Source: Marinifilum sp. D737 (GTDB lineage: Bacteria; Bacteroidota; Bacteroidia; Bacteroidales; Marinifilaceae). From it: a stretch of DNA of 64,000 nucleotides. Below the pieces are notes generated by a model. The model saw only the letters and a list, made by a program, of their open reading frames with translations, searched no databases and was not told the origin of the DNA. The stretch is taken from assembly GCF_026672275.1 (NCBI RefSeq), contig NZ_JANQCD010000008.1, forward strand, positions 62,001 through 126,000, given 5' to 3'. Positions 1 through 64,000 of the stretch are shown here, piece by piece; position 1 is the first letter of the stretch, and the number at the start of each line of letters is the position of its first letter. The translations under genes and the position numbers were made by a program.

Positions 1-734
1 CAACTTGCCAATCCAAGAGCCAATCCCTCCGGTAGGCCAATGTTTTTTAGAATATTGGCATAATCTTCCTCTGGCAGATTGTTGTATGGGATTTTTTTTC
101 CAGTTTGTTCCGATATCATAGCAGCCAAATTGCTTAAGGTGTAAAAATCATCGCCAGCTAATTCATAAACTTTGCCCTTGTGTGTTTCATCTGCAAGAAC
201 AATTGCGGCAGCTTCGGCATAATCAGCTCTTGCTGCCGATGAGATTTTCCCATTTTTGGCACTTCCTAAAAATGCACCTCCGCCAACTGCTCCCGGAACC
301 GATGCAGTATAATTTTCGCTGTACCATCCATTTCTTAAGATGGTAAATTCAAGACCTGAATTTGTAAGGATTTCTTCTGTTTCTACGTGCTCTGTAGCAA
401 GGTTTAGGTGCGAAGTATTGGCACGAAGTAAACTGGTATAAACGATCCATTTTACTCCAGCCTTTTTAGCTGCATTAATCACATTTTTGTGTTGGGTAGT
501 TCTTTGTCCAAATTCAGTACCCGAAATCAGCAACAGATGATCTATACCATGAAGTGCCTTCGAAAGATGATCTGGTTTACTGTAATCAAACTCACGTGCC
601 TCAACACCTAAATTTGCAGCCTTTTCAGTATTTCTTACCAACGCTACAATATTTTCATTTGAAACTCTGCATTTAAGTTGTTCAATAACCTGGCTACCTA
701 GTTGACCTGTAGCTCCTGTAACTGCAATCTTCAT
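1..734 (-). CDS. qorB: NAD(P)H:quinone oxidoreductase, QorB/NmrA-like (3' end cut by window)
   Basis: Reading leftward from an ATG at 734, the frame stays open to the window edge, giving about 244 residues; QorB-type proteins are about 285 residues, so some 40 are missing. The N terminus MKIAVTGATGQLGSQVIEQL has the GATGxLG dinucleotide-binding loop of atypical short-chain dehydrogenases. An FTILRNGWYSENY segment in the middle is typical of the QorB/YtfG group of cytosolic NADPH-dependent quinone or aldehyde reductases. An AraC regulator lies directly upstream on the same strand and may control it. The subfamily is assigned from motifs; the exact substrate is unknown. Confidence 0.8.
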   Translation of the reverse strand, partial: MKIAVTGATGQLGSQVIEQLKCRVSNENIVALVRNTEKAANLGVEAREFDYSKPDHLSKALHGIDHLLLISGTEFGQRTTQHKNVINAAKKAGVKWIVYTSLLRANTSHLNLATEHVETEEILTNSGLEFTILRNGWYSENYTASVPGAVGGGAFLGSAKNGKISSAARADYAEAAAIVLADETHKGKVYELAGDDFYTLSNLAAMISEQTGKKIPYNNLPEEDYANILKNIGLPEGLALGLAS

Positions 735-778
735 ATCTTTTGTTTTTTTAATGATTTGTATTCTTAAATCTTATACTA

Positions 779-786
779 CAAAAGTA
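779..786 (-). promoter_or_regulatory. Candidate -7 box for the quinone oxidoreductase gene
   Basis: The minus strand reads TACTTTTG here, matching the Bacteroidota -7 consensus TAnnTTTG, about 45 bases before the ATG at 734. A T-rich stretch lies at about the expected -33 distance. A CAGCTG palindrome between the two elements could be an operator, but this is speculative. Confidence 0.4.
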
Positions 787-844
787 TAGGAGCGTGCAGC
801 TGTTGAAAAGGTAAAAAAGTTCTCTTGAATGGTAAAATCAGACT

Positions 845-1699
845 TTATTGCTGTTTTTGATATTCTGAGGGAAGCATGTTTACTCTTGCTTTAAAATATT
901 TTGTGAAGTTGGTAGGATCATCAAAACCAATTTCGTAGGCAATTTCCTTAATAGAAAGATTTGAATATACCAACAGTCGTTTGATTTCCAATAGAATTCT
1001 TGCATCGATAAACTGTTTTGCATTGGAATGAGCAAATAATTTTACAGCTGCATTTAATTGCTTTGCTGATACATTTAACTGATCACAGATGTCTGTAACA
1101 CGAAATTTATAGCTAATGTTGTCTTCTAATGCTTTTTTAAATCTGATATACAAATTAAAGGAATCATCGCAAACAATATCTACATGTTCACGTTTGTTTC
1201 TTTCAATTTGAATCAGGAAGTTTTTTAGAAGATTTCGTTGGTACTCAGCTGTGTCGAATAACTGCTTTTTATTTTGTTCGGCAATCATCTCGTTTAGAAG
1301 GGTATATACTTCTTTATTTGCAAAATTACTGACTGGCTTTATGCTATGGGTAAAAATGGTGTAGTCATAAAGATATTGATAATCGATTCCACCTTTGATC
1401 AAAAAATCAGGAGTAAATAAAACGGCATAACCATCTAATTGTTCGTTATCAGAAAATCGCTGAACTTGTCCCATTGCAATTGGAATTACCGTATGTTCTG
1501 AGTAAGCTATCTTTTCGAAATCAACCTCGTGTACACCTACTCCTTTTTTGATAATTAGGATCTGGTAAAAATTTAATCGATGAGGCTTATGATTAGACTC
1601 ATGTGAGTGTTTTAGAATTCTTTCCAGAGGAACGATTTCCAAGCCTAATTTAGTACTCTTGTTGTTGAAATTATACTTGGGAATACTGGATTCATTCAT
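845..1699 (-). CDS. AraC family transcriptional regulator
   Basis: This 284-residue protein has the usual AraC layout. The N-terminal ~150 residues form a probable cupin-like sensor. The last ~100 residues hold two helix-turn-helix units, with the hallmark segment LSIKEIAYEIGFDDPTNFTK followed by FK and a PSEYQ end. It is a DNA-binding activator or repressor in the cytosol. It sits 110 bases upstream of the quinone oxidoreductase on the same strand, so that gene is the obvious candidate target. The inducer cannot be read from the sequence. Confidence 0.9.
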   Translation of the reverse strand: MNESSIPKYNFNNKSTKLGLEIVPLERILKHSHESNHKPHRLNFYQILIIKKGVGVHEVDFEKIAYSEHTVIPIAMGQVQRFSDNEQLDGYAVLFTPDFLIKGGIDYQYLYDYTIFTHSIKPVSNFANKEVYTLLNEMIAEQNKKQLFDTAEYQRNLLKNFLIQIERNKREHVDIVCDDSFNLYIRFKKALEDNISYKFRVTDICDQLNVSAKQLNAAVKLFAHSNAKQFIDARILLEIKRLLVYSNLSIKEIAYEIGFDDPTNFTKYFKARVNMLPSEYQKQQ

Positions 1700-1731
1700 A
1701 GGTTAGCACAGTGTTTGATTAGTGGCTTAAA

Positions 1732-1769
1732 AATAATAAAGAGTCAGCTAATGTGACTCTTTTATTATT
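1732..1769 (-). terminator. Rho-independent terminator-like hairpin
   Basis: Near-perfect arms AATAATAAAGAGTCA and TGACTCTTTTATTATT flank a five-base loop just after the stop of the Cys-rich small gene. On the minus strand the structure ends in a T-rich tract. It separates that gene from the AraC gene. Confidence 0.6.
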
Positions 1770-1776
1770 GGATTTC

Positions 1777-2043
1777 TTAATCTTCTTTTTTTCTACCCCT
1801 TTCCATTACCAGTCCCATTTTACTCATTACATGATCATAGCCATTCTTTGAGTGCGGTAAGGTGCATTCGCTACAGTTTTTAATGCCATTATCGGTATAA
1901 GTAAAGTTTCCACCGCATTGGTTCCCTAACATATACAATGGGCAAAAGCAGAACAGGCAATTGAACTCACTTTCGCTTTTTACCTTATGGCAAGGGAAAT
2001 ATTCACATTTTGTATTCTGAACGAATTTATAATTTTCTGACAT
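1777..2043 (-). CDS. Cysteine-rich small metal-binding protein
   Basis: This 88-residue protein has cysteines at about 13, 18, 29, 32, 34, 43, 57 and 60, including the cluster CLFCFCP and the pair CSEC. There is no signal peptide. The pattern matches the cysteine-rich small domain family (PF04071-like), presumed to bind zinc or an iron-sulfur cluster. Members of that family are sometimes found near cobalamin or corrinoid genes. No such neighbour is adjacent here, although a B12-riboswitch operon lies 42 kb away. Its function is unknown. Confidence 0.75.
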   Translation of the reverse strand: MSENYKFVQNTKCEYFPCHKVKSESEFNCLFCFCPLYMLGNQCGGNFTYTDNGIKNCSECTLPHSKNGYDHVMSKMGLVMERGRKKED

Positions 2044-2283
2044 GATTTGTTGTGTTATTTTACTGTTGACAATATTAAGATTTTTGTTTTAGAGTTTTAC
2101 TTTATCAGATAAGTTTAATAGCATATCTAAAATACATGTAGGGTTTTTATTTCAAAGACATATTATAAAACCAAAAACATTATTACATCCAGCTAAATCC
2201 ATTGCTTATCGGAGAATAAGTGCAATGATCTAAAAATCGCAAGATTCCAATCTGTTTAGGCATGTAATCATTCAATATCACTA

Positions 2284-2291
2284 TATATTTG
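2284..2291 (+). promoter_or_regulatory. -7 box of pepF promoter
   Basis: TATATTTG matches the Bacteroidota -7 consensus TAnnTTTG and lies about 40 bases before the pepF ATG. The -33 element is not clear. Confidence 0.5.
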
Positions 2292-2330
2292 CCTTAAATG
2301 GGAAAAAATTAACTATTAATAACTTAAAAA

Positions 2331-4238
2331 ATGAACACTAAACTAGGGAGTATAGGAAGAATTTTTACTTTGGCTCTTCTTATTTCATGTACTGTGTGGC
2401 AAGCTACTGCACAAGTAAATTACAAAACGCGCGAAGAAATTCCAGCGAAATACAAATGGAATTTTTCTGATATCTACGAAAGTTGGGAAGCTTGGGAAGC
2501 TGATTTTAAAGCCATTTCGGTAGACATGGAAAAAATTCAAGGCTTTAAAGGCAAGCTGGGAGAGAGTTCTGAGAATTTGGCAGAAATGCTGAAAATTCAG
2601 GAAGATTTAATGAAGAAGGCTTACAAAGTGTACCAATTTGTTTCATTCCAGAGTACTGTTGACCAAAAGAATATGGAGCTAATGGCTAAGCTTCAGCAGG
2701 TTCAATTGCTATTCGCTCAGTTTGGGGTGGCTACAGCATGGATTTCTCCTGAAATGATTCAGATTCCGGAAGCTACCATGAAAGAGTGGGTTGATTCAAA
2801 TCCTGCTTTGAAAGATCATAAATTCGACTTAATGGACATGTATCGTTTACAAAAGCATGTTCTTAGCGAAGAAATGGAGCAATTGCTATCATATTACTCA
2901 CAGGTAACTGGTACTGCCGGGAATGTATTTAAAGCGATTTCTACGGCTGATATCGAATTCCAGGAAGTAGAATTGTCTGATGGTAAAAAGGTGAAAGTTA
3001 CACCAGGTGTTTACTCACAAATTGTAACCAACAACCTTAAGCAGGAAGACCGTAAGAAAGCTTACGAAGCATTGTACGATGTGTATTACAAGAACAAAAA
3101 TACATACGCTGCCATTTACAATGGTATTGTTCAGGCAAACTGGGCAGGTGCTCGTGCTAAAAAATATGAATCATGCCTGGATGCAAGATTGGAAGGTAAT
3201 AACATTCCTAAAGATGTTTACCTGAACCTGATTAAAACAGTGAAGGAAAACACAGCTCCAATTCGCAAGTATATCGAATTGAGAAAGAAAGTTTTAGGTC
3301 TTGAAAAATACTATGGCTTTGATGGTTCTATCAGCTTGACAGATTATAGTAAGAATTATCCTTATGAAGATGCTGTTGAAGTGGTTACTGAGTCAGTTCT
3401 TCCGTTAGGTAAAGAGTACCAGGCTAAATTGAAGAAAGCAACTGAAAGTGGCTGGTTAGATGTTTACGAGAACCCTGGTAAAAGATCTGGAGCTTTTTCT
3501 GCTGGTGTTTATGGCGTTCACCCATACATGCTATTGAATTACGATGGAACCTTGGATTATGTGTTTACTTTAGCACATGAGTTGGGACATACAATGCACA
3601 CAACTCTTTCTAACGAAAACCAACCTTTTGCAACTCATAGGTATACTATTTTTGTTGCTGAGGTGGCATCTACTTTTAATGAGCGTTTGTTGTTGGATCA
3701 TATGATGGAAAATACCAAAAATCCAAACGAAAGAATTGCTTTGTTAACACAGGCTATTGAAGGTATTATTGGTACTTTCTATGCTCAAACCATGTTTGCT
3801 GATTACGAATATCAGGTACACTCGATGGCAGAGCAGGGAAAACCAGTTAATGCCGAGATTTTAACTAAGGTTTGGGGTGGTATTGCTAACGAGTATTATG
3901 GCGATGCAACTGAAAAAACAAAATATTCAAACTATCCATGGACAAGAATTCCTCATTTCTACAATTCACCATTCTATGTATACCAGTATGCAACTTGTTT
4001 TGCATCATCAGCTAAATTGTACAAGGATGTAATGGAAGGTAACAAGAAGGATAGAAAAGATGCTTTGGAGAGATATTTGACTCTATTGAAATCAGGAGGT
4101 AATGATTTCCCAATGGAGCAATTGAAAAAAGCAGGTGTCGATTTGTCGAAACCAGAAACCATTATGGCTGTTATCAACCAGTTAGATGAATTGGTTGATC
4201 AATTGGCTGCGGAGCTTGAAAAAGTGAAGAAAAGCTAA
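2331..4238 (+). CDS. pepF: Oligoendopeptidase F, M3 metallopeptidase, exported
   Basis: This 635-residue zinc metallopeptidase cleaves short peptides. The first ~28 residues form a signal peptide ending near ATAQ, so it acts in the periplasm or is anchored there, unlike cytosolic Firmicutes PepF (~600 aa). The M3 catalytic motif HELGHTMH lies at about residue 418 and the downstream glutamate sits in FVAEVASTFNE. The remainder is the helical M3 fold, typical in length. It is a single gene with a strong terminator right after the stop and a TATATTTG -7 box upstream. The family call is secure; natural substrates are not known. Confidence 0.93.
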   Translation: MNTKLGSIGRIFTLALLISCTVWQATAQVNYKTREEIPAKYKWNFSDIYESWEAWEADFKAISVDMEKIQGFKGKLGESSENLAEMLKIQEDLMKKAYKVYQFVSFQSTVDQKNMELMAKLQQVQLLFAQFGVATAWISPEMIQIPEATMKEWVDSNPALKDHKFDLMDMYRLQKHVLSEEMEQLLSYYSQVTGTAGNVFKAISTADIEFQEVELSDGKKVKVTPGVYSQIVTNNLKQEDRKKAYEALYDVYYKNKNTYAAIYNGIVQANWAGARAKKYESCLDARLEGNNIPKDVYLNLIKTVKENTAPIRKYIELRKKVLGLEKYYGFDGSISLTDYSKNYPYEDAVEVVTESVLPLGKEYQAKLKKATESGWLDVYENPGKRSGAFSAGVYGVHPYMLLNYDGTLDYVFTLAHELGHTMHTTLSNENQPFATHRYTIFVAEVASTFNERLLLDHMMENTKNPNERIALLTQAIEGIIGTFYAQTMFADYEYQVHSMAEQGKPVNAEILTKVWGGIANEYYGDATEKTKYSNYPWTRIPHFYNSPFYVYQYATCFASSAKLYKDVMEGNKKDRKDALERYLTLLKSGGNDFPMEQLKKAGVDLSKPETIMAVINQLDELVDQLAAELEKVKKS

Positions 4239-4260
4239 TTAATTAGCATTCTAAATATAG

Positions 4261-4288
4261 AAAGCAGCTCATTTGAGCTGCTTTTTTT
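4261..4288 (+). terminator. Rho-independent terminator of pepF
   Basis: A perfect 10-bp stem AAAGCAGCTC / GAGCTGCTTT with a four-base loop is followed by a run of T, 22 bases after the pepF stop. Confidence 0.9.
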
Positions 4289-4428
4289 GTCTGCTTATAT
4301 AAATGTCTAATTAGTTACAGGCTATTGTAAGATTTTCAATACCCTTGGATCTTGCCTTTTTACTTTGTTTTTATCGATTCCCTACCACAGGTCAGCCCTT
4401 CCTGACCACCTGGCAATGTCACATTCCT

Positions 4429-4480
4429 GTCCGGGAAGCACTTCCTGCTGTCCGGGAGCTCATTACTTGTGTCCGGGAAG
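4429..4480. repeat. Three phased copies of TGTCCGGGA(A)G
   Basis: TGTCCGGGAAG at 4429, TGTCCGGGAG at 4449 and TGTCCGGGAAG at 4470 recur every 20-21 bases in a GC-rich patch between two convergent genes. A GGTCAG...CTGACC hairpin precedes them at about 4390-4405. The role is unknown. Confidence 0.7.
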
Positions 4481-4521
4481 TTATAAGTCAGGCAATTAAG
4501 AGGTCAGGTTAGATCTTTCTC

Positions 4522-5502
4522 TTACTTTATGCCACCTAAAATTTTGTCCATTACCCATGCGGTATGGCTGGCTGACTTTCCGGTAGATGGATGATTCATT
4601 TTTCCAAGCAGGTGTTCCCTCATATTTTGTACATGGTAAAGTTGAATGTTTTCAGGATTCTCGATGAATTCTTCTTGAATACCCTTTTCATTTTCCAATA
4701 GAATAGCGAGCTCATCGAAAACCGAAAATGTCAATTTTCCTTTGCTTCCATATATTTCAACCTTATCTTCTCGTGTGTTACAGCCAAAATTCCAGCTTCC
4801 ACTACCTGTAATTCCATTTTTGTGTATCCAACAAGCAGCAATGGCATCTTTGGCAGGATAAAGTTTTTGTTGATTTGTTGCAATTCCTGACGCATTTTCA
4901 ATATCACCAAGCAAATAAGTGAACAGGTCCAGGCCATGACTAGCCAAATCGTCGAAATATCCCCCGGGTGCAATTTGATTATTGGTGCGCCAGTTGTATT
5001 CTCCCGATAGATCCAATGGGTTTGGTGCTTTGCTCAAATGCCAGCTAATGTGTCTTATTTCACCAATAGAATTGTTGTTGATCAGTTGTTTTACTTTATT
5101 AAATCGTGGAAGAGAACGTCGGTAATAAGCTACAAAAAGAGGTAAATTCTTTTCTTCGAAAGCATTTGTAATTTCAATACAATCGGAGTAGGATGGAGCC
5201 ATTGGCTTTTCGATGCAACAAATCTTTCCGGCTTCAGCAACTTTTAAAGCATATTCTTTGTGAGAATCTGGAGGAGTGGCAATGTAAATCGCATCAATAT
5301 CATTGTCATGAATTATTTCATTGGCATTTGTAGTGTACTTTAAGATATTATGTCTTTGTGCATAGCTGTGCAATAAATTTTCATTGCGGCGCATTACGGC
5401 TAAAAGTTCAAATCCTATGGTTTTCTGATAAGCTGGTCCGCTTTTGATTTCAGTAACTTTTCCACAACCAATAATTCCCCAACCTATGATTTTATCTGAC
5501 AT
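4522..5502 (-). CDS. Gfo/Idh/MocA family oxidoreductase
   Basis: This 326-residue cytosolic NAD(P)-dependent dehydrogenase acts on sugars, inositol-like polyols or related metabolites. The Rossmann nucleotide loop GIIGCGKV is at residues 9-16, and the catalytic-site EKP signature is at 98-100. The C-terminal half forms the alpha/beta substrate domain, with a GGYFDDLASHGLDLF segment carrying the conserved histidine. Length is normal. It is transcribed alone, convergent with pepF. The substrate cannot be determined from the sequence. Confidence 0.9.
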   Translation of the reverse strand: MSDKIIGWGIIGCGKVTEIKSGPAYQKTIGFELLAVMRRNENLLHSYAQRHNILKYTTNANEIIHDNDIDAIYIATPPDSHKEYALKVAEAGKICCIEKPMAPSYSDCIEITNAFEEKNLPLFVAYYRRSLPRFNKVKQLINNNSIGEIRHISWHLSKAPNPLDLSGEYNWRTNNQIAPGGYFDDLASHGLDLFTYLLGDIENASGIATNQQKLYPAKDAIAACWIHKNGITGSGSWNFGCNTREDKVEIYGSKGKLTFSVFDELAILLENEKGIQEEFIENPENIQLYHVQNMREHLLGKMNHPSTGKSASHTAWVMDKILGGIK

Positions 5503-5570
5503 ATCTTACTTTTTAATCTCACGAAGATAAATGTTTTTTGGATATTGAAGAGTATAGGGATTATACTAAA

Positions 5571-5601
5571 ACAGCACCGGTTCAAAACGAACCGATGCTG
5601 T
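5571..5601 (-). terminator. Hairpin terminator downstream of the RND operon
   Basis: ACAGCACCGGTTC and GAACCGATGCTGT form a 13-bp stem with one mismatch and a five-base loop. On the minus strand it is followed by TTTT, which suits termination of the leftward efflux operon. Confidence 0.6.
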
Positions 5602-5639
5602 AGTTGATATGCTAAATGAAAGGTAAATACGATAAAAGT

Positions 5640-5778
5640 GTGACCAGGTCATTTGATTGAAGAACCACCTTCAACTACAATACCCACTATAACCCAAGTC
5701 CAACTATAAATATCTTCACAGTTAAACCCTTTAAAAAGTCCTATATTTATAGCTGAACTTGGGTTTTGACCTGGTCAC
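5640..5778. repeat. Nested inverted-repeat foldback at the 3' end of the RND operon
   Basis: An exact 12-bp outer pair GTGACCAGGTCA (5640-5651) / TGACCTGGTCAC (5767-5778) encloses a 23-bp inner pair at 5691-5713 and 5743-5765 with only two mismatches. The whole element could fold into one long hairpin. It starts 11 bases after the stop of the outer-membrane factor gene. It carries no gene and could be a MITE-like element or a transcript-end structure. Confidence 0.8.
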
Positions 5779-5789
5779 TTCATCCCACT

Positions 5790-7211
5790 TTATTCTTTAT
5801 TCCAACCTCCGCCTAAAGCTTTGTATAGCTCAACGATGGCATTTAGTTGTTTAAATTTTGAATCAATCATGTTAATTTCAGAAGAAAGAGCATTACTTCT
5901 GGCAGTAAGAACTTCCAGGTAAGTTGTATTTTGGTATGCATTGTTTAGCAACTCTTCCGAGTAACTTACTGCTTCTGTCAATGCTTGTAACTCTTGTTTT
6001 CTGATTTCATATTTGTTTTGCTCACTCTCATAGCTGTATAGTGCATCAGAAACCTCTTTGCTGGCAGTTAATACTGATTTTTTGAAATTGTGCCTGGCTT
6101 CTGCTTGCTGTGCCTTGGCAACTTCATGTTGTGTTCTAACTCGTCTTTTGTTGAACAAAGGTTGAGTTAGGTTTCCAACAATATTGCTGAAGATTGCTCC
6201 TGAATCAAACCAATCATCAAAATTCATGCTTTCTAATCCAGCAGTAGCACTAACGCTAATGGTAGGATAGAAGTTGCTTCTAGCCACATTCGTAAGTTCA
6301 AAGGCATTCATCAAACCATATTCAGCTAGCATCACGTCAGGACGGTTTCTTAGCAATTGAACAGGAAAACCTGTGTTCAACTCAATTTTGATGTCTTGGT
6401 TTGTAAGTTTACCTCTTTCAATCATATTAGGATTGCGTCCCAATAAAAGTGAAATTGTATTCTCAAGAAGACTCACATTTTGTTTTAAATCCAAAAGCAA
6501 AATCTGAGTACTGTACAATTGTGCTTCAGTTTGCTTTACTGCAGCTTCGGTAACCTGTCCGGCATCTTTTAAGCTCTTCATGGTCTCCAGACTTTCCTTT
6601 CTGGTTGTAACGGTTCTTTCAGCTACTTCAACCTGAGCATCCAATGCTAACAGTTGGTAGTATGCAGATGCCGTATTGGCTATCAAAGAACTTTCAACTG
6701 CTCTTTTCGAAGCTTCACTCTGTAAAAATGAAGCTTGAGCCGCTCTTTTATTACTTCTGATTTTACCCCAAATATCAGCTTCCCACGAGATGGTTCCATT
6801 CAATTGGTAATTCTCGTAGTTTGGTCCATTTCCACCAGCAGCTACTCCTGATTGGCTATTATCTGACAATTCATAGTTTCCGCCATTCGCACTTAGATTC
6901 AAGCTAGGCAAGTAACCCATTTTTCCTTGCTTGTAATATGCTTCTGCGGCATTTACACGCTCCACAGCCATTTGCAGATCAAGATTTGAATCCAGAACCT
7001 CATTGATGAGCTTCTTTAGCTGCTTATCGGTAAACAATTCTTCCCATGGCATATTGGCTAATGTGGCCGAATCAGTTGTTGATACATTTCTGTATTGATC
7101 CTGAATTTCGATATCAGGTTGTTGGTATTTTTTAGCTACAAAGCAAGACTGCAGGCTTGTTGTAGCAAAAGCTAAAAATACCACTCCATATATAATTTTC
7201 TTTGTTCTCAT
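5790..7211 (-). CDS. RND efflux outer-membrane factor lipoprotein (NodT/OprM type)
   Basis: This 473-residue TolC-like channel is the outer-membrane exit of the tripartite pump. A lipobox with cysteine at residue 23 (SLQSC) marks a lipoprotein. The body has two OEP repeats with long alpha-helical hairpins and the family end KALGGGW. It is the last gene of the operon, 14 bases after the pump gene, and is followed by a foldback and a hairpin terminator. It should trimerise and dock with the adaptor encoded upstream. Confidence 0.93.
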   Translation of the reverse strand: MRTKKIIYGVVFLAFATTSLQSCFVAKKYQQPDIEIQDQYRNVSTTDSATLANMPWEELFTDKQLKKLINEVLDSNLDLQMAVERVNAAEAYYKQGKMGYLPSLNLSANGGNYELSDNSQSGVAAGGNGPNYENYQLNGTISWEADIWGKIRSNKRAAQASFLQSEASKRAVESSLIANTASAYYQLLALDAQVEVAERTVTTRKESLETMKSLKDAGQVTEAAVKQTEAQLYSTQILLLDLKQNVSLLENTISLLLGRNPNMIERGKLTNQDIKIELNTGFPVQLLRNRPDVMLAEYGLMNAFELTNVARSNFYPTISVSATAGLESMNFDDWFDSGAIFSNIVGNLTQPLFNKRRVRTQHEVAKAQQAEARHNFKKSVLTASKEVSDALYSYESEQNKYEIRKQELQALTEAVSYSEELLNNAYQNTTYLEVLTARSNALSSEINMIDSKFKQLNAIVELYKALGGGWNKE

Positions 7212-7225
7212 TGATCGTATTCTAA

Positions 7226-10200
7226 TTATTGAACCTTAGACAGTTCTTCTACTTCAATTTCTTCCAATTCCTCTTCTTTTGGAGCTCCGCTAATTTTCTC
7301 TTGAATCATTTGGAAAATCACAAAGAAGGCAGGAATTACAAATACTCCAAAGACAGTTCCTATCAACATACCACCAACGGCTCCTGTACCAATGGAACGG
7401 TTCCCCACAGCTCCGGCACCACTTGCCAGCATCAATGGCATCAAACCAAGAATAAAGGCAAAGGATGTCATCAGGATCGGACGCAAACGTGCTTTTGCAC
7501 CTTCAGCAGCAGCTTGCAATATTTCCATTCCCTGTCTGCGACGTTGAAGAGCGAACTCTACAATCAGAATGGCATTCTTCGCTAACAGACCAATCAACAT
7601 GATTAAGGCAACCTGGAAATAAATGTTGTTTTCCAGACCAATGAGCTTTACAAAGAATATGGCTCCAAAAATCCCGATAGGGAGTGACAATAGAATTGAG
7701 AATGGAAGAATATAACTTTCGTACTGCGCAGCAAGAAGGAAATAGACAAATATCAAACTCAATACAAAAACAACCACTGCCTGGTTCCCTGCTTTTTCTT
7801 CCTCGCGGGTCATTCCTGAGAACTCATATCCATAAGTTGAAGGAAGTGTTTGTGCTGCTACCTCGCGAATGGCTTGAATCGCATCACCAGTACTGTATCC
7901 CGGGTTTACGTTTCCGTTAATGGTTGCTGAGTTAAACAGGTTGAATCGATTCACCACATCGGGACCATTCACTTTTTTCATGTTGACAAACTGGCTCACT
8001 GATACCAACTCATTGTTTGCATTACGAACAAATACATTGTCCATCGATTCAATGGTTTCCCTATCCTCAGGAGAAGCTTGAAGCATCACGCGATATTGCT
8101 TACCAAATCTATTGAAATCGGCAGCATACCAGCTTCCGTAGTATCCCTGAAGGGTTGAAAATAGTCCGTTAACAGAAATACCAGCCTCTTTTACCTTTTC
8201 AACATTCACTTCCATTTCGTACTGAGGGAAACCTGTGTTGAAAGAAGTAATGGCGTATTTAATTTCTGGTCGTTGATTTAGTGCGCCCAGGAATTGTCCG
8301 CTTTTTGCCATTAAGTCGTCAAAAGATCCATTTGATTTATCCTGTAGTCTCATCTCAAAACCATCGGAGTTACCAAAACCACGAACGGTAGGAGGGGCAA
8401 AGAATAGAATTCTGGCTTCATTGATTCCTGCAGTACGACCAAACAATTGTCCAATAATTGCATTTACCTTCTGGTGATCTTCTTTTCGCTCATGCCAATC
8501 TTTAAGCTTGATTACGGCAAAAGCCTTCGATCCACCATTTGTTCCACTCATCAAACTAAATCCAATCACGAACATGCGTTCCTGTACAACGTCAATCTCC
8601 TCAATAATGCTTTCTACCTTTCCGGCAACCTCAGTAGTTCTGTCAAGGGTACTTCCCGGAGGCAAAGTGATATCACAGAAGATGATTCCCTGGTCTTCAT
8701 TTGGAATAAATCCTGTTGGAGTCGTTTTAAAGAACCATCCTGCCAATAGGGTAAAGCCAATAAGTATTGCTCCCGCTAACCATTTTTTGTTGATAAGGAA
8801 TTTTACAGATTTGGTATACCTGTCGGTGATTGCATCAAAACCTGTATTGAAAGACGTATAGAATCTATTCATCAATCCTTTTTTGTGATCTTCACTTGGA
8901 TTATGAGGTTTCAAAAGCAAGGCACAAAGAGCAGGACTCAATGTTAATGCGTTGATTGCTGAAATAACAATGGCTACTGCCAAGGTGATTGCAAATTGCT
9001 GATAAAAAGCACCAGTTGGACCTTTCAAAAAGGAAACCGGGATAAATACAGCAGACATCACAAGGGTGATAGAGATAATCGCACCCGTGATTTCATTCAT
9101 TGCAGACACTGTAGCTTTCTTGGCACTTTTTGCTCCATTGTCTAATTTGGCATGAACCGCTTCTACAACCACAATGGCATCATCAACTACAATACCAATG
9201 GCCAAAACCAGGGCAAACAAAGTCAACATGTTAATCGAGAATCCAAATAGATTCAGGAAAAAGAAGGTGCCGACAATCGCCACCGGAACAGCAATTGCTG
9301 GAATCAAGGTTGATCTAAAGTCCTGTAGGAAAAGGAATACCACAAGGAATACCAAAAGGAATGCCTCAATAAGGGTTGAAATTACCTTTGAAATAGAGGC
9401 CTCAAGAAAGTCGTTGGTATTAAAAGGAATCACATATCCAATTCCCTTAGGAAAATCGACACTAGCCTTTTCCAGGGTACGTTCCACTTCCTTGATAATT
9501 TCCTGAGCATTGGAACCTGAGGTTTGGTATACCGCGATGGCAACAGATGGATTTCCATTTGTAATGTTCTTTGTTGCATAGCTAAATGCTCCTAGTTCCA
9601 CTTTTGCTACATCTTTCAATCTTAGAAAGTCGCTGTTTCCTTCAGAGCGAAGAATAATGTTTTCATACTCCTCTTGAGTAGAAAGTTTCCCTTTGTAGCG
9701 AATTACATATTCGAATGACTGGCTTGAGTTTGCTCCAAATTTACCGGGAGCAGCTTCAAGGTTTTGTTCGTTTAAAGCAGCTACAACATCCTGAGGTGTT
9801 AAACCATAGGCAGCCATTTTTTCAGGTTTCAACCAGATTCTCATAGAGTAATCTCGTGATCCAAAAACATTGGCATCACCAACCCCGTTAATCCTTTTAA
9901 CCATCGGGATTAGGTTGATACGAGCATAGTTTTCAATAAAGGTGGCATCAAAGTCATCATTCTCTGAGAATAGAGACAAGAACATCAATACACTAGTCTG
10001 AACCTTTTTGGTGGTTACACCGGATTGAATTACCTGCTGTGGCAGTTTACTATTTACAGTTGCTACACGATTTTGCACGTTCACCGCTGCAATATCAGGG
10101 TTGGTTCCCAATTCAAAGTATACGCTAATGGTTGCGGTTCCGTCATTACTTGAGGTTGAAGACATGTAGGTCATGTTTTCAACACCATTTACTGCCTCTT

Positions 10201-10396
10201 CAATGGGAACAACAACACTTTTTAGCAGTGTTTCAGCATTTGCCCCAGGGTAGGTTGCAGAGATTTGCACGGTTGGAGGTGCAATTTCCGGGAACTGCTC
10301 TCTTGGCAGGGATGTAAGTCCCAAAACCCCTAAAATTAGGATGAGTATGGATATTACGGTCGATAAAACCGGCCGTTCAATAAATCTTCTTAACAT
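7226..10396 (-). CDS. RND efflux pump permease, HAE1/AcrB family
   Basis: This 1056-residue inner-membrane proton/drug antiporter opens with MLRRFIERPVLSTVISILI, the usual first transmembrane helix. The proton-relay aspartate pair lies in the fourth helix (AIGIVVDDAIVVVEA). The late membrane segment has GLLAKNAILIVEFA and the conserved GxxLRPILMTS region. Twelve transmembrane helices and two large periplasmic loops are expected from the length and pattern. It lies 35 bases after the adaptor and 14 bases before the outer-membrane factor. The substrates are probably amphiphilic toxins or drugs, but which ones is unknown. Confidence 0.95.
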   Translation of the reverse strand: MLRRFIERPVLSTVISILILILGVLGLTSLPREQFPEIAPPTVQISATYPGANAETLLKSVVVPIEEAVNGVENMTYMSSTSSNDGTATISVYFELGTNPDIAAVNVQNRVATVNSKLPQQVIQSGVTTKKVQTSVLMFLSLFSENDDFDATFIENYARINLIPMVKRINGVGDANVFGSRDYSMRIWLKPEKMAAYGLTPQDVVAALNEQNLEAAPGKFGANSSQSFEYVIRYKGKLSTQEEYENIILRSEGNSDFLRLKDVAKVELGAFSYATKNITNGNPSVAIAVYQTSGSNAQEIIKEVERTLEKASVDFPKGIGYVIPFNTNDFLEASISKVISTLIEAFLLVFLVVFLFLQDFRSTLIPAIAVPVAIVGTFFFLNLFGFSINMLTLFALVLAIGIVVDDAIVVVEAVHAKLDNGAKSAKKATVSAMNEITGAIISITLVMSAVFIPVSFLKGPTGAFYQQFAITLAVAIVISAINALTLSPALCALLLKPHNPSEDHKKGLMNRFYTSFNTGFDAITDRYTKSVKFLINKKWLAGAILIGFTLLAGWFFKTTPTGFIPNEDQGIIFCDITLPPGSTLDRTTEVAGKVESIIEEIDVVQERMFVIGFSLMSGTNGGSKAFAVIKLKDWHERKEDHQKVNAIIGQLFGRTAGINEARILFFAPPTVRGFGNSDGFEMRLQDKSNGSFDDLMAKSGQFLGALNQRPEIKYAITSFNTGFPQYEMEVNVEKVKEAGISVNGLFSTLQGYYGSWYAADFNRFGKQYRVMLQASPEDRETIESMDNVFVRNANNELVSVSQFVNMKKVNGPDVVNRFNLFNSATINGNVNPGYSTGDAIQAIREVAAQTLPSTYGYEFSGMTREEEKAGNQAVVVFVLSLIFVYFLLAAQYESYILPFSILLSLPIGIFGAIFFVKLIGLENNIYFQVALIMLIGLLAKNAILIVEFALQRRRQGMEILQAAAEGAKARLRPILMTSFAFILGLMPLMLASGAGAVGNRSIGTGAVGGMLIGTVFGVFVIPAFFVIFQMIQEKISGAPKEEELEEIEVEELSKVQ

Positions 10397-10431
10397 GATT
10401 TTTGTTTAATTTTTAAAACTGAAAGAACTGC

Positions 10432-11589
10432 TTACTTTTGAGAAAAGGCAACATTACCATCTGCTTTCGATTGCCCGCTTTGAGGGATGATCTGCATACC
10501 ATCGCGAAGTTTAATCAAGCCATCAACAACATATTGCTGCCCTGGATTTACTCCACCTTTCACAATAAAATGGTTGTCCACAGTACTGGCGATGATTACC
10601 TCTTTCGATTCTACTTTGTTTTCTTTTCCTACCAGGTAAACGAATTTTTTTCCTTGTAATTCGTAAGTAGCCTTTTGCGGCAGTAAAACAATGTCGTTCA
10701 TATCAGATGGCATTTTCACTTTTCCGCTAATACCACTTCTTAGAAGATTATTAGGATTAGGGAAGATGGCTCTGTAGCTGATACTTCCTGTTCTAGGATT
10801 TACCATGCCATTAATGGTTTCAATTTTCCCTTTGAACTCGTACAATGAACCATCGGCTAGTACAAGCTCAACTTCAGGCATTTTCTTGATTTTCTCATTT
10901 GCAGTATTACCATTTAATTGACGATTAAATTGTAATAATTGCTTTTCATTCAATGTGAAATAGGCATGTACATTTTTAATGTTTGAAACTGTGGTTAAAG
11001 GTTTTGCTTCAGTACGTCCAACCAAACTTCCTACTTTGTAAGGTAAGCTACCAACAATCCCTTCTACAGGACTTTTAATCATTGTATATTCAAGGTTCTC
11101 TCTGGTATTTTGATATTGAGCTTCTGCGGCAGCTAACTGTGCTTTTGCAGCATTCAAGTTACTTGTGGCTGTTTTAAGCTGAATTGAGCTAATGATGTTT
11201 TTTTCAACGAGAGGAGTAATTTTGTCAACTTCCACCTGTGCTGAAAATACTTGAGCTTCGGCTACCTTAATATTTGCCTTAGCAGCTTTAACTTGCTGGC
11301 TTAAGGTTTCTGCGCTAAGTTTAAAAAGCAATTGACCTTTTGTTACCTGATCACCTTCGTCAATATATATTTCATCGATAAATCCATCTACTTTAGGTCG
11401 AATTTCGATATTTTGTACCCCCTCAATATTGGCTGCGTATTCAGTATATGTTGTCACATCTGATTTCTCTGCAGTTTTAACAGGAAAAGGCATTGGGCCA
11501 TGTCCCGCTTGAGGTTGATTTCCTTTTTTGCATGACGTAAATCCTAGTAGGAGGATTATAATACCAGCGAATAAATAATTTTTTTTCAT
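10432..11589 (-). CDS. RND efflux periplasmic adaptor (AcrA/MexA type)
   Basis: This 385-residue membrane-fusion protein links the pump to the outer-membrane factor. The lipobox cysteine is at residue 20 (LGFTSC). Biotinyl-lipoyl half-motifs flank an alpha-hairpin: one around residue 65-100 with IYIDEGDQVTKGQLLF, the other near TMIKSPVEGIVGSLPYKVGS. Beta-barrel and membrane-proximal domains follow. The 158-base upstream spacer holds two operator-like palindromes that match one in front of the regulator gene, so the operon is likely repressed by that regulator. Confidence 0.95.
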   Translation of the reverse strand: MKKNYLFAGIIILLLGFTSCKKGNQPQAGHGPMPFPVKTAEKSDVTTYTEYAANIEGVQNIEIRPKVDGFIDEIYIDEGDQVTKGQLLFKLSAETLSQQVKAAKANIKVAEAQVFSAQVEVDKITPLVEKNIISSIQLKTATSNLNAAKAQLAAAEAQYQNTRENLEYTMIKSPVEGIVGSLPYKVGSLVGRTEAKPLTTVSNIKNVHAYFTLNEKQLLQFNRQLNGNTANEKIKKMPEVELVLADGSLYEFKGKIETINGMVNPRTGSISYRAIFPNPNNLLRSGISGKVKMPSDMNDIVLLPQKATYELQGKKFVYLVGKENKVESKEVIIASTVDNHFIVKGGVNPGQQYVVDGLIKLRDGMQIIPQSGQSKADGNVAFSQK

Positions 11590-11610
11590 TTGATATTCTT
11601 TTAGTTCTAA

Positions 11611-11632
11611 TAGTTCGGATAGAAACGAACTA
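11611..11632. promoter_or_regulatory. Operator-like palindrome 1 upstream of the adaptor gene
   Basis: Half-sites TAGTTCG and CGAACTA are separated by eight bases, 22 bases before the adaptor start codon. The half-sites are the same as those of the perfect operator in front of the GbsR/MarR gene. Confidence 0.75.
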
Positions 11633-11685
11633 TAGGGATGTTGATTTTTATGCTTTGTTCTAAGTATTAATTAATATTGGTTCTG

Positions 11686-11708
11686 TAGGTTCGGACAGAA
11701 ACGAACTA
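11686..11708. promoter_or_regulatory. Operator-like palindrome 2 between regulator and adaptor genes
   Basis: GGTTCGG...ACGAACTA shares the GTTCG/CGAAC half-sites and the central CAGAAA/TAGAAA stretch with site 1. The two centres are about 75 bases apart, close to seven helical turns, which would allow two dimers on the same DNA face. Confidence 0.7.
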
Positions 11709-11747
11709 TTAGGGTGTTGAGTTTAATAAATATATTAATGTCAAAAT

Positions 11748-12263
11748 TTATTTAGTAAAATGATCAAAACGAGAACATTTGGCCTCGATATCTTTGTGAA
11801 GTTGTTCTAACAGGTTGATAGTGTTTGTTAAAAAGCCTAAATAAGGCATATCATGATCGATGGTGTACTTTTTGTCATTAGACAGCTCATTTGCCAGTTT
11901 TTTGTATTCTCGAACTTGAATTAATAATTTCTGTTCGGTTCTATACATTTTAATGCTCTCATTAATTCTGGTCAAGAAACCTACAGGGTTTAATGTGAAA
12001 TATTTTTTTCTATCACCAGGTTTTGTGTGATAGGTGATAATTTCATTTTTCTGAAGAGTTTTCAAATTTGTAGAAACTGTGCTTTTACTAGCTCCTATGA
12101 AATTCACCAATTCCTCAAAAGTAGAACCATTTTCCTTATTAATAAGGAGTGTCGCAAAGATTCGTGCCGCTATAGGAGCAAGTTTTTCTTGCTTCTCCAT
12201 AAATAGTCCATAGCTTTCGACTAATACTTTCTTCTTGTGTTCTAAATCTTCCTGATTCTTCAT
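11748..12263 (-). CDS. GbsR/MarR family transcriptional regulator
   Basis: This 171-residue winged-helix repressor has its recognition region at about residues 45-95 (TFEELVNFIGASKSTVSTNL, then a wing containing HTKPGDRKKYF). The C terminus is a probable dimerisation helix. It is the first gene of the efflux operon. A perfect palindrome overlaps its own promoter and two similar sites lie before the adaptor gene, so it most likely represses itself and the pump until an inducer binds. The inducer is unknown. Confidence 0.9.
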   Translation of the reverse strand: MKNQEDLEHKKKVLVESYGLFMEKQEKLAPIAARIFATLLINKENGSTFEELVNFIGASKSTVSTNLKTLQKNEIITYHTKPGDRKKYFTLNPVGFLTRINESIKMYRTEQKLLIQVREYKKLANELSNDKKYTIDHDMPYLGFLTNTINLLEQLHKDIEAKCSRFDHFTK

Positions 12264-12282
12264 TTTATTTACTTTAACGCTG

Positions 12283-12290
12283 CAAATATA
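12283..12290 (-). promoter_or_regulatory. -7 box of the regulator/efflux operon promoter
   Basis: The minus strand reads TATATTTG, a clean match to the Bacteroidota -7 box, 20 bases before the ATG. The operator palindrome lies immediately upstream, in the -33 to -7 interval, so a bound repressor would block sigma factor. Confidence 0.7.
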
Positions 12291-12292
12291 GC

Positions 12293-12318
12293 TTTAGTTC
12301 GGATTGATCCGAACTAAA
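12293..12318. promoter_or_regulatory. Perfect operator palindrome at the regulator promoter
   Basis: Two exact 12-base arms (TTTAGTTCGGAT and ATCCGAACTAAA) are separated by two bases. It sits just upstream of the TATATTTG -7 box of the GbsR/MarR gene, the arrangement expected for autorepression. Confidence 0.85.
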
Positions 12319-12387
12319 AAATGTTAAAAAACTTAAAAGAATATTTAGTTATGGTTTTCTAAGTTTTGAAAATGATTGTTATTGGCA

Positions 12388-13116
12388 CTATTTTTTTAGA
12401 TGTTCATTTATTAATTCCATAAAAGTTTGCCTGTAGATTTGTCCGATTGGCACCTTCTGATCACTAATTTCAATTTGATTTCCCTCTATTGCATTAATTT
12501 GGTTTAGTGCAATAATAAAGGATTTATGGACACGAGGAAATTGCTTTTTAGGGAGTAATTCCTCCATTCTTTTAATTGTCAGTTTACTTACAATACTCTT
12601 ATCCTTGAGATGTATTTTAATGTAATCTCCTAATCCTTCTACATAAATAATATCATCAAAATTTAATTTGATTGTTTTTTTGTCTGCCTTGATAAATATA
12701 AACTCTTTCTGCTTGTTTGGATTTGGACTTGAAAAAATGTTGGTTTGTTCTGTTTTTGATTTTAATTTTTCTTCAATTTTAGAAACAGCTTTTAAAAACC
12801 TTGGAAAGGGAATGGGTTTGTGTAGGTAGTCAATTACATCTAGATCGAAAGCTTCTACAGCATATTCTCTATAAGCAGTAGTTATCACTACAGCAGGTGG
12901 ATGTCTTAAATTTTCAAGGAAATTCAAGCCTGTCACTTTTGGCATATTGATATCCAGAAACATTGCATCGATATTTTGTTCGTTTAATACCTGCATGGCT
13001 TCCAGAGCATTTTTACAAGACTTTACAAGCTCCAGATGAGGAATATCAGAAATAAACTTCTCTAAAACTTTTCTTGCGTGTACCTCATCATCTACGACTA
13101 TACATTTAATGTTCAT
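12388..13116 (-). CDS. LytTR family response regulator
   Basis: This 242-residue cytosolic regulator has a receiver domain at residues 1-120, with acidic residues D9-D10 and phospho-acceptor D55 in MFLDINMP. A LytTR DNA-binding domain (about 140-240) carries the typical FPRVHKSFIIALNQI segment. It overlaps the upstream histidine kinase by 11 bases, so the two are co-translated partners. Targets are not known; the flanking RND systems are the nearest candidates. Confidence 0.93.
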   Translation of the reverse strand: MNIKCIVVDDEVHARKVLEKFISDIPHLELVKSCKNALEAMQVLNEQNIDAMFLDINMPKVTGLNFLENLRHPPAVVITTAYREYAVEAFDLDVIDYLHKPIPFPRFLKAVSKIEEKLKSKTEQTNIFSSPNPNKQKEFIFIKADKKTIKLNFDDIIYVEGLGDYIKIHLKDKSIVSKLTIKRMEELLPKKQFPRVHKSFIIALNQINAIEGNQIEISDQKVPIGQIYRQTFMELINEHLKK

Positions 13117-14173
13117 ATTCCTTGTTTAAAGTGATACAGACTAATGTTTGATATTGAGTCTCGTTTTCCGTTATAATAAAGCTGTGATTTTTAGGATATA
13201 ATAAATTTAACCTCTTTTTTACATTTTGAATTCCCAGTCCACCAGGTTTTTCATTTTTAGGCTGATTAGGATCGATAGGGTTTACAATTTTCAGTTCTAT
13301 TTTATCTGAATAAAAATGCAAATCTATATTGATTTCCGATTTTCCGGATTCACTATGAATTCCATGTTTGAAAGTATTTTCAATGAGCGGAATAAATAGG
13401 AGTGGAGGAAGCTTATAGTTCTGATCCTCTCCTGAAATATTAAGGTTGATATTGGCGGTGTCCTCAACACGCAGAGATTCTAGTTCGATATAATTGTTTA
13501 TAAATTGCACCTCTTTTTCGAGTTTTACCTTTTCATCTTTACACTCATATAGCATGTAGCTGATTAATTGACTCAGCTTTAGAATCATCTCCGGAGTTTT
13601 TACAGAATCGTACAAACTCATAGAGTAGATATTGTTTAAGGTATTGAAAAGAAAGTGCGGATTAACTTGTTCCTTAAGTAAGTTCAATTCTGCCTCGAGT
13701 TGCTCCTGTGCTTTGGCTGTAAATTTGAGATTTTCATCTTTTAACGCGATCCACTCTTTTACAAAATGGAATAGAGTGGTGGATAAAGTAAAAATATTTA
13801 ATTTAAAGAAACTAAACAGAATTAATCGCTCAGGATGCTCATAAGCCATCTTTTTGAAATGGACTTCAGGGAACAGATAGAATGTTATACTTAGAAATGA
13901 AATCATTACAATTTCACTGATTACAATTAATAAGATGTATTTTAAGTAATTTCCTTTATTCCAGTATTTGGGAATCAGAAATCTAAGGTTGAAGTAGACG
14001 AAAATTACAATTGAAAGTAATTGGAAACTTCCAAATATAATTTCATTTGGTACACGTGATGGTTCCATATCAACAAAGCGACCTAATTCCAAGAGAACAA
14101 ATACGGTCCAGAAGGATAGGTGTTGTACCAATCGAATGGAGAAAAAACGGTATAATCTGTCCTTAATATTCAT
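13106..14173 (-). CDS. LytS-type sensor histidine kinase
   Basis: This 355-residue inner-membrane kinase has four predicted transmembrane helices in the first ~140 residues and then a short coiled coil. The His_kinase domain has H173 in NPHFLFNTLN, and a GHKL ATPase follows with LIENTFKHG and GGLGIQNVKKRL. There is no separate sensor domain, so it probably senses through the membrane helices. It overlaps the LytTR regulator gene and is divergent from the second RND operon. Confidence 0.93.
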   Translation of the reverse strand: MNIKDRLYRFFSIRLVQHLSFWTVFVLLELGRFVDMEPSRVPNEIIFGSFQLLSIVIFVYFNLRFLIPKYWNKGNYLKYILLIVISEIVMISFLSITFYLFPEVHFKKMAYEHPERLILFSFFKLNIFTLSTTLFHFVKEWIALKDENLKFTAKAQEQLEAELNLLKEQVNPHFLFNTLNNIYSMSLYDSVKTPEMILKLSQLISYMLYECKDEKVKLEKEVQFINNYIELESLRVEDTANINLNISGEDQNYKLPPLLFIPLIENTFKHGIHSESGKSEINIDLHFYSDKIELKIVNPIDPNQPKNEKPGGLGIQNVKKRLNLLYPKNHSFIITENETQYQTLVCITLNKEYEH

Positions 14174-14396
14174 TTTTTATCAAATTTTAATCTAAGGAAT
14201 AAATAAAAATCCTTGCCTGCATAAAATATCGACAAACTCTGTCTGTTCGTCGGCAAACCTACACAAAATTAAAGTTAACCAATAGAATCTGCACTTTGGT
14301 ATTGATTAACGATGATTCTTTTTTGTTGATCGATAAAACTTAATAGACAAATAGTTAGTGCTTAATATTGTTTTGAACTTTTAAACGAAATCCATC

Positions 14397-15512
14397 ATGT
14401 TAAAAAGAAAAAGTATCCTTTGGGGCATAGCAGTTATTATAGCCTGTGTTGCACTAAGTGTTTTATTTGCAGGGATGAAAAAAGCTCCTAAAGAAAAAGA
14501 AGCTGTAAAAAAAGAAATTGTTCTTCCTGTTCTGGAAGTTAGAAATAGTGAATTGGATCTTCATCTTTCAGTTGTAGGTAAGCTAGAAGCTTATTCAAAA
14601 ATGGAAGTGTATGCCGAAGTAAGTGGAATATTGGAAAATTCCCCAAAAGCATTTTTAGAAGGAATTCGATTTCATCAAGGTGAAGCATTGTTATCTATAA
14701 GTAAGGATAAGTTCGAAGCGGAAGTGTTCTCGAATCGAAGCAGCTTTATGAATAAGATTGCGAATATCCTTCCTGATCTAAAGTATGATTACCCTGATAG
14801 TTATTCGGTCTGGGAAAAATATTTAAAAGATTTCGATGTTGAAAAGTTCATTGGTCCAATTCCTGAACCGCTCAACGAAAAAGAGAAATATTATCTGGCA
14901 GGAAAGAGTGTTTATACTGACTATTACAATTTGAAAAGTCAGGAAGAACAGTTGAGAAAATATACCATTAAAGCACCCTTTAATGGAGAGGTTATTGAAT
15001 CGAATATCAAACCAGGAACTTTGGTCATGTCAGGTCAAAAGCTTGGAGAATATGTAAATACGAATGTATTTGATTTGGTTGTAGGTGTTGACTTGAATAA
15101 CCTGCATGGTATAGAAGCAGGAAATGAAGTGAAGCTTTACTCGAATGCTACCAGCCAAAAATGGAATGGTAAGGTAAGACGTATTAGCAACAAAATTGAT
15201 GACAAGACCCAAATGGTAAACGTGTACATATCGGTTTCAGGAAAAGGATTGAAAGAATCGATGTTTCTAAATGCTGATATTTCTTTGTCTCACAATGTGA
15301 ATGGGATTGAAATTCCTAGAAAATTACTTGCCGATTCAGAACATGTATTCATTGTGAATGATAAAAAAGTTCACCTTCAGAAAATTAATGTCATCCAAAG
15401 AAAAGAGAATACAGTAATCATCGAAGGATTACCAAACGGAAGTTTATTGTCTTTAAAAACATCTGCTATCCACGAGGGATTAACAGTAGTTCCTGTTAAG
15501 AATATGCAATAA
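14397..15512 (+). CDS. RND efflux periplasmic adaptor (second system)
   Basis: This 371-residue membrane-fusion protein is anchored by an N-terminal helix (about 8-26) and lacks a lipobox. Lipoyl-like halves occur near VYAEVSGIL and YTIKAPFNGEVIESNIKPGT. A beta-barrel and membrane-proximal region follow. The helical insert between the lipoyl halves is shorter than in AcrA. It is the first gene of a rightward operon with gaps of 24-29 bases, divergent from the LytS kinase. The cargo is unknown. Confidence 0.9.
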   Translation: MLKRKSILWGIAVIIACVALSVLFAGMKKAPKEKEAVKKEIVLPVLEVRNSELDLHLSVVGKLEAYSKMEVYAEVSGILENSPKAFLEGIRFHQGEALLSISKDKFEAEVFSNRSSFMNKIANILPDLKYDYPDSYSVWEKYLKDFDVEKFIGPIPEPLNEKEKYYLAGKSVYTDYYNLKSQEEQLRKYTIKAPFNGEVIESNIKPGTLVMSGQKLGEYVNTNVFDLVVGVDLNNLHGIEAGNEVKLYSNATSQKWNGKVRRISNKIDDKTQMVNVYISVSGKGLKESMFLNADISLSHNVNGIEIPRKLLADSEHVFIVNDKKVHLQKINVIQRKENTVIIEGLPNGSLLSLKTSAIHEGLTVVPVKNMQ

Positions 15513-15541
15513 TAATCACTAACGATTAAGCGAAATTAAGT

Positions 15542-18500
15542 ATGAAATCATTGGTACAATACTTTATCAAATATCCCTTTGCTGGTAATTTGCTAGCAGG
15601 AGTATTTATCTTGCTAGGAATTTTTGGATTATTCTCCTTAAATTCTTCGGTAATGCCACAAATCGATCCTGGAATGTTAACCGTAACGGCATCTTATCCT
15701 GGAGCATCGCCAGAAGAAGTTGAAAAAGGAGTTACACTGAAAATTGAGGATAACATCAAAGGAATTAGTGGAATTGAAAAAATTACCTCTTCATCAAAAG
15801 AAAATTTCTGTACGGTAACAATTGACCTGGAAACTGGTTATGATGCGAATATTGCTTTACAGGATGTTAAAAATGCGGTGGATGGCATTAGCTCTTTTCC
15901 AGTTGGGGTGGAAAATATCAGTACAGAGAAGAGAGAGTTTACGGTTTTAGCCGCTTCTATGGCATTAAATGGAGATTTGGATTTACGTGATCTGAAAAAA
16001 TATGCCAGGTTGATTGAAAATGATCTTCGTGCCATTAACGGAATTTCAAAAGTTGCTTTGTCAGGTTTTCCTAACGAAGAGATAGAAATCAGTGTAAACG
16101 AAGATGCATTAAAGGCATACAATATTAGTATAAACGAGATTTATTCGGCGGTTGGAAATGCTAATATTGAGCTGACAGGAGGAACCATTCGAGGCGAAGA
16201 CGAGGAGTTGAGAATTCGAGTAAGAGAGAAGGAATATTATGCTGAAGGATTTAATGATATTGTATTGCGATCGCAAGCGGAAGGCGGAACGGTTTACTTG
16301 AGTGATGTTGCTAAAATTATAGATCGTTGGGCAGAAGATCCCAACCGAAGCTATGTGAATGGTCATTCGGCTATAAAAATATCTATAACTCAAACTTCCC
16401 GTGAAGATATTCTATACATTTCCGAAACCATCGATAAGTACATCAAGGATTTTAACAAATCTCATGAAACGGTGAGTTTGGAGTTATTGTACGATAATTC
16501 AGTATCTATAAAAGTAATGCAGGATATTTTGGCTAACAATGGAATCATTGGCTTTCTACTTGTTTTGTTGTTCTTGTCATTGTTTTTAAATCATCGTTTA
16601 TCGTTTTGGGTGGCTTTGGGAATTCCTATCTCATTTATGGGAATGTTTATGGTTGCTGGAATGTATGGCTTAACACTAAATCGCCTATCCTTATTTGGGA
16701 TGATTATTGTTATTGGTATCCTGGTTGATGATGGAATTGTAATTTGTGAAAACATATATCAGCATTACGAAAAAGGAAAATCTGCTTTGCAAGCTGGTAT
16801 TGATGGAACAATGGAGGTATTACCAGCTGTTTTTTCGGCTGTACTGACTACAATTGTGGCTTTTGTTTCCTTCTTTTTTATCGATAGTGTAATAGGTGAG
16901 TTCTTTAGAGATTTAGCTTTTGTAGTAATTTTTGCACTGATATTTTCTTTAGTTGAAGCGTTCTTTATTCTACCTGCACATGCGGTTCATTCCAAGGCTT
17001 TGAAAAGGGATAAGAAAGAATCTAAAATTGAGAAAATATCAACTTCTGCCATAAGAAAGTTGCGCAAATATACTTTCGAACCATTGCTAAATTTTAGTCT
17101 TGAAAATAAGCTGGTAACCATAGGACTTACTATTGGTCTTTTCTTTGTTACCATTGGTGGACTGCTAGGTGGAATTATCAGAACCGGAGATAGTTCGGTA
17201 GATAATACTAACTATGCTACAGTGAAGCTGGATATGCCGGCAGGTACTCCTGAATCGGAAACCATGTATTACATATCGAAAATAGAAGATTTGGCCATTC
17301 AGTTAGGAGAGAAATGGAAAGAGAAAAGTGAAACGGGAGATCCAATAATAACTTATACGTCTATTGATATTAGTTCTTCCAACAATGCCGAATTGACCAT
17401 TTACCTGTTAAGTACTGAACATAGGGATTTCCTATCTTCGGAGTTTAATGAAGAGCTGAAACAAATGGTTGGTGAGATACCCCAGGCGGAAAGATTGAAT
17501 TTTGTACAGGAGAATCGTTTTGGAAAAGCAGTGAAAGTATCCTTACAGAGTAGTAACCTGGATGATTTGTATGCAGCAAAAAATGAATTTAAGGCAAGCT
17601 TAAATAAACTGGAAGGCCTAACCAATGTGATGGATAATGACCAGTTGGGAATGCGCGAAATAAAACTGACTTTAAAGGAGAGTGCTTATAAGCTGGGATT
17701 AAATTTAAGCGAAATTACAAGTCAGGTTCGTTCTGGATTTTACGGTAAAGAGGTTCAAAGATTACAGAGAGGAATTGATGAAATTCGCGTTTGGGTTCGT
17801 TATGCAAAAGAGGAAAGGTCTTCAATTGGAAATCTGGAAAATATGCGAATCAGAACCAGTAATGGAGGAGAATACTATCTTAAAGATATTGCCTATATCG
17901 AATTCGAGAGAAATCTGGTGCAAGTAAATCACCTGGGTGGACAGCGAGAAATAACCATAGAGGCTGATGCAGCCAGTACAAAGGTGAATATGACCGAAAT
18001 CAATGATGAAATTGACGAGGTGATTCTTCCTGAATTGATGAAAAAATATCAGGGACTAAGAATTCGATATGGCGGTCATGCCGAAGAATTAGGTAAGGCA
18101 AAAGATTCCGGAATCATGATTGCGCCGGTAATCCTGATATTGTTGTTTTCCATCGTGATTTTCACTTTCAGATCATATACACAAACCATGTTGGTGTTTA
18201 TTTTAATTCCATTTGGATTTATTGGCGTGGGATGGGGACACTGGTTGCATGGAGTAGCTTTAGATATGCCTTCTTATTTGGGAATGGTAGCACTTATGGG
18301 AGTTATGGTGAATGATTCTATTGTTCTGATTAGCACATTTAATGAAAAACTTAAATCAGGAGCAGAATTTATGTTGGCTCTAAAAGAGACTGCTTTGTCA
18401 CGATTCAGACCAATTATACTTACTTCATTAACCACTATAGTTGGTATTGCTCCTTTGATAGCATCCAATCAACCAGAAGCAAAAATGGTAATTCCGATGG

Positions 18501-18670
18501 CAATATCGATGGCATATGGATTGATGGCCGCGACTTTTTTAAATCTGATTGTATTGCCAGTTCTATTAATTGTGGTGAATTCAAGTAAGCGTTATTTTAA
18601 ATTGTTAACTAAAGGAGAGTTAGCATCTCGTGAAAGTGTTGAGCCAGCCAATAAAGTGCTAGTTGTGTAG
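15542..18670 (+). CDS. RND efflux pump permease (second system)
   Basis: This 1042-residue AcrB-family pump has its first helix near KYPFAGNLLAGVFILLGIFG. The fourth transmembrane segment has IIVIGILVDDGIVICENI with the proton-relay aspartates. The second half has the conserved LSRFRPIILTSLTTIVG. It is only distantly similar to the HAE1 pump at 7.2-10.4 kb, so it is probably not a recent duplicate. It lies 29 bases after its adaptor and 24 before the TolC-like gene. Substrates are unknown. Confidence 0.94.
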   Translation: MKSLVQYFIKYPFAGNLLAGVFILLGIFGLFSLNSSVMPQIDPGMLTVTASYPGASPEEVEKGVTLKIEDNIKGISGIEKITSSSKENFCTVTIDLETGYDANIALQDVKNAVDGISSFPVGVENISTEKREFTVLAASMALNGDLDLRDLKKYARLIENDLRAINGISKVALSGFPNEEIEISVNEDALKAYNISINEIYSAVGNANIELTGGTIRGEDEELRIRVREKEYYAEGFNDIVLRSQAEGGTVYLSDVAKIIDRWAEDPNRSYVNGHSAIKISITQTSREDILYISETIDKYIKDFNKSHETVSLELLYDNSVSIKVMQDILANNGIIGFLLVLLFLSLFLNHRLSFWVALGIPISFMGMFMVAGMYGLTLNRLSLFGMIIVIGILVDDGIVICENIYQHYEKGKSALQAGIDGTMEVLPAVFSAVLTTIVAFVSFFFIDSVIGEFFRDLAFVVIFALIFSLVEAFFILPAHAVHSKALKRDKKESKIEKISTSAIRKLRKYTFEPLLNFSLENKLVTIGLTIGLFFVTIGGLLGGIIRTGDSSVDNTNYATVKLDMPAGTPESETMYYISKIEDLAIQLGEKWKEKSETGDPIITYTSIDISSSNNAELTIYLLSTEHRDFLSSEFNEELKQMVGEIPQAERLNFVQENRFGKAVKVSLQSSNLDDLYAAKNEFKASLNKLEGLTNVMDNDQLGMREIKLTLKESAYKLGLNLSEITSQVRSGFYGKEVQRLQRGIDEIRVWVRYAKEERSSIGNLENMRIRTSNGGEYYLKDIAYIEFERNLVQVNHLGGQREITIEADAASTKVNMTEINDEIDEVILPELMKKYQGLRIRYGGHAEELGKAKDSGIMIAPVILILLFSIVIFTFRSYTQTMLVFILIPFGFIGVGWGHWLHGVALDMPSYLGMVALMGVMVNDSIVLISTFNEKLKSGAEFMLALKETALSRFRPIILTSLTTIVGIAPLIASNQPEAKMVIPMAISMAYGLMAATFLNLIVLPVLLIVVNSSKRYFKLLTKGELASRESVEPANKVLVV

Positions 18671-18694
18671 TAGAATATCAAAAAAATAAAAAAG

Positions 18695-19948
18695 ATGTAT
18701 AAACAATTCATATTTATCGCATTAATAGTATTAAGCAGAGTTTCCCTGCTTAATGCTCAGGAAGCATTGACGCTTGAGTCTGCTATACAAATTGCTTTAA
18801 GTAATAATTACGATATAAAGGTGGCTAAAAATGGTTCTGAAATTGCCAAGAATAATGCTACAAAAGGGAATGCCGGCTTACTGCCTTCTTTAAATGCAAG
18901 TGGGGGAGTAAATTACTCGGAACACAATGAAGATGAGGTCTACTCATCGGGAGCTTTGAATTTCTCATATACCTTATTTAATGGTTTGGGAGCAAGACAC
19001 ACTTATCAAATTTTGAATCTGCGAAAGCAACAAGGGGAATTGACTGCACGCTTTAATATTGAGAATACAATTGCAAATGTAATTTCTGGTTTCTATCAGC
19101 TAAGTAAAGCCTATGATGAATTGGATGTGGCCTCTGAAAATTTACAGATATCCAAAGAGCGATTGCTACGAAACGAATCAAAATATGAATTTGGAAATAT
19201 TAATAAACTGGAAGTTTTGAACGCAAAGGTAGATTTTAACCGTGATAGTAGTGTGTACTTGAAGTCACAGCAAAGCTATGAGGAAGCAATTAGAGAGATG
19301 AATGTTTTATTGGGGCGAAGTGCAGAAAGTAAAATGCAGTTGATAAAGGAAAAATCTAATTTTCAGGAATTTAATATGATGGAATTGAAGCGTAAGACCT
19401 TGGAAGAAAATGCGGAATATCTACTAAAAACAAGTGAATTGCGAGAAGATGAAATTGCCGTAAAGAAGGCAAAGTCAGGGCAATTACCATCACTAAGCTT
19501 AAAATCCTCATACTCTTATTATGAAAATGAAATAATGGGAACAAATTCGCATACTCAATTAACTGGAGGATTGACTTTGAGTTTCAATATTTTCGATGGA
19601 AAGAGGAAAAAAACGGAGATTGCGAATGCTAAAATTCAAAAGCAAATTACTGAATTTGAGTTACAGGATAAAAAATTGAATTTGGAAAAAGACCTGGTAA
19701 ATGCCTATGCTGATTACCAATACAACCTTAAAGTTTTGGCTTTGGAAGAAGATGCATTGAATGCAGCAAGTTTAAATTTTGAACAGACCAAGGAATATTA
19801 TCAATTGGGGCAAGTAACATCAACAAGCTTTCGAGAGGCACAGCTAAATTTAGTAGAAGCTAAAAATAATAAGGCAGCTGCGGGCTATAATGCAAAGCTG
19901 TCTGAATTAAATATTAAAATAGTAAGTGGCGTGTTGCTGGAGCAATAG
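18695..19948 (+). CDS. TolC family outer-membrane efflux protein
   Basis: This 417-residue protein has a signal peptide ending near LLNAQ and two OEP repeats, starting EALTLESAIQIALSNNYDI. Long helical hairpins and a heptad-rich C-terminal half follow. No lipobox is seen, in contrast to the first RND system. It is the exit channel of the second tripartite pump and is co-transcribed with it. It is slightly shorter than typical TolC members (430-480). Confidence 0.92.
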   Translation: MYKQFIFIALIVLSRVSLLNAQEALTLESAIQIALSNNYDIKVAKNGSEIAKNNATKGNAGLLPSLNASGGVNYSEHNEDEVYSSGALNFSYTLFNGLGARHTYQILNLRKQQGELTARFNIENTIANVISGFYQLSKAYDELDVASENLQISKERLLRNESKYEFGNINKLEVLNAKVDFNRDSSVYLKSQQSYEEAIREMNVLLGRSAESKMQLIKEKSNFQEFNMMELKRKTLEENAEYLLKTSELREDEIAVKKAKSGQLPSLSLKSSYSYYENEIMGTNSHTQLTGGLTLSFNIFDGKRKKTEIANAKIQKQITEFELQDKKLNLEKDLVNAYADYQYNLKVLALEEDALNAASLNFEQTKEYYQLGQVTSTSFREAQLNLVEAKNNKAAAGYNAKLSELNIKIVSGVLLEQ

Positions 19949-19974
19949 AATAGGGTTTAATTCAGGAGAAATAT

Positions 19975-20847
19975 ATGGATCGAAAGCAAAGGAAAATCGT
20001 TATACTTCTTTTTACTCTTCTTATTTCCTCATCAGTACATGCACAAATGGAAAAAGAATTGGCAGGCGTCGATTTTGTAAGGCTTGGAAGTAATAATTCA
20101 GCCAATAGTGTAAGGTTTGATAGGTTTAGTATCAGGTTTGCCATGCCTTTAAGGTTGAAGAAAGAAGGAAGCTTGTTGATAAGTAAGTTTGAATATGCTC
20201 TAACAAATGTCGATTACCCGTTTGTTGATGCAAATTTAAACGAGTTAGAGCGTTTTCACACAATATCCTATTTGATAGGATATATGAGGAAATTAAAAAA
20301 CAATTGGGCCCTGATGGCGATGGTCTCCCCGAAGATTTCATCGAATTTAACTTCTTCAGTTCAATGGAAAGATGTTCGATTAATGGGGATGTTAATGTTT
20401 ATAAAAAAAATAAATCCCAATATGAACCTTCAAATTGGAGCCATGTATTCTGAGACGACAGGGATACCAGCACCTTTACCCATGTTTAGTTTCATGTGGA
20501 AATACAAGGAAAAATGGTCATTTAACCTGGGTTTCCCAAGATTTCAAATCAAATACAAAGTGGGAAAGAGTACAGAGATTGGAACCAATTTGACAATGGT
20601 AGGAGACAACTATACACTAAGCAAAACATTATACAATGAAGAAAAGAAAATGGATAATGTTCGAATCATGAATATGGGTGGAGGTTTGCAGGTAAATCAA
20701 AAGCTTTATAAGATGATAAATCTTAAGCTAAGTTCTGGATTTACCTTTAACAGACGATTTGAATTTCTGGATGATAGAGATAGAATTATGAAGTTTGATT
20801 TAGATAATGACTGGTACATGAAGCTTGGTGTTTCCATAGGTCTGTAA
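19975..20847 (+). CDS. Outer-membrane beta-barrel-like protein (possibly DUF6268)
   Basis: This 290-residue protein has a signal peptide ending near SSSVHAQ. Alternating hydrophobic and polar strands and an aromatic-rich C-terminal half (DNDWYMKLGVSIGL) suggest a small outer-membrane beta-barrel. It follows the TolC-like gene by 26 bases, so it belongs to the second RND operon as its last gene. A strong terminator lies about 100 bases downstream. A role in efflux or envelope sensing is inferred only from position. Confidence 0.7.
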   Translation: MDRKQRKIVILLFTLLISSSVHAQMEKELAGVDFVRLGSNNSANSVRFDRFSIRFAMPLRLKKEGSLLISKFEYALTNVDYPFVDANLNELERFHTISYLIGYMRKLKNNWALMAMVSPKISSNLTSSVQWKDVRLMGMLMFIKKINPNMNLQIGAMYSETTGIPAPLPMFSFMWKYKEKWSFNLGFPRFQIKYKVGKSTEIGTNLTMVGDNYTLSKTLYNEEKKMDNVRIMNMGGGLQVNQKLYKMINLKLSSGFTFNRRFEFLDDRDRIMKFDLDNDWYMKLGVSIGL

Positions 20848-20947
20848 TAATCAGTTTATAGAAATTACGAATCGGAAATGATGCTGCTATGATTTGTAAA
20901 ATTAGAATTGGTGAGTCGAAGTTTTTGTAGTGGGGAACCTCGACTGG

Positions 20948-20980
20948 CCCGTCTTTCCTGGCTGGAAAGGCGGGTTTTTT
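20948..20980 (+). terminator. Rho-independent terminator of second RND operon
   Basis: CCCGTCTTTCC and GGAAAGGCGGG form an 11-bp stem with one mismatch and a five-base loop, followed by TTTTTT. Confidence 0.88.
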
Positions 20981-21057
20981 ATGCATTCTGTTTTAAACTG
21001 CTTTTAAATCCTAATCAAATGATTAATTTTACTCGACTATTAATCAAAATGACATAA

Positions 21058-22767
21058 ATGCCACTAAATGCCAAAAATAGTCCCGAATATTTTATTTGGG
21101 AAACTCACGGAATACACGTTGGAACAGGAAATGATCATGTGAAGCATGGTGTAGATGAACTGGATAAGATTATTGAATTGGCCATTAAAAATGGACATCC
21201 CAACATTACATTTATTATTCATACACCTCGACTAACCAGGTATAGGTATGAGGCAGAAAAAAGATTGGATGTAAAATTCATTCGGGGAGATAAAGCATAT
21301 TTCAACTATCCAAATCAAATTGAGGAGTTCAAAAGAAAGTATAGTGATAAGATCAACATTCGCTATGGAATTGAATTGGAATGGTTAGGACCCGATTTGG
21401 GAATGCAATGGAACAGATCTAAAATTTTTCAGGCGCAAGATGCTGATTTTGTGATTGGTTCTTTGCACTTTTCCCGAGAAGGGATACCCTACGACGGATC
21501 AAAGGAAGAGACCAATAAGCTTATAAAAATAAGAGGAGGAGTTGAGAATTATTGGTTAGGATATATTGAGGAGTTGATTGAGATGATTGATACAAGTTGG
21601 GAGATGATTCAAATTGTTGGTCACCTGGATTTGCCTAAGTTGTATGCGCCTATTCCAAAACCACTGTTGGAACTTGAAACTTCAGATCATATTCTTGCGA
21701 GAAGAATGCGCTTTCTTTTGGAGATGATTAGTGAATACAATCTGGCACTTGATGTGAATTTGGCTGGTATCAATAAAGGTTGTGGAATTTATCCTGATAT
21801 GTACATTTTAAATAGAGCAAAACAACTGGATATTCCTATTTCTTTAGGTACAGATACTCATACTACACAAAATTTGGGTAATCACTATCAAACCGGAATT
21901 GAATATGCATATGATGCAGGGTACAAACATTACGTAAGTTTTTCCAAATCGATACCCGAGAAAAGACCTTTGAGAAATTCGGGATATAAAGAGGAGCAAT
22001 ATAAAGTAATGAATCTGGGAATTGAGATGTTAAACCTAAGATTCGAAGATCGTAAGCAAAGAAGAATTCCTAAATTCTCTTTTGGTGGAGAATACCGAAC
22101 TTTTCTTGAACATCATAAGAATGCTACCTTATTAGGAGATTTTGAAGCTATTCGCATAAGAAAAGGTGATAAATCGATTACAATTAGCAATTCTTTACCT
22201 GAAAATACAAATCAAAAAATAAAAGGATTGTATTCCCACCATGAGGATAATCCAGGAGTGCTTTCGATGATTTTTAATGCATTGGCTTCTGAAGAAATTA
22301 ATGTTGAAACGGCTTATTTAAATTCTAATAATGATGGAACCGCAACAGCATTTTTAACATTATCAGGAAAAGAGAAAGCTATTAATGAAGCAGTGGAATT
22401 TGTAAAAGGAACGGGAGGAGATAACTTTTTCGAAATTCATGTATGCGATAAGTTTGATATTCCAGAGCTTCAAAAAGGAAAGAATTACCTGTTGGAAGTG
22501 GATGGTGTTAATTTGCCAATTGCTATTAGTGAGCAGATGATATTATCGATTCATAACAATTCTTCCGGTATTTTATTGATTTTATTATCTGCATTGGCAT
22601 CTAGAAATATAAATGTAAAAGATTTAAAATTAGGACAAAGAGGCAATAAAGGATATGCAATTTTGGGTATTGATGGAAATTCTCAATTGGTGTCTGATGT
22701 GCTAAAGAAATTAGGCCCTCAGTTTTTTGAAACTACACATTTGCAATTAACAAGCGAAGGAATTTAA
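21058..22767 (+). CDS. PHP-domain phosphoesterase (histidinol-phosphatase-like) fused to two ACT-like domains
   Basis: This 569-residue cytosolic protein starts with a PHP domain (about 12-330). Metal-ligand motifs include THGIH (H17, H20), YGIELEWL, IGSLHF, IVGHLDLPK and SLGTDTH. Their order matches HisK-type histidinol phosphatases. After a linker come two ACT-like units: residues ~390-465 (starting GLYSHHEDNPGVLSMIFNAL) and ~490-565 (IHNNSSGILLILLSALASRN). The latter pattern resembles the regulatory domain of phosphoglycerate dehydrogenase. ACT domains usually bind amino acids, so allosteric control is likely. Substrate and effector are unknown. No his operon gene is nearby. Confidence 0.8.
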   Translation: MPLNAKNSPEYFIWETHGIHVGTGNDHVKHGVDELDKIIELAIKNGHPNITFIIHTPRLTRYRYEAEKRLDVKFIRGDKAYFNYPNQIEEFKRKYSDKINIRYGIELEWLGPDLGMQWNRSKIFQAQDADFVIGSLHFSREGIPYDGSKEETNKLIKIRGGVENYWLGYIEELIEMIDTSWEMIQIVGHLDLPKLYAPIPKPLLELETSDHILARRMRFLLEMISEYNLALDVNLAGINKGCGIYPDMYILNRAKQLDIPISLGTDTHTTQNLGNHYQTGIEYAYDAGYKHYVSFSKSIPEKRPLRNSGYKEEQYKVMNLGIEMLNLRFEDRKQRRIPKFSFGGEYRTFLEHHKNATLLGDFEAIRIRKGDKSITISNSLPENTNQKIKGLYSHHEDNPGVLSMIFNALASEEINVETAYLNSNNDGTATAFLTLSGKEKAINEAVEFVKGTGGDNFFEIHVCDKFDIPELQKGKNYLLEVDGVNLPIAISEQMILSIHNNSSGILLILLSALASRNINVKDLKLGQRGNKGYAILGIDGNSQLVSDVLKKLGPQFFETTHLQLTSEGI

Positions 22768-22777
22768 GTATTATATT

Positions 22778-23278
22778 TTGGAAACGATAAGCGAAAAAAG
22801 AAATCAAGTTTTACAAGAAATTATAGAATTCTATAAAATACAACCAGGTGTAAGTTCTGAAATTCTTGAGAAGCTTGAGGAGTATTTACTTTTAATGAAC
22901 TCAATAACTATCGAGGCCTTAAACGATTTGGAAGAATTGTCTTCTTATGAAGTTAATCTTACAGATACAATAGATGTTTTAAATACCTTTATTAATTCTA
23001 TTATAGAGGAGAGTGAGAAAATATTTCCCAATGAAGATATCGAAATATTGCCTTTAAAATATACCGACGAGATGGCATTAAATGAATTACAAGTTCTGGA
23101 ATACCTTAAAAACTTGAATCAAGCTGATTTGAATCGATTCAAATTAATGGATGCTTTACAAGAGTTGGATGAAAAGTTATACGAAGATGAGTTTCCAGAT
23201 TTGATTATGGAGCTTGTTGAAAAACTAATATTGGCAATCAATTCAGAAAGGATTGTAAAAGTGGAAGATTTAATGTAA
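22778..23278 (+). CDS. Small acidic hypothetical protein
   Basis: This 166-residue, mostly helical, glutamate- and leucine-rich protein has no signal peptide or membrane segment. The only start near the beginning of the frame is TTG at 22778; the next in-frame Met is about residue 39. It begins 10 bases after the PHP-ACT gene, so the two are likely co-transcribed. It overlaps the convergent small gene by nine bases. No family is recognised. Confidence 0.6.
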   Translation: METISEKRNQVLQEIIEFYKIQPGVSSEILEKLEEYLLLMNSITIEALNDLEELSSYEVNLTDTIDVLNTFINSIIEESEKIFPNEDIEILPLKYTDEMALNELQVLEYLKNLNQADLNRFKLMDALQELDEKLYEDEFPDLIMELVEKLILAINSERIVKVEDLM

Positions 23279-23566
23279 TTGTTTGATATATTTAGAAATA
23301 CCTTGTTTGTTCAGTAACTTAATGGTAAGAGGTTCGTTCACTTCAAGTTCTTTAATCATTTCAAATGATTGAGATTCAAGGAATTCTGTTACATCATCCA
23401 TGCTTCTCCATTCCGATAGAACAATTAATTCATTTTTCTTACGTGGAGTTTGATAGATCTTGCAAGACAATTCTCCTCCAATTTTTCGATATTCCAAAAA
23501 TCGGTCAAAGGACTCTCTCCAAGAGTTAATGTTTTTTGTTGGTTGTTTTAGTAGCAGATATACCAT
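23270..23566 (-). CDS. ABM-like small protein (dimeric alpha-beta barrel, putative)
   Basis: This 98-residue protein follows the pattern of antibiotic-biosynthesis-monooxygenase-type barrels: a beta strand MVYLLLK, a helix, a second strand region (ELIVLSEWRSMDDVTEFLES) and a C-terminal helix. Such proteins act as small dimeric oxygenases or ligand binders. It is a single gene, convergent and overlapping by nine bases with the acidic protein gene. The family call is from pattern only. Confidence 0.6.
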   Translation of the reverse strand: MVYLLLKQPTKNINSWRESFDRFLEYRKIGGELSCKIYQTPRKKNELIVLSEWRSMDDVTEFLESQSFEMIKELEVNEPLTIKLLNKQGISKYIKQLH

Positions 23567-24352
23567 TACTTCATGACTATTTGTCTCAAAATTAGTTAAA
23601 ATAATAAAGTGCCTAGTAATAAATTGATTATAGTCATAAAAAATAGGATGATCTTATCTTTTTTTAGTTTAAAGGTAAAATTTAATTAAACTTTTAAACT
23701 ATCGATAGATTCTTGGTATTTAAATGAATAAGGCAACAGCTTAAATTTATCACAATTAATAATTTTCTTAACCTTCCATAAAATTCTGGCGTTCAAAACC
23801 ATACATTTTACCGGCAATTTTATAGATATCTTTTCGTATTGGATGTAGTACAGCAAGCTTTAATCATTTCTCCAAAAATCGAATAACGATGCTTAGAAAA
23901 TCATTCTCCCTAAAAAATCATTCTTCTAATTTGTATAATGGTTTGCCACTGTATTTAATTGGATTTTTTATAATTTCCTTAGTAACTTCATTAATAATGT
24001 AGGTATAAAAAAGAGGTGGAGCTTATAAATAATTCCATTTATATGTATTTTGAAACGCTTTATTCATTTAAAATGATCTAAAAATATCGTTGCTTTTAAT
24101 TAAATTTATTTTGAATGATTAAATATATTAGGAATAGTAAGATTATGAAAGAAACTTGAATTATTTTGGTATTAAAGATATTAAAATCCTTTTAGAGTTT
24201 TTGGATTTTCCATAATAATTAAAGTGGTCAATATCTATTTATGTACTTACTGAAATTAGGAGGTTTTTTGAATAATTACCTTTATATTTGAATCGGTTTG
24301 TTGCATCTAGATTTAAGGATATGTAACAAATGAGTAAACAAATTCCGTTTTT
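23567..24352. other. Long AT-rich gene-free region upstream of hemA
   Basis: These 786 bases carry no credible intact gene. A minus-strand frame at 24022-23918, without a start codon, reads coding-like (TYIINEVTKEIIKNPIKY and on to a stop) and could be a gene remnant. The right end holds the hemA promoter. Confidence 0.5.
24283..24290 (+). promoter_or_regulatory. -7 box of hemA promoter
   Basis: TATATTTG matches the Bacteroidota -7 consensus, 62 bases before the hemA ATG. The nearest TTTG upstream is only 12 bases away, shorter than the usual spacing, so the -33 element is uncertain. Confidence 0.5.
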
Positions 24353-25606
24353 ATGTCATTACAAATTCGAGAAAATCTACAAAAATTATTTGTTCTAGGA
24401 ATTAGCTATAGAAAAACGGCTCTGGATGTTAGGGGGATGTTTTCTTTATCTTCAGAAGATCAGGAAAACTTATTGAAGGAGGCAAAAGAGCATCAAATTG
24501 AAGGTATGGTAATCATATCTACTTGTAATCGTACCGAGATTTATGCACATTCTTCAGAGGTCGAAATCATCACAGATCTGTTTTTAAAATACTGCAAAGG
24601 AAATAGAAATGATTTAAATTATAACGGATACACTCTACATGGAAATGAATGTATTCGTCATTTATATAAAGTAACCGCGGGTTTGGATTCGCAAATTATT
24701 GGCGACTTTCAGATTGTTGGACAGGTTAAAAATGCCTATCAGCAATCAGAGCAAATGGGAATAGTTAATTCATTTTTGAATCGATTGTTTTCCTTTGTAT
24801 TTCAGGCAAGCAAAAAGATAAAGAACGATACAGATATTAGCAAAGGTGCAGCTTCTGTGTCCCATGCTGCAGTTCAGTATATCAAGGATAAAGTTTCAAC
24901 ACTTGAAACTTGTAATTTCCTTCTTTATGGAACTGGTGATATTGGAAAAGATACTTGTGGCAACTTATTAAAACATATGAATAATCGTTCGCTTACGCTT
25001 GTAAACAGAACGATAGAAAAAGCCGAATCTTTGGCAAATAAGTACAATATTCAATTTCAGTCTATCGAAAAATTAAATCAGGAAGTTGATAAAGCTGAAG
25101 TTATTATTGTTGCTACTGGTGCAGCAAAACCAACCTTAACGCTTGATCATTTTAAAGGGGTAGAATCATGCAAATTGGTTCTGGATCTTTCAGTACCTCG
25201 TAATGTGGATACTGCCATTGATGACTTGGAAAATGTATTGGTGATTACAGTAGATGAATTATCAAAACATATTTCGGCTGCCATTGATCAACGTAAAGCT
25301 TGTATTCCTGAAGCAGAGAAAATCATTCAAGCCTCAATAGGAGAGTTTTATGGTTGGTTAGAGGTGAAATACCTTTCTCCAGTAATTGTGGCTTTGAAAG
25401 AGAACCTGCAAAGTGTGCAAAGAAAGGAGCTCGATTACCACAAAAATAAACTGTCGGAAGATGAGTTGAAAAAGGTAGAGCATATTACCAATAACATTGT
25501 GAACAAGATTGCCAGAGCATGTATCAATCACCTGAAAGATCATCACAAAAAGCAATCGAGCCCAATGGAAACACTAAATATGATTTTTAAAGATATGGAT
25601 TCGTAA
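24353..25606 (+). CDS. hemA: Glutamyl-tRNA reductase
   Basis: This 417-residue enzyme reduces glutamyl-tRNA to glutamate-1-semialdehyde with NADPH, the first committed step of C5 tetrapyrrole synthesis. The catalytic cysteine is C58 in STCNRTE. An NADPH domain follows (YGTGDIGKDTCGNLLKH), then the C-terminal dimerisation helices. Length is normal. It heads the hemA-hemC-hemB-hemE run. A hairpin lies in the 88-base gap after it, so it may be expressed partly on its own. Confidence 0.96.
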   Translation: MSLQIRENLQKLFVLGISYRKTALDVRGMFSLSSEDQENLLKEAKEHQIEGMVIISTCNRTEIYAHSSEVEIITDLFLKYCKGNRNDLNYNGYTLHGNECIRHLYKVTAGLDSQIIGDFQIVGQVKNAYQQSEQMGIVNSFLNRLFSFVFQASKKIKNDTDISKGAASVSHAAVQYIKDKVSTLETCNFLLYGTGDIGKDTCGNLLKHMNNRSLTLVNRTIEKAESLANKYNIQFQSIEKLNQEVDKAEVIIVATGAAKPTLTLDHFKGVESCKLVLDLSVPRNVDTAIDDLENVLVITVDELSKHISAAIDQRKACIPEAEKIIQASIGEFYGWLEVKYLSPVIVALKENLQSVQRKELDYHKNKLSEDELKKVEHITNNIVNKIARACINHLKDHHKKQSSPMETLNMIFKDMDS

Positions 25607-25624
25607 AGCCATTCGAGCTTTCGA

Positions 25625-25663
25625 TAAAAAGCTGTATAAACAAGTTTTATATAGCTTTTTTAT
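25625..25663 (+). terminator. Hairpin between hemA and hemC
   Basis: A long AT-rich stem (AAAAAGCTGTATAAA with TTTATATAGCTTTTT, one G-U pair) ends in a T run. It sits 19 bases after hemA and 32 before hemC and could act as a terminator or attenuator. Confidence 0.6.
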
Positions 25664-25694
25664 TTCCTAAAATAACTACGAAATACTATCCTAA

Positions 25695-26621
25695 ATGTCA
25701 GCTAAGAAGAAAATAAGAGTTGCAACTCGCCCAAGTTTGCTTGCTTATACTCAAACAATGCAAACTGTTGAATTGTTGCAGAAAGCCAATCCTGATGTTG
25801 AATTTGAGGTAATTAAATTTAGCACGCAAGGTGATAGAGTTTTGAACCGATCGTTAACAGAATTTGGAAGCACAGGTTTGTTTGTAAAAGAATTGGAACA
25901 TGCGCTTCTGGAAGGTGAGGCTGATATTGCCGTTCATAGTTTAAAGGATGTCCCAAGCTTTCATCCTGACGGATTAAAATTGGTTGCTTTTCCTGAGCGT
26001 GAAGATGTGCGCGATGTATTCTTAAGTCGCGACGGAAGTACAATTGATCAAATGCCTGAAGGTTTTGTTTTGGGAACGGGAAGTCCTCGAAGAAGAGTTC
26101 AATTGGCAGATTTGAGACCTGATACCAACTTTAAAGAGATCAGAGGGAATATCGATACCAGAATGCAAAAGTTAATGGATGGCGAGTATGATGCCATTAT
26201 TCTTGCTGCTGCAGGTATGAATCGATTGGGGAAGGAATTTCAGGAGAAATTACTTTTAGATGTCGATCAGTGTATTCCAGCAATTGGTCAAGGAGCAATT
26301 GCCATTGAATGTAGAGACAATGATGAGGAAACCATTGCCGTTGTAGAAAAGGTAAATCATGAACCTACCAAGTATGCAATTTTAGCGGAACGTGCTTTTA
26401 TGGCAGAAATTGAAGGAGGTTGCAAATTTCCATTGGCAGCACATGCTGTGGTGAGCGAGGATCATTTGACAATGATTGCGATTGTTGGCGATTTAAAGAC
26501 CAATCAGTTCATTGTTGAGCAAATAGAAGTTGCAGTAGAAGATTCTGTTGAGAAGTCGACAAAATTGGCGCAACAAATGAAAGATACTTGTAAGGCAAAA
26601 GGAATAAATTTTTATCTTTAG
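25695..26621 (+). CDS. hemC: Hydroxymethylbilane synthase (porphobilinogen deaminase)
   Basis: This 308-residue cytosolic enzyme condenses four porphobilinogen units into hydroxymethylbilane. Conserved motifs are VHSLKDVP, LGTGSPRR, RGNIDTR and the dipyrromethane-cofactor cysteine in EGGCKFPLAAHA. The length is standard. It lies 60 bases before hemB. Confidence 0.96.
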   Translation: MSAKKKIRVATRPSLLAYTQTMQTVELLQKANPDVEFEVIKFSTQGDRVLNRSLTEFGSTGLFVKELEHALLEGEADIAVHSLKDVPSFHPDGLKLVAFPEREDVRDVFLSRDGSTIDQMPEGFVLGTGSPRRRVQLADLRPDTNFKEIRGNIDTRMQKLMDGEYDAIILAAAGMNRLGKEFQEKLLLDVDQCIPAIGQGAIAIECRDNDEETIAVVEKVNHEPTKYAILAERAFMAEIEGGCKFPLAAHAVVSEDHLTMIAIVGDLKTNQFIVEQIEVAVEDSVEKSTKLAQQMKDTCKAKGINFYL

Positions 26622-26681
26622 GAGTCTTACAGTTAAACAGAAAATAATTTCAATATATAAAAATTACAAAATACACACACT

Positions 26682-27674
26682 ATGAGTTTACGTCCACTTT
26701 TTCCTGATACACGAATGAGAAGATTGCGTTACAGCAAAGTTGTTCGTGATATGGTTGCAGAAACGTCACTTTCTGCTGATGATTTAATCATGCCACTTTT
26801 CGTTTGTCCGGGAGAGAAGGTTAAGAATCCGATAAAAAGTATGCCAGGTAACGACCAGTTGTCAGTTGATTTATTGGTTGAAAAGTGTGGCGAATTATTG
26901 GAATCAGGTGTTAAATCTGTATTGTTGTTCGGTATTCCGGAAACGAAAGATGCTGATGGAACGGTTGCCACCCACGATCATGGAATTGTACAGCAGGCTA
27001 CTCGAGCAATCAAGGCAAAGTATCCTGAAATGTATATTATTGCTGATATCTGTAATTGTGAATATACAACACATGGTCACTGTGGAACCATTGTAGATGG
27101 TGATGTAGATAACGATCAAACTTTGGTTACGCTTGCTGCACAAGCTGTATCATTGGCCGAGGCAGGTGTTGATATGGTAGCACCAAGTGATATGATGGAT
27201 GGTCGTATAGGATATATGAGAAAAGCTTTGGATGAGAATTGTTTCGAGAAAATTCCTATCATGGCTTATTCGGCTAAATATGCCTCTGGATTTTACGGTC
27301 CGTTTAGAGATGCTGCTGAAAGCGCACCACAATTTGGCGATCGTTCAACTTACCAAATGGATCCTAGAAATAGTGATGAAGCAATACGTGAAGTGGAAAT
27401 GGACATTGCTGAGGGAGCTGATATAGTAATGGTAAAACCAGCCTTAAGTTATTTGGACGTGATTTATCGCACAAAGCATGAATTTAATGTGCCAGTTGCA
27501 GCTTATAACGTAAGTGGAGAGTTTTCGATGGTAAAAGCAGCAGAAGCTAACGATTGGATTGATGGAAAACGTGTAATGATGGAAATCATGATGTCAATTA
27601 AAAGAGCTGGAGCTGATATTATTATTACTTACCACGCTCAGGATGTAGCAAACATCTTAAACGGGAAAGCATAA
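26682..27674 (+). CDS. hemB: Delta-aminolevulinic acid dehydratase (porphobilinogen synthase)
   Basis: This 330-residue enzyme joins two 5-aminolevulinate molecules to porphobilinogen. The DICNCEYTTHGHCG segment has the three zinc-binding cysteines, so it is a zinc-dependent form. Active-site lysines lie in MAYSAKYASGFYGPFRDA and MVKPALSYLD. Length is typical. It is followed by hemE after 42 bases. Confidence 0.96.
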   Translation: MSLRPLFPDTRMRRLRYSKVVRDMVAETSLSADDLIMPLFVCPGEKVKNPIKSMPGNDQLSVDLLVEKCGELLESGVKSVLLFGIPETKDADGTVATHDHGIVQQATRAIKAKYPEMYIIADICNCEYTTHGHCGTIVDGDVDNDQTLVTLAAQAVSLAEAGVDMVAPSDMMDGRIGYMRKALDENCFEKIPIMAYSAKYASGFYGPFRDAAESAPQFGDRSTYQMDPRNSDEAIREVEMDIAEGADIVMVKPALSYLDVIYRTKHEFNVPVAAYNVSGEFSMVKAAEANDWIDGKRVMMEIMMSIKRAGADIIITYHAQDVANILNGKA

Positions 27675-27716
27675 GTTACCACAAGCTAGTTATGAATCAC
27701 TAACGACTAATTTCAC

Positions 27717-28742
27717 ATGAGCCTATTTTTAGATACAATTAACGGAGTTAAAAGAGAAAGACCACCGATGTGGTTTATGCGTCAAGCGGGTAGAGTATTG
27801 CCATCGTACATGAAACTTAGAGAAACCTATGGTTTTAAAGAGATGATGGAAACTCCGAATTTGGCTGCTGATGTTACCATGTTGCCAATTCACGATTTAG
27901 GAGTTGATGCTGCAATTCTATTCTCTGACATTCTTGTGATTCCTGAAGCTTTGGGAATGGAGTTAAGTTTTGAAGGGAAAGGCCCGAGTTTTGCAACCGC
28001 TTTGAAAGATGTTGCGGATCCTTTGTCATTCTTAACCGAAAAGCCTGAGAAATTGGATCATATTTATGCTGCTATCGATAGAATTCTTGAGATTAAGCCT
28101 AAGGATATTCCATTGATTGGTTTTTGCGGAGGTCCTTTAACTACGCTTTGTTACATGTATCAGGGTTTTAGTAGAAATCAAAATTTTCCGGATTTTGTTC
28201 CGGCGATTTATCGCGATAAGGAATTGATGAAGAAAGTGGTGGCCAAGATCACCGAAATGAGTATTCATTATGCACTAAAGCAGGTTGAGCATGGTGTTCA
28301 GGCATTTCAGTTGTTCGAAACTCACGCAGGTTTAATTCCTGTTGAATTGTATAAGGAAGTATTCTTGCCATCGGTGAAAGCTATTTTGGGTGCAGTTCGT
28401 GAAGCCGGAGTAAAAACCATTTACCTGCCTAAAGGATTAGGAACAGGTATCAATATGGTAAACTACGACTTGTGTGATTGTGTTAGCGTTGATTGGCAAA
28501 TGCCATTGCACGAAGTGAGAAGTATTGTAGGTGAGGAGATGATTCTACAAGGGAACTTCGATCCGAGAATCCTGGAATCGACTCCAGAAGCAATCGATCG
28601 TGAATTCGAATACTTTTTGAACTATGGTAGAAAAGATCACAAATGGATTTTCAACCTGGGACATGGTTTATTGCCATCAATTCCTGTTGAGAATGTGGAA
28701 TATCTCGTGAAGAAAGTAAAAGAATCTGACTGGGGCAGATAA
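27717..28742 (+). CDS. hemE: Uroporphyrinogen decarboxylase
   Basis: This 341-residue cytosolic enzyme removes four acetate carboxyls from uroporphyrinogen III to give coproporphyrinogen III. The signature PPMWFMRQAGRVLPSYMKLR is at residues 16-36. GFCGGPLTTLCYM and the late GLGTGINM and GHGLLPSIP motifs also fit. It is the last gene of the hem run and is closed by a strong hairpin. Confidence 0.96.
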   Translation: MSLFLDTINGVKRERPPMWFMRQAGRVLPSYMKLRETYGFKEMMETPNLAADVTMLPIHDLGVDAAILFSDILVIPEALGMELSFEGKGPSFATALKDVADPLSFLTEKPEKLDHIYAAIDRILEIKPKDIPLIGFCGGPLTTLCYMYQGFSRNQNFPDFVPAIYRDKELMKKVVAKITEMSIHYALKQVEHGVQAFQLFETHAGLIPVELYKEVFLPSVKAILGAVREAGVKTIYLPKGLGTGINMVNYDLCDCVSVDWQMPLHEVRSIVGEEMILQGNFDPRILESTPEAIDREFEYFLNYGRKDHKWIFNLGHGLLPSIPVENVEYLVKKVKESDWGR

Positions 28743-28764
28743 GCAGATGAAATAAATTGAATAG

Positions 28765-28797
28765 AGGTGGGATTTATATCCCACCTTTCTTTTTCCT
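28765..28797 (+). terminator. Terminator after hemE
   Basis: AGGTGGGAT and ATCCCACCT form a nine-base perfect stem with a four-base loop, followed by T-rich sequence, 22 bases after the hemE stop. The convergent kinase gene ends at 28801, so it may also serve that transcript. Confidence 0.85.
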
Positions 28798-28800
28798 ATT

Positions 28801-30066
28801 CTATTGATTTGGCAGTGTAAAATAGAAATTAGTACCTCTGCCAACTTCTGATTTTAACCAAATTTCACCACCTAGCAACTCAACAAAAGCTTTAGAAATG
28901 GAAAGCCCTAGACCAACTCCTCCATACAAATCACTTATTGTTTCGTTGGTTTGCGTAAATCGATTAAAGATTTCATTCTGCATATTTTCAGGTATGCCAA
29001 TGCCACTATCTTTTACGTAGAATTCGCAAACATCATTTTTAAGCTCAACTCCAAATTCGATAGAACCATTATCGGTGAACTTGAATGCATTGTTTAGCAA
29101 GTTTGTGATAATTTGGTTCACCTTTGTTTTATCTGTTTTGATTTTACGTCCTCTAAGACTTTCTGGAATTTTCTTAATCAATTCAATTCCTTTTCCATCA
29201 TATTTTTGGCGGTAAATGTCTTCAAGATCTTGTAATAAAGAATCCAGACAAGTATCTTCTATATTTACCTTTTGCTGATCTGTTTCAATGGCCGAAATAG
29301 TTAATATATCAGATATAATAGATAGCAATTGATCCGAATTTTTTTGAATAATTGAAGCAAAATAATCTCTTTTCTCATTAGTTAAATCGGGCATAGTTAA
29401 TAGCTCTGAAAACCCTACGACTGCATTTAGGGGAGTTCTTATTTCATGAGAGATATTTTGCAGAAAGGCTGATTTTAAGCGACTGCCTTCTTCTGCTTTT
29501 TCTTTGGCTATTTGTAGTGCTTTGTTTTGTTTTTTTAGTTTATCCTGTTGTTCTTTAATGGTCTGAATCATTTCTGAGGATTGAAACTCAAATGAAGTAA
29601 CCAAGGCCAAATCTAATTCAATTACTTGCTTAAACTGTAAAAGAATTTTTTCATGAAGCACAGAAAAATGATTCTCCTTATTGTCCAGAATGCAAATTGT
29701 ACCAAAAGGTGATTTATTCGGATAGAATATTGGATAGCCAAGGTAGGCAACCATTCCCAATTCAATGTCTGGATTTCGATCCCAATCCTTATCTGTTAAT
29801 GCATTTGCTACTAATAATTTTTCTTTCGATTTGATTACCGTTTCGCAATACAATCCATGCCAATCTTCTTTATCGCCAACATGATATGGATTGTTATCGG
29901 AGTTACTGGTAATAAACACTTCCATTTGTTGATTTGCTGCCCTCATGATTAAAGCAGCCGGTATTGTGAGAGTCTCTGCCAGCAAATCGGCAATTCCTTG
30001 CCATTTGTCCAACATCCATTGTGGCATTTGTTCTGGTATTTTCATCATTCTTTTTTTCGTGCCCAA
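28801..30066 (-). CDS. GAF-domain sensor histidine kinase (soluble)
   Basis: This 421-residue kinase has no membrane segment. A GAF domain occupies about residues 20-155, a coiled coil about 165-195, and HisKA has phospho-acceptor H207 in SHEIRTPLNAVVG. An HATPase domain follows with N-box LLNNAFKF and G-boxes DSGIGIP and GGVGLGLSI. No receiver domain and no adjacent regulator are present, so it is an orphan kinase. It probably senses a small cytosolic signal through GAF. It is convergent with hemE, with no evident link to heme. Confidence 0.92.
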   Translation of the reverse strand: MGTKKRMMKIPEQMPQWMLDKWQGIADLLAETLTIPAALIMRAANQQMEVFITSNSDNNPYHVGDKEDWHGLYCETVIKSKEKLLVANALTDKDWDRNPDIELGMVAYLGYPIFYPNKSPFGTICILDNKENHFSVLHEKILLQFKQVIELDLALVTSFEFQSSEMIQTIKEQQDKLKKQNKALQIAKEKAEEGSRLKSAFLQNISHEIRTPLNAVVGFSELLTMPDLTNEKRDYFASIIQKNSDQLLSIISDILTISAIETDQQKVNIEDTCLDSLLQDLEDIYRQKYDGKGIELIKKIPESLRGRKIKTDKTKVNQIITNLLNNAFKFTDNGSIEFGVELKNDVCEFYVKDSGIGIPENMQNEIFNRFTQTNETISDLYGGVGLGLSISKAFVELLGGEIWLKSEVGRGTNFYFTLPNQ

Positions 30067-30141
30067 TAAATTTAAGGAAATAATTTGTTTAGTGATAGTA
30101 TGATTTAATGAAATATTTGCCTGATTTCTAATTTGTATTGA

Positions 30142-30972
30142 TCAAATATCTATTGGTAAATTACCGTAAATGCTATGTGTTAGAGCTAGAACGTTACCTT
30201 CTTTATTGATTTTGCCAATAACAGCATGTAGTTGTTTCTGATCCGATCCAACATTAATACAAATCGTATTACCTATTTTTTCATACCACTTTCCTGTAAG
30301 ATATGGAGATTCGTGCACATGGCCGTGTAGGCTTAAGTTAGGCTTTAGCTCCAGTATTTTGTTTCGAATTGCCCTGCTGCCAATATGTTTGTTTGCATTA
30401 CACAAATCAAGGTACTCGCACATTGGAGGTGTATGGGTAATCAAAATTCTACATTGCGGATGAATGTGCTGCAAGTCTTCCTCAATACTCGGCTTTTTGT
30501 TAAAATACTCTGGTTGTATATAAGTTTTATCTCCTGTTTTATCGGTAACATATGAATCGGTAATAGGAGTATGTTTATCGGTTTTCATATCTCTTAATTC
30601 GAAATCCTTTCTATGTAATGGGCCAGGCGGAACAAAAGGATATCCAGCAAGTATCATGTTGTTTTCTACCGGCATTCCATTGGACTGAATCTCGCGAATG
30701 CCATATTCATTGGGCAGTTTATTGATAAGGTGAATGGCTCCCGGCCAATCGATATTGCCGGGAATGAAAAGGGTTTTAATGCATATCTCTTTTAGAAAAT
30801 CTTTTAGGTATGAGTCAATAAAATTGATCTGATCCTGTAGTTCTTGCGTATGCGCAAACAGATCCCCACCAAGAAACAGGTAGTCGATATCCCCACTGTT
30901 ATCAATTAACATTTTAAGTTCTCGATAAAGTGAAGTGTTTCCATGTAGATCAGATGTAAAAATAAACTTCAT
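30142..30972 (-). CDS. Calcineurin-like metallophosphoesterase
   Basis: This 276-residue cytosolic enzyme carries the two-metal phosphoesterase motifs: SDLHG (D8, H10), GGDLF, GNIDW, ITHTPP and LHGHVHE near the C terminus. The family cleaves phosphomonoesters or phosphodiesters such as nucleotides or cyclic nucleotides. The substrate cannot be inferred. It precedes the GAF kinase gene by 75 bases on the same strand, so the two may share a transcript. Confidence 0.92.
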   Translation of the reverse strand: MKFIFTSDLHGNTSLYRELKMLIDNSGDIDYLFLGGDLFAHTQELQDQINFIDSYLKDFLKEICIKTLFIPGNIDWPGAIHLINKLPNEYGIREIQSNGMPVENNMILAGYPFVPPGPLHRKDFELRDMKTDKHTPITDSYVTDKTGDKTYIQPEYFNKKPSIEEDLQHIHPQCRILITHTPPMCEYLDLCNANKHIGSRAIRNKILELKPNLSLHGHVHESPYLTGKWYEKIGNTICINVGSDQKQLHAVIGKINKEGNVLALTHSIYGNLPIDI

Positions 30973-31427
30973 GATTTTTGGCTTTACAATTTAAAGGTAT
31001 TGTATTTTGATCTTGAAGTCAATACACACACGGAGTGAGCTTTTCCATACATTAGGCAGATGCATGCACACTGTAACGGATGTTTTCCATACCACACGGC
31101 ATTATCCCACAACCAAATCATGAAAAGGGGTTGTTTGATGAAACCGCATTATTGATGAAAAAAAACATCGAAATTAATTGATCGTTACAATTTAAACATC
31201 GAACAAATCGAATATTATTTCTTAGTTAAAATACTTTATGATACAAAGAAAATATCCGATTATTCAAATTTGTTGAAATAATTATTATCTGTCTTAAATG
31301 TATTGATTTTAGACTGTTGGATGCTTTAGAAAAGTAAAAATATACAATTATATATCTCCTGTTTAATTTGGTCAACTTTGTATAATGGTATAAATTTATA
31401 TTTAAAAGCAATTAAAAACAATAAGTA
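30973..31427. other. Gene-free intergenic region between divergent genes
   Basis: These 455 AT-rich bases separate the leftward phosphoesterase gene and the rightward small lipoprotein gene. TTTTCCATAC occurs twice (about 31042 and 31090). No clear RNA, repeat family or gene was seen; it presumably holds both promoters. Confidence 0.5.
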
Positions 31428-31811
31428 ATGAAAAGGAATCTTATTTTATTAGCTATTATGGTATTGTGTATACCTGCGTTTGTAGGCTGTGACAGTGATG
31501 ATCCTGTTGCAAAAACTTGTGAATTAAGTGCGGGGGACCGACCTACCGTAGAAATAGATATAACTTTTACTGCCACTAGTACTGGCGATGGCGAGATAAC
31601 ACAGCTTACATATATAGTAGCTGGAGAAGAAACTGTTGTGAGTAATCCGAATTTGCCTTGGGAAATTGATGTCCTTATACCCGCTGAAACTGATTTTTCA
31701 ATTTCAGCTAATGGTTCTACTACAAATGGTAGTATAACAGTTGCATATTCTGGAACTGCCATATCATATGAAATTTCAGGATCGGATAGTTGTTCCCATG
31801 AAAACGATTAG
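31428..31811 (+). CDS. Small hypothetical lipoprotein
   Basis: This 127-residue protein has a clear lipoprotein signal (hydrophobic helix, then AFVGC at about residue 21). The mature start is SDD, the acidic pattern linked to surface export in Bacteroidota. The remainder is a Ser/Thr/Gly-rich beta-strand sequence, perhaps a single Ig-like domain. It contains another cysteine (KTC) near the start and one (SDSC) near the end that could form a disulfide. No family is recognised. It is followed by a small unknown gene. Confidence 0.65.
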   Translation: MKRNLILLAIMVLCIPAFVGCDSDDPVAKTCELSAGDRPTVEIDITFTATSTGDGEITQLTYIVAGEETVVSNPNLPWEIDVLIPAETDFSISANGSTTNGSITVAYSGTAISYEISGSDSCSHEND

Positions 31812-31897
31812 TTTGAGTGTTTAAATATAGAGTTCCTGTATACTGATTGAAGATGCTAAAGTTCTGTACAATAAGTTTGGTCAATTAAGTGAGTTTT

Positions 31898-32203
31898 ATG
31901 GATACAAACAATGCCCTTATGAATACTGAAATGCTTGCCCATGAAGATATTCATGCGAGAAATATGATGTTTGAAAGTTATATTTTATGGTTTTCTCAGC
32001 TTGTTGATGTATCCATGCAGCTCTATTTTAAGCAGGATTGCCATTTTGAATCAATTGAGGATGTAAAACTTCCTAATGAGCCTGCATTTACTGATATAAT
32101 TGAAAACGAATTGTCATTTACTAAGTTTGGTGACTTTAATGGAAGTACACATGGAGGCTTTTCACATACTTGTGGGAATTGCTTAAAAGAGATATGGGGT
32201 TAG
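31898..32203 (+). CDS. Small hypothetical protein
   Basis: From the ATG at 31898 this is a 101-residue protein (a GTG nine bases upstream is possible). No signal peptide is seen. A helical segment around FESYILWFSQLVDVSMQLYF is followed by an acidic stretch and a C-terminal SHTCGNCLKEIWG with a CxxC pair that could bind metal. No family is recognised, and the gene could be spurious. It lies 86 bases after the small lipoprotein gene. Confidence 0.4.
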   Translation: MDTNNALMNTEMLAHEDIHARNMMFESYILWFSQLVDVSMQLYFKQDCHFESIEDVKLPNEPAFTDIIENELSFTKFGDFNGSTHGGFSHTCGNCLKEIWG

Positions 32204-32260
32204 ATAAAAATAAATTTTTAATCTTCCTTTGGGAATTGAGGTGTTTTGCATGCTTTAAAA

Positions 32261-32926
32261 TTAAAAGGCTAGTATGTAATTGTCTTGTAAGTTGATTGCG
32301 CCCGTAAACTGTTTACTCTTTGAATATCCATAGAAAGGTCCAATTCTGTATTTGTGATACTCATCTTGCTGTTGATAGCTCAACCAAATAAAATGATCTT
32401 TGAATGATTCCAAAAAATCTTGATTGTAGGCTCCCAACTGAACGGTGTATTTGTAAGGGTAACTATGCGACTGAAGCTTGTTTTTTGTTCTTTTGGTTGT
32501 TTCGCTAACAATAATGGTAGCAGGCAAGTTCATTTTGCTCATCACCTCACAAAACTTCAATGCATTTTGTTTCGACTTAAATTGTGCCAAAGCATGCTTG
32601 CTTTCGTTTAAAAAAAATACAGTGAAATAGATGGATGGCTTAGCAACTTTTGTATCCGTTGTTTCTGTTTGAACCATTGTGTCAGTTTGGATGGTATCCT
32701 TTTTATTCAATGATAACTGTTTTGATTCTTCATTTTGAAATCGAATATTGTAATACAATATCGAGAAACCGATAAGTGTGGTAATTAGAGCAATTCGATA
32801 AAAGCTAATGATTCTACTCTTGGTTCTAAGATGTTTTGTTAATCTTTTAAACTCTTTATCTATTGCATCTTTTCGGAGAATTTCCTTTTCTTCTTCAGTA
32901 ATGAAATCTTTATCATTTAACTTCAT
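32261..32926 (-). CDS. Membrane protein with SPOR-like C-terminal region
   Basis: This 221-residue protein has an N-terminal charged cytosolic part, a single transmembrane helix at about 41-60, and a periplasmic linker. The C-terminal region (about 95-215) contains two SPOR-like halves (ALAQFKSKQNALKFCEVM; YTVQLGAYNQDFLESFKDHF). SPOR domains bind denuded peptidoglycan at division sites, so a cell-wall or division role is possible. The SPOR assignment is by pattern and is not certain. It is a single gene. Confidence 0.65.
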   Translation of the reverse strand: MKLNDKDFITEEEKEILRKDAIDKEFKRLTKHLRTKSRIISFYRIALITTLIGFSILYYNIRFQNEESKQLSLNKKDTIQTDTMVQTETTDTKVAKPSIYFTVFFLNESKHALAQFKSKQNALKFCEVMSKMNLPATIIVSETTKRTKNKLQSHSYPYKYTVQLGAYNQDFLESFKDHFIWLSYQQQDEYHKYRIGPFYGYSKSKQFTGAINLQDNYILAF

Positions 32927-33048
32927 TTGCTTGTAGCTTATTGGTTCTAAAGATAAAATTGCAAGTTAAATGTTTTTATTGATAAATGAAATTCCAAAAG
33001 GTAATTTTTAAGTTAATTTTAAAATCGATTTAAGGGGGAGGTTATGCT

Positions 33049-33561
33049 TTATCTTAATACTCTTAATAGTTTCCTTGCCCTGGCACAAAATCCTGCTGTT
33101 CCATGTTCCATTTGTTCTTCCAGAATAAGAGCAAGTTCATTTTTAATATCGGGCTCTATGATAGAGAAGTTGTAAAGAATTTGCATGGCATGCACCTTAA
33201 TTGCAACTGCTGTTGTAGCATTAATCAGTAAATCGAAACATCGGTTGATAAATTCCCCTGATACATCTTTTGGAATCGGTTCGCAACTAATTAATTTTAG
33301 ATATTGCCTTTGTTTGCTTTCATTTTCCAATGTTGGAATTAAAGCTATCATTTTGGGAATGTATGGACGAACCAAGTTGGGATCAATATCATAAACCTTA
33401 TCCATTAACCAGCTGGCACGCCAGGAATGCTTCTCATTGCTGATACACCATTCCCACAATTGTTGAACATGCTTAGGGTCCTCTGCAATGCTTCGTGCCA
33501 CCAACTCAGCTTCCTTTTTTATGGGAAAAGGATCTAAGAGTTTCTGTAAATCCATATTCAT
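33049..33561 (-). CDS. HEAT-like helical hypothetical protein
   Basis: The start is taken at the ATG at 33561 (or 33555), giving about 170 residues. A longer frame to 33708 would run into the threonine dehydratase gene. The protein is wholly alpha-helical with repeated helix pairs (ELVARSIAEDPKHVQQLWEW; VRPYIPKMIALIPTLENE), resembling HEAT/ARM repeats used for protein binding. There is no signal peptide. It begins three bases after the dehydratase stop, so the two are co-translated. Its function is unknown. Confidence 0.7.
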   Translation of the reverse strand: MNMDLQKLLDPFPIKKEAELVARSIAEDPKHVQQLWEWCISNEKHSWRASWLMDKVYDIDPNLVRPYIPKMIALIPTLENESKQRQYLKLISCEPIPKDVSGEFINRCFDLLINATTAVAIKVHAMQILYNFSIIEPDIKNELALILEEQMEHGTAGFCARARKLLRVLR

Positions 33562-33563
33562 TC

Positions 33564-34505
33564 TTAAAATGGCAATTTGTCCAGTTGAACATTGCCACCC
33601 GAAATGATGATACCGATCTTCTGATTTTGATACTTTTCTTTCTCTTTGAAGAGCGCAGCAAGAGCGACGGCACTTGAGGGTTCTACAACAATCTTCATTC
33701 GCTCCCAAATCAATCGCATAGCCGAAACAATTTCATCTTCTTCTACTCTGATAATGTCTTCAACATGTTCTTTGATGATAGGAAAAGTTTTGTCGCCAAG
33801 AGATGTTAACAAACCATCGGCAATCGTATTGGGATTGGTTTGAGGAACAATTTCTCCTTTTTGAAATGATTGCCAGGCATCATCGGCACCCATAGGCTCA
33901 CCGGCAATTATTTTTGTACTTGGAGAGAAATGATGTGCAGCCAAAGCAGTTCCTGCCAATAAACCACCACCTCCAACAGGAGCAAAAATGCAATCCAAAT
34001 CGGCATGCTCTTCAATTAACTCCATGGCAGCAGTTCCTTGCCCTTGAATTACATGATAATCATTGTAAGGATGAAGAAAAATAGCTCCGGTTTTGTTTAC
34101 CACCTCGTTTAGTGTGCTTTCGCGAGCCTCTAAGTTTGGTTCACATTCAATAACTTCACCACCATAACCTTTTACTGCAGCTTTTTTTATTTCCGGCGCG
34201 CTCGATGGCATTACAATGTAAGCCTTAATGCCCTGTAGTTTTGCAGCCAGTGCCAAAGCTTGTGCAAAATTTCCCGACGAGTGAGTTGCTACACCAAACT
34301 CTTTCTCGGTTTTGGATAGTTGGAGAATGGCATTGCTGGCACCACGCATTTTAAATGCGCCCATTTTCTGAAAGTTTTCACACTTAAAGAACAGTTCAGC
34401 TCCTACCATTTCGTTTATTAGTTGTGAGCTTAGGATAGGGGTTCGGTGGATGTAATCTTTTATTCTCTTGTGAGTTTCGAGTAAGTTCTGTTTGGTGATC
34501 ATCAT
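33564..34505 (-). CDS. Threonine/serine dehydratase, catabolic type (PLP fold type II)
   Basis: This 313-residue cytosolic enzyme deaminates threonine or serine to 2-oxo acids. PLP lysine K52 is in MGAFKMRGASNA and the glycine-rich phosphate loop is FAPVGGGGLLAG. It lacks the C-terminal ACT regulatory domain of biosynthetic IlvA, so it resembles TdcB or serine racemase. The start is MMI at 34505, or three bases later. It lies 118 bases after hemL, behind a hairpin, and is coupled to the HEAT-like gene. Confidence 0.9.
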   Translation of the reverse strand: MMITKQNLLETHKRIKDYIHRTPILSSQLINEMVGAELFFKCENFQKMGAFKMRGASNAILQLSKTEKEFGVATHSSGNFAQALALAAKLQGIKAYIVMPSSAPEIKKAAVKGYGGEVIECEPNLEARESTLNEVVNKTGAIFLHPYNDYHVIQGQGTAAMELIEEHADLDCIFAPVGGGGLLAGTALAAHHFSPSTKIIAGEPMGADDAWQSFQKGEIVPQTNPNTIADGLLTSLGDKTFPIIKEHVEDIIRVEEDEIVSAMRLIWERMKIVVEPSSAVALAALFKEKEKYQNQKIGIIISGGNVQLDKLPF

Positions 34506-34588
34506 TTTGCTGAGGTATTTGCTTAGTTAAGATTCTTTTTTGGGTTCCGAGTTTAATCAGATGTACCAAATAAAGAGTAAAATTTATT

Positions 34589-34615
34589 GAGAGCCTCACT
34601 TGAAGTGAGACCCTC
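34589..34615 (-). terminator. Hairpin between hemL and the dehydratase gene
   Basis: The perfect inverted repeat CTCACTT-G-AAGTGAG is extended by GAG/CTC pairs and lies nine bases after the hemL stop on the minus strand. The T-run that follows is weak (AATAAATTTT). Confidence 0.5.
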
Positions 34616-34623
34616 AAAATATT

Positions 34624-35916
34624 TTATTTCATAGCCTCTAAAGATTCTTTAGCTGCCTGAATTGTTTTGTCTAACATCTCGTAAGTAAGAGAATTTGATA
34701 AGAAATAACTTTCGAATGATGAAGGAGGAAGGTAAATGCCTCTTTTCAACATTTCGTGGAAGAACTGAGGGAATTTCTCATTATTAGCTGTAGCAGCCGT
34801 ATCAAAATCTACCACATCAACATCGGTAAAGAATACGCTAATCATCGATCCGCAACGGTTAATCTTGTAATCGAATTCTGATTCTGCAAATACTTTATCC
34901 AAACCTTTGTGCAGGTATTCAGTTTTATCTTCCAGTTCAGTAAAGTACTGAGGATTCTCGTTCAACTCTTTAAGTAGTGTGTAACCAGCAATCATGGCAA
35001 TAGGATTTCCTGATAGTGTTCCAGCTTGGTATACAGGTCCAAGAGGAGAAACAACTTTCATGATTTCATCAGGACCGGCATAAGCCCCAACAGGCATACC
35101 ACCACCAATTACTTTACCGAAAGTAACCAAATCAGCTTTAATACCTAAATATTCCTGAGCACCACCTTTTGCCAAACGGAAACCATTCATTACCTCATCG
35201 AAGATCAATAAAATTCCTTCCTTGTCGCAAAGTTCTCTCAAATCTTCCAAAAACCCTTTTTTAGGAAGAACACATCCCATGTTACCCGCAATAGGCTCGA
35301 TAATAATTGCCGCAATTTCATCTTTATTTTCAGCAACCAACTGTCTTACATTATCGATATCGTTGTACTTTGCCGTTAGGGTATCGTTAGCAGTTCCCGG
35401 AGTTACACCCGGAGAATTTGGTACTCCAAAAGTACTGGCACCACTACCTGCTTTAATTAGGAAAGAATCCGCATGGCCGTGATAACATCCTTCGAACTTG
35501 ATGAATTTGTTACGGCCAGTATAACCTCTGGCAACACGAATGGCACTCATACATGCCTCAGTTCCCGAGTTTACCATTCTTATCTTATCGATATTAGGAA
35601 CCATTTCAACAATTAACTTGGCGATATGGATTTCCAATTCAGTTGGGGCACCAAATGAGGTTGAATCTTCAACTTTTGCTTTAATTGCATCAATCACCTT
35701 TGGGTAAGCATGACCTAAGATCATTGGTCCCCATGATGAGATATAATCGATATACTCATTGCCATCGGCATCTGTTAAAATGCTACCTTTTGCTTTTTCG
35801 ATAAAAACAGGAGTTCCTCCAACCGATTTAAAAGCTCTTACCGGAGAATTTACACCTCCGGGAATGTATTTGTTCGCTTCATCGAATAGTTCGGAACTTC
35901 TTTTGTATTGATACAT
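34624..35916 (-). CDS. hemL: Glutamate-1-semialdehyde 2,1-aminomutase
   Basis: This 430-residue PLP enzyme converts glutamate-1-semialdehyde to 5-aminolevulinate, the second step of the C5 route begun by HemA. The catalytic lysine is K268 in [34 protein letters not shown] and [10 protein letters not shown] are family hallmarks. It follows hemD by 11 bases on the same strand. Confidence 0.96.
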
Positions 35917-35927
35917 AGTGTATGGTT

Positions 35928-36650
35928 TTAAGAATTTAAATATTCATTACAAATTTCAAGCATCGAATAAATGTTTGTCCTTTCCGACATGGCCACGTTT
36001 TCGGTGTAATCTAACAGTTTAACAGCAGTGGTATTTCCAATGGCAATACATGGAATGTCTTCTCTGATTTGATATTTTGAGAAGAAACTATGCACTGCAC
36101 TTGGACTGCAGAAACAAATCGCATCAAACTGATCGATTTTCAAGTCAGGCTGAATTAAATGGGTAATATAGCATTCAATTTCCTGATACTTGATTTCATT
36201 TTCATTAAAAAAGTTGGTGATTGTTTTCCTGCGCATATTTCCAGAGAAATAGTAATACGGAATTCCTGAAGATTCCTGCTCTAGTCTGTCAACTAATGAG
36301 AGTGCATTGTGATGCTCGGGAACAACTACTTCAAAATTGAGTTTTCGCAGTTCTTCCGCAGTTTTTTCACCAACAGCGAAACATTTTCGGTTCGAATAAT
36401 TCGAAATATCAGGGAATGATTTTAGCAAACTCTTCACGGAATTCTTACTGGTAAATATCCAGGAAGCATTCTCATTTGTTTTAAGATTCTCTATCGTTTC
36501 CTTAGGTAAATCACTTAACTCAATATCAATGAAAGGATAATCTTGTAATGATAGTCCTATTCCTTTTCCGAACTCATAATGATTCTCGGTAAGTTTTCGG
36601 GTAAAGAGGATGTGCTTTAATTTACCAGTGTCCATTAGCTGTTTATTCAT
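35928..36650 (-). CDS. hemD: Uroporphyrinogen-III synthase
   Basis: This enzyme cyclises hydroxymethylbilane to uroporphyrinogen III with inversion of ring D. The two-lobed HemD fold is suggested by [44 protein letters not shown] and [12 protein letters not shown]. The start is placed at the ATG at 36650 (or 36635), because the extra 22 residues of the longest frame (to 36716) do not fit the family. It is co-transcribed with hemL and completes the pathway of the hemACBE run. Confidence 0.88.
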
Positions 36651-36950
36651 TTGCTGAGCTAACAAATTTAAGAAATCCGAGCAGTTTTTTATACTCAATT
36701 GGCAAGAAATTAGCAATGAATTGATAATGAGTTGAGACCTGCCATGTCATTATTTTTTCGTAAATTCTTTTAGCATTTAAATACGTTAAAAAGTATTAAT
36801 CTTCTTGTCTGTTTTTAATAGCTTTTATACTTTTATTGAGCTTTAAAAAAGCAATGGAAATAAATATTTCATAAAATATAGAAGCAGGACTTAAAAACAT
36901 TTTACGTTACGTGCCGATATGAGTAAATCTCTTGATTAAGTGAGACAATT

Positions 36951-39146
36951 ATGACAGAATTAAATAGGGAAGAAGAAGAAAGAAGGCAAATATTATTAAG
37001 ATACAAACGCTTACTTAAGACCTGTAAAAACATCGTTACCAGAGCGGATATCAAGCTGGTAAGAAAAGCATTTGATTTAAGTTTACAAGATCACGAAGGT
37101 GAGAGAAGAAGTAATGGCGATCCGGCTATCTACCGATCATTGTCTGTGGCCCAAATTGTAGTTGAAGAACTTGGGCTTGGACGTACTTCTGTTATCTGTG
37201 CCTTGCTATATGACCTTGTTCAAAAAGAACAAGTTGATATTGATGAGATTAAAGAGCTATTTGGAGAAAAGGTAACCCATATTATCACTGGATTGGTTAA
37301 GGTGACAAATATCTATAATCAAAACCTGACCCAACATACCGAGAATTTTAGAAAACTCTTGCTTAGTTTCGCCGATGATGTTCGAGTGGTTCTAATCATT
37401 TTAGCGGATCGATTGTTCCATTTGCGAAATATGGACCATAAATCAAAGGAAGAACAAACTTCCGTGGCAAAAGAAATAGAGTTCTTATACATTCCATTGG
37501 CTCACCGTTTAGGTATGTACAATGTGAAGTCGGATATGGAAGATTTGGCTTTGCGTTACCTTCAGCCTGATATTTATTTCGAAATTGTTCAAAAACTAAA
37601 GGATTCGGAAGAAGAACGAGAAAAGTTTATTCAAGATTTTGTGGATCCGATAAAAAAAGAGCTTGATCAGTTAGGTGTAAAGTATAAGATTAAGGCCAGA
37701 ACCAAGACCATTGCTTCCATTCTGCATAAGATGAAAAAGAAGCAGGTGGAGTTCGAAGAAGTGTATGATATTTTTGCCATTCGTATTATTTTAAAAGCTT
37801 CTCCTAAGAAAGAAAAATCAGAATGTTGGAAAGTGTACTCTGCGGTTAGTGATTTGTATAGACCAAATCCTGAGCGTTTGCGCGATTGGATTACCATTCC
37901 GAAATCGAATGGTTATGAATCATTGCATACCACTGTTTTGGGGCAAAATAATAGATGGGTTGAAGTTCAAATTCGTTCCAAACGAATGAATAAAATTGCC
38001 GAGCAAGGTTTCGCTGCTCACTGGAAATACAAAGGTGGTAAAGGCGAAGGTGGATTAGACAATTGGTTGCAGGATATTCGCGAGGTATTGGAGAGTCAGG
38101 AAAGTGATTCAATTGACTTGATTGACAAATTTAAAGCTGATTTATACAACAAAGAGATATATGTATTTACGCCAAAAGGGGATTTAAAGCAATTGCCTTT
38201 AGGCGCAACTTTATTGGATTTTGCTTATTCCATTCACTCTGATTTAGGTGGGAAATGTATTGGAGGTACAGTAAACCAAAGAAACGTTTCCATTCGTCAA
38301 GAGCTAAAAAATGGAGATCAGGTTGCTATTACAACTTCCAATACACAAAAACCAAAGTCTGATTGGTTAAATTTTGTTGTTACCACAAAGGCAAAGAACA
38401 AGATTCGCCAATCGATGAAAGAGGAAATGCTCAAGGAGGCCGATCTGGGCAAGGAAACCTTAAAGCGAAGAATGAAGAACTGGAAAATTGATTTCTGCGA
38501 TGAGAATATCCGCAAGTTAATGACAGAATACAAGTACAAACTTGCCGTTGATTTGTATTATGGTATTGCAACAGAACTACATGATTTGTCAGAAATCAAG
38601 GAGATATTGACCAGAGAAGAAGTTGTGGAGGAAAAGGCACCTGAAGAGATGCCTGACTACAAATCAAGAACGACTCAAACAACTGGTGAAGATGTATTGA
38701 TTGTAGATCAGAATATTGCTAATGTAGATTATACCCTTTCAAAATGTTGTAATCCAATTTTTGGAGATGATATTTTTGGTTTTATTACCATCGGAAAAGG
38801 AATTCGAATTCACAGGGTGGGATGTTCCAATGCCAAAGAGATGATGAGCAGGTATCCTTATCGTGTGGTGAAAGCCAATTGGACAGAAAAAGGAGCAGCT
38901 TCATACCAGGCAGTACTTCACATTACAGGTGATGATGAATTGGGAATGGTTACCAATATTTCAGAGGTAATTACGAAAGATTTGCGCGTGCAGATGAGAT
39001 CCATTTCTGTTGAAACCAATGCAGGAAGTTTCGAAGGAAACCTTACTGTTGTTGTATCGAACATTGAGCACTTGAATACATTAATGGTGAAACTTCGGAG
39101 AATTAAAGGTGTACATCGTGTTTCGCGTTACGATACGGTGGCATAA
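36951..39146 (+). CDS. RelA/SpoT (RSH) family (p)ppGpp synthetase with degenerate hydrolase domain
   Basis: This 731-residue protein has an HD region (about 40-200), a synthetase (about 235-350: YDIFAIRII, then IPKSNGYESLHTTV), TGS (about 395-455), a zinc/helical region with SKCCNP, and a C-terminal ACT. The hydrolase site is degraded: the HD dyad is Y87-D88, the first metal histidine position is arginine (AIYRSLSVAQ), and ED is QK. So it probably only makes (p)ppGpp, as RelA does, and a second RSH would be needed to remove it. It is a single rightward gene. Confidence 0.9.
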   Translation: MTELNREEEERRQILLRYKRLLKTCKNIVTRADIKLVRKAFDLSLQDHEGERRSNGDPAIYRSLSVAQIVVEELGLGRTSVICALLYDLVQKEQVDIDEIKELFGEKVTHIITGLVKVTNIYNQNLTQHTENFRKLLLSFADDVRVVLIILADRLFHLRNMDHKSKEEQTSVAKEIEFLYIPLAHRLGMYNVKSDMEDLALRYLQPDIYFEIVQKLKDSEEEREKFIQDFVDPIKKELDQLGVKYKIKARTKTIASILHKMKKKQVEFEEVYDIFAIRIILKASPKKEKSECWKVYSAVSDLYRPNPERLRDWITIPKSNGYESLHTTVLGQNNRWVEVQIRSKRMNKIAEQGFAAHWKYKGGKGEGGLDNWLQDIREVLESQESDSIDLIDKFKADLYNKEIYVFTPKGDLKQLPLGATLLDFAYSIHSDLGGKCIGGTVNQRNVSIRQELKNGDQVAITTSNTQKPKSDWLNFVVTTKAKNKIRQSMKEEMLKEADLGKETLKRRMKNWKIDFCDENIRKLMTEYKYKLAVDLYYGIATELHDLSEIKEILTREEVVEEKAPEEMPDYKSRTTQTTGEDVLIVDQNIANVDYTLSKCCNPIFGDDIFGFITIGKGIRIHRVGCSNAKEMMSRYPYRVVKANWTEKGAASYQAVLHITGDDELGMVTNISEVITKDLRVQMRSISVETNAGSFEGNLTVVVSNIEHLNTLMVKLRRIKGVHRVSRYDTVA

Positions 39147-39149
39147 TTT

Positions 39150-39177
39150 ATCAGTTATCAGTTATCAGTTATCAGTT
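39150..39177. repeat. Four tandem copies of ATCAGTT
   Basis: Four exact seven-base units start four bases after the RSH stop codon. It is a short simple repeat with possible copy-number variation. Confidence 0.9.
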
Positions 39178-39549
39178 GCTGGAAAAAAATGAAAGCACAA
39201 AGGCAAGTCAGGGGTTGACTAATATCGAAGCTGTAAATCAGTCACCCCCTCACTGAAAAATCTAGCTACTGACTCTTGACGGCCGGGAAACAAGGTGCAG
39301 CGCACCGTAATATTTGTAGCTTGCATGTTAACAATCGCTTTCGCAGATTAAAGATATTTATCACAAATTCAGCCAACCCAAGAGCTGACAGCATCGGCGA
39401 AACCGAAGCATGGAAAATCATTTAAACAGCGATCAGTGATCACTCCTCGATAATTGCTAAAATATTGTGTGTTCGGGACTAACAAAAGCGATGTGAAATT
39501 GCTTCAAAAATCTTCATCAATAAGTGATGTTTTATTGCTATTGATTCTG

Positions 39550-39557
39550 TATATTTG
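39550..39557 (+). promoter_or_regulatory. -7 box of dnaX promoter
   Basis: TATATTTG lies 46 bases before the dnaX start and matches the Bacteroidota -7 consensus. The -33 element is not clear. Confidence 0.5.
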
Positions 39558-39603
39558 AAGTTCGAAAAAAGAAAAACGACCGTTTATTGGTCCTATTATA
39601 TAT

Positions 39604-41370
39604 ATGGAAAATTTTATTGTTTCAGCTCGAAAATATCGTCCCTCAACATTCTCAACAGTTGTAGGGCAGGAGTCTATTACCGTTACCTTAAAGAATGCGA
39701 TTAAGAACAGTCATTTGGCACATGCCTACCTGTTTTGTGGTCCCAGAGGTGTAGGTAAAACCTCTTGTGCACGTATTTTTGCTAAAACCATAAACTGTTC
39801 GAATATTACTTCTGATTTTGAAGCTTGTAATGAGTGTGAATCCTGTAAGGCGTTTAATGAAAACCGCTCATACAACATTCACGAATTGGATGCTGCTTCG
39901 AATAACTCGGTTGATGACATTCGTACCTTAATTGACCAGGTAAGAATACCACCTCAAATCGGAAGTTATAGCATATATATTATTGATGAGGTTCACATGT
40001 TATCTGCATCGGCATTTAATGCCTTCCTGAAAACATTGGAAGAACCTCCGGCTCATGCAATTTTTGTATTGGCAACCACCGAAAAGCATAAGATTTTACC
40101 TACAATTTTATCGCGTTGTCAGATTTTCGATTTTAATCGCATTAAAGTGGAAGATGCGGTGAAGCATCTTAAGAATATTGCCGGGAAAGAATCTGTAAAT
40201 ATCGATGAAGAAGCTTTAAATGTAATTGGTCAGAAAGCCGATGGCGCAATGCGTGACGCTCTTTCTATTTTTGATCAGATTGTGAGTTTTTCAGGGAAGG
40301 AAATCACATTCGAAAATGTAATTCAGAATTTAAATGTACTGGATTACGATTATTACTTCCGAATTGTGGATGCTGCATTGGAAGGAAAGGTTACTAATGT
40401 ATTGGTAATGCTTAATGAGATTTTTGAGAAAGGTTTCGATGGTCATCACTTTATTGGAGGATTAAGTGCTCACATTCGTGATGTCCTAGTTGGAAAAGAT
40501 GCAGCTACCATACAATTACTGGAAGTGAGTGAGAGTGTGAAACAGAAATATGTCGATCAGGCAAAGAAATGCCCGGTAGATTTCTTGTATGAGGCTCTCG
40601 CCATACTAAACCAATGCGATGTCAGTTACAAATCCAGTCAGAATCCACGTTTATTAATCGAGCTAAGTTTAATTCAATTGTCCCAGATAATTGAATCAAA
40701 AAAAAAAGGAGCTAGTTTAAAAAAGAATTCCAAGAAATTATTGAGGATTGCGATTGATGGGAGAACTCTTGCTCCTGCTCAAAATGTACCGAAAAGTGTA
40801 GGCAAGGTATCAACCACTATACAGAACAATGGCAATCCTTCCAAAGCCGAATACAAGGCAAGTATTGATACAGGAGTAGCCAGAAATACATATACTTCTA
40901 CGGTATCGATTAAGCAAGCACTGAAATCTGGTATTCAAAGACCACAAATCGTTAGCAAACCCAACAGCGAGAATAAAACGGAAGTATCTGATATAACAGG
41001 TGCTTATTTGAATGCTGAGTACAACAAAGCTGGTGTTTTTATGCAGCTAAAGGAGTTTGCCAAAATCAAAAATAAAAGTGAACGTGTAAGGTTGGCACTA
41101 ACAGTAAACCAGCCTGAGCTTACCGATAATAAAATTGTTTTAAAGGTGAGCAACCCACTTCAGGAAGACGATATCAATAGTGTATTGATGGAATTGCAAA
41201 ATTATTTCAGAAGAATATATAATAACAATTCAATATCGGTGGAGACAGTAAAATCTGCAACTACAAAAACCAAAAGGGTGTTTACAGATACCGACAGATT
41301 CAATTATTTGTGCAAGAAAAATCCCGCTTTGGCAGTGTTGAAACAGAAATTCTCCCTCGATTTTGAGTAG
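39604..41370 (+). CDS. dnaX: DNA polymerase III subunit gamma/tau
   Basis: This 588-residue clamp-loader ATPase has Walker A GPRGVGKT at 46-53, a four-cysteine zinc module (C65, C75, C78, C81), the Walker B region IYIIDEVHML at about 121-130, and sensor-1 LATTEKHKILPTILSRC. Domain III follows to about residue 370. A low-complexity linker and a C-terminal tau-like domain bind the polymerase. No obvious slippery frameshift site was noted. It is monocistronic with a hairpin downstream. Confidence 0.95.
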   Translation: MENFIVSARKYRPSTFSTVVGQESITVTLKNAIKNSHLAHAYLFCGPRGVGKTSCARIFAKTINCSNITSDFEACNECESCKAFNENRSYNIHELDAASNNSVDDIRTLIDQVRIPPQIGSYSIYIIDEVHMLSASAFNAFLKTLEEPPAHAIFVLATTEKHKILPTILSRCQIFDFNRIKVEDAVKHLKNIAGKESVNIDEEALNVIGQKADGAMRDALSIFDQIVSFSGKEITFENVIQNLNVLDYDYYFRIVDAALEGKVTNVLVMLNEIFEKGFDGHHFIGGLSAHIRDVLVGKDAATIQLLEVSESVKQKYVDQAKKCPVDFLYEALAILNQCDVSYKSSQNPRLLIELSLIQLSQIIESKKKGASLKKNSKKLLRIAIDGRTLAPAQNVPKSVGKVSTTIQNNGNPSKAEYKASIDTGVARNTYTSTVSIKQALKSGIQRPQIVSKPNSENKTEVSDITGAYLNAEYNKAGVFMQLKEFAKIKNKSERVRLALTVNQPELTDNKIVLKVSNPLQEDDINSVLMELQNYFRRIYNNNSISVETVKSATTKTKRVFTDTDRFNYLCKKNPALAVLKQKFSLDFE

Positions 41371-41409
41371 AAAAGCATAAATAGGTTATAAAGCATATGA
41401 CATTTAGTC

Positions 41410-41447
41410 TAAATAAGGCCCTTGATTTTATTCATGGGCCTTATTTA
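41410..41447 (+). terminator. Hairpin after dnaX
   Basis: A perfect 12-base stem (TAAATAAGGCCC / GGGCCTTATTTA) with a 14-base loop lies 40 bases after the dnaX stop. No long T-run follows. Confidence 0.6.
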
Positions 41448-41550
41448 TAGTTACTTATAATTAAAGAAAAAAATCGTTAAAAAATAAGCGCTTTTAAATT
41501 GGGAATTAAAAAAAATATCTATGTTTACCAAGAGTTTGAATTGTGCTTAA

Positions 41551-43836
<2,286 letters not shown>

Positions 43837-43858
43837 TCACATTAGATAAATCATATAG

Positions 43859-43887
43859 AAAGGCCTTCCAAACGGAAGGCCTTTTTT
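43859..43887 (+). terminator. Rho-independent terminator of icd
   Basis: AAAGGCCTTCC and GGAAGGCCTTT form a perfect 11-base stem with loop AAAC, followed by T residues, 23 bases after the stop. Confidence 0.93.
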
Positions 43888-43904
43888 CATAAGTGACATT
43901 TTAG

Positions 43905-43936
43905 AAAAGAAAAAAGGCAGAAAATAAATTTCTGCC
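43905..43936 (-). terminator. Rho-independent terminator of the cbiK transcript
   Basis: On the minus strand GGCAGAAA / TTTCTGCC form an eight-base stem with a five-base loop, followed by TTTTTT, 36 bases after the chelatase stop. Confidence 0.85.
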
Positions 43937-43971
43937 ATTAATTTTAAATGAAATATAATGATGATAGTAGT

Positions 43972-44910
43972 TTACTCAGCATCTTCAAGGTGATCCATCC
44001 AGATTTTGTTGATCTCGTTGTAATCGCCTAAACCTTTCATTACAGTATGAACCGTATAACCTTTTCCTTCCAATCTTTCTTTCCACGATTGTTCTGCAGG
44101 ATCAGTTTCACCAGTGTTACCATTCATATCGTTATTTGCATGATCACCAGCAATAGACATTAATGGAGTAATGGTAACTTTGGTAGCTTTTGGAGAAAGT
44201 TTATCCAATTCGGCAAGAATACCGCCTATTGAAGTTGTTCCTGCATCGAAACCAATCCCTTCTACAGTACCTACAAAAAAGTTAGGATTTAGTTTTTGTA
44301 GCTCGCTCTGAAGTTTTAAGTATTGAGCATCTGCAGCATGTGGAGTACCGTGTCCCATTAACAATACAGGACCATCTTTTAATTCCTCAGAGAATTTTAC
44401 AGCTAAAATATCAGCAACAGCTTTAATGTCAGCATCGCTATCCAATAAAGGGCGACCAATTTTCACGCTTACTCCTTCGTATTTTTCTTTGAAGGCATGG
44501 ATTGCTTCTTTTAATTCATCAAATTCTTCACCAGGAATAACATGTAAAGATTGTACTTCGAATTTAGAAAAACCATCTTTTACCATGATTTCCAAAGCTT
44601 CCTGTGGCGTGTCATTGTCGATAATTTGTCCTTTTAAAGAACCTTCTCCATTTCCCTGACGCAATTTGTTGATAATGATGTCGGAGGTGTAACCCCATTT
44701 AATGGTTTCACCGGCAAATCGTTTTTTAGCAGCATCATCGATGTTCTTGAATGTCTCTTGTGGGTCTGGGAATGAAGATCCAAAAGTTACCAATAGGATA
44801 CCTTCTTTGTCACCTAAAGTGTTCTTGTCATCATTGTCGTCATCACTACATGCAGTGAATACCATTGCTAATGCGCATAAAGCGATAGCTGATTTTTTGA
44901 TTAAATTCAT
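43972..44910 (-). CDS. cbiK: CbiK-type sirohydrochlorin cobaltochelatase, exported lipoprotein
   Basis: This 312-residue protein has the CbiK/class II chelatase fold: start LLVTFGSSFPDPQETF, then metal-site histidines H123 (SLHVIPGEEF), H187 (LLMGHGTPHA) and H257 (SIAGDHANND). Cytosolic CbiK (~260 aa) inserts cobalt into sirohydrochlorin. Here a 20-residue signal with lipobox FTAC (C21) and an acidic SDDD tract predict a lipoprotein outside the inner membrane, perhaps surface-exposed. It lies 58 bases after a TonB-dependent receptor under a cobalamin riboswitch. A role in binding or metallating external tetrapyrroles is inferred, not known. Confidence 0.9.
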   Translation of the reverse strand: MNLIKKSAIALCALAMVFTACSDDDNDDKNTLGDKEGILLVTFGSSFPDPQETFKNIDDAAKKRFAGETIKWGYTSDIIINKLRQGNGEGSLKGQIIDNDTPQEALEIMVKDGFSKFEVQSLHVIPGEEFDELKEAIHAFKEKYEGVSVKIGRPLLDSDADIKAVADILAVKFSEELKDGPVLLMGHGTPHAADAQYLKLQSELQKLNPNFFVGTVEGIGFDAGTTSIGGILAELDKLSPKATKVTITPLMSIAGDHANNDMNGNTGETDPAEQSWKERLEGKGYTVHTVMKGLGDYNEINKIWMDHLEDAE

Positions 44911-44968
44911 TTTGCCTTGTGTTTTTGTTAATTTGATTTTATTGATAAATCCCCAAAGGGATTTTAGC

Positions 44969-47224
44969 TTATTTGCTAAAGTTTACATTCAACCCTACAA
45001 AGAGTGTTCTTCCCGGATTTAAGGTTCCGTAATGTGAACCATATGGTCTGTCATCTACATAATCGAACAGGTTGTCGATTCCTGCAGTGATCCAAATTTT
45101 GTAGTTCTCCAATTTGTTAATGCTTAGGTTCGAAGAGAGTTTCCAAACTTGGTATGCATCTGCATAGCTTCTCTCCAAATCTTCTTCTAAATAGAAACGA
45201 TCTGATTTGTAAACGCCAGATAGATTGATGTTTAGTTTCTTCTTATTCCATCTTTCTGTCCAAGATAATTTCCAGGTGGCGCTATGTTCTGATATGCCAT
45301 TTAACCTGATATCCTGACTTAGGTTCTTTGCATTTACATAGCTGTAACTACCATTGAATAATAGTTGAGAAAATACAGGAAAACTAAAGTGCCAATCAGC
45401 ACCAATGGTTCTTGCATCGTCTATATTGTATCTTTTTTTGGTTTCCTCAATCCCTCTTCGTGAATGATCATATGTTGTTGGAATGATTTTATAATCAATT
45501 TTGTCGTAGATTCTATTCAGGTATATATTTAGGCCCGTTTTAAACTTGTTGGCCTTAAATTCACTTGATAATGAAAAGTAATGTGATTTCTGAGCTTTCA
45601 AGTCTTCATTACCAAGATATAGGCGATACATGCCCATGCGGTTGCTTTCGTAGTAATAGTACAATTCTTTTAAAGTAGGACTTTTAAAGCCATTAGAGTA
45701 GGTAAATCTATGGGTGAATTTAGATTCTTTGTACATCATGCTTAGTTTTGGCGTTGCCGAAAATCCGGTTTTATCGTGATACAAGGTTCTAAGACCTGCA
45801 ACCAAATCTAATTTTTTACTTAGCTTCATTTCATCCTGAACATACAAGGAGTAAGTGTAGGCATTAACTTTAGGTGTGGTTAACCTGTATTCCGCTTCAA
45901 GGTATTCGCCTCTAAGCTCAGTTCCAAAGCTTAGTTTGTTCTTGTCGTTGATGTTAAAAACTCCTTTTACCTGCGAAATTACGTTTACTACATCCGAATT
46001 TTTAAATCGATCACCCGGATAATAGGTCTTCTTAATTACATCGGTACTGGTAATATAGCTTTCGTTGTATTTGTAGGGATATTCCGTGTAGTACAAGTAG
46101 TTGTTTACATCAAAATTGAAACTCAGTAGATTATTTTTTTTCAATTTGTAGATGCCAGCAAGTGAAACCGCCCTGTTATTGTAATAGTAATTGTGCATTT
46201 GCGCCTTGAATGGAAAATACAGTATTTTTTCGTACCAGGACAAATCCATATTTAAACTTAACTTTTGGTTTACCTCATACTCTAAAAACTGGCTAATGGT
46301 ATAAGCTTTACTTTTATTTACAGGTTTGTAGTAGGTATGAACCAAAAATGGTAAATCGTGATTGGATTCCCACTTGTTATTAAATTTCATGGAATTCAAT
46401 TGGTAACCTGCTTTTTGTTTGTAGTTGAAAGTAGTTTTGCCAGATAGTTTCCCTTCACTAAAAGTGAAAGAGTTCAGCTGTTTAAAATCTCCGTAAGCAC
46501 CCAGGCGGGAACTACTGCTTGCAGATCGTTTTCCTTTTACTTTTTTGGTGATGATATTGATTACTCCGGCTATGGCATCGGATCCGTATAGGGTAGAGGA
46601 AGCTCCTTTTACTACTTCTATTTGCTCAATGTCTGCTGAGTTGATTCTGTTTAAATCAGCATATCCACCAACACCGCCAGTTAATCTTTTGCCATTCAAA
46701 AGGATCAATACATAGTCTTTGCCCAAACCATTAATTTTGATATTGGAACCCATAGAGCTGGTTGTATAATCAATGGAAGAGGAGATGCCCGATATGATTT
46801 CTTCTACATTTCTGCCGGAAATGTCAGCTATGTCCTTTTTGGTAATGATTTCGGTTTGAACTGGTACATTATCAATCTTGTAATGCGTACCTGTGCCCGT
46901 AACAACGATAGGGGAAATGGTAAAAGATTTTGGCTGTAGTCCAATATCGAACTTTTTGGAAGCCTTTAAATCAATTTCCTGGCAGAACTTCTCGTATCCA
47001 AGAACCGAAACACAAAGATGATACTTGCCTTTTGTTAGCTTGCTTAAGGTATACTGTCCACCATTTTGTGTACTTGCTGTATTTAAACTGTCGAGGTAAA
47101 CGTAAGCAAAATCAATTCCCTCCCTGGTGTTTTTGTTGTACACCTTGCCACTAAGGCTAAAATTTTGTGAGAATGCAGAAAAAAATACTACCTGCATTAA
47201 CAACATACAAAAAATCTTATGCAT
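44969..47224 (-). CDS. TonB-dependent outer-membrane receptor, BtuB-like by riboswitch context
   Basis: This 751-residue protein has a signal peptide (about 1-19) and a carboxypeptidase-regulatory-like domain (about 22-100). The plug domain contains IVVTGTGTHYKIDNVPVQTE, GKDYVLILLNGKRLTGGVGG and VEVVKGASSTLYGSDAIAGV. A 22-strand-type beta-barrel ends in LFVGLNVNFSK. It imports a ligand using TonB energy. A cobalamin riboswitch begins about 110 bases upstream and an exported chelatase follows, so corrinoids or precursors are the probable cargo. Confidence 0.92.
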   Translation of the reverse strand: MHKIFCMLLMQVVFFSAFSQNFSLSGKVYNKNTREGIDFAYVYLDSLNTASTQNGGQYTLSKLTKGKYHLCVSVLGYEKFCQEIDLKASKKFDIGLQPKSFTISPIVVTGTGTHYKIDNVPVQTEIITKKDIADISGRNVEEIISGISSSIDYTTSSMGSNIKINGLGKDYVLILLNGKRLTGGVGGYADLNRINSADIEQIEVVKGASSTLYGSDAIAGVINIITKKVKGKRSASSSSRLGAYGDFKQLNSFTFSEGKLSGKTTFNYKQKAGYQLNSMKFNNKWESNHDLPFLVHTYYKPVNKSKAYTISQFLEYEVNQKLSLNMDLSWYEKILYFPFKAQMHNYYYNNRAVSLAGIYKLKKNNLLSFNFDVNNYLYYTEYPYKYNESYITSTDVIKKTYYPGDRFKNSDVVNVISQVKGVFNINDKNKLSFGTELRGEYLEAEYRLTTPKVNAYTYSLYVQDEMKLSKKLDLVAGLRTLYHDKTGFSATPKLSMMYKESKFTHRFTYSNGFKSPTLKELYYYYESNRMGMYRLYLGNEDLKAQKSHYFSLSSEFKANKFKTGLNIYLNRIYDKIDYKIIPTTYDHSRRGIEETKKRYNIDDARTIGADWHFSFPVFSQLLFNGSYSYVNAKNLSQDIRLNGISEHSATWKLSWTERWNKKKLNINLSGVYKSDRFYLEEDLERSYADAYQVWKLSSNLSINKLENYKIWITAGIDNLFDYVDDRPYGSHYGTLNPGRTLFVGLNVNFSK

Positions 47225-47332
47225 AGTAAAAACATACTAATGCATTCCTGGAATATGTGAGGTGAATGAAATCAGAAAATATACCAAATCATCATTAACT
47301 TCTTTTCCCGGAAGCAATAATTAAACAATATC

Positions 47333-47522
47333 TCCTGGCAGGTTTCCTGACTTTCCCGATTCTCAACTCCTTCCCATCCCTATAGGACAGTGGATTTTGA
47401 CTGTTGAGAACGAATTAATATCCATGGATATTAACGGGATTTACAGTAGCGGGTACTGTTCCGGATTTACACCGGATTCCCTTTTAACTCTTTTTGCTGA
47501 ATGCAAACAGAGCACCAAAAGC
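47333..47522 (-). promoter_or_regulatory. Cobalamin (B12) riboswitch
   Basis: Read on the minus strand, this leader has a GGTGCTCTG start and then AAAAGGGAATCCGGTGTAAA. ACCCGCTACTGTAAATCC corresponds to the B12-box region, and the 3' end is AGTCAGGAAACCTGCC. These are the conserved blocks of the cobalamin riboswitch in the correct order. A perfect 20-base palindrome (47415-47434) forms a peripheral stem. It precedes the TonB receptor and chelatase genes, so B12 excess should reduce their expression. No internal terminator is obvious, so control may be translational. Confidence 0.93.
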
Positions 47523-47777
47523 TTCGCAAATGTATTCTTTTTTATTGATAATAAAATCTAGGAACTTGTTTTTGTCGCATGTTAATCAACATGTCTGGAG
47601 TTGACAAAAAAACATTGATACAATAAACTTTTGTTAATCAATCTTTTTCTAAATCTCATAATTGTGAGGTAAATTGATGGGAAATGATTGGTTTGATATG
47701 ATCATATGTTATCTAACTAATTTGGAATCCGCTTAATGATCTCATTTATAATATTTATCAAAATTCATTTTAAACAT

Positions 47778-47785
47778 TACTTTTG
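47778..47785 (+). promoter_or_regulatory. Candidate -7 box for the Cache sensor kinase gene
   Basis: TACTTTTG fits TAnnTTTG and lies 87 bases before the ATG at 47873. No convincing -33 box was seen. Confidence 0.4.
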
Positions 47786-47872
47786 TATTCGATTTCTTCG
47801 TGATGGACATGATTTTCTGTCTGTAATCATTGGTGAGTTAATAAGTTTTGTGTTTTAAATTATCTGGGGTAA

Positions 47873-49804
47873 ATGAATTTTCGTAACAAATCTATCATTT
47901 GGGTTGGTTCCATTATTGTTGTTGCTTTTGCAATAACTGCCTATTTTATTGGTGAAAAAATGACTCAATCCACTCGAAAGATGAGTGTAGACTTGGCTTT
48001 GGCAAAGGCGAATAATAGTTTGCTAATTGTTGAAACTGAAATTGAAAAAAGTTGCAGGCAAGCTGAACTTTTTACCGATGCAGTGGAAGAATTTGCTTAT
48101 GGTCAGGAGATCCCTTTGATTAAAGAGATACTACAATCAGATTTAATTGAAAGTTCAGAAATATCTGCTCGTTGGTTTATTAGAGTTGACGAGAAAGATA
48201 AGGTAAGCGGAATTGTTTTGGAAAAATCTGCTGATTCTATTCTGGTAAAATCTACTTCTCCTATTCATGAAAAAATACTTTGGGATCAGCTGAAAAATTT
48301 AAAAGGTACGGTTTTAACTCAGCCATACAAAAACGATCATGGTAAGGAACTCATCAGCATTTTAACACCGGTAATTGTAAATTCACATATTCACGGAATC
48401 ATAGGTTTTGATATAGATCTGAGAAAGTTTCAGCAGGTGTTCTATGATAATAAATCGCTAAGAAGAGCATATGTTAGTATCATTTCGAAAAATGGCATTT
48501 GTATTACACACCCTGATGAAAATCTGATTGGAAAGCAGGTAGCAAATCATCAGGATTCCAGTGTTATGCACCTGGCTTTGCGTTCGGGAGAAAAGCAACA
48601 GAAGGAAGTAATATCAGAATATTTAAACCTTCCTGTAATGAGGGTATATAAACCCATTCGAATTGCAAATGGCGATGATTATTGGCTGATAACGGTTAGT
48701 GTTCCTTTGTTTAACGTGAAGGAATCGGTAATTGAAATGCGCAATTTGGTATTTCTGATTGGATTGGTTCTGGCTCTTTTGCTTATGGTTTTCCTCTATT
48801 TTTCTCAGCGCCGTTGGCTTTACGAGTCAACCAAAAGAAGAAGAGCAGAAAAGCGCCATTTGAATGAGGTAAGCAAACTTTCCTCTATTATGGAGAGTAC
48901 CGATCAAATTATGATTTTTTCAGTAGGTCACGATTACAAGTATACTAGTTTTAATAGCGTGCATAAAGAAGAGGTGCTGAGATTTGAAAATGAAGTCATT
49001 AAGGAAGGGAAGAGTATTTTGGATGCGTACCATGGAGATTTTCGCATCAAAATGAAAATGTATCTTGACCGGGCTTTAGGTGGAGAACACTTTTTAGTGG
49101 AATACCAGCGACACGGAATAGATTACCAGCAAATATTCAATGCCATTTCGGATGCCGATGGTAAAGTTGTTGGTGTTGCCAGTTTTAAGGTAGATATCAG
49201 TGAAACCCTACAGTTGAGGAAGAAGGCTCAAGAGGAAGAAGAGGAGAAGGTTAAGGCTCAGTTAAAGAATATCAAAAATCAAATTAATCCTCATTTCCTG
49301 TTCAATTCCTTAAACTCACTCTATGCTTTGGTAGATGGAGAGCCTAAATTGGCTCGTAAGTTCATTGTGAATTTGTCAAAGGTATATCGATATCTGCTCG
49401 ACAGTAACAACAGTAATTTGATTCAGTTGCAACAGGAAATGGATTTTATAAAGCAATACGTTTTTTTACAAAAAATCCGTTTTGGCGAAAACCTTATCCT
49501 GGAATATGATATCCCCGAGGAGGCAATGCAATGCAAACTGCCATCTGTAAGTATTCAGTCCTTGGTTGAGAATGCCATAAAACACAATGTTATTACCAGC
49601 GATAAACCACTTAGGATACGAATAAAGGTTACTGATGACAATTGTTTGGTGGTTGAAAATCCTTATCAGCCACGTACCGATTTAAATCATTCTCCGGGAA
49701 CAGGATTGAAGAATCTTGATGCTTTGTATTCTTTCCTGGGCGATAGAAAGCCGTATTACGGCATTGAGAAGGAACATTTTATTGCAATCTTGCCTTTGTT
49801 TTAG
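47873..49804 (+). CDS. LytS-type sensor histidine kinase with periplasmic Cache-like sensor
   Basis: This 643-residue inner-membrane kinase has a transmembrane helix at about 7-26 and a second at about 290-310. They flank a large extracytoplasmic domain of dCache pattern (ISKNGICITHPDENLIGKQV; DYWLITVSVPL). A PAS-like part follows, then His_kinase with H474 in NPHFLFNSLNSL and an ATPase with SLVENAIKHN. It has no adjacent regulator; the matching LytTR regulator lies after the protease-SusC-SusD genes. Confidence 0.92.
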   Translation: MNFRNKSIIWVGSIIVVAFAITAYFIGEKMTQSTRKMSVDLALAKANNSLLIVETEIEKSCRQAELFTDAVEEFAYGQEIPLIKEILQSDLIESSEISARWFIRVDEKDKVSGIVLEKSADSILVKSTSPIHEKILWDQLKNLKGTVLTQPYKNDHGKELISILTPVIVNSHIHGIIGFDIDLRKFQQVFYDNKSLRRAYVSIISKNGICITHPDENLIGKQVANHQDSSVMHLALRSGEKQQKEVISEYLNLPVMRVYKPIRIANGDDYWLITVSVPLFNVKESVIEMRNLVFLIGLVLALLLMVFLYFSQRRWLYESTKRRRAEKRHLNEVSKLSSIMESTDQIMIFSVGHDYKYTSFNSVHKEEVLRFENEVIKEGKSILDAYHGDFRIKMKMYLDRALGGEHFLVEYQRHGIDYQQIFNAISDADGKVVGVASFKVDISETLQLRKKAQEEEEEKVKAQLKNIKNQINPHFLFNSLNSLYALVDGEPKLARKFIVNLSKVYRYLLDSNNSNLIQLQQEMDFIKQYVFLQKIRFGENLILEYDIPEEAMQCKLPSVSIQSLVENAIKHNVITSDKPLRIRIKVTDDNCLVVENPYQPRTDLNHSPGTGLKNLDALYSFLGDRKPYYGIEKEHFIAILPLF

Positions 49805-50029
49805 CAAAGCACTTTATTGCCTGCAATCCATTCATACCATTTTTTTTGTCTTTCACTCCCCAATATTTCGGATTCACTCCTTTCTTTTTCCTTGTGAGTT
49901 CGAAATAATTCACTTTTGTTCCGAATTCTTGCTTGGAGCTGATAATGCTGCAGCAATAATGAATGCGAAACAACAAATATGAGGAGATCATCAAGATTTG
50001 ATTGATCTCTTTGAAACAAATCATTATAA

Positions 50030-52732
50030 ATGAATTTAAATACAATTACACCTACTAAGTCGATTGGGAAGCTGATGATAATAGCTTGCATTCTGGGGGG
50101 CATGCATGCTAATTCTTTAGCATCAGAGATCCAATCGATTTCTCCTGAAGAAGGAATCTTTAATTTTTGGAAAAAGAAGAAAAAAGAAACAAAAGTGGAT
50201 TCAACCACGAGCAGTAAATCTAAATCAGATTTAAAGGCTTTTGGAGAAGTAATTACTTCGGATGCCGACACAAAAAAGGGTGTCATTAACATCCACCGTG
50301 TAAAGAAAGATTACTATTTCGAAATTGCTGATTCATTAATGGGACGCGATTTCCTTTTGGTGAATAAGATTTCAAAGGTTCCTTCTCAGGTGAACGAATT
50401 GGGAATGAACAAGGGGATCAACTACCAAAACCTTTTGATTCGCTTTGAAGCAGATACCCTGGAAGAGAAAATCTGGGTGAAAACTTACCATCCTTATTAC
50501 GAAGGAAAAGAAGGGGATGCAATTACCCAATCGGTAAAAGACAATTACATTCCTTCGGTTAGAGAAGCTTTCGAATTGGCTTGTATTGGAAAAGATTCTA
50601 CATCCTATGTTTTTAAAGTAAACAAGGTATTTGATGGATCGGAAAAGAGTTTGAACGATTTATTTGGAGTATTGGGAATGCCTGGTAGTGCAGTTAAGTC
50701 ATTGTCTAAAATTAGTGCAGCAAAAAGTTTTCCTGAGAATGTAATCATGAAATCACTTTTGACCACCAAGGCGGAAGGGATTACTGTTTCGATTGAGGTG
50801 ACTTCCAATATTGTACTATTGGCTGAAAAACCAATGAAACCTCGTTTTGCAGACAGAAGAATCGGTTATTTTACTACCAAGCATTTCTACTATAAGGATT
50901 CACAGCAGGCAGTTGAGAATCGTGAATTTGTAAACCGTTGGAGACTGGAGCCTAAAAAAGAGGATGTTGAAAAGTATTTGGCTGGTGAATTGGTAGAACC
51001 TAAAAAGCCAATTGTATACTATATCGATCCATCAACTCCACCACAATGGAGACAAGCCATTAAAGATGGAATTACAGATTGGCAGGCAGCTTTCGAACAA
51101 GCAGGTTTCAAGAATGCCATTATCGCAAAGAATGCACCTGTGGATGATCCTGATTTTGATGGTGATGATGTTCGTTTTTCAATGATTACCTATGCAGCAT
51201 CAAGCCAGGCGAATGCTATGGGACCTTCTGTTGTAGACCCGCGTTCGGGAGAAATTATTGAAGCAGATGTAATTTGGTGGCACAATGTAATGACCGCTCT
51301 ACATTCATGGATTAGAATTCAAACAGGAAGTATTGATCCAAAAGCAAGAGATAACAAATTTACAGATGAACACATGGCTCATGCCATCCGTTTTGTTTCT
51401 TCTCACGAGATTGGTCACACACTAGGATTGATGCACAATATGGGAGCATCCTATGCTTTCCCGGTGGATTCATTAAGATCGAAATCTTTTACCCAAAGAA
51501 TGGGAGGAACCGCACCATCTATTATGGATTATGCACGTTTCAATTACGTGGCTCAACCAAATGATGGTGTAAAAAACATCACCCCACAAATTGGGGTGTA
51601 CGATAAATATGCCATTGCATGGGCATACCGTTGGATCCATAAGAATACACCTTGGGACGAGTTGCAGGTATTGGGCAATATGATCCGCAAACATGAAAAT
51701 GATCCATTGTATCATTACGGACCTCAGCAATCAGGAAAGAATACAATTGACCCTTCGGCACAAAGTGAAGACTTGGGTGACAACTCGATGAAAGCAAGTC
51801 GTTATGGATTGAAAAATTTGAAGCGAATTGTTCCTGAAGTGGAAAAATGGACCTACGAAGAAGGTGTAAGCTACGAAAAGGCTGGTAAGATGATGATGGG
51901 AGTTATCGGACAATGGTTTACCTATGCCAATCATGTAATTGCAAATATTGGTGGTATCTATTTGGATCAGCCTGTTTATGGTGAGAGCAAAGCAGCATAT
52001 ACTCATGTTGAAAAAGCCAAGCAAAAGGATGCCGTTCAGTACATCATTGAAGAAGTGGTGAAGAATCCTGAATGGATTACCAATGCTGAGATCTACAAAA
52101 AAACATATCCAATTCGCGAATCGGTTATCGGAGACATTGAATATGCACCAACAACGCTTTTCAGAGATTTAAATTCTCAGCTTTTCTTTTCAATTCTTAA
52201 GGATGAGCGTTTGCAAAGAATGTTGCAAAACGAAGCAATGAATGGTAAAAAAGCTTACACGGTAACCGAAATGATGAGAGATCTGCACAATGGTGTTTTT
52301 GCCAAAACCATTAAACGCCAAAAGCTGGATGTCTTTACACGTCAGATGCAGAAAAACTTTGTGGACAACTTAATCATTACCCACAACAAAACCATGGTAA
52401 AGACTACCAAGAAATCACTTCATGATCATCACAATCATTGTGGTTGCGGGCATCACAATCGCATGCCAATGCTTTGCGATTATGCTGTGAAAAGTAAGGA
52501 GATGTTTGATACGGGCAGTGAAGTAGAGGATATGGAAAGCAAGTATGCCGACAGAAATATTTTCTATGCCACGAGCAACAGGGTATCTGATGTGGTATCG
52601 GTGAAACGAGGAGAGCTGATGAGAATCCGGGATCTGCTTAGAAATAGAACAACAATTCATGATGAAGCTACCAAGTTTCATTATCAAGATTTACTTCTTC
52701 GAATTGAAGAAGCGCTTAATATACATCTATAA
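50030..52732 (+). CDS. Secreted zinc metalloprotease (DUF5117/DUF5118 type)
   Basis: This 900-residue protein has a signal peptide at about residues 10-32. A long N-terminal region matches the DUF5118/DUF5117 pattern of Bacteroidota metalloproteases. The extended zinc motif HEIGHTLGLMH is at residues 459-469 (HExxHxxGxxH, metzincin-like), followed by a probable Met-turn in APSIMDYARFNY. A His/Cys-rich patch occurs at about 798-816 (HDHHNHCGCGHH), which is odd for the family and may bind metal. It lies 94 bases before SusC, so it probably makes peptides for that transporter. Confidence 0.9.
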   Translation: MNLNTITPTKSIGKLMIIACILGGMHANSLASEIQSISPEEGIFNFWKKKKKETKVDSTTSSKSKSDLKAFGEVITSDADTKKGVINIHRVKKDYYFEIADSLMGRDFLLVNKISKVPSQVNELGMNKGINYQNLLIRFEADTLEEKIWVKTYHPYYEGKEGDAITQSVKDNYIPSVREAFELACIGKDSTSYVFKVNKVFDGSEKSLNDLFGVLGMPGSAVKSLSKISAAKSFPENVIMKSLLTTKAEGITVSIEVTSNIVLLAEKPMKPRFADRRIGYFTTKHFYYKDSQQAVENREFVNRWRLEPKKEDVEKYLAGELVEPKKPIVYYIDPSTPPQWRQAIKDGITDWQAAFEQAGFKNAIIAKNAPVDDPDFDGDDVRFSMITYAASSQANAMGPSVVDPRSGEIIEADVIWWHNVMTALHSWIRIQTGSIDPKARDNKFTDEHMAHAIRFVSSHEIGHTLGLMHNMGASYAFPVDSLRSKSFTQRMGGTAPSIMDYARFNYVAQPNDGVKNITPQIGVYDKYAIAWAYRWIHKNTPWDELQVLGNMIRKHENDPLYHYGPQQSGKNTIDPSAQSEDLGDNSMKASRYGLKNLKRIVPEVEKWTYEEGVSYEKAGKMMMGVIGQWFTYANHVIANIGGIYLDQPVYGESKAAYTHVEKAKQKDAVQYIIEEVVKNPEWITNAEIYKKTYPIRESVIGDIEYAPTTLFRDLNSQLFFSILKDERLQRMLQNEAMNGKKAYTVTEMMRDLHNGVFAKTIKRQKLDVFTRQMQKNFVDNLIITHNKTMVKTTKKSLHDHHNHCGCGHHNRMPMLCDYAVKSKEMFDTGSEVEDMESKYADRNIFYATSNRVSDVVSVKRGELMRIRDLLRNRTTIHDEATKFHYQDLLLRIEEALNIHL

Positions 52733-52826
52733 TTAGTTAGTGCAGGTTGGGAGAGTTTACCTTCTCCTTACCTGTTTTTTCGTATAAAATAACCATTAAT
52801 TTATAACCAATAAAAAACAAAAGTTT

Positions 52827-55800
52827 ATGAGAAGAATGTTAACCTTGCTTTTGATCTTACTGCCTGCATTTGTTTGGGCACAGGAGATGAAGCTGATTAA
52901 GGGAAAGGTGCTTTCTGAGAGTGATGGCGATGTTCTGATTGGTGCTTCGGTTTATATCGACAAGGCAACAATTGGTGCTGAAACTGGAATGAAGGGAATT
53001 ATTGAAAACATTAGCTTGGGAACCATTACAGATTTCGATGGAAATTTTAGCCTTGAAGTTCCTAAACAATTAAATACCATTTCATGTAGCTTTTTGGGTT
53101 TCGAAACTCAAGTGGTAGACATTAAAGGGAAATCTTTCGTTACCATTAAATTGGGTGAATCAACCAGTGAATTGGGAGAGGTTATCGTTACAGGTTACCA
53201 AAAAATTGAAAAACGAAAAGTAACTTCAGCGGTTGTTAAGGTAAATGCTGATAACATCCGTCAGGCTGGTGTTGCCAATGTTGATCAAATGTTGTCGGGT
53301 CAGTTGGCTGGTGTTACCAGTGTTGTTCAAAGTGGTGCTCCTGGTGCTCCTGCTAAAATTCGTATTCGTGGTACAGCTTCATTAAATGGTACTCAAGATC
53401 CTCTTTGGGTATTGGATGGTATTCCATTGGAAGGAAATGATGTACCTGATTTTAACGACAAAGACAATATCGATCAATTGTACAATTCTTCAATTGCAGG
53501 CTTAAATCCTCAGGACATTCAAGACATTACCGTATTGAAAGATGCTGCTGCGACTGCCATTTATGGTGCGCGTGCTGCCAATGGTGTAATTGTAATCACA
53601 TCTAAAAAAGGAAAAGCGGGAAAAATGAGAGTACAGCTTACCAGCAATACTTCATTTATTTCTAAACCTGATTTTGACAAATTGAACCTGATGAATTCCA
53701 ATGAAAAAGTGGATTTGGAATTGTTAATGGCAGGAAGAAAAGATTTAACCTATAACGCCAGTAAAGGTGGGGTAGCTCAAATTTTAAATGCAAATAACGA
53801 TTGGGCCAATTTCCAGGCTGGTGGTATCGATGCAATTAGTGCAGAATCTTTAGCTGCAATTAATCAATTGAGAACGATTGATCCTAATTTGGAAGATGAA
53901 TTGTATCAGAATGCAGTGAACCAGGATCACTCTTTAAGCATCTCGGGAGGTAGTGAAAATGCTACTTACTATTTTTCTGCTGGAGCACACACCGAGAAAG
54001 GTACAACCAAAGGTACATCGCTGAACCGTTACAATGTTACTTTAAAAACTGATTTTAAATTAACAGATAACTTGTCTTTTGGGGTAAGCATGTTTGCCAA
54101 CCAAAGAAGAAACCAGAGCTTTTTAACAGAGGGTAGCATGTTAACCAACCCATCTCAGTACATTCGTTCTTCTAATCCTTATTTAAGATTAAGAGATGAA
54201 AACGGGAACTATGTGTACAACCAGAACGAAAAAGGTTCATGGCGAATAATTAATTTGGACTATAATATTTTGGAAGAAAGAGAAGGCACAAGACATGTTT
54301 TAAAAGGGAACAACCTAAACTCTATCTTCAATGTGAACTGGAAAATCCATCCGAATTTAACTTATAGATCTCAATTCGGATACCAGGTTGACAAATCAAA
54401 CACTACCAAGGAAGCAGAGCAGGAGACATATTTCGTACGTAGAATTCGTTACAAGAGTGGGTATGGTAATATTGTAGATAATAAGTATGAAAATTACTTT
54501 TTGCCTGAAGGTGGAATGATTAAAAACTGGGATGCAGAGAGTACTTATTACAACTGGAAAAACATTCTTCAGTATTCGAAAACTTTTAACGATTTACATG
54601 AAGTTGATGTGATGGTAGGTAGTGAGATCAGAGAATCTAAATTTACTCAGGTGGCAACTTCTGCTTACGGTTGGAATAGCAAGAACAATACGTCTAAGCC
54701 CGTAATTTATAGAGATGAAGAAGATGCGAAATCATTTCCATTGTTTACGAAAACTTACAGAAAGAACAGGTATGCTTCATTCTTTGGAACTGCATCATAT
54801 ACCTTCAACAGAAAATATACTTTCTTTGGTAGTGTACGTTTTGATGGATCAGACTTGTTTGGAGTAGATTCAAAATACAGATACTTGCCTTTGTATGCAT
54901 TAAGTGGATCATGGAATGCCAAGGAAGAGTCTTTCTTTAGAGATGTGAACTGGTTGAGCGCGTTAAAATTCAGATCTTCATATGGTTTACAAGGAAATAT
55001 CGATAAGCAAAGCTCACCTTATATTGTTGGAACTCCAACTATAGTGACCAACTTACCAGGAAACAGTGAGAATGGAATTACAGTAATGGGGCTTCCTAAC
55101 GACAAATTGAGATGGGAGAAAACTTCAACTTATAATGTTGGTTTCGATTTGTCAGTATTGCGCCATGCAGTTCGCATGTCCTTCGATTATTATCATCGTA
55201 AGGGGACTGATTTGATTGGATCGCAGGCTGTTCCTTTGGAGAATGGATTCAACTCGATGTCGGTAAACTGGGCTGAAATGACCAATAAAGGTTGGGAATT
55301 AAGCATTTCTACTCGTAATATTAAAACAGACAATTTTGAGTGGAATACAAACTTTAACATTGCTCACAACGAAAACAAAGTATTAAAAGAGCAGCAACAA
55401 ATCAATTCTACAACTCCATCACGTGAAGGTTACTCAGCCAATTCAGTTTGGGTAATTAAAACAGCAGGATTGGATGAAAATGGTTACCCTCAATTCAAAA
55501 AAGATGGCAATATTGTATCGGCAGATGAGTATTTCTCATTGTATGACCAAATGGCTGATTACTATCCTAACTATTTGGCAGGATCAAAATTGACGAATGA
55601 AGAGTTGAATGACTTGCTTGTGAATGTAGGTAGCAGAGATCCAAAATACTCTGGTGGTATCATCAATACTTTCAAATACAAAAACATTGACCTTACGGTT
55701 TCGGCCAACTTCAATTTGGGAATGAATGTAATGGAAAGACCTCCTTATAGCATGACTCAATATGATAAATCAAACAATGCTTCAAGAGTTCTTTTGGATG

Positions 55801-56159
55801 TATTAAGAGGTGACAACAAATTCTTGCCAAACTTAATGACAAAAGCATCAGCTGATGGACAGTATTGGATGCAAGAGCAATTATACACCAATATGCGCCC
55901 TGATTTCTACAACAGTTTAGACATTTGGCACAAAGAGGTGAATTACCTAAGAATTAGTAGCATTCGTTTGGGATATACCCTGGACAAGAATATGCTTCAA
56001 GATCTTGGTTTGTCTGGTGTTCGTTTGAGTTTTGAAGCCAGAAATCCTTTCGTGATTTCTAATGGTTATGATGGATATTTCGATCCTGAATCTTTTGGAA
56101 ATATTTATGCTCAACCACAGCAAAAATCTTATACCATTGGTGTTAACCTTACATTTTAA
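52827..56159 (+). CDS. SusC/RagA family TonB-linked outer-membrane transporter
   Basis: This 1110-residue protein has a signal peptide ending FVWAQ and a carboxypeptidase-D regulatory-like domain (about 20-110). The plug has the hallmark LKDAAATAIYGARAANGVIV, and a beta-barrel runs to the end (YTIGVNLTF). It imports large oligomers with its SusD partner. The genes are in the order metalloprotease-susC-susD with almost no gap before susD. The metalloprotease context points to peptides rather than glycans (RagAB-like); no glycosidase is present. Confidence 0.95.
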   Translation: MRRMLTLLLILLPAFVWAQEMKLIKGKVLSESDGDVLIGASVYIDKATIGAETGMKGIIENISLGTITDFDGNFSLEVPKQLNTISCSFLGFETQVVDIKGKSFVTIKLGESTSELGEVIVTGYQKIEKRKVTSAVVKVNADNIRQAGVANVDQMLSGQLAGVTSVVQSGAPGAPAKIRIRGTASLNGTQDPLWVLDGIPLEGNDVPDFNDKDNIDQLYNSSIAGLNPQDIQDITVLKDAAATAIYGARAANGVIVITSKKGKAGKMRVQLTSNTSFISKPDFDKLNLMNSNEKVDLELLMAGRKDLTYNASKGGVAQILNANNDWANFQAGGIDAISAESLAAINQLRTIDPNLEDELYQNAVNQDHSLSISGGSENATYYFSAGAHTEKGTTKGTSLNRYNVTLKTDFKLTDNLSFGVSMFANQRRNQSFLTEGSMLTNPSQYIRSSNPYLRLRDENGNYVYNQNEKGSWRIINLDYNILEEREGTRHVLKGNNLNSIFNVNWKIHPNLTYRSQFGYQVDKSNTTKEAEQETYFVRRIRYKSGYGNIVDNKYENYFLPEGGMIKNWDAESTYYNWKNILQYSKTFNDLHEVDVMVGSEIRESKFTQVATSAYGWNSKNNTSKPVIYRDEEDAKSFPLFTKTYRKNRYASFFGTASYTFNRKYTFFGSVRFDGSDLFGVDSKYRYLPLYALSGSWNAKEESFFRDVNWLSALKFRSSYGLQGNIDKQSSPYIVGTPTIVTNLPGNSENGITVMGLPNDKLRWEKTSTYNVGFDLSVLRHAVRMSFDYYHRKGTDLIGSQAVPLENGFNSMSVNWAEMTNKGWELSISTRNIKTDNFEWNTNFNIAHNENKVLKEQQQINSTTPSREGYSANSVWVIKTAGLDENGYPQFKKDGNIVSADEYFSLYDQMADYYPNYLAGSKLTNEELNDLLVNVGSRDPKYSGGIINTFKYKNIDLTVSANFNLGMNVMERPPYSMTQYDKSNNASRVLLDVLRGDNKFLPNLMTKASADGQYWMQEQLYTNMRPDFYNSLDIWHKEVNYLRISSIRLGYTLDKNMLQDLGLSGVRLSFEARNPFVISNGYDGYFDPESFGNIYAQPQQKSYTIGVNLTF

Positions 56160-56168
56160 TTGAGAGAA

Positions 56169-57500
56169 ATGAGAAAATTTAGTACATATTTATTTTTATT
56201 GCTGGCAGTAGTATCATTCTCTGCCTGTGAGGATTATTTGGATGTAAAGCCAAAGGATAGAGTGATTCCAACTACAGGAGAAGATTTTAGAGATCTTTTA
56301 AGCAGTGCTTACCATGCAATTCCTGCTGATAAAGCGAAGTTGGCTTTTCGCACCGACGAAGTAAAATTAAATGAAAACAGGTATGATTTATCCAATGTAA
56401 AGGACATTTACATGTGGAACGATGCCAATCCTGCTGATAATACAATTGCCTATACTTATGATATTTTTTACAAAGTAATCATGTATGCCAATCATGTGAT
56501 TGCAGAAGGTGATGGTGCAACCGAAGCGACACAGGAAGAGATTGACCAGATTTTAGGAGAAGCGTATCTATTAAGAGCTTACATTCATTTTAACCTGGTA
56601 AACATGTTTGGAAAGCCTTATCAGAAAGCAAGCGCTGCTACAGATCGAGGAATTCCTCTTTCTCTGAAAATTGATAGCGAGGCAGAATACATTCCAAATA
56701 CAGTTGCTGAAGTATATGAGCAAATTCAATCGGATATTGAACAAGGTCTTTCTAAATTGAAAGTGGATACTTATGCAACAGGTTTAAACTATCGATTTAG
56801 TAAGGTGGCTGCATTGGCATTTCAGTCGAGAGTATATTTGTATATGGCAGAATACGCAAAAGCTCAGGAAAGTGCTTTGGAAGCATTAAAATTGAAAGCA
56901 GATTTACAGGATTTGCTAGCTGACAACTCGAAAGCACCGCATATGTACGATGCTGTAGAAAGCATTCTTGCCATGGACGATAATGTGAATAGTGATTTAC
57001 GTAGTGCTACTTATATTTCAGAAGAAATGAAGGCGGCATTTGAGCAAAGCAATGATTTGCGTTTTGCCTTGTATTTTGAAGCTGATGGTGAAGAATTTGC
57101 CATTAATAAAGGGGTTGAGTTGGCTTCGAAATGTACTTTCCGTACTGCTGAATTGTATCTGATTGTAGCAGAATGTAAGGCTCGTTTGGATGAATTGGAT
57201 GACGCGAAAGATTATTTGAATCAGTTAAAATCAAAACGATTGATAGCAGATTTCTATGCTACTGAAGAAACAAGAATCAATGCATTGAATAAAGTAAATT
57301 TAATTGCTGAGATTGCTACGGAACGTTTCCGTGAGTTAGCTTTCGAAGGTCACCGTTGGTTCGACTTAAGAAGAACAACACAGGAAGAAATCGTTCATAC
57401 ATACAAGGGTGAAACTGCAACTCTTATAAAGAACGATCCTCGTTATACATTGCGTTTCCCTCAGGAAGCAATAGACAATAATCCTAATTTGAGAGATTAG
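56169..57500 (+). CDS. SusD/RagB family substrate-binding lipoprotein
   Basis: This ~443-residue surface lipoprotein caps the SusC barrel. The signal ends in SACEDYLDVKPKDR (lipobox cysteine, then acidic residues). TPR-like helices follow (EAYLLRAYIHFNLVNMFGKP) and the RagB/SusD end has RFRELAFEGHRWFDLRR. The ATG at 56169 is preferred; a TTG at 56160 directly after the susC stop is in frame. It is shorter than many SusD proteins (500-600). Confidence 0.93.
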   Translation: MRKFSTYLFLLLAVVSFSACEDYLDVKPKDRVIPTTGEDFRDLLSSAYHAIPADKAKLAFRTDEVKLNENRYDLSNVKDIYMWNDANPADNTIAYTYDIFYKVIMYANHVIAEGDGATEATQEEIDQILGEAYLLRAYIHFNLVNMFGKPYQKASAATDRGIPLSLKIDSEAEYIPNTVAEVYEQIQSDIEQGLSKLKVDTYATGLNYRFSKVAALAFQSRVYLYMAEYAKAQESALEALKLKADLQDLLADNSKAPHMYDAVESILAMDDNVNSDLRSATYISEEMKAAFEQSNDLRFALYFEADGEEFAINKGVELASKCTFRTAELYLIVAECKARLDELDDAKDYLNQLKSKRLIADFYATEETRINALNKVNLIAEIATERFRELAFEGHRWFDLRRTTQEEIVHTYKGETATLIKNDPRYTLRFPQEAIDNNPNLRD

Positions 57501-57697
57501 GACGGATTAGTGTCATGTGAATACTCAAATGATGTATAAGTCGAACTTATTGGTTTGTTTTTGGGAAGTAATAAAAAGTAAGCATAGCAGTAGCTACGAG
57601 AGTCTTTTTATTCCAAAGCAAAAACAATCAAGAACAAGATTTGCTGCGTCAGTTGCGTGTTGACAGGGCACTTAGCATATCATTTGAATCAAAAATT

Positions 57698-57730
57698 GGG
57701 GCATTCCGTAATGGAATGCCCCTTTTCTTT
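57698..57730 (+). terminator. Rho-independent terminator after the SusCD block
   Basis: GGGGCATTCC and GGAATGCCCC form a perfect ten-base stem with a five-base loop, followed by T-rich sequence. It lies 33 bases before the next regulator gene, so that gene is at least partly separate from susD. Confidence 0.9.
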
Positions 57731-57762
57731 TGTAAATTGGCGCCTTCAAAATATAAAAGGAG

Positions 57763-58533
57763 ATGATAGAAGTAGTAATCATAGAGGATGAACAGTTGGC
57801 AGCACGTGAGTTGGAGAAGATGCTTTTGAGTCTGCGTCCGGATCAAATTCAAATTACAGCACATTTAGAGAATGTTAAGGATGCTGTGAAGTACCTTTCT
57901 TCACATAAGCCCGATTTGATTTTTATGGACATTCACCTGGGTGATGGCAATAGTTTTGGCATTTTCGATAAAATAAGTGTTGATAGTCCCTTGATTTTCA
58001 CTACGGCTTACGATCAGTATGCCATACAGGCCTTTAAGCAAAACAGTGTGGATTACTTGCTAAAGCCGATTGATCCGGATGATTTGGAAATGGCCTTGCA
58101 AAAATTCGAAAAGAATTATCAAAACAAGGAAAGTATAGATTTGTCTACACTGCAACATTCTTTACATCATTTGGTGGCTGGAAATGCATACCAGGAACGC
58201 TTCATGGTAAGTCTTGGCGATCGTTTGTGTTCTCTTGAGGTGGATAAAATCGCTTATTTTATGGCCGATGGAAAATCGCTCTACCTTTTCGATTTAGAAG
58301 GGCACCGTTATTTGTGCGATGGCACTTTAAGCTCTTTGGAGGGCAAATTGAATCCCAAAAGATTCTTTCGCATCAACCGTAAGTTTATGGTGAGTTATGC
58401 CTCTATTATCGACATGCATTACTACTCGAAAACACGAATCAAACTCAATCTGAAACCCGATCAGGCAGAATGTATAGATGCCATTGTGAGCCAGGACCGA
58501 TGCAACGATTTTAAGCAATGGTTGAATGGCTGA
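57763..58533 (+). CDS. LytTR family response regulator (partner of the Cache kinase)
   Basis: This 256-residue regulator has a receiver with D56 in FMDIHLGDG and a C-terminal LytTR domain with RFFRINRKFMVSYASI. It is the only LytTR gene near the Cache-LytS kinase, although the protease and SusCD genes lie between. A likely circuit is kinase to this regulator to the susCD/protease promoter; this is inferred from position. A terminator separates it from susD. Confidence 0.92.
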   Translation: MIEVVIIEDEQLAARELEKMLLSLRPDQIQITAHLENVKDAVKYLSSHKPDLIFMDIHLGDGNSFGIFDKISVDSPLIFTTAYDQYAIQAFKQNSVDYLLKPIDPDDLEMALQKFEKNYQNKESIDLSTLQHSLHHLVAGNAYQERFMVSLGDRLCSLEVDKIAYFMADGKSLYLFDLEGHRYLCDGTLSSLEGKLNPKRFFRINRKFMVSYASIIDMHYYSKTRIKLNLKPDQAECIDAIVSQDRCNDFKQWLNG

Positions 58534-58594
58534 TTGCAGTTTGAATTGAAAGGTGAAGCCAATATAGATTTACAGCAGGTAATTTAAAGTACAA

Positions 58595-59065
58595 ATGATA
58601 GATACACTGGAACAAGGATTTTTTGGAATTGGAATACAGAATGGGAAAACACCCGAGAATTTAGGGGTGTTGTGGCGATCGGCACAGAATATGGGAGCAA
58701 GCTTTATTTTTACCGTTGGCAAACGCTATGCAAAACAAGCCTGCGATACACACAAAGCCACAGGAGCCATGCCGTATTTTCATTACGACAATTTCGATGA
58801 TTTCTATGCCCACCTGCCAAAAGGAGCCGTTCTGGTAGGAGTGGAGCTGGACGACAAAGCTGTAAACCTTGAAGAGTTCAAACATCCACGCCGTTGTGTT
58901 TACCTATTGGGAGCCGAAGACAATGGCTTAACCAAAACTGCCATCGAAAAATCGCACCACCTGGTAAAATTCGATACACGCCTTAGTGTGAATGTTTCGG
59001 TTGCAGGTAGCATCATCATGTACGACAGAAACCTGAAAGCCAAGTTTGGACAGACGATGTATTAG
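58595..59065 (+). CDS. TrmH/SpoU family RNA 2'-O-methyltransferase
   Basis: This 156-residue protein has a SPOUT fold. Motifs are GIQNGKTPENLGVLWRSAQN (motif 1), YLLGAEDNGL (motif 2) and VNVSVAGSIIMYDR (motif 3, the SAM-binding knot). It methylates tRNA or rRNA ribose. The length matches the short TrmL/TrmH class without an N-terminal L30e domain. The exact target nucleotide is not known. Confidence 0.9.
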   Translation: MIDTLEQGFFGIGIQNGKTPENLGVLWRSAQNMGASFIFTVGKRYAKQACDTHKATGAMPYFHYDNFDDFYAHLPKGAVLVGVELDDKAVNLEEFKHPRRCVYLLGAEDNGLTKTAIEKSHHLVKFDTRLSVNVSVAGSIIMYDRNLKAKFGQTMY

Positions 59066-59173
59066 ATTGGTGGGGATTGATATGCTAAGCATATTCGTAA
59101 AATATTAGTTAGTTCCTACATTAGGATTGATCGCTTCAAACATTGATTCGTGTGGTATTGAGCCACAATAAGC

Positions 59174-59719
59174 TTACCCCTTGCTTGCATTATTGATTTG
59201 CCTTATGATCTCTTTTTGATACTTTCTATTGTAGCCAAATGATGTAATGTTTGGTCTTTGATATGGATCACAAATACAATTGATATACACCTTTTGATGA
59301 TGCACGATCACCGTGATTAGTTCTCCAATAAAATCAAATGGAGCTTTGGTGCTGGCAACGAATACATTTTTTGTACTTTGTTCAACTTTCCATTCGTTTA
59401 CCTCAGCAATTCTATGGCATATCTCAATTACTTTTTCTTCAGGGATATTGATTGGATGTGTTTTGAATCGAAGCCTATTGTATTGTAATAAAAACAATAG
59501 GAATGCAATACTTACAAAAATAGAAGTACCATCAAACATCTTTTCTATAGGTCTTACTCCATTATAATTGCCAGTAAGAAATTCTAGGTAGGAGAATATG
59601 GACAATAAAAATGGAAGGAGTGCAAAAAATACAAATGCGTAATGACCTAAGTAGCCCAATTTGGTAAGTTTTAATCGTGTGGGAACGCTAGTGTATTCTG
59701 CTTGATGGTATTTTCTCAT
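59174..59719 (-). CDS. Hypothetical membrane protein, two transmembrane helices
   Basis: This 181-residue protein has helices at about 24-44 and 65-80 and a C-terminal soluble region of about 100 residues with alternating strands (VEQSTKNVFVAS; ELITVIVHHQKVYINCI). No family is recognised. It is convergent with the methyltransferase gene. A small ExbD-like frame lies nine bases upstream on the same strand. Confidence 0.6.
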   Translation of the reverse strand: MRKYHQAEYTSVPTRLKLTKLGYLGHYAFVFFALLPFLLSIFSYLEFLTGNYNGVRPIEKMFDGTSIFVSIAFLLFLLQYNRLRFKTHPINIPEEKVIEICHRIAEVNEWKVEQSTKNVFVASTKAPFDFIGELITVIVHHQKVYINCICDPYQRPNITSFGYNRKYQKEIIRQINNASKG

Positions 59720-59728
59720 TTTCTGTTT

Positions 59729-60025
59729 TTAATGGTTCGGCTGTGAAGTATTATTTAATGAATTGTATTCCAATTTAAGCATATTAGCTTTCCTTAATTC
59801 TTGTTTGATTCTCATTGTAACACCCATTTTAGTTTCACCATGTACCTTTAATTTCATTAGATATTTGTCTTTTTTATTCCTTTTATCACTTGATTTATAA
59901 TCAATAAGTTTTTGGTGGATATCCTTTATTTCAACAGTTTTGCAATCAAATTTAATGAATTTGCTTGGAGGGAATCTAACAATAAGACAGAAAAATGGGG
60001 GAGGCATACTATAAATATTTACCAA
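59729..60025 (-). CDS. Small protein resembling the periplasmic part of ExbD (possibly a remnant)
   Basis: This 98-residue frame starts at 60025, or seven codons later. The C-terminal half (DKYLMKLKVHGETKMGVTMR, then IKQELRKANMLKLEY) resembles the end of ExbD/TolR biopolymer-transport proteins. The N-terminal transmembrane helix of that family is absent, so it may be a truncated copy. Alternatively it is a genuine small protein co-transcribed with the two-helix membrane protein. The family call is tentative. Confidence 0.45.
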   Translation of the reverse strand: MVNIYSMPPPFFCLIVRFPPSKFIKFDCKTVEIKDIHQKLIDYKSSDKRNKKDKYLMKLKVHGETKMGVTMRIKQELRKANMLKLEYNSLNNTSQPNH

Positions 60026-60207
60026 GAATAATTATTGTTTACTTACGGAATAATTTTTTATATTTACATACTGTTCATTCATTTGAGTAGAATATTATTC
60101 AAGCACATGACCAATACCTCACACAATTACATCGGTTTTCTTCACGAAACAGTTTGGATTATAGCTATGGAAACCGATAGCTAATATATCGGGAAAGATG
60201 ATAGCAT

Positions 60208-60289
60208 AAAAAAGCCCCGAATGGAAAGTCGAGGCGGCTTAAATGTTTTCACAACGGAATAATCCTTATTGTGATTTGCTTACAGAATG
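60208..60289 (-). ncRNA. tracrRNA of a type II CRISPR system, divergent from cas9
   Basis: The predicted transcript runs from about 60289 to 60208 (about 82 nt). Its 5' part (CTGTAAGCAAATCACAATAA) is a candidate antirepeat for a repeat beginning GTTGTGATTTGCTT, as in known Bacteroides type II-C arrays. Next comes a GGA/TCC nexus-like hairpin enclosed by CACAA/TTGTG. The 3' end is a stem (AAGCC...GGCTT with CGA/TCG) followed by six T. A TTG-N20-TATTTTTG promoter lies just upstream. Ends are predicted, not measured. Confidence 0.82.
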
Positions 60290-60294
60290 TACTC

Positions 60295-60325
60295 CAAAAA
60301 TAGAAACAATAAACTAAACATACAA
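60295..60325 (-). promoter_or_regulatory. Promoter of tracrRNA
   Basis: The minus strand has TATTTTTG (-7 box, 60302-60295) and a TTG (-33, 60325-60323) exactly 20 bases upstream. This places the start at about 60290-60288, directly at the antirepeat. It overlaps the cas9 leader. Confidence 0.7.
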
Positions 60326-60333
60326 CACTTCTT

Positions 60334-63300
60334 ATGAAAAAAATATTAGGCTTAGATCTTGGAACTACCTCTATTGGTTGGGCTTTGGTAAACGAAGCTG
60401 AGAATGAATGCGAACAATCAGAAATTATTAAACTGGGTGTACGTGTTAATCCATTAACGACAGATGAGCAAACTGATTTTGAAAAAGGTAATCCATTATC
60501 GGTTAATGCTGACAGAACATTAAAACGTGGTGCAAGACGAAATTTGCAGCGTTATAAACAGAGGCGTAAGAACCTACATGATCTACTTGCGAAGAGTGGA
60601 ATTATTACCAAGGATACAGTGTTGACCGAAGAAGGAAATTTCACTACCCACGAAACCTGGCGTTTACGTTCCTTATCGGCCAGTAAGAAAATAGAAAAAG
60701 AAGAGTTTGCCCGAGTATTGTTGGCCATTAATAAGAAAAGAGGTTACAGAAGTAGTAGAAAAGCCAAAAATGAAGAGGAAGGGAGTGTAATTGATGGGAT
60801 GGCTATAGCAAAAGAATTATACGATAATCAATTGACTCCGGGACAGTATGTGTTGAACTTGTTAAAAGATGGCAGAAAGTATATTCCAGAATTTTATCGT
60901 TCTGATTTAAAGCTGGAGTTGGATGCAATATGGAATTATCAGAAACAGTATCATCCTGATATACTTACCGATGAGTTTTATAAAAAGCTTGAAGGGCAAG
61001 GACAACAAAATACTCGAAAATTGTTTTTAGCAGTTTACCAGATATACACAGCTGAAAATAAGGGTAAACGTGAGCAAGTTAAATTACAACATTATCAATG
61101 GAGAGTTGATGCTCTCCAGCAGCAATTACCGATAGAAGTTGTTGCTTATGTATTGGTTGAAATCAATAATAACCTAAATAAATCAAGTGGCTACTTGGGA
61201 GCCATTAGCGATAGAAGTAAGGAACTGTATTTTGAAAAGGAAACCATTGGGCAGAATCTTTATCGTCAGTTACAGGAGAATTTCCACGGCAGTTTAAAGA
61301 ACAAAGTTTTTTATCGTCAGGATTATTTAGATGAGTTCGAGCAGATATGGGAAACACAAGCCCAGTATTATAAAGAGTTAACTCCAGAACTGAAAGAAGA
61401 AGTGCGTGATGTTGTTATCTTTTATCAGCGTAAGCTAAAATCGCAGAAACACTTAATTAGTAATTGTGAGTTTGAACCGAAACATAAGGCTATACCAAAA
61501 TCATCACCATTGTTTCAAGAGTTTAAAATTTGGTGCTTGGTAAATAGTGTAGAGCTGCAAAATCAGAAAAGTAAAGAGCAGAGAAAACTTGATGAAACGG
61601 AGAGGCAGCTTTTGTTCGAAGAGTTGAATGTAAGAGGAGATTTGAGTCAAGATCAGGTATTGAAGTGTTTGGAACTACCGAAAAATGAATGGAAACTGAA
61701 CTATAAGGAAGGGCTTTCAGGTAATACAACAAATCAGCAGCTATATGGAGTTTATCAATTGGTTGCAGAGTATGAGGGTTATGGATTCGATTGGGCTAAG
61801 AAATCAGCAAGAGAAATTAATGAGGAGTTGAAAGCAATCTTTCCAGAGATTGGTTTATCTGAAGATTTACTTCGTTTTGATGCCGATATTAAGGGAAATG
61901 AATTTGATAAGCAAGCTGCATATCAGTTATGGCATTTGATTTATTCTGTTGAAGATGACGAGAAGATTAGTGAGGAAGATCAGTTTGTTTATGGAAATTC
62001 GGCAGTAGCGTTAAAGAAAAAGCTGCACAAAGCTTTTGGTTTTCAGCCTCAATATGCAGCTATGTTGGCTAATTTAAATTTACAGCAGGATTACGGACAA
62101 TTAAGTGCTCGCGCCATAAAAAAGATATATCCATATTTGAAAAAGGGGTTTCTGTATTCCGAAGCCTGCAATGAGGCTGGTTATAATCATTCACACTCTT
62201 TGAATGCAGAAGAATTGGCAAGTAGGGAGCTAAAAGATCAGTTAAATTTATTGCCCAAAAACAGTTTGCGTAATCCTGTTGTTGAAAAAATCCTGAATCA
62301 AATGGTAAATTTGGTGAACCAAGTGATTGAGGTATACGGAAAACCACATGAAGTAAGGATTGAATTGGCTCGTGAGTTGAAAAAATCGGCTGAGGAGCGA
62401 AAGAGAATGACCCAAGGAATTAATGATGCCAAACGTAGAAATGAAGAGATTGTAAAACTTCTTAGAAAACCTCCTTTTAATGTGTCAAATCCTACAAGAA
62501 ATGACATTATTCGTTATCGTTTATATGAGGAATTAAGTGAGAACGGTTATAAAACCTTATTTTCGAATCAATATATAGAACCTTCCAGATTATTTTCAAA
62601 GGATATTGATATTGAGCATATAATACCCAAAGCTGTATTGTTCGATGATTCATTTTCGAATAAAACATTGGCTTTTCGTGCAGTAAATCTTGAAAAGGGA
62701 GATTCTACAGGATATGATTTTATGAAAGGAAAGTACTCGGCTGATTTACCTAATTACAAGAATAGAGTAGAAACACTGTACGCAGCTTGGCAAAAATCTC
62801 AAAAAAGCAAACAGGTTAAAGGCATTAATAAAGCCAAGTATGAGAAGTTATTGATGAAAGTGGCTGATTTGCCAAAGGATTTTATTGAGCGTGACCTGAG
62901 AAACAGTCAGTACATCGCTAAAAAGGCAAAACAGTTACTAATGGAAGTTATCCGAACCGTAAACACTACTTCAGGCAGTGTTACGGATCGTTTACGTGAA
63001 GACTGGGGACTGGTGAATGTAATGAAGGAATTGAATTTACCCAAATATAAAGCATTAGGCTTAACAGAAGACCAAGAAAGAAAAGATAATAAAAAAGTAT
63101 TGGTGATTAAAGATTGGACCAAACGTAACGATCATCGCCATCATGCTATGGATGCCTTAACTGCTGCTTTTACTACCTACGATCATGTTCAATATTTAAA
63201 TAACTTGCATGCTTCTCGTGAGAAAGAGAGCAAACTGTATGGAATTAGAAATAAAATAACAACCACTTTAGATACTAAAAGCGGTAGAAAGAAACGTGTA

Positions 63301-64000
63301 TTTAAATCACCAATACCTGATTTCAGACAGCAGGCTAAAAATCATCTGGAACAGATACTGATTTCATTTAAAGCTAAAAATAAGGTAGTAACGCAGAATG
63401 TAAACCATTACAGGAAATCTGGTGAAACCTTTAAAAAAGTACAACTTACACCTCGTGGACAGCTACATAAAGAAACAGTTTATGGAAGGATAATAGAGCA
63501 GGGGATAAAAGAGGAAAAATTAGGTGCCAAAATGACTTTTGAAACAGCACTTAAAGTATGCAAACCAAAATACAAGGATGCCATTTTAAGACGCTTGGCT
63601 GAATTCGGGAACGATGCAAAGAAAGCATTTACCGGAAAAAATGCGGTTGCAAAGAATCCAGTTTATACCGATGCTGCAAAACAAGAACAAGTGCCTGAAA
63701 AGGTAAAAATTCATGTAGCAGAAGAGAATTATACCATTAGAAAGGAAATAGGACCTGATTTAAAATTGGATAAGGTAATAGATAAAGGTGTAAAAAGAAT
63801 TTTGAGTGCCAGATTGGAAGAGTTTGGAGGCAATGCGAAGGAAGCCTTCTCAAATCTCGATAAAAATCCAATTTGGTTGAACAAAAAAGCAGGTATATCC
63901 ATTAAACGAGTAAGTATATCAGGAGTGAAAAATGCAGAAGCCTTACACGATCAGAAAGATCACAAAGGCAATTTAATATTGGATGCTGTAGGTGAAACCA
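60334..64000 (+). CDS. cas9: Cas9 endonuclease, type II-C-like (3' end beyond window)
   Basis: From the ATG at 60334 the frame is open to the window end: 1222 codons, no stop. RuvC-I has D8 in ILGLDLGTTSIGWAL. The Arg-rich bridge helix is at about 56-88 (LKRGARRNLQRYKQRRKN). RuvC-II has E677 in VRIELAREL. The HNH nuclease has D759/H762 in DIEHIIPK and N776/N785, matching the Streptococcus pyogenes H840, N854 and N863 order. RuvC-III has H937 and D940 in HHAMDALTAAF. All catalytic residues are intact. The C-terminal wedge and PAM-interacting region are partly visible. A divergent tracrRNA precedes it. Confidence 0.96.
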   Translation, partial: MKKILGLDLGTTSIGWALVNEAENECEQSEIIKLGVRVNPLTTDEQTDFEKGNPLSVNADRTLKRGARRNLQRYKQRRKNLHDLLAKSGIITKDTVLTEEGNFTTHETWRLRSLSASKKIEKEEFARVLLAINKKRGYRSSRKAKNEEEGSVIDGMAIAKELYDNQLTPGQYVLNLLKDGRKYIPEFYRSDLKLELDAIWNYQKQYHPDILTDEFYKKLEGQGQQNTRKLFLAVYQIYTAENKGKREQVKLQHYQWRVDALQQQLPIEVVAYVLVEINNNLNKSSGYLGAISDRSKELYFEKETIGQNLYRQLQENFHGSLKNKVFYRQDYLDEFEQIWETQAQYYKELTPELKEEVRDVVIFYQRKLKSQKHLISNCEFEPKHKAIPKSSPLFQEFKIWCLVNSVELQNQKSKEQRKLDETERQLLFEELNVRGDLSQDQVLKCLELPKNEWKLNYKEGLSGNTTNQQLYGVYQLVAEYEGYGFDWAKKSAREINEELKAIFPEIGLSEDLLRFDADIKGNEFDKQAAYQLWHLIYSVEDDEKISEEDQFVYGNSAVALKKKLHKAFGFQPQYAAMLANLNLQQDYGQLSARAIKKIYPYLKKGFLYSEACNEAGYNHSHSLNAEELASRELKDQLNLLPKNSLRNPVVEKILNQMVNLVNQVIEVYGKPHEVRIELARELKKSAEERKRMTQGINDAKRRNEEIVKLLRKPPFNVSNPTRNDIIRYRLYEELSENGYKTLFSNQYIEPSRLFSKDIDIEHIIPKAVLFDDSFSNKTLAFRAVNLEKGDSTGYDFMKGKYSADLPNYKNRVETLYAAWQKSQKSKQVKGINKAKYEKLLMKVADLPKDFIERDLRNSQYIAKKAKQLLMEVIRTVNTTSGSVTDRLREDWGLVNVMKELNLPKYKALGLTEDQERKDNKKVLVIKDWTKRNDHRHHAMDALTAAFTTYDHVQYLNNLHASREKESKLYGIRNKITTTLDTKSGRKKRVFKSPIPDFRQQAKNHLEQILISFKAKNKVVTQNVNHYRKSGETFKKVQLTPRGQLHKETVYGRIIEQGIKEEKLGAKMTFETALKVCKPKYKDAILRRLAEFGNDAKKAFTGKNAVAKNPVYTDAAKQEQVPEKVKIHVAEENYTIRKEIGPDLKLDKVIDKGVKRILSARLEEFGGNAKEAFSNLDKNPIWLNKKAGISIKRVSISGVKNAEALHDQKDHKGNLILDAVGET

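Follow-up and report, generated by a model that had tools for sequence, protein, structure and literature searches.

A cobalamin riboswitch unit of Marinifilum pairing an IhtA-like TonB-dependent receptor with a CbiK-family lipoprotein

Among the closest described counterparts of the locus analyzed here is the ihtABCDE operon of Porphyromonas gingivalis. A study of 2013 (PMC3764172) already noted a B12 riboswitch at iht and describes the iht promoter as a binding site of the haem regulator HaeR. IhtB lies outside PgFur control and changes about 2-fold with iron or haem, compared with about 70-266-fold for hmuR in the same strain, and is proposed to take iron out of haem (PMC10913741). The same protein under its other name, FetB, is reported in a review to insert Mn into protoporphyrin IX (PMC13402209). 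Earlier work cited in PMC6461909 describes P. gingivalis as being without the steps to precorrin-2. A riboswitch has also been reported at cbiKP in O. alaskensis (PMC11124144). In our analysis, a cobalamin riboswitch was found ahead of ihtABCDE (locus L181, 74.7 bits), and P. gingivalis contains CbiC and lacks HemC. Roper and colleagues reportedly described in 2000 that this organism has the corrin half of the B12 pathway but not the genes for the ring that feeds it.

Anatomy of the Marinifilum unit

The window is the whole 64,000-nucleotide stretch of Marinifilum sp. D737 DNA that was analyzed. It contains a single leftward unit consisting of a cobalamin riboswitch, a TonB-dependent receptor (TBDT) and a CbiK-family lipoprotein, followed by a terminator. 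The riboswitch aptamer (47320-47534, minus strand) scored 101.4 bits against RF00174 in cmscan (gathering score 31.5, E = 3.3e-24) over the full model, positions 1-189, and is the sole Rfam match within the window. It scored 146 bits against our own model R1, which was built partly from the window copy itself. The aptamer is separated by 95 nt from the start codon of the IhtA-like TBDT (44969-47224, minus strand; 751 aa), which has Pfam Plug, barrel and CarbopepD_reg_2 domains. The CbiK gene (43972-44910, minus strand; 312 aa) follows directly on the same strand after a gap of 58 nt. The unit closes with an intrinsic terminator (43936-43916, minus strand) composed of an 8-bp stem and T6, GGCAGAAATTTATTTTCTGCC-TTTTTTCTTT. 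A stronger hairpin, GGCCTTCC at about 43860-43885, is that of a convergent isocitrate dehydrogenase gene and not of the CbiK unit. PADLOC returned no match. The riboswitch score, the Pfam domains and the hairpin bear out the initial annotation, which had read the three elements as a single leftward unit closed by a terminator.

The TBDT is 35% identical to P. gingivalis IhtA over 737 aa by blastp. Its assignment as a canonical BtuB was rejected based on a TIGR01779 score of 91.7 bits against a cut-off of 599.7 and on the weak match (26% over 151 aa, blastp) to one of the TBDTs of contig C36, which carries another riboswitch locus. The best PDB matches are CirA and FepA-type receptors; these matches reflect shared TBDT ancestry only and do not tell the ligand.

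The lipoprotein belongs to PF06180, scoring 214.6 bits (gathering 26.2) with E = 2e-63. Its closest solved relative by sequence is P. gingivalis FetB, 9b86 (phmmer E = 6.5e-57), to which it is 39% identical over 310 aa by blastp. The AF2 model (pLDDT 87.7) has the class II chelatase fold, and VIA-align placed 2xvx (Z = 34.1) and 9b86 (Z = 33.7) in a tie at the top and gave Z = 29.5 for 1qgo. Alignment identified the three CbiK catalytic residues as Glu129, His187 and His257 (encoded within 44140-44526, minus strand), which correspond to Glu89, His145 and His207 of Salmonella CbiK and are all invariant across the 17-sequence alignment A1. The protein scored 143.3 bits against NF047852, the equivalog of the biosynthetic sirohydrochlorin cobaltochelatase, for which the NCBIfam cut-off is 400. 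With these residues retained, the window CbiK lipoprotein may bind a tetrapyrrole and insert a divalent metal into the ring or take one out. Lobo and colleagues are said to have identified His96 and His103 in 2017 as the haem-bridging pair of CbiKP; these sites hold Asp131 and His138 in the window protein, leaving one His of the two.

The amino terminus is a lipoprotein signal peptide (44848-44910, minus strand), MNLIKKSAIALCALAMVFTAC, with the lipobox FTAC and Cys21. SDDDNDDK follows directly after the lipidated Cys, a stretch with 5 acidic residues of 8 that resembles a surface-export signal (LES; 44824-44847, minus strand). The lipobox signal peptide is kept in Marinifilum and in the G082 and G186 relatives. 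Acidic residues after the Cys averaged 3.5 in 25 CbiK lipoproteins and 1.2 in a small control of 6 BtuF lipoproteins (p = 0.0005). The CbiK lipoprotein is predicted to be anchored in the outer membrane and to face the outside of the cell. Its export had been proposed in the initial annotation, a claim that a cytosolic chelatase would contradict; the lipobox signal is present in the window CbiK, and the acidic residues predict a surface position in addition.

Genomic context and distribution

A scan of the contigs, covering the best matches listed, showed that the Marinifilum genome holds a largely complete anaerobic corrin pathway on contigs C33 and C48; the genome also has SUMT genes. A host without cobalamin synthesis is rejected by these corrin genes. 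The absence of biosynthesis genes near the unit, as originally stated, is correct for corrin genes, but the haem gene hemC lies inside the window at about 25713-26336. The implied lack of cobalamin synthesis in the genome, for which a search for the cob/cbi pathway had been proposed, did not survive that search: the pathway is present, along with a second exported CbiK. This copy, presumably periplasmic, has a signal peptide and is encoded on contig C33 in a second riboswitch operon that also contains corrin genes and a BtuFCD-like importer. Searches of the Marinifilum genome for CbiX, CobN and a cytosolic CbiK found none. A sirohaem cluster (L143) contains a Met8-like protein with an NAD_binding_7 domain. 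Contig C36 carries a separate riboswitch locus with a canonical BtuB/BtuG-like pair, so the window unit is an additional system; BtuFCD is present in both the C33 and C36 loci.

The window CbiK occurs in five of six Marinifilum genomes at 84-100% identity, and the riboswitch, TBDT and CbiK were all found in the complete flanks examined. Two genomes of another family (L034 and L035) have the order riboswitch-TBDT-CbiK (73%)-TBDT-BtuF-BtuC-BtuD in the same direction. An order-wide survey with the window protein as single query detected CbiK in at least 12 of 198 genomes. Among the loci examined, a riboswitch lies upstream of 80 of 92 exported CbiK genes and 7 of 22 cytosolic ones (Fisher p = 6e-7, with related loci partly redundant). 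The survey of gene pair and riboswitch suggested at the outset revealed a widely recurring link. Cobalamin riboswitch control of exported CbiK occurs across phyla, BtuFCD-like genes adjoin many of the exported CbiK genes, and in many genomes exported CbiK is found alongside corrin-ring synthesis genes.

In each of the 15 CbiC-positive, HemC-negative Bacteroidales genomes, exported CbiK alone was found. Cytosolic CbiK is present in 11 of 11 HemC-positive Porphyromonas, in several cases beside the CbiM cobalt transporter and hem genes, and no CbiK was found in genomes that have neither HemC nor CbiC. The association between HemC and CbiK localization is phylogenetically clustered and contains only 3 independent well-supported pairs, which give no significance and no power. 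The salvage role first proposed for the chelatase gains comparative backing from the 15 genomes and loses the premise that the host lacks cobalamin synthesis.

Candidate functions

The window pair may be a B12-repressed system of the IhtAB type for surface tetrapyrrole capture and metalation or demetalation, with a corrinoid precursor as the likeliest cargo; we favor this reading tentatively, at a little short of an even chance. Low cobalamin would permit expression of both genes through the riboswitch, as expected from the RNA family. The CbiK lipoprotein, surface-anchored as predicted by its lipobox and acidic LES, would hold a tetrapyrrole in the chelatase cleft, where the retained Glu/His/His residues may insert or remove a divalent metal. 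The ring would then be handed to the neighboring TBDT for import, as BtuG does for BtuB. Sirohydrochlorin or cobalt-sirohydrochlorin are examples of the likeliest cargo, and the imported ring would enter the corrin pathway of the cell, probably via the BtuFCD-like importer of the C33 riboswitch operon. Points in favor are the conservation of the unit in relatives, the riboswitch association of exported CbiK, the CbiC/HemC pattern, the conserved catalytic residues, the lack of a detected CbiX, CobN or cytosolic CbiK in Marinifilum, its separate BtuB/BtuG-like locus, the weak iron and haem response of IhtB, and the presence of CbiC in P. gingivalis despite the missing steps to precorrin-2. Against a corrinoid precursor, Marinifilum has HemC, SUMT and corrin genes, so a salvaged ring is not obviously needed.

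A haem or porphyrin system, in which the lipoprotein would bind the ring and remove iron or swap the metal, the TBDT would import the product, and B12 control would be incidental or part of a shared tetrapyrrole economy, is unlikely. In its favor, FetB (9b86) leads the PDB sequence matches and shares the top place among the fold matches, but cobalamin riboswitch control across phyla argues against this system, as does the single His (His138) beside Asp131 at the sites of the CbiKP haem-bridging pair. The proposal that IhtB strips iron from haem favors it, whereas the lack of Fur regulation and the weak haem response of IhtB do not (PMC10913741). MnPPIX production by FetB, as given in the review (PMC13402209), and the naming of the 9b86 entry as haem-binding point to porphyrins rather than sirohydrochlorin. 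The binding of HaeR to the iht promoter (PMC3764172) fits a haem system and counts against a corrinoid precursor, but disruption of B. fragilis cbiK left haem-iron use unaffected (unpublished data cited in PMC6460266). It is also improbable that the CbiK fold serves as a non-catalytic corrinoid-binding protein at the surface, comparable to BtuG, BtuH, BtuJ and BtuK, and delivers cobinamide or intact cobamides to the TBDT. The architecture and regulation are those of BtuB-BtuG and the B. theta lipoproteins (PMC12751083, PMC10404256), and many exported CbiK genes adjoin BtuFCD-like genes. A pure binder would not need three catalytic residues that are invariant over very divergent exported copies, contig C36 already has a canonical BtuB/BtuG-like pair, and exported CbiK is found beside corrin-ring synthesis genes in many genomes.

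Cobalt insertion into the cell's own ring, with internal sirohydrochlorin metallated outside the cytoplasm and Co-sirohydrochlorin retrieved, is very unlikely. It would account for a genome that has the corrin pathway yet no detected cytosolic CbiK, CbiX or CobN, and for a C33 CbiK that has a signal peptide despite its place in a biosynthetic operon. The Met8-like protein might insert cobalt in the cytosol, the surface-anchored copy seems remote from the need, and we know of no sirohydrochlorin exporter.

The favored reading, capture of a corrinoid precursor at the surface, has a broader form that is possible if doubtful: exported CbiK, TBDT and BtuFCD-like importer would together metallate environmental sirohydrochlorin outside the cytoplasm and import it as cobalt-sirohydrochlorin, feeding the corrin pathway of organisms that do not make tetrapyrroles. 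If true, this would explain the orphan corrin pathway of P. gingivalis, referred to as an 'enigma', and FetB/IhtB would belong to B12, not iron, metabolism. In some anaerobes the corrin part of the B12 pathway is retained although ring-making genes are missing, and a B12-controlled surface chelatase-receptor pair whose occurrence follows this gene pattern is a concrete candidate feeder. IhtB/FetB has so far been studied as a haem protein and is worth testing with B12 precursors.

Comparison with known systems

Salmonella CbiK (1qgo), a sirohydrochlorin cobaltochelatase, shares the fold and the Glu/His/His residues with the window protein but is cytosolic and about 30% identical. The cobaltochelatase CbiKP of D. 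vulgaris (2xvx) is an exported CbiK fold, as here, with 41% identity in the structural alignment; it is soluble and periplasmic, whereas the window CbiK is a lipoprotein with Asp in place of the haem-bridging His96. To our knowledge, CbiKP has no TBDT partner. BtuB-BtuG and related lipoproteins of B. theta resemble the window unit in combining a B12 riboswitch and a TBDT with an acidic-LES surface lipoprotein (PMC12751083, PMC10404256), but BtuG is a β-propeller unrelated to chelatases. The P. gingivalis operon consists of the IhtA TBDT, the IhtB/FetB lipoprotein and the ABC importer ihtCDE, and has the riboswitch-TBDT-CbiK lipoprotein order and the catalytic residues in common with the window. 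It differs in that the window unit has a terminator after CbiK and no ABC genes, Marinifilum has HemC and P. gingivalis does not, and the acidic LES is stronger in the Marinifilum protein. In the CbiK tree, FetB and the window CbiK each fall in a supported clade and their joint placement is weak (SH-aLRT 79). The window pair is the IhtA-IhtB (FetB) arrangement, a kind of pairing that is already known.

A terminated riboswitch–receptor–CbiK unit

The unit lies on the minus strand and opens with a cobalamin riboswitch (RF00174, 47320-47534, 101.4 bits), followed by a gene for an IhtA-like TonB-dependent receptor (TBDT) of 751 residues (44969-47224) and, after a 58 nt gap, a gene for a 312-residue CbiK-family protein (43972-44910; PF06180, E = 2e-63). 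An intrinsic terminator (43936-43916) forms the 3' end. The flanking genes encode a convergent isocitrate dehydrogenase on the left and a divergent histidine kinase on the right. A hairpin in the gap (44947-44964, AAATCCC-CAAA-GGGATTT) lacks a minus-strand T run and may serve mRNA stability or attenuation.

FTAC closes the CbiK signal, and the residues that come next are SDDDNDDK. Acidic residues after the cysteine are a surface-export mark in Bacteroidota, noted for Btu lipoproteins (PMC10404256). The first eight residues past the cysteine contain a mean of 3.5 acidic residues in 25 Bacteroidota CbiK lipoproteins versus 1.2 in a small control of six BtuF lipoproteins from comparable loci (p = 0.0005). 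The catalytic residues Glu129, His187 and His257 are retained. The AlphaFold model (pLDDT 87.7) superimposes on the Desulfovibrio vulgaris periplasmic cobaltochelatase CbiKP (2xvx; Z = 34.1, 1.7 Å over 256 residues), Porphyromonas gingivalis FetB (9b86; Z = 33.7, 1.9 Å over 254) and Salmonella CbiK (Z = 29.5, 2.5 Å over 254). The protein scores far below the NCBIfam cobaltochelatase equivalog. The unit is real, and the initial annotation correctly described it as a single B12-riboswitch operon with an exported chelatase.

Distribution and localization of CbiK

The window CbiK is present at 84-100% identity in five of six Marinifilum genomes, and the search of the sixth (G200) returned no CbiK of this type. 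The full gene order is found in three of four relatives with flanks examined; the contig of the fourth ends inside the TBDT. The host, too, is a Marinifilum: one of its operons shows 90-98% identity to an operon of Marinifilum sp. D714.

The association recurs beyond the host. A same-strand riboswitch lies within 7 kb upstream of 80/92 CbiK genes predicted to be exported and 7/22 predicted to be cytosolic; the p value of 6e-7 is indicative only, because the genes were chosen for their similarity to the window CbiK, include related and a few duplicate loci, and were sorted by a simple localization rule. The exported genes come from Bacteroidota, Desulfobacterota, Bacillota and Synergistota, and the riboswitches of seven other Bacteroidota lipoprotein-TBDT pairs (L034, L035, L037, L047, L062, L074, L089) all clear Rfam's own cut-off.

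HemC and CbiC were searched in 40 Bacteroidales genomes. Exported CbiK alone was found in all 15 CbiC-positive, HemC-negative genomes (ten Porphyromonas, including P. gingivalis, plus G059, G093, G106, G133 and G165) and cytosolic CbiK in 11/11 HemC-positive Porphyromonas, two of which also have a lipoprotein. This pattern is phylogenetically clustered: it offers three independent pairs and does not reach significance. No CbiK was seen in the four genomes lacking both HemC and CbiC. Marinifilum, G029, G082 and G186 break any strict rule of this kind, having HemC and only exported CbiK. Cytosolic CbiK adjoins CbiM and hem genes in several cases, as expected for ordinary cobalt insertion. In the CbiK tree, a Porphyromonas cytosolic clade (L185, L187, L189 and others) is nested among surface-lipoprotein forms; the direction is unrooted, and the nesting suggests that localization changed within the family.

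Corrin genes and the likely cargo

The genome has eight cobalamin riboswitches. One, on contig C33, precedes an operon whose first genes encode a TBDT, a membrane protein of the PepSY type and another CbiK that has a cleavable signal peptide; BtuF, BtuC, BtuD and a nitrilase-like protein come next, then CbiA, CbiL, CbiH-CbiC, a CbiE/T-like protein, CbiG-CbiF, a short insert and CbiJ-CbiD. A CbiP-like gene is on C48, the sirohaem genes (Met8-like, SUMT) are on C130, and hemC is within the window. The absence of cobalamin synthesis genes claimed initially is thus true of the neighborhood only; the check for a cob/cbi pathway proposed with it located one on C33 and C48. Searches of the genome detected neither CbiX nor CobN, and no CbiK beyond these two, which are both exported.

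Contig C36 has a further locus, under three riboswitches, which encodes a BtuB-type TBDT (matching a B. theta structure at E = 1e-44), a downstream lipoprotein weakly resembling BtuG, and BtuFCD. On C77 (L012), one riboswitch (10270-10455, minus) precedes the gene for an anaerobic ribonucleotide reductase (NRDD, PF13597; 7995-10157, minus) and another (4798-4985, plus) that for an Asp-Al_Ex permease (PF06826; 5449-7116, plus), possibly a B12-regulated transporter. A riboswitch on C22 (L014, 17159-17360, minus) has no evident same-strand gene downstream among the ORFs listed. At L011, a PepSY_TM protein (4800-6278) sits between TBDT and exported CbiK, a position kept across Marinifilaceae and related operons; it may be a reductase for imported tetrapyrrole.

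The data establish the gene layout, the riboswitch, the export signal, the retained active site and the recurring association. We infer that the window unit is repressed by B12 and that its lipoprotein sits at the surface, where it would bind a ligand, act on it catalytically and hand it to the TBDT. On the simplest account, the two proteins belong to the B12 regulon and would capture and (de)metalate tetrapyrroles at the surface, corrinoid precursors being the likeliest cargo. In HemC-less genomes, the corrin pathway depends on a ring from outside; an exported, B12-controlled chelatase from a family that acts on sirohydrochlorin fits this need. Roper et al. reportedly described an orphan corrin pathway in P. 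gingivalis in 2000. The title of their paper appears among the references of PMC13227078, and PMC6461909 restates the missing steps. Two points count against corrinoid precursors: Marinifilum is able to synthesize the ring itself, and a review (PMC13402209) reports FetB activity on protoporphyrin. Haem use and binding of intact cobamides are therefore retained as candidates; the former, favored by the FetB report, is improbable, and the latter is about equally doubtful.

Relation to P. gingivalis ihtABCDE

Judged by sequence and layout, the nearest known system is P. gingivalis ihtABCDE, whose locus was identified by 99% identity to FetB (IhtB): there, too, a riboswitch (74.7 bits) is followed by a TBDT and a CbiK-family lipoprotein. 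Two further Porphyromonas have a riboswitch ahead of an ihtA-type gene. In one Porphyromonas species (L183), tandem riboswitches (5504-5702 and 6004-6252) precede an iht-like operon. The riboswitch at the P. gingivalis locus is not new: according to PMC3764172, a coenzyme B12 riboswitch precedes PGN_0704, and IhtA is a BtuB homologue. Other literature treats IhtB as a haem-binding lipoprotein or a chelatase. What makes the unit interesting is the comparative pattern, through which an old question becomes testable; the pair itself is of the IhtAB/FetB type and not a new kind.
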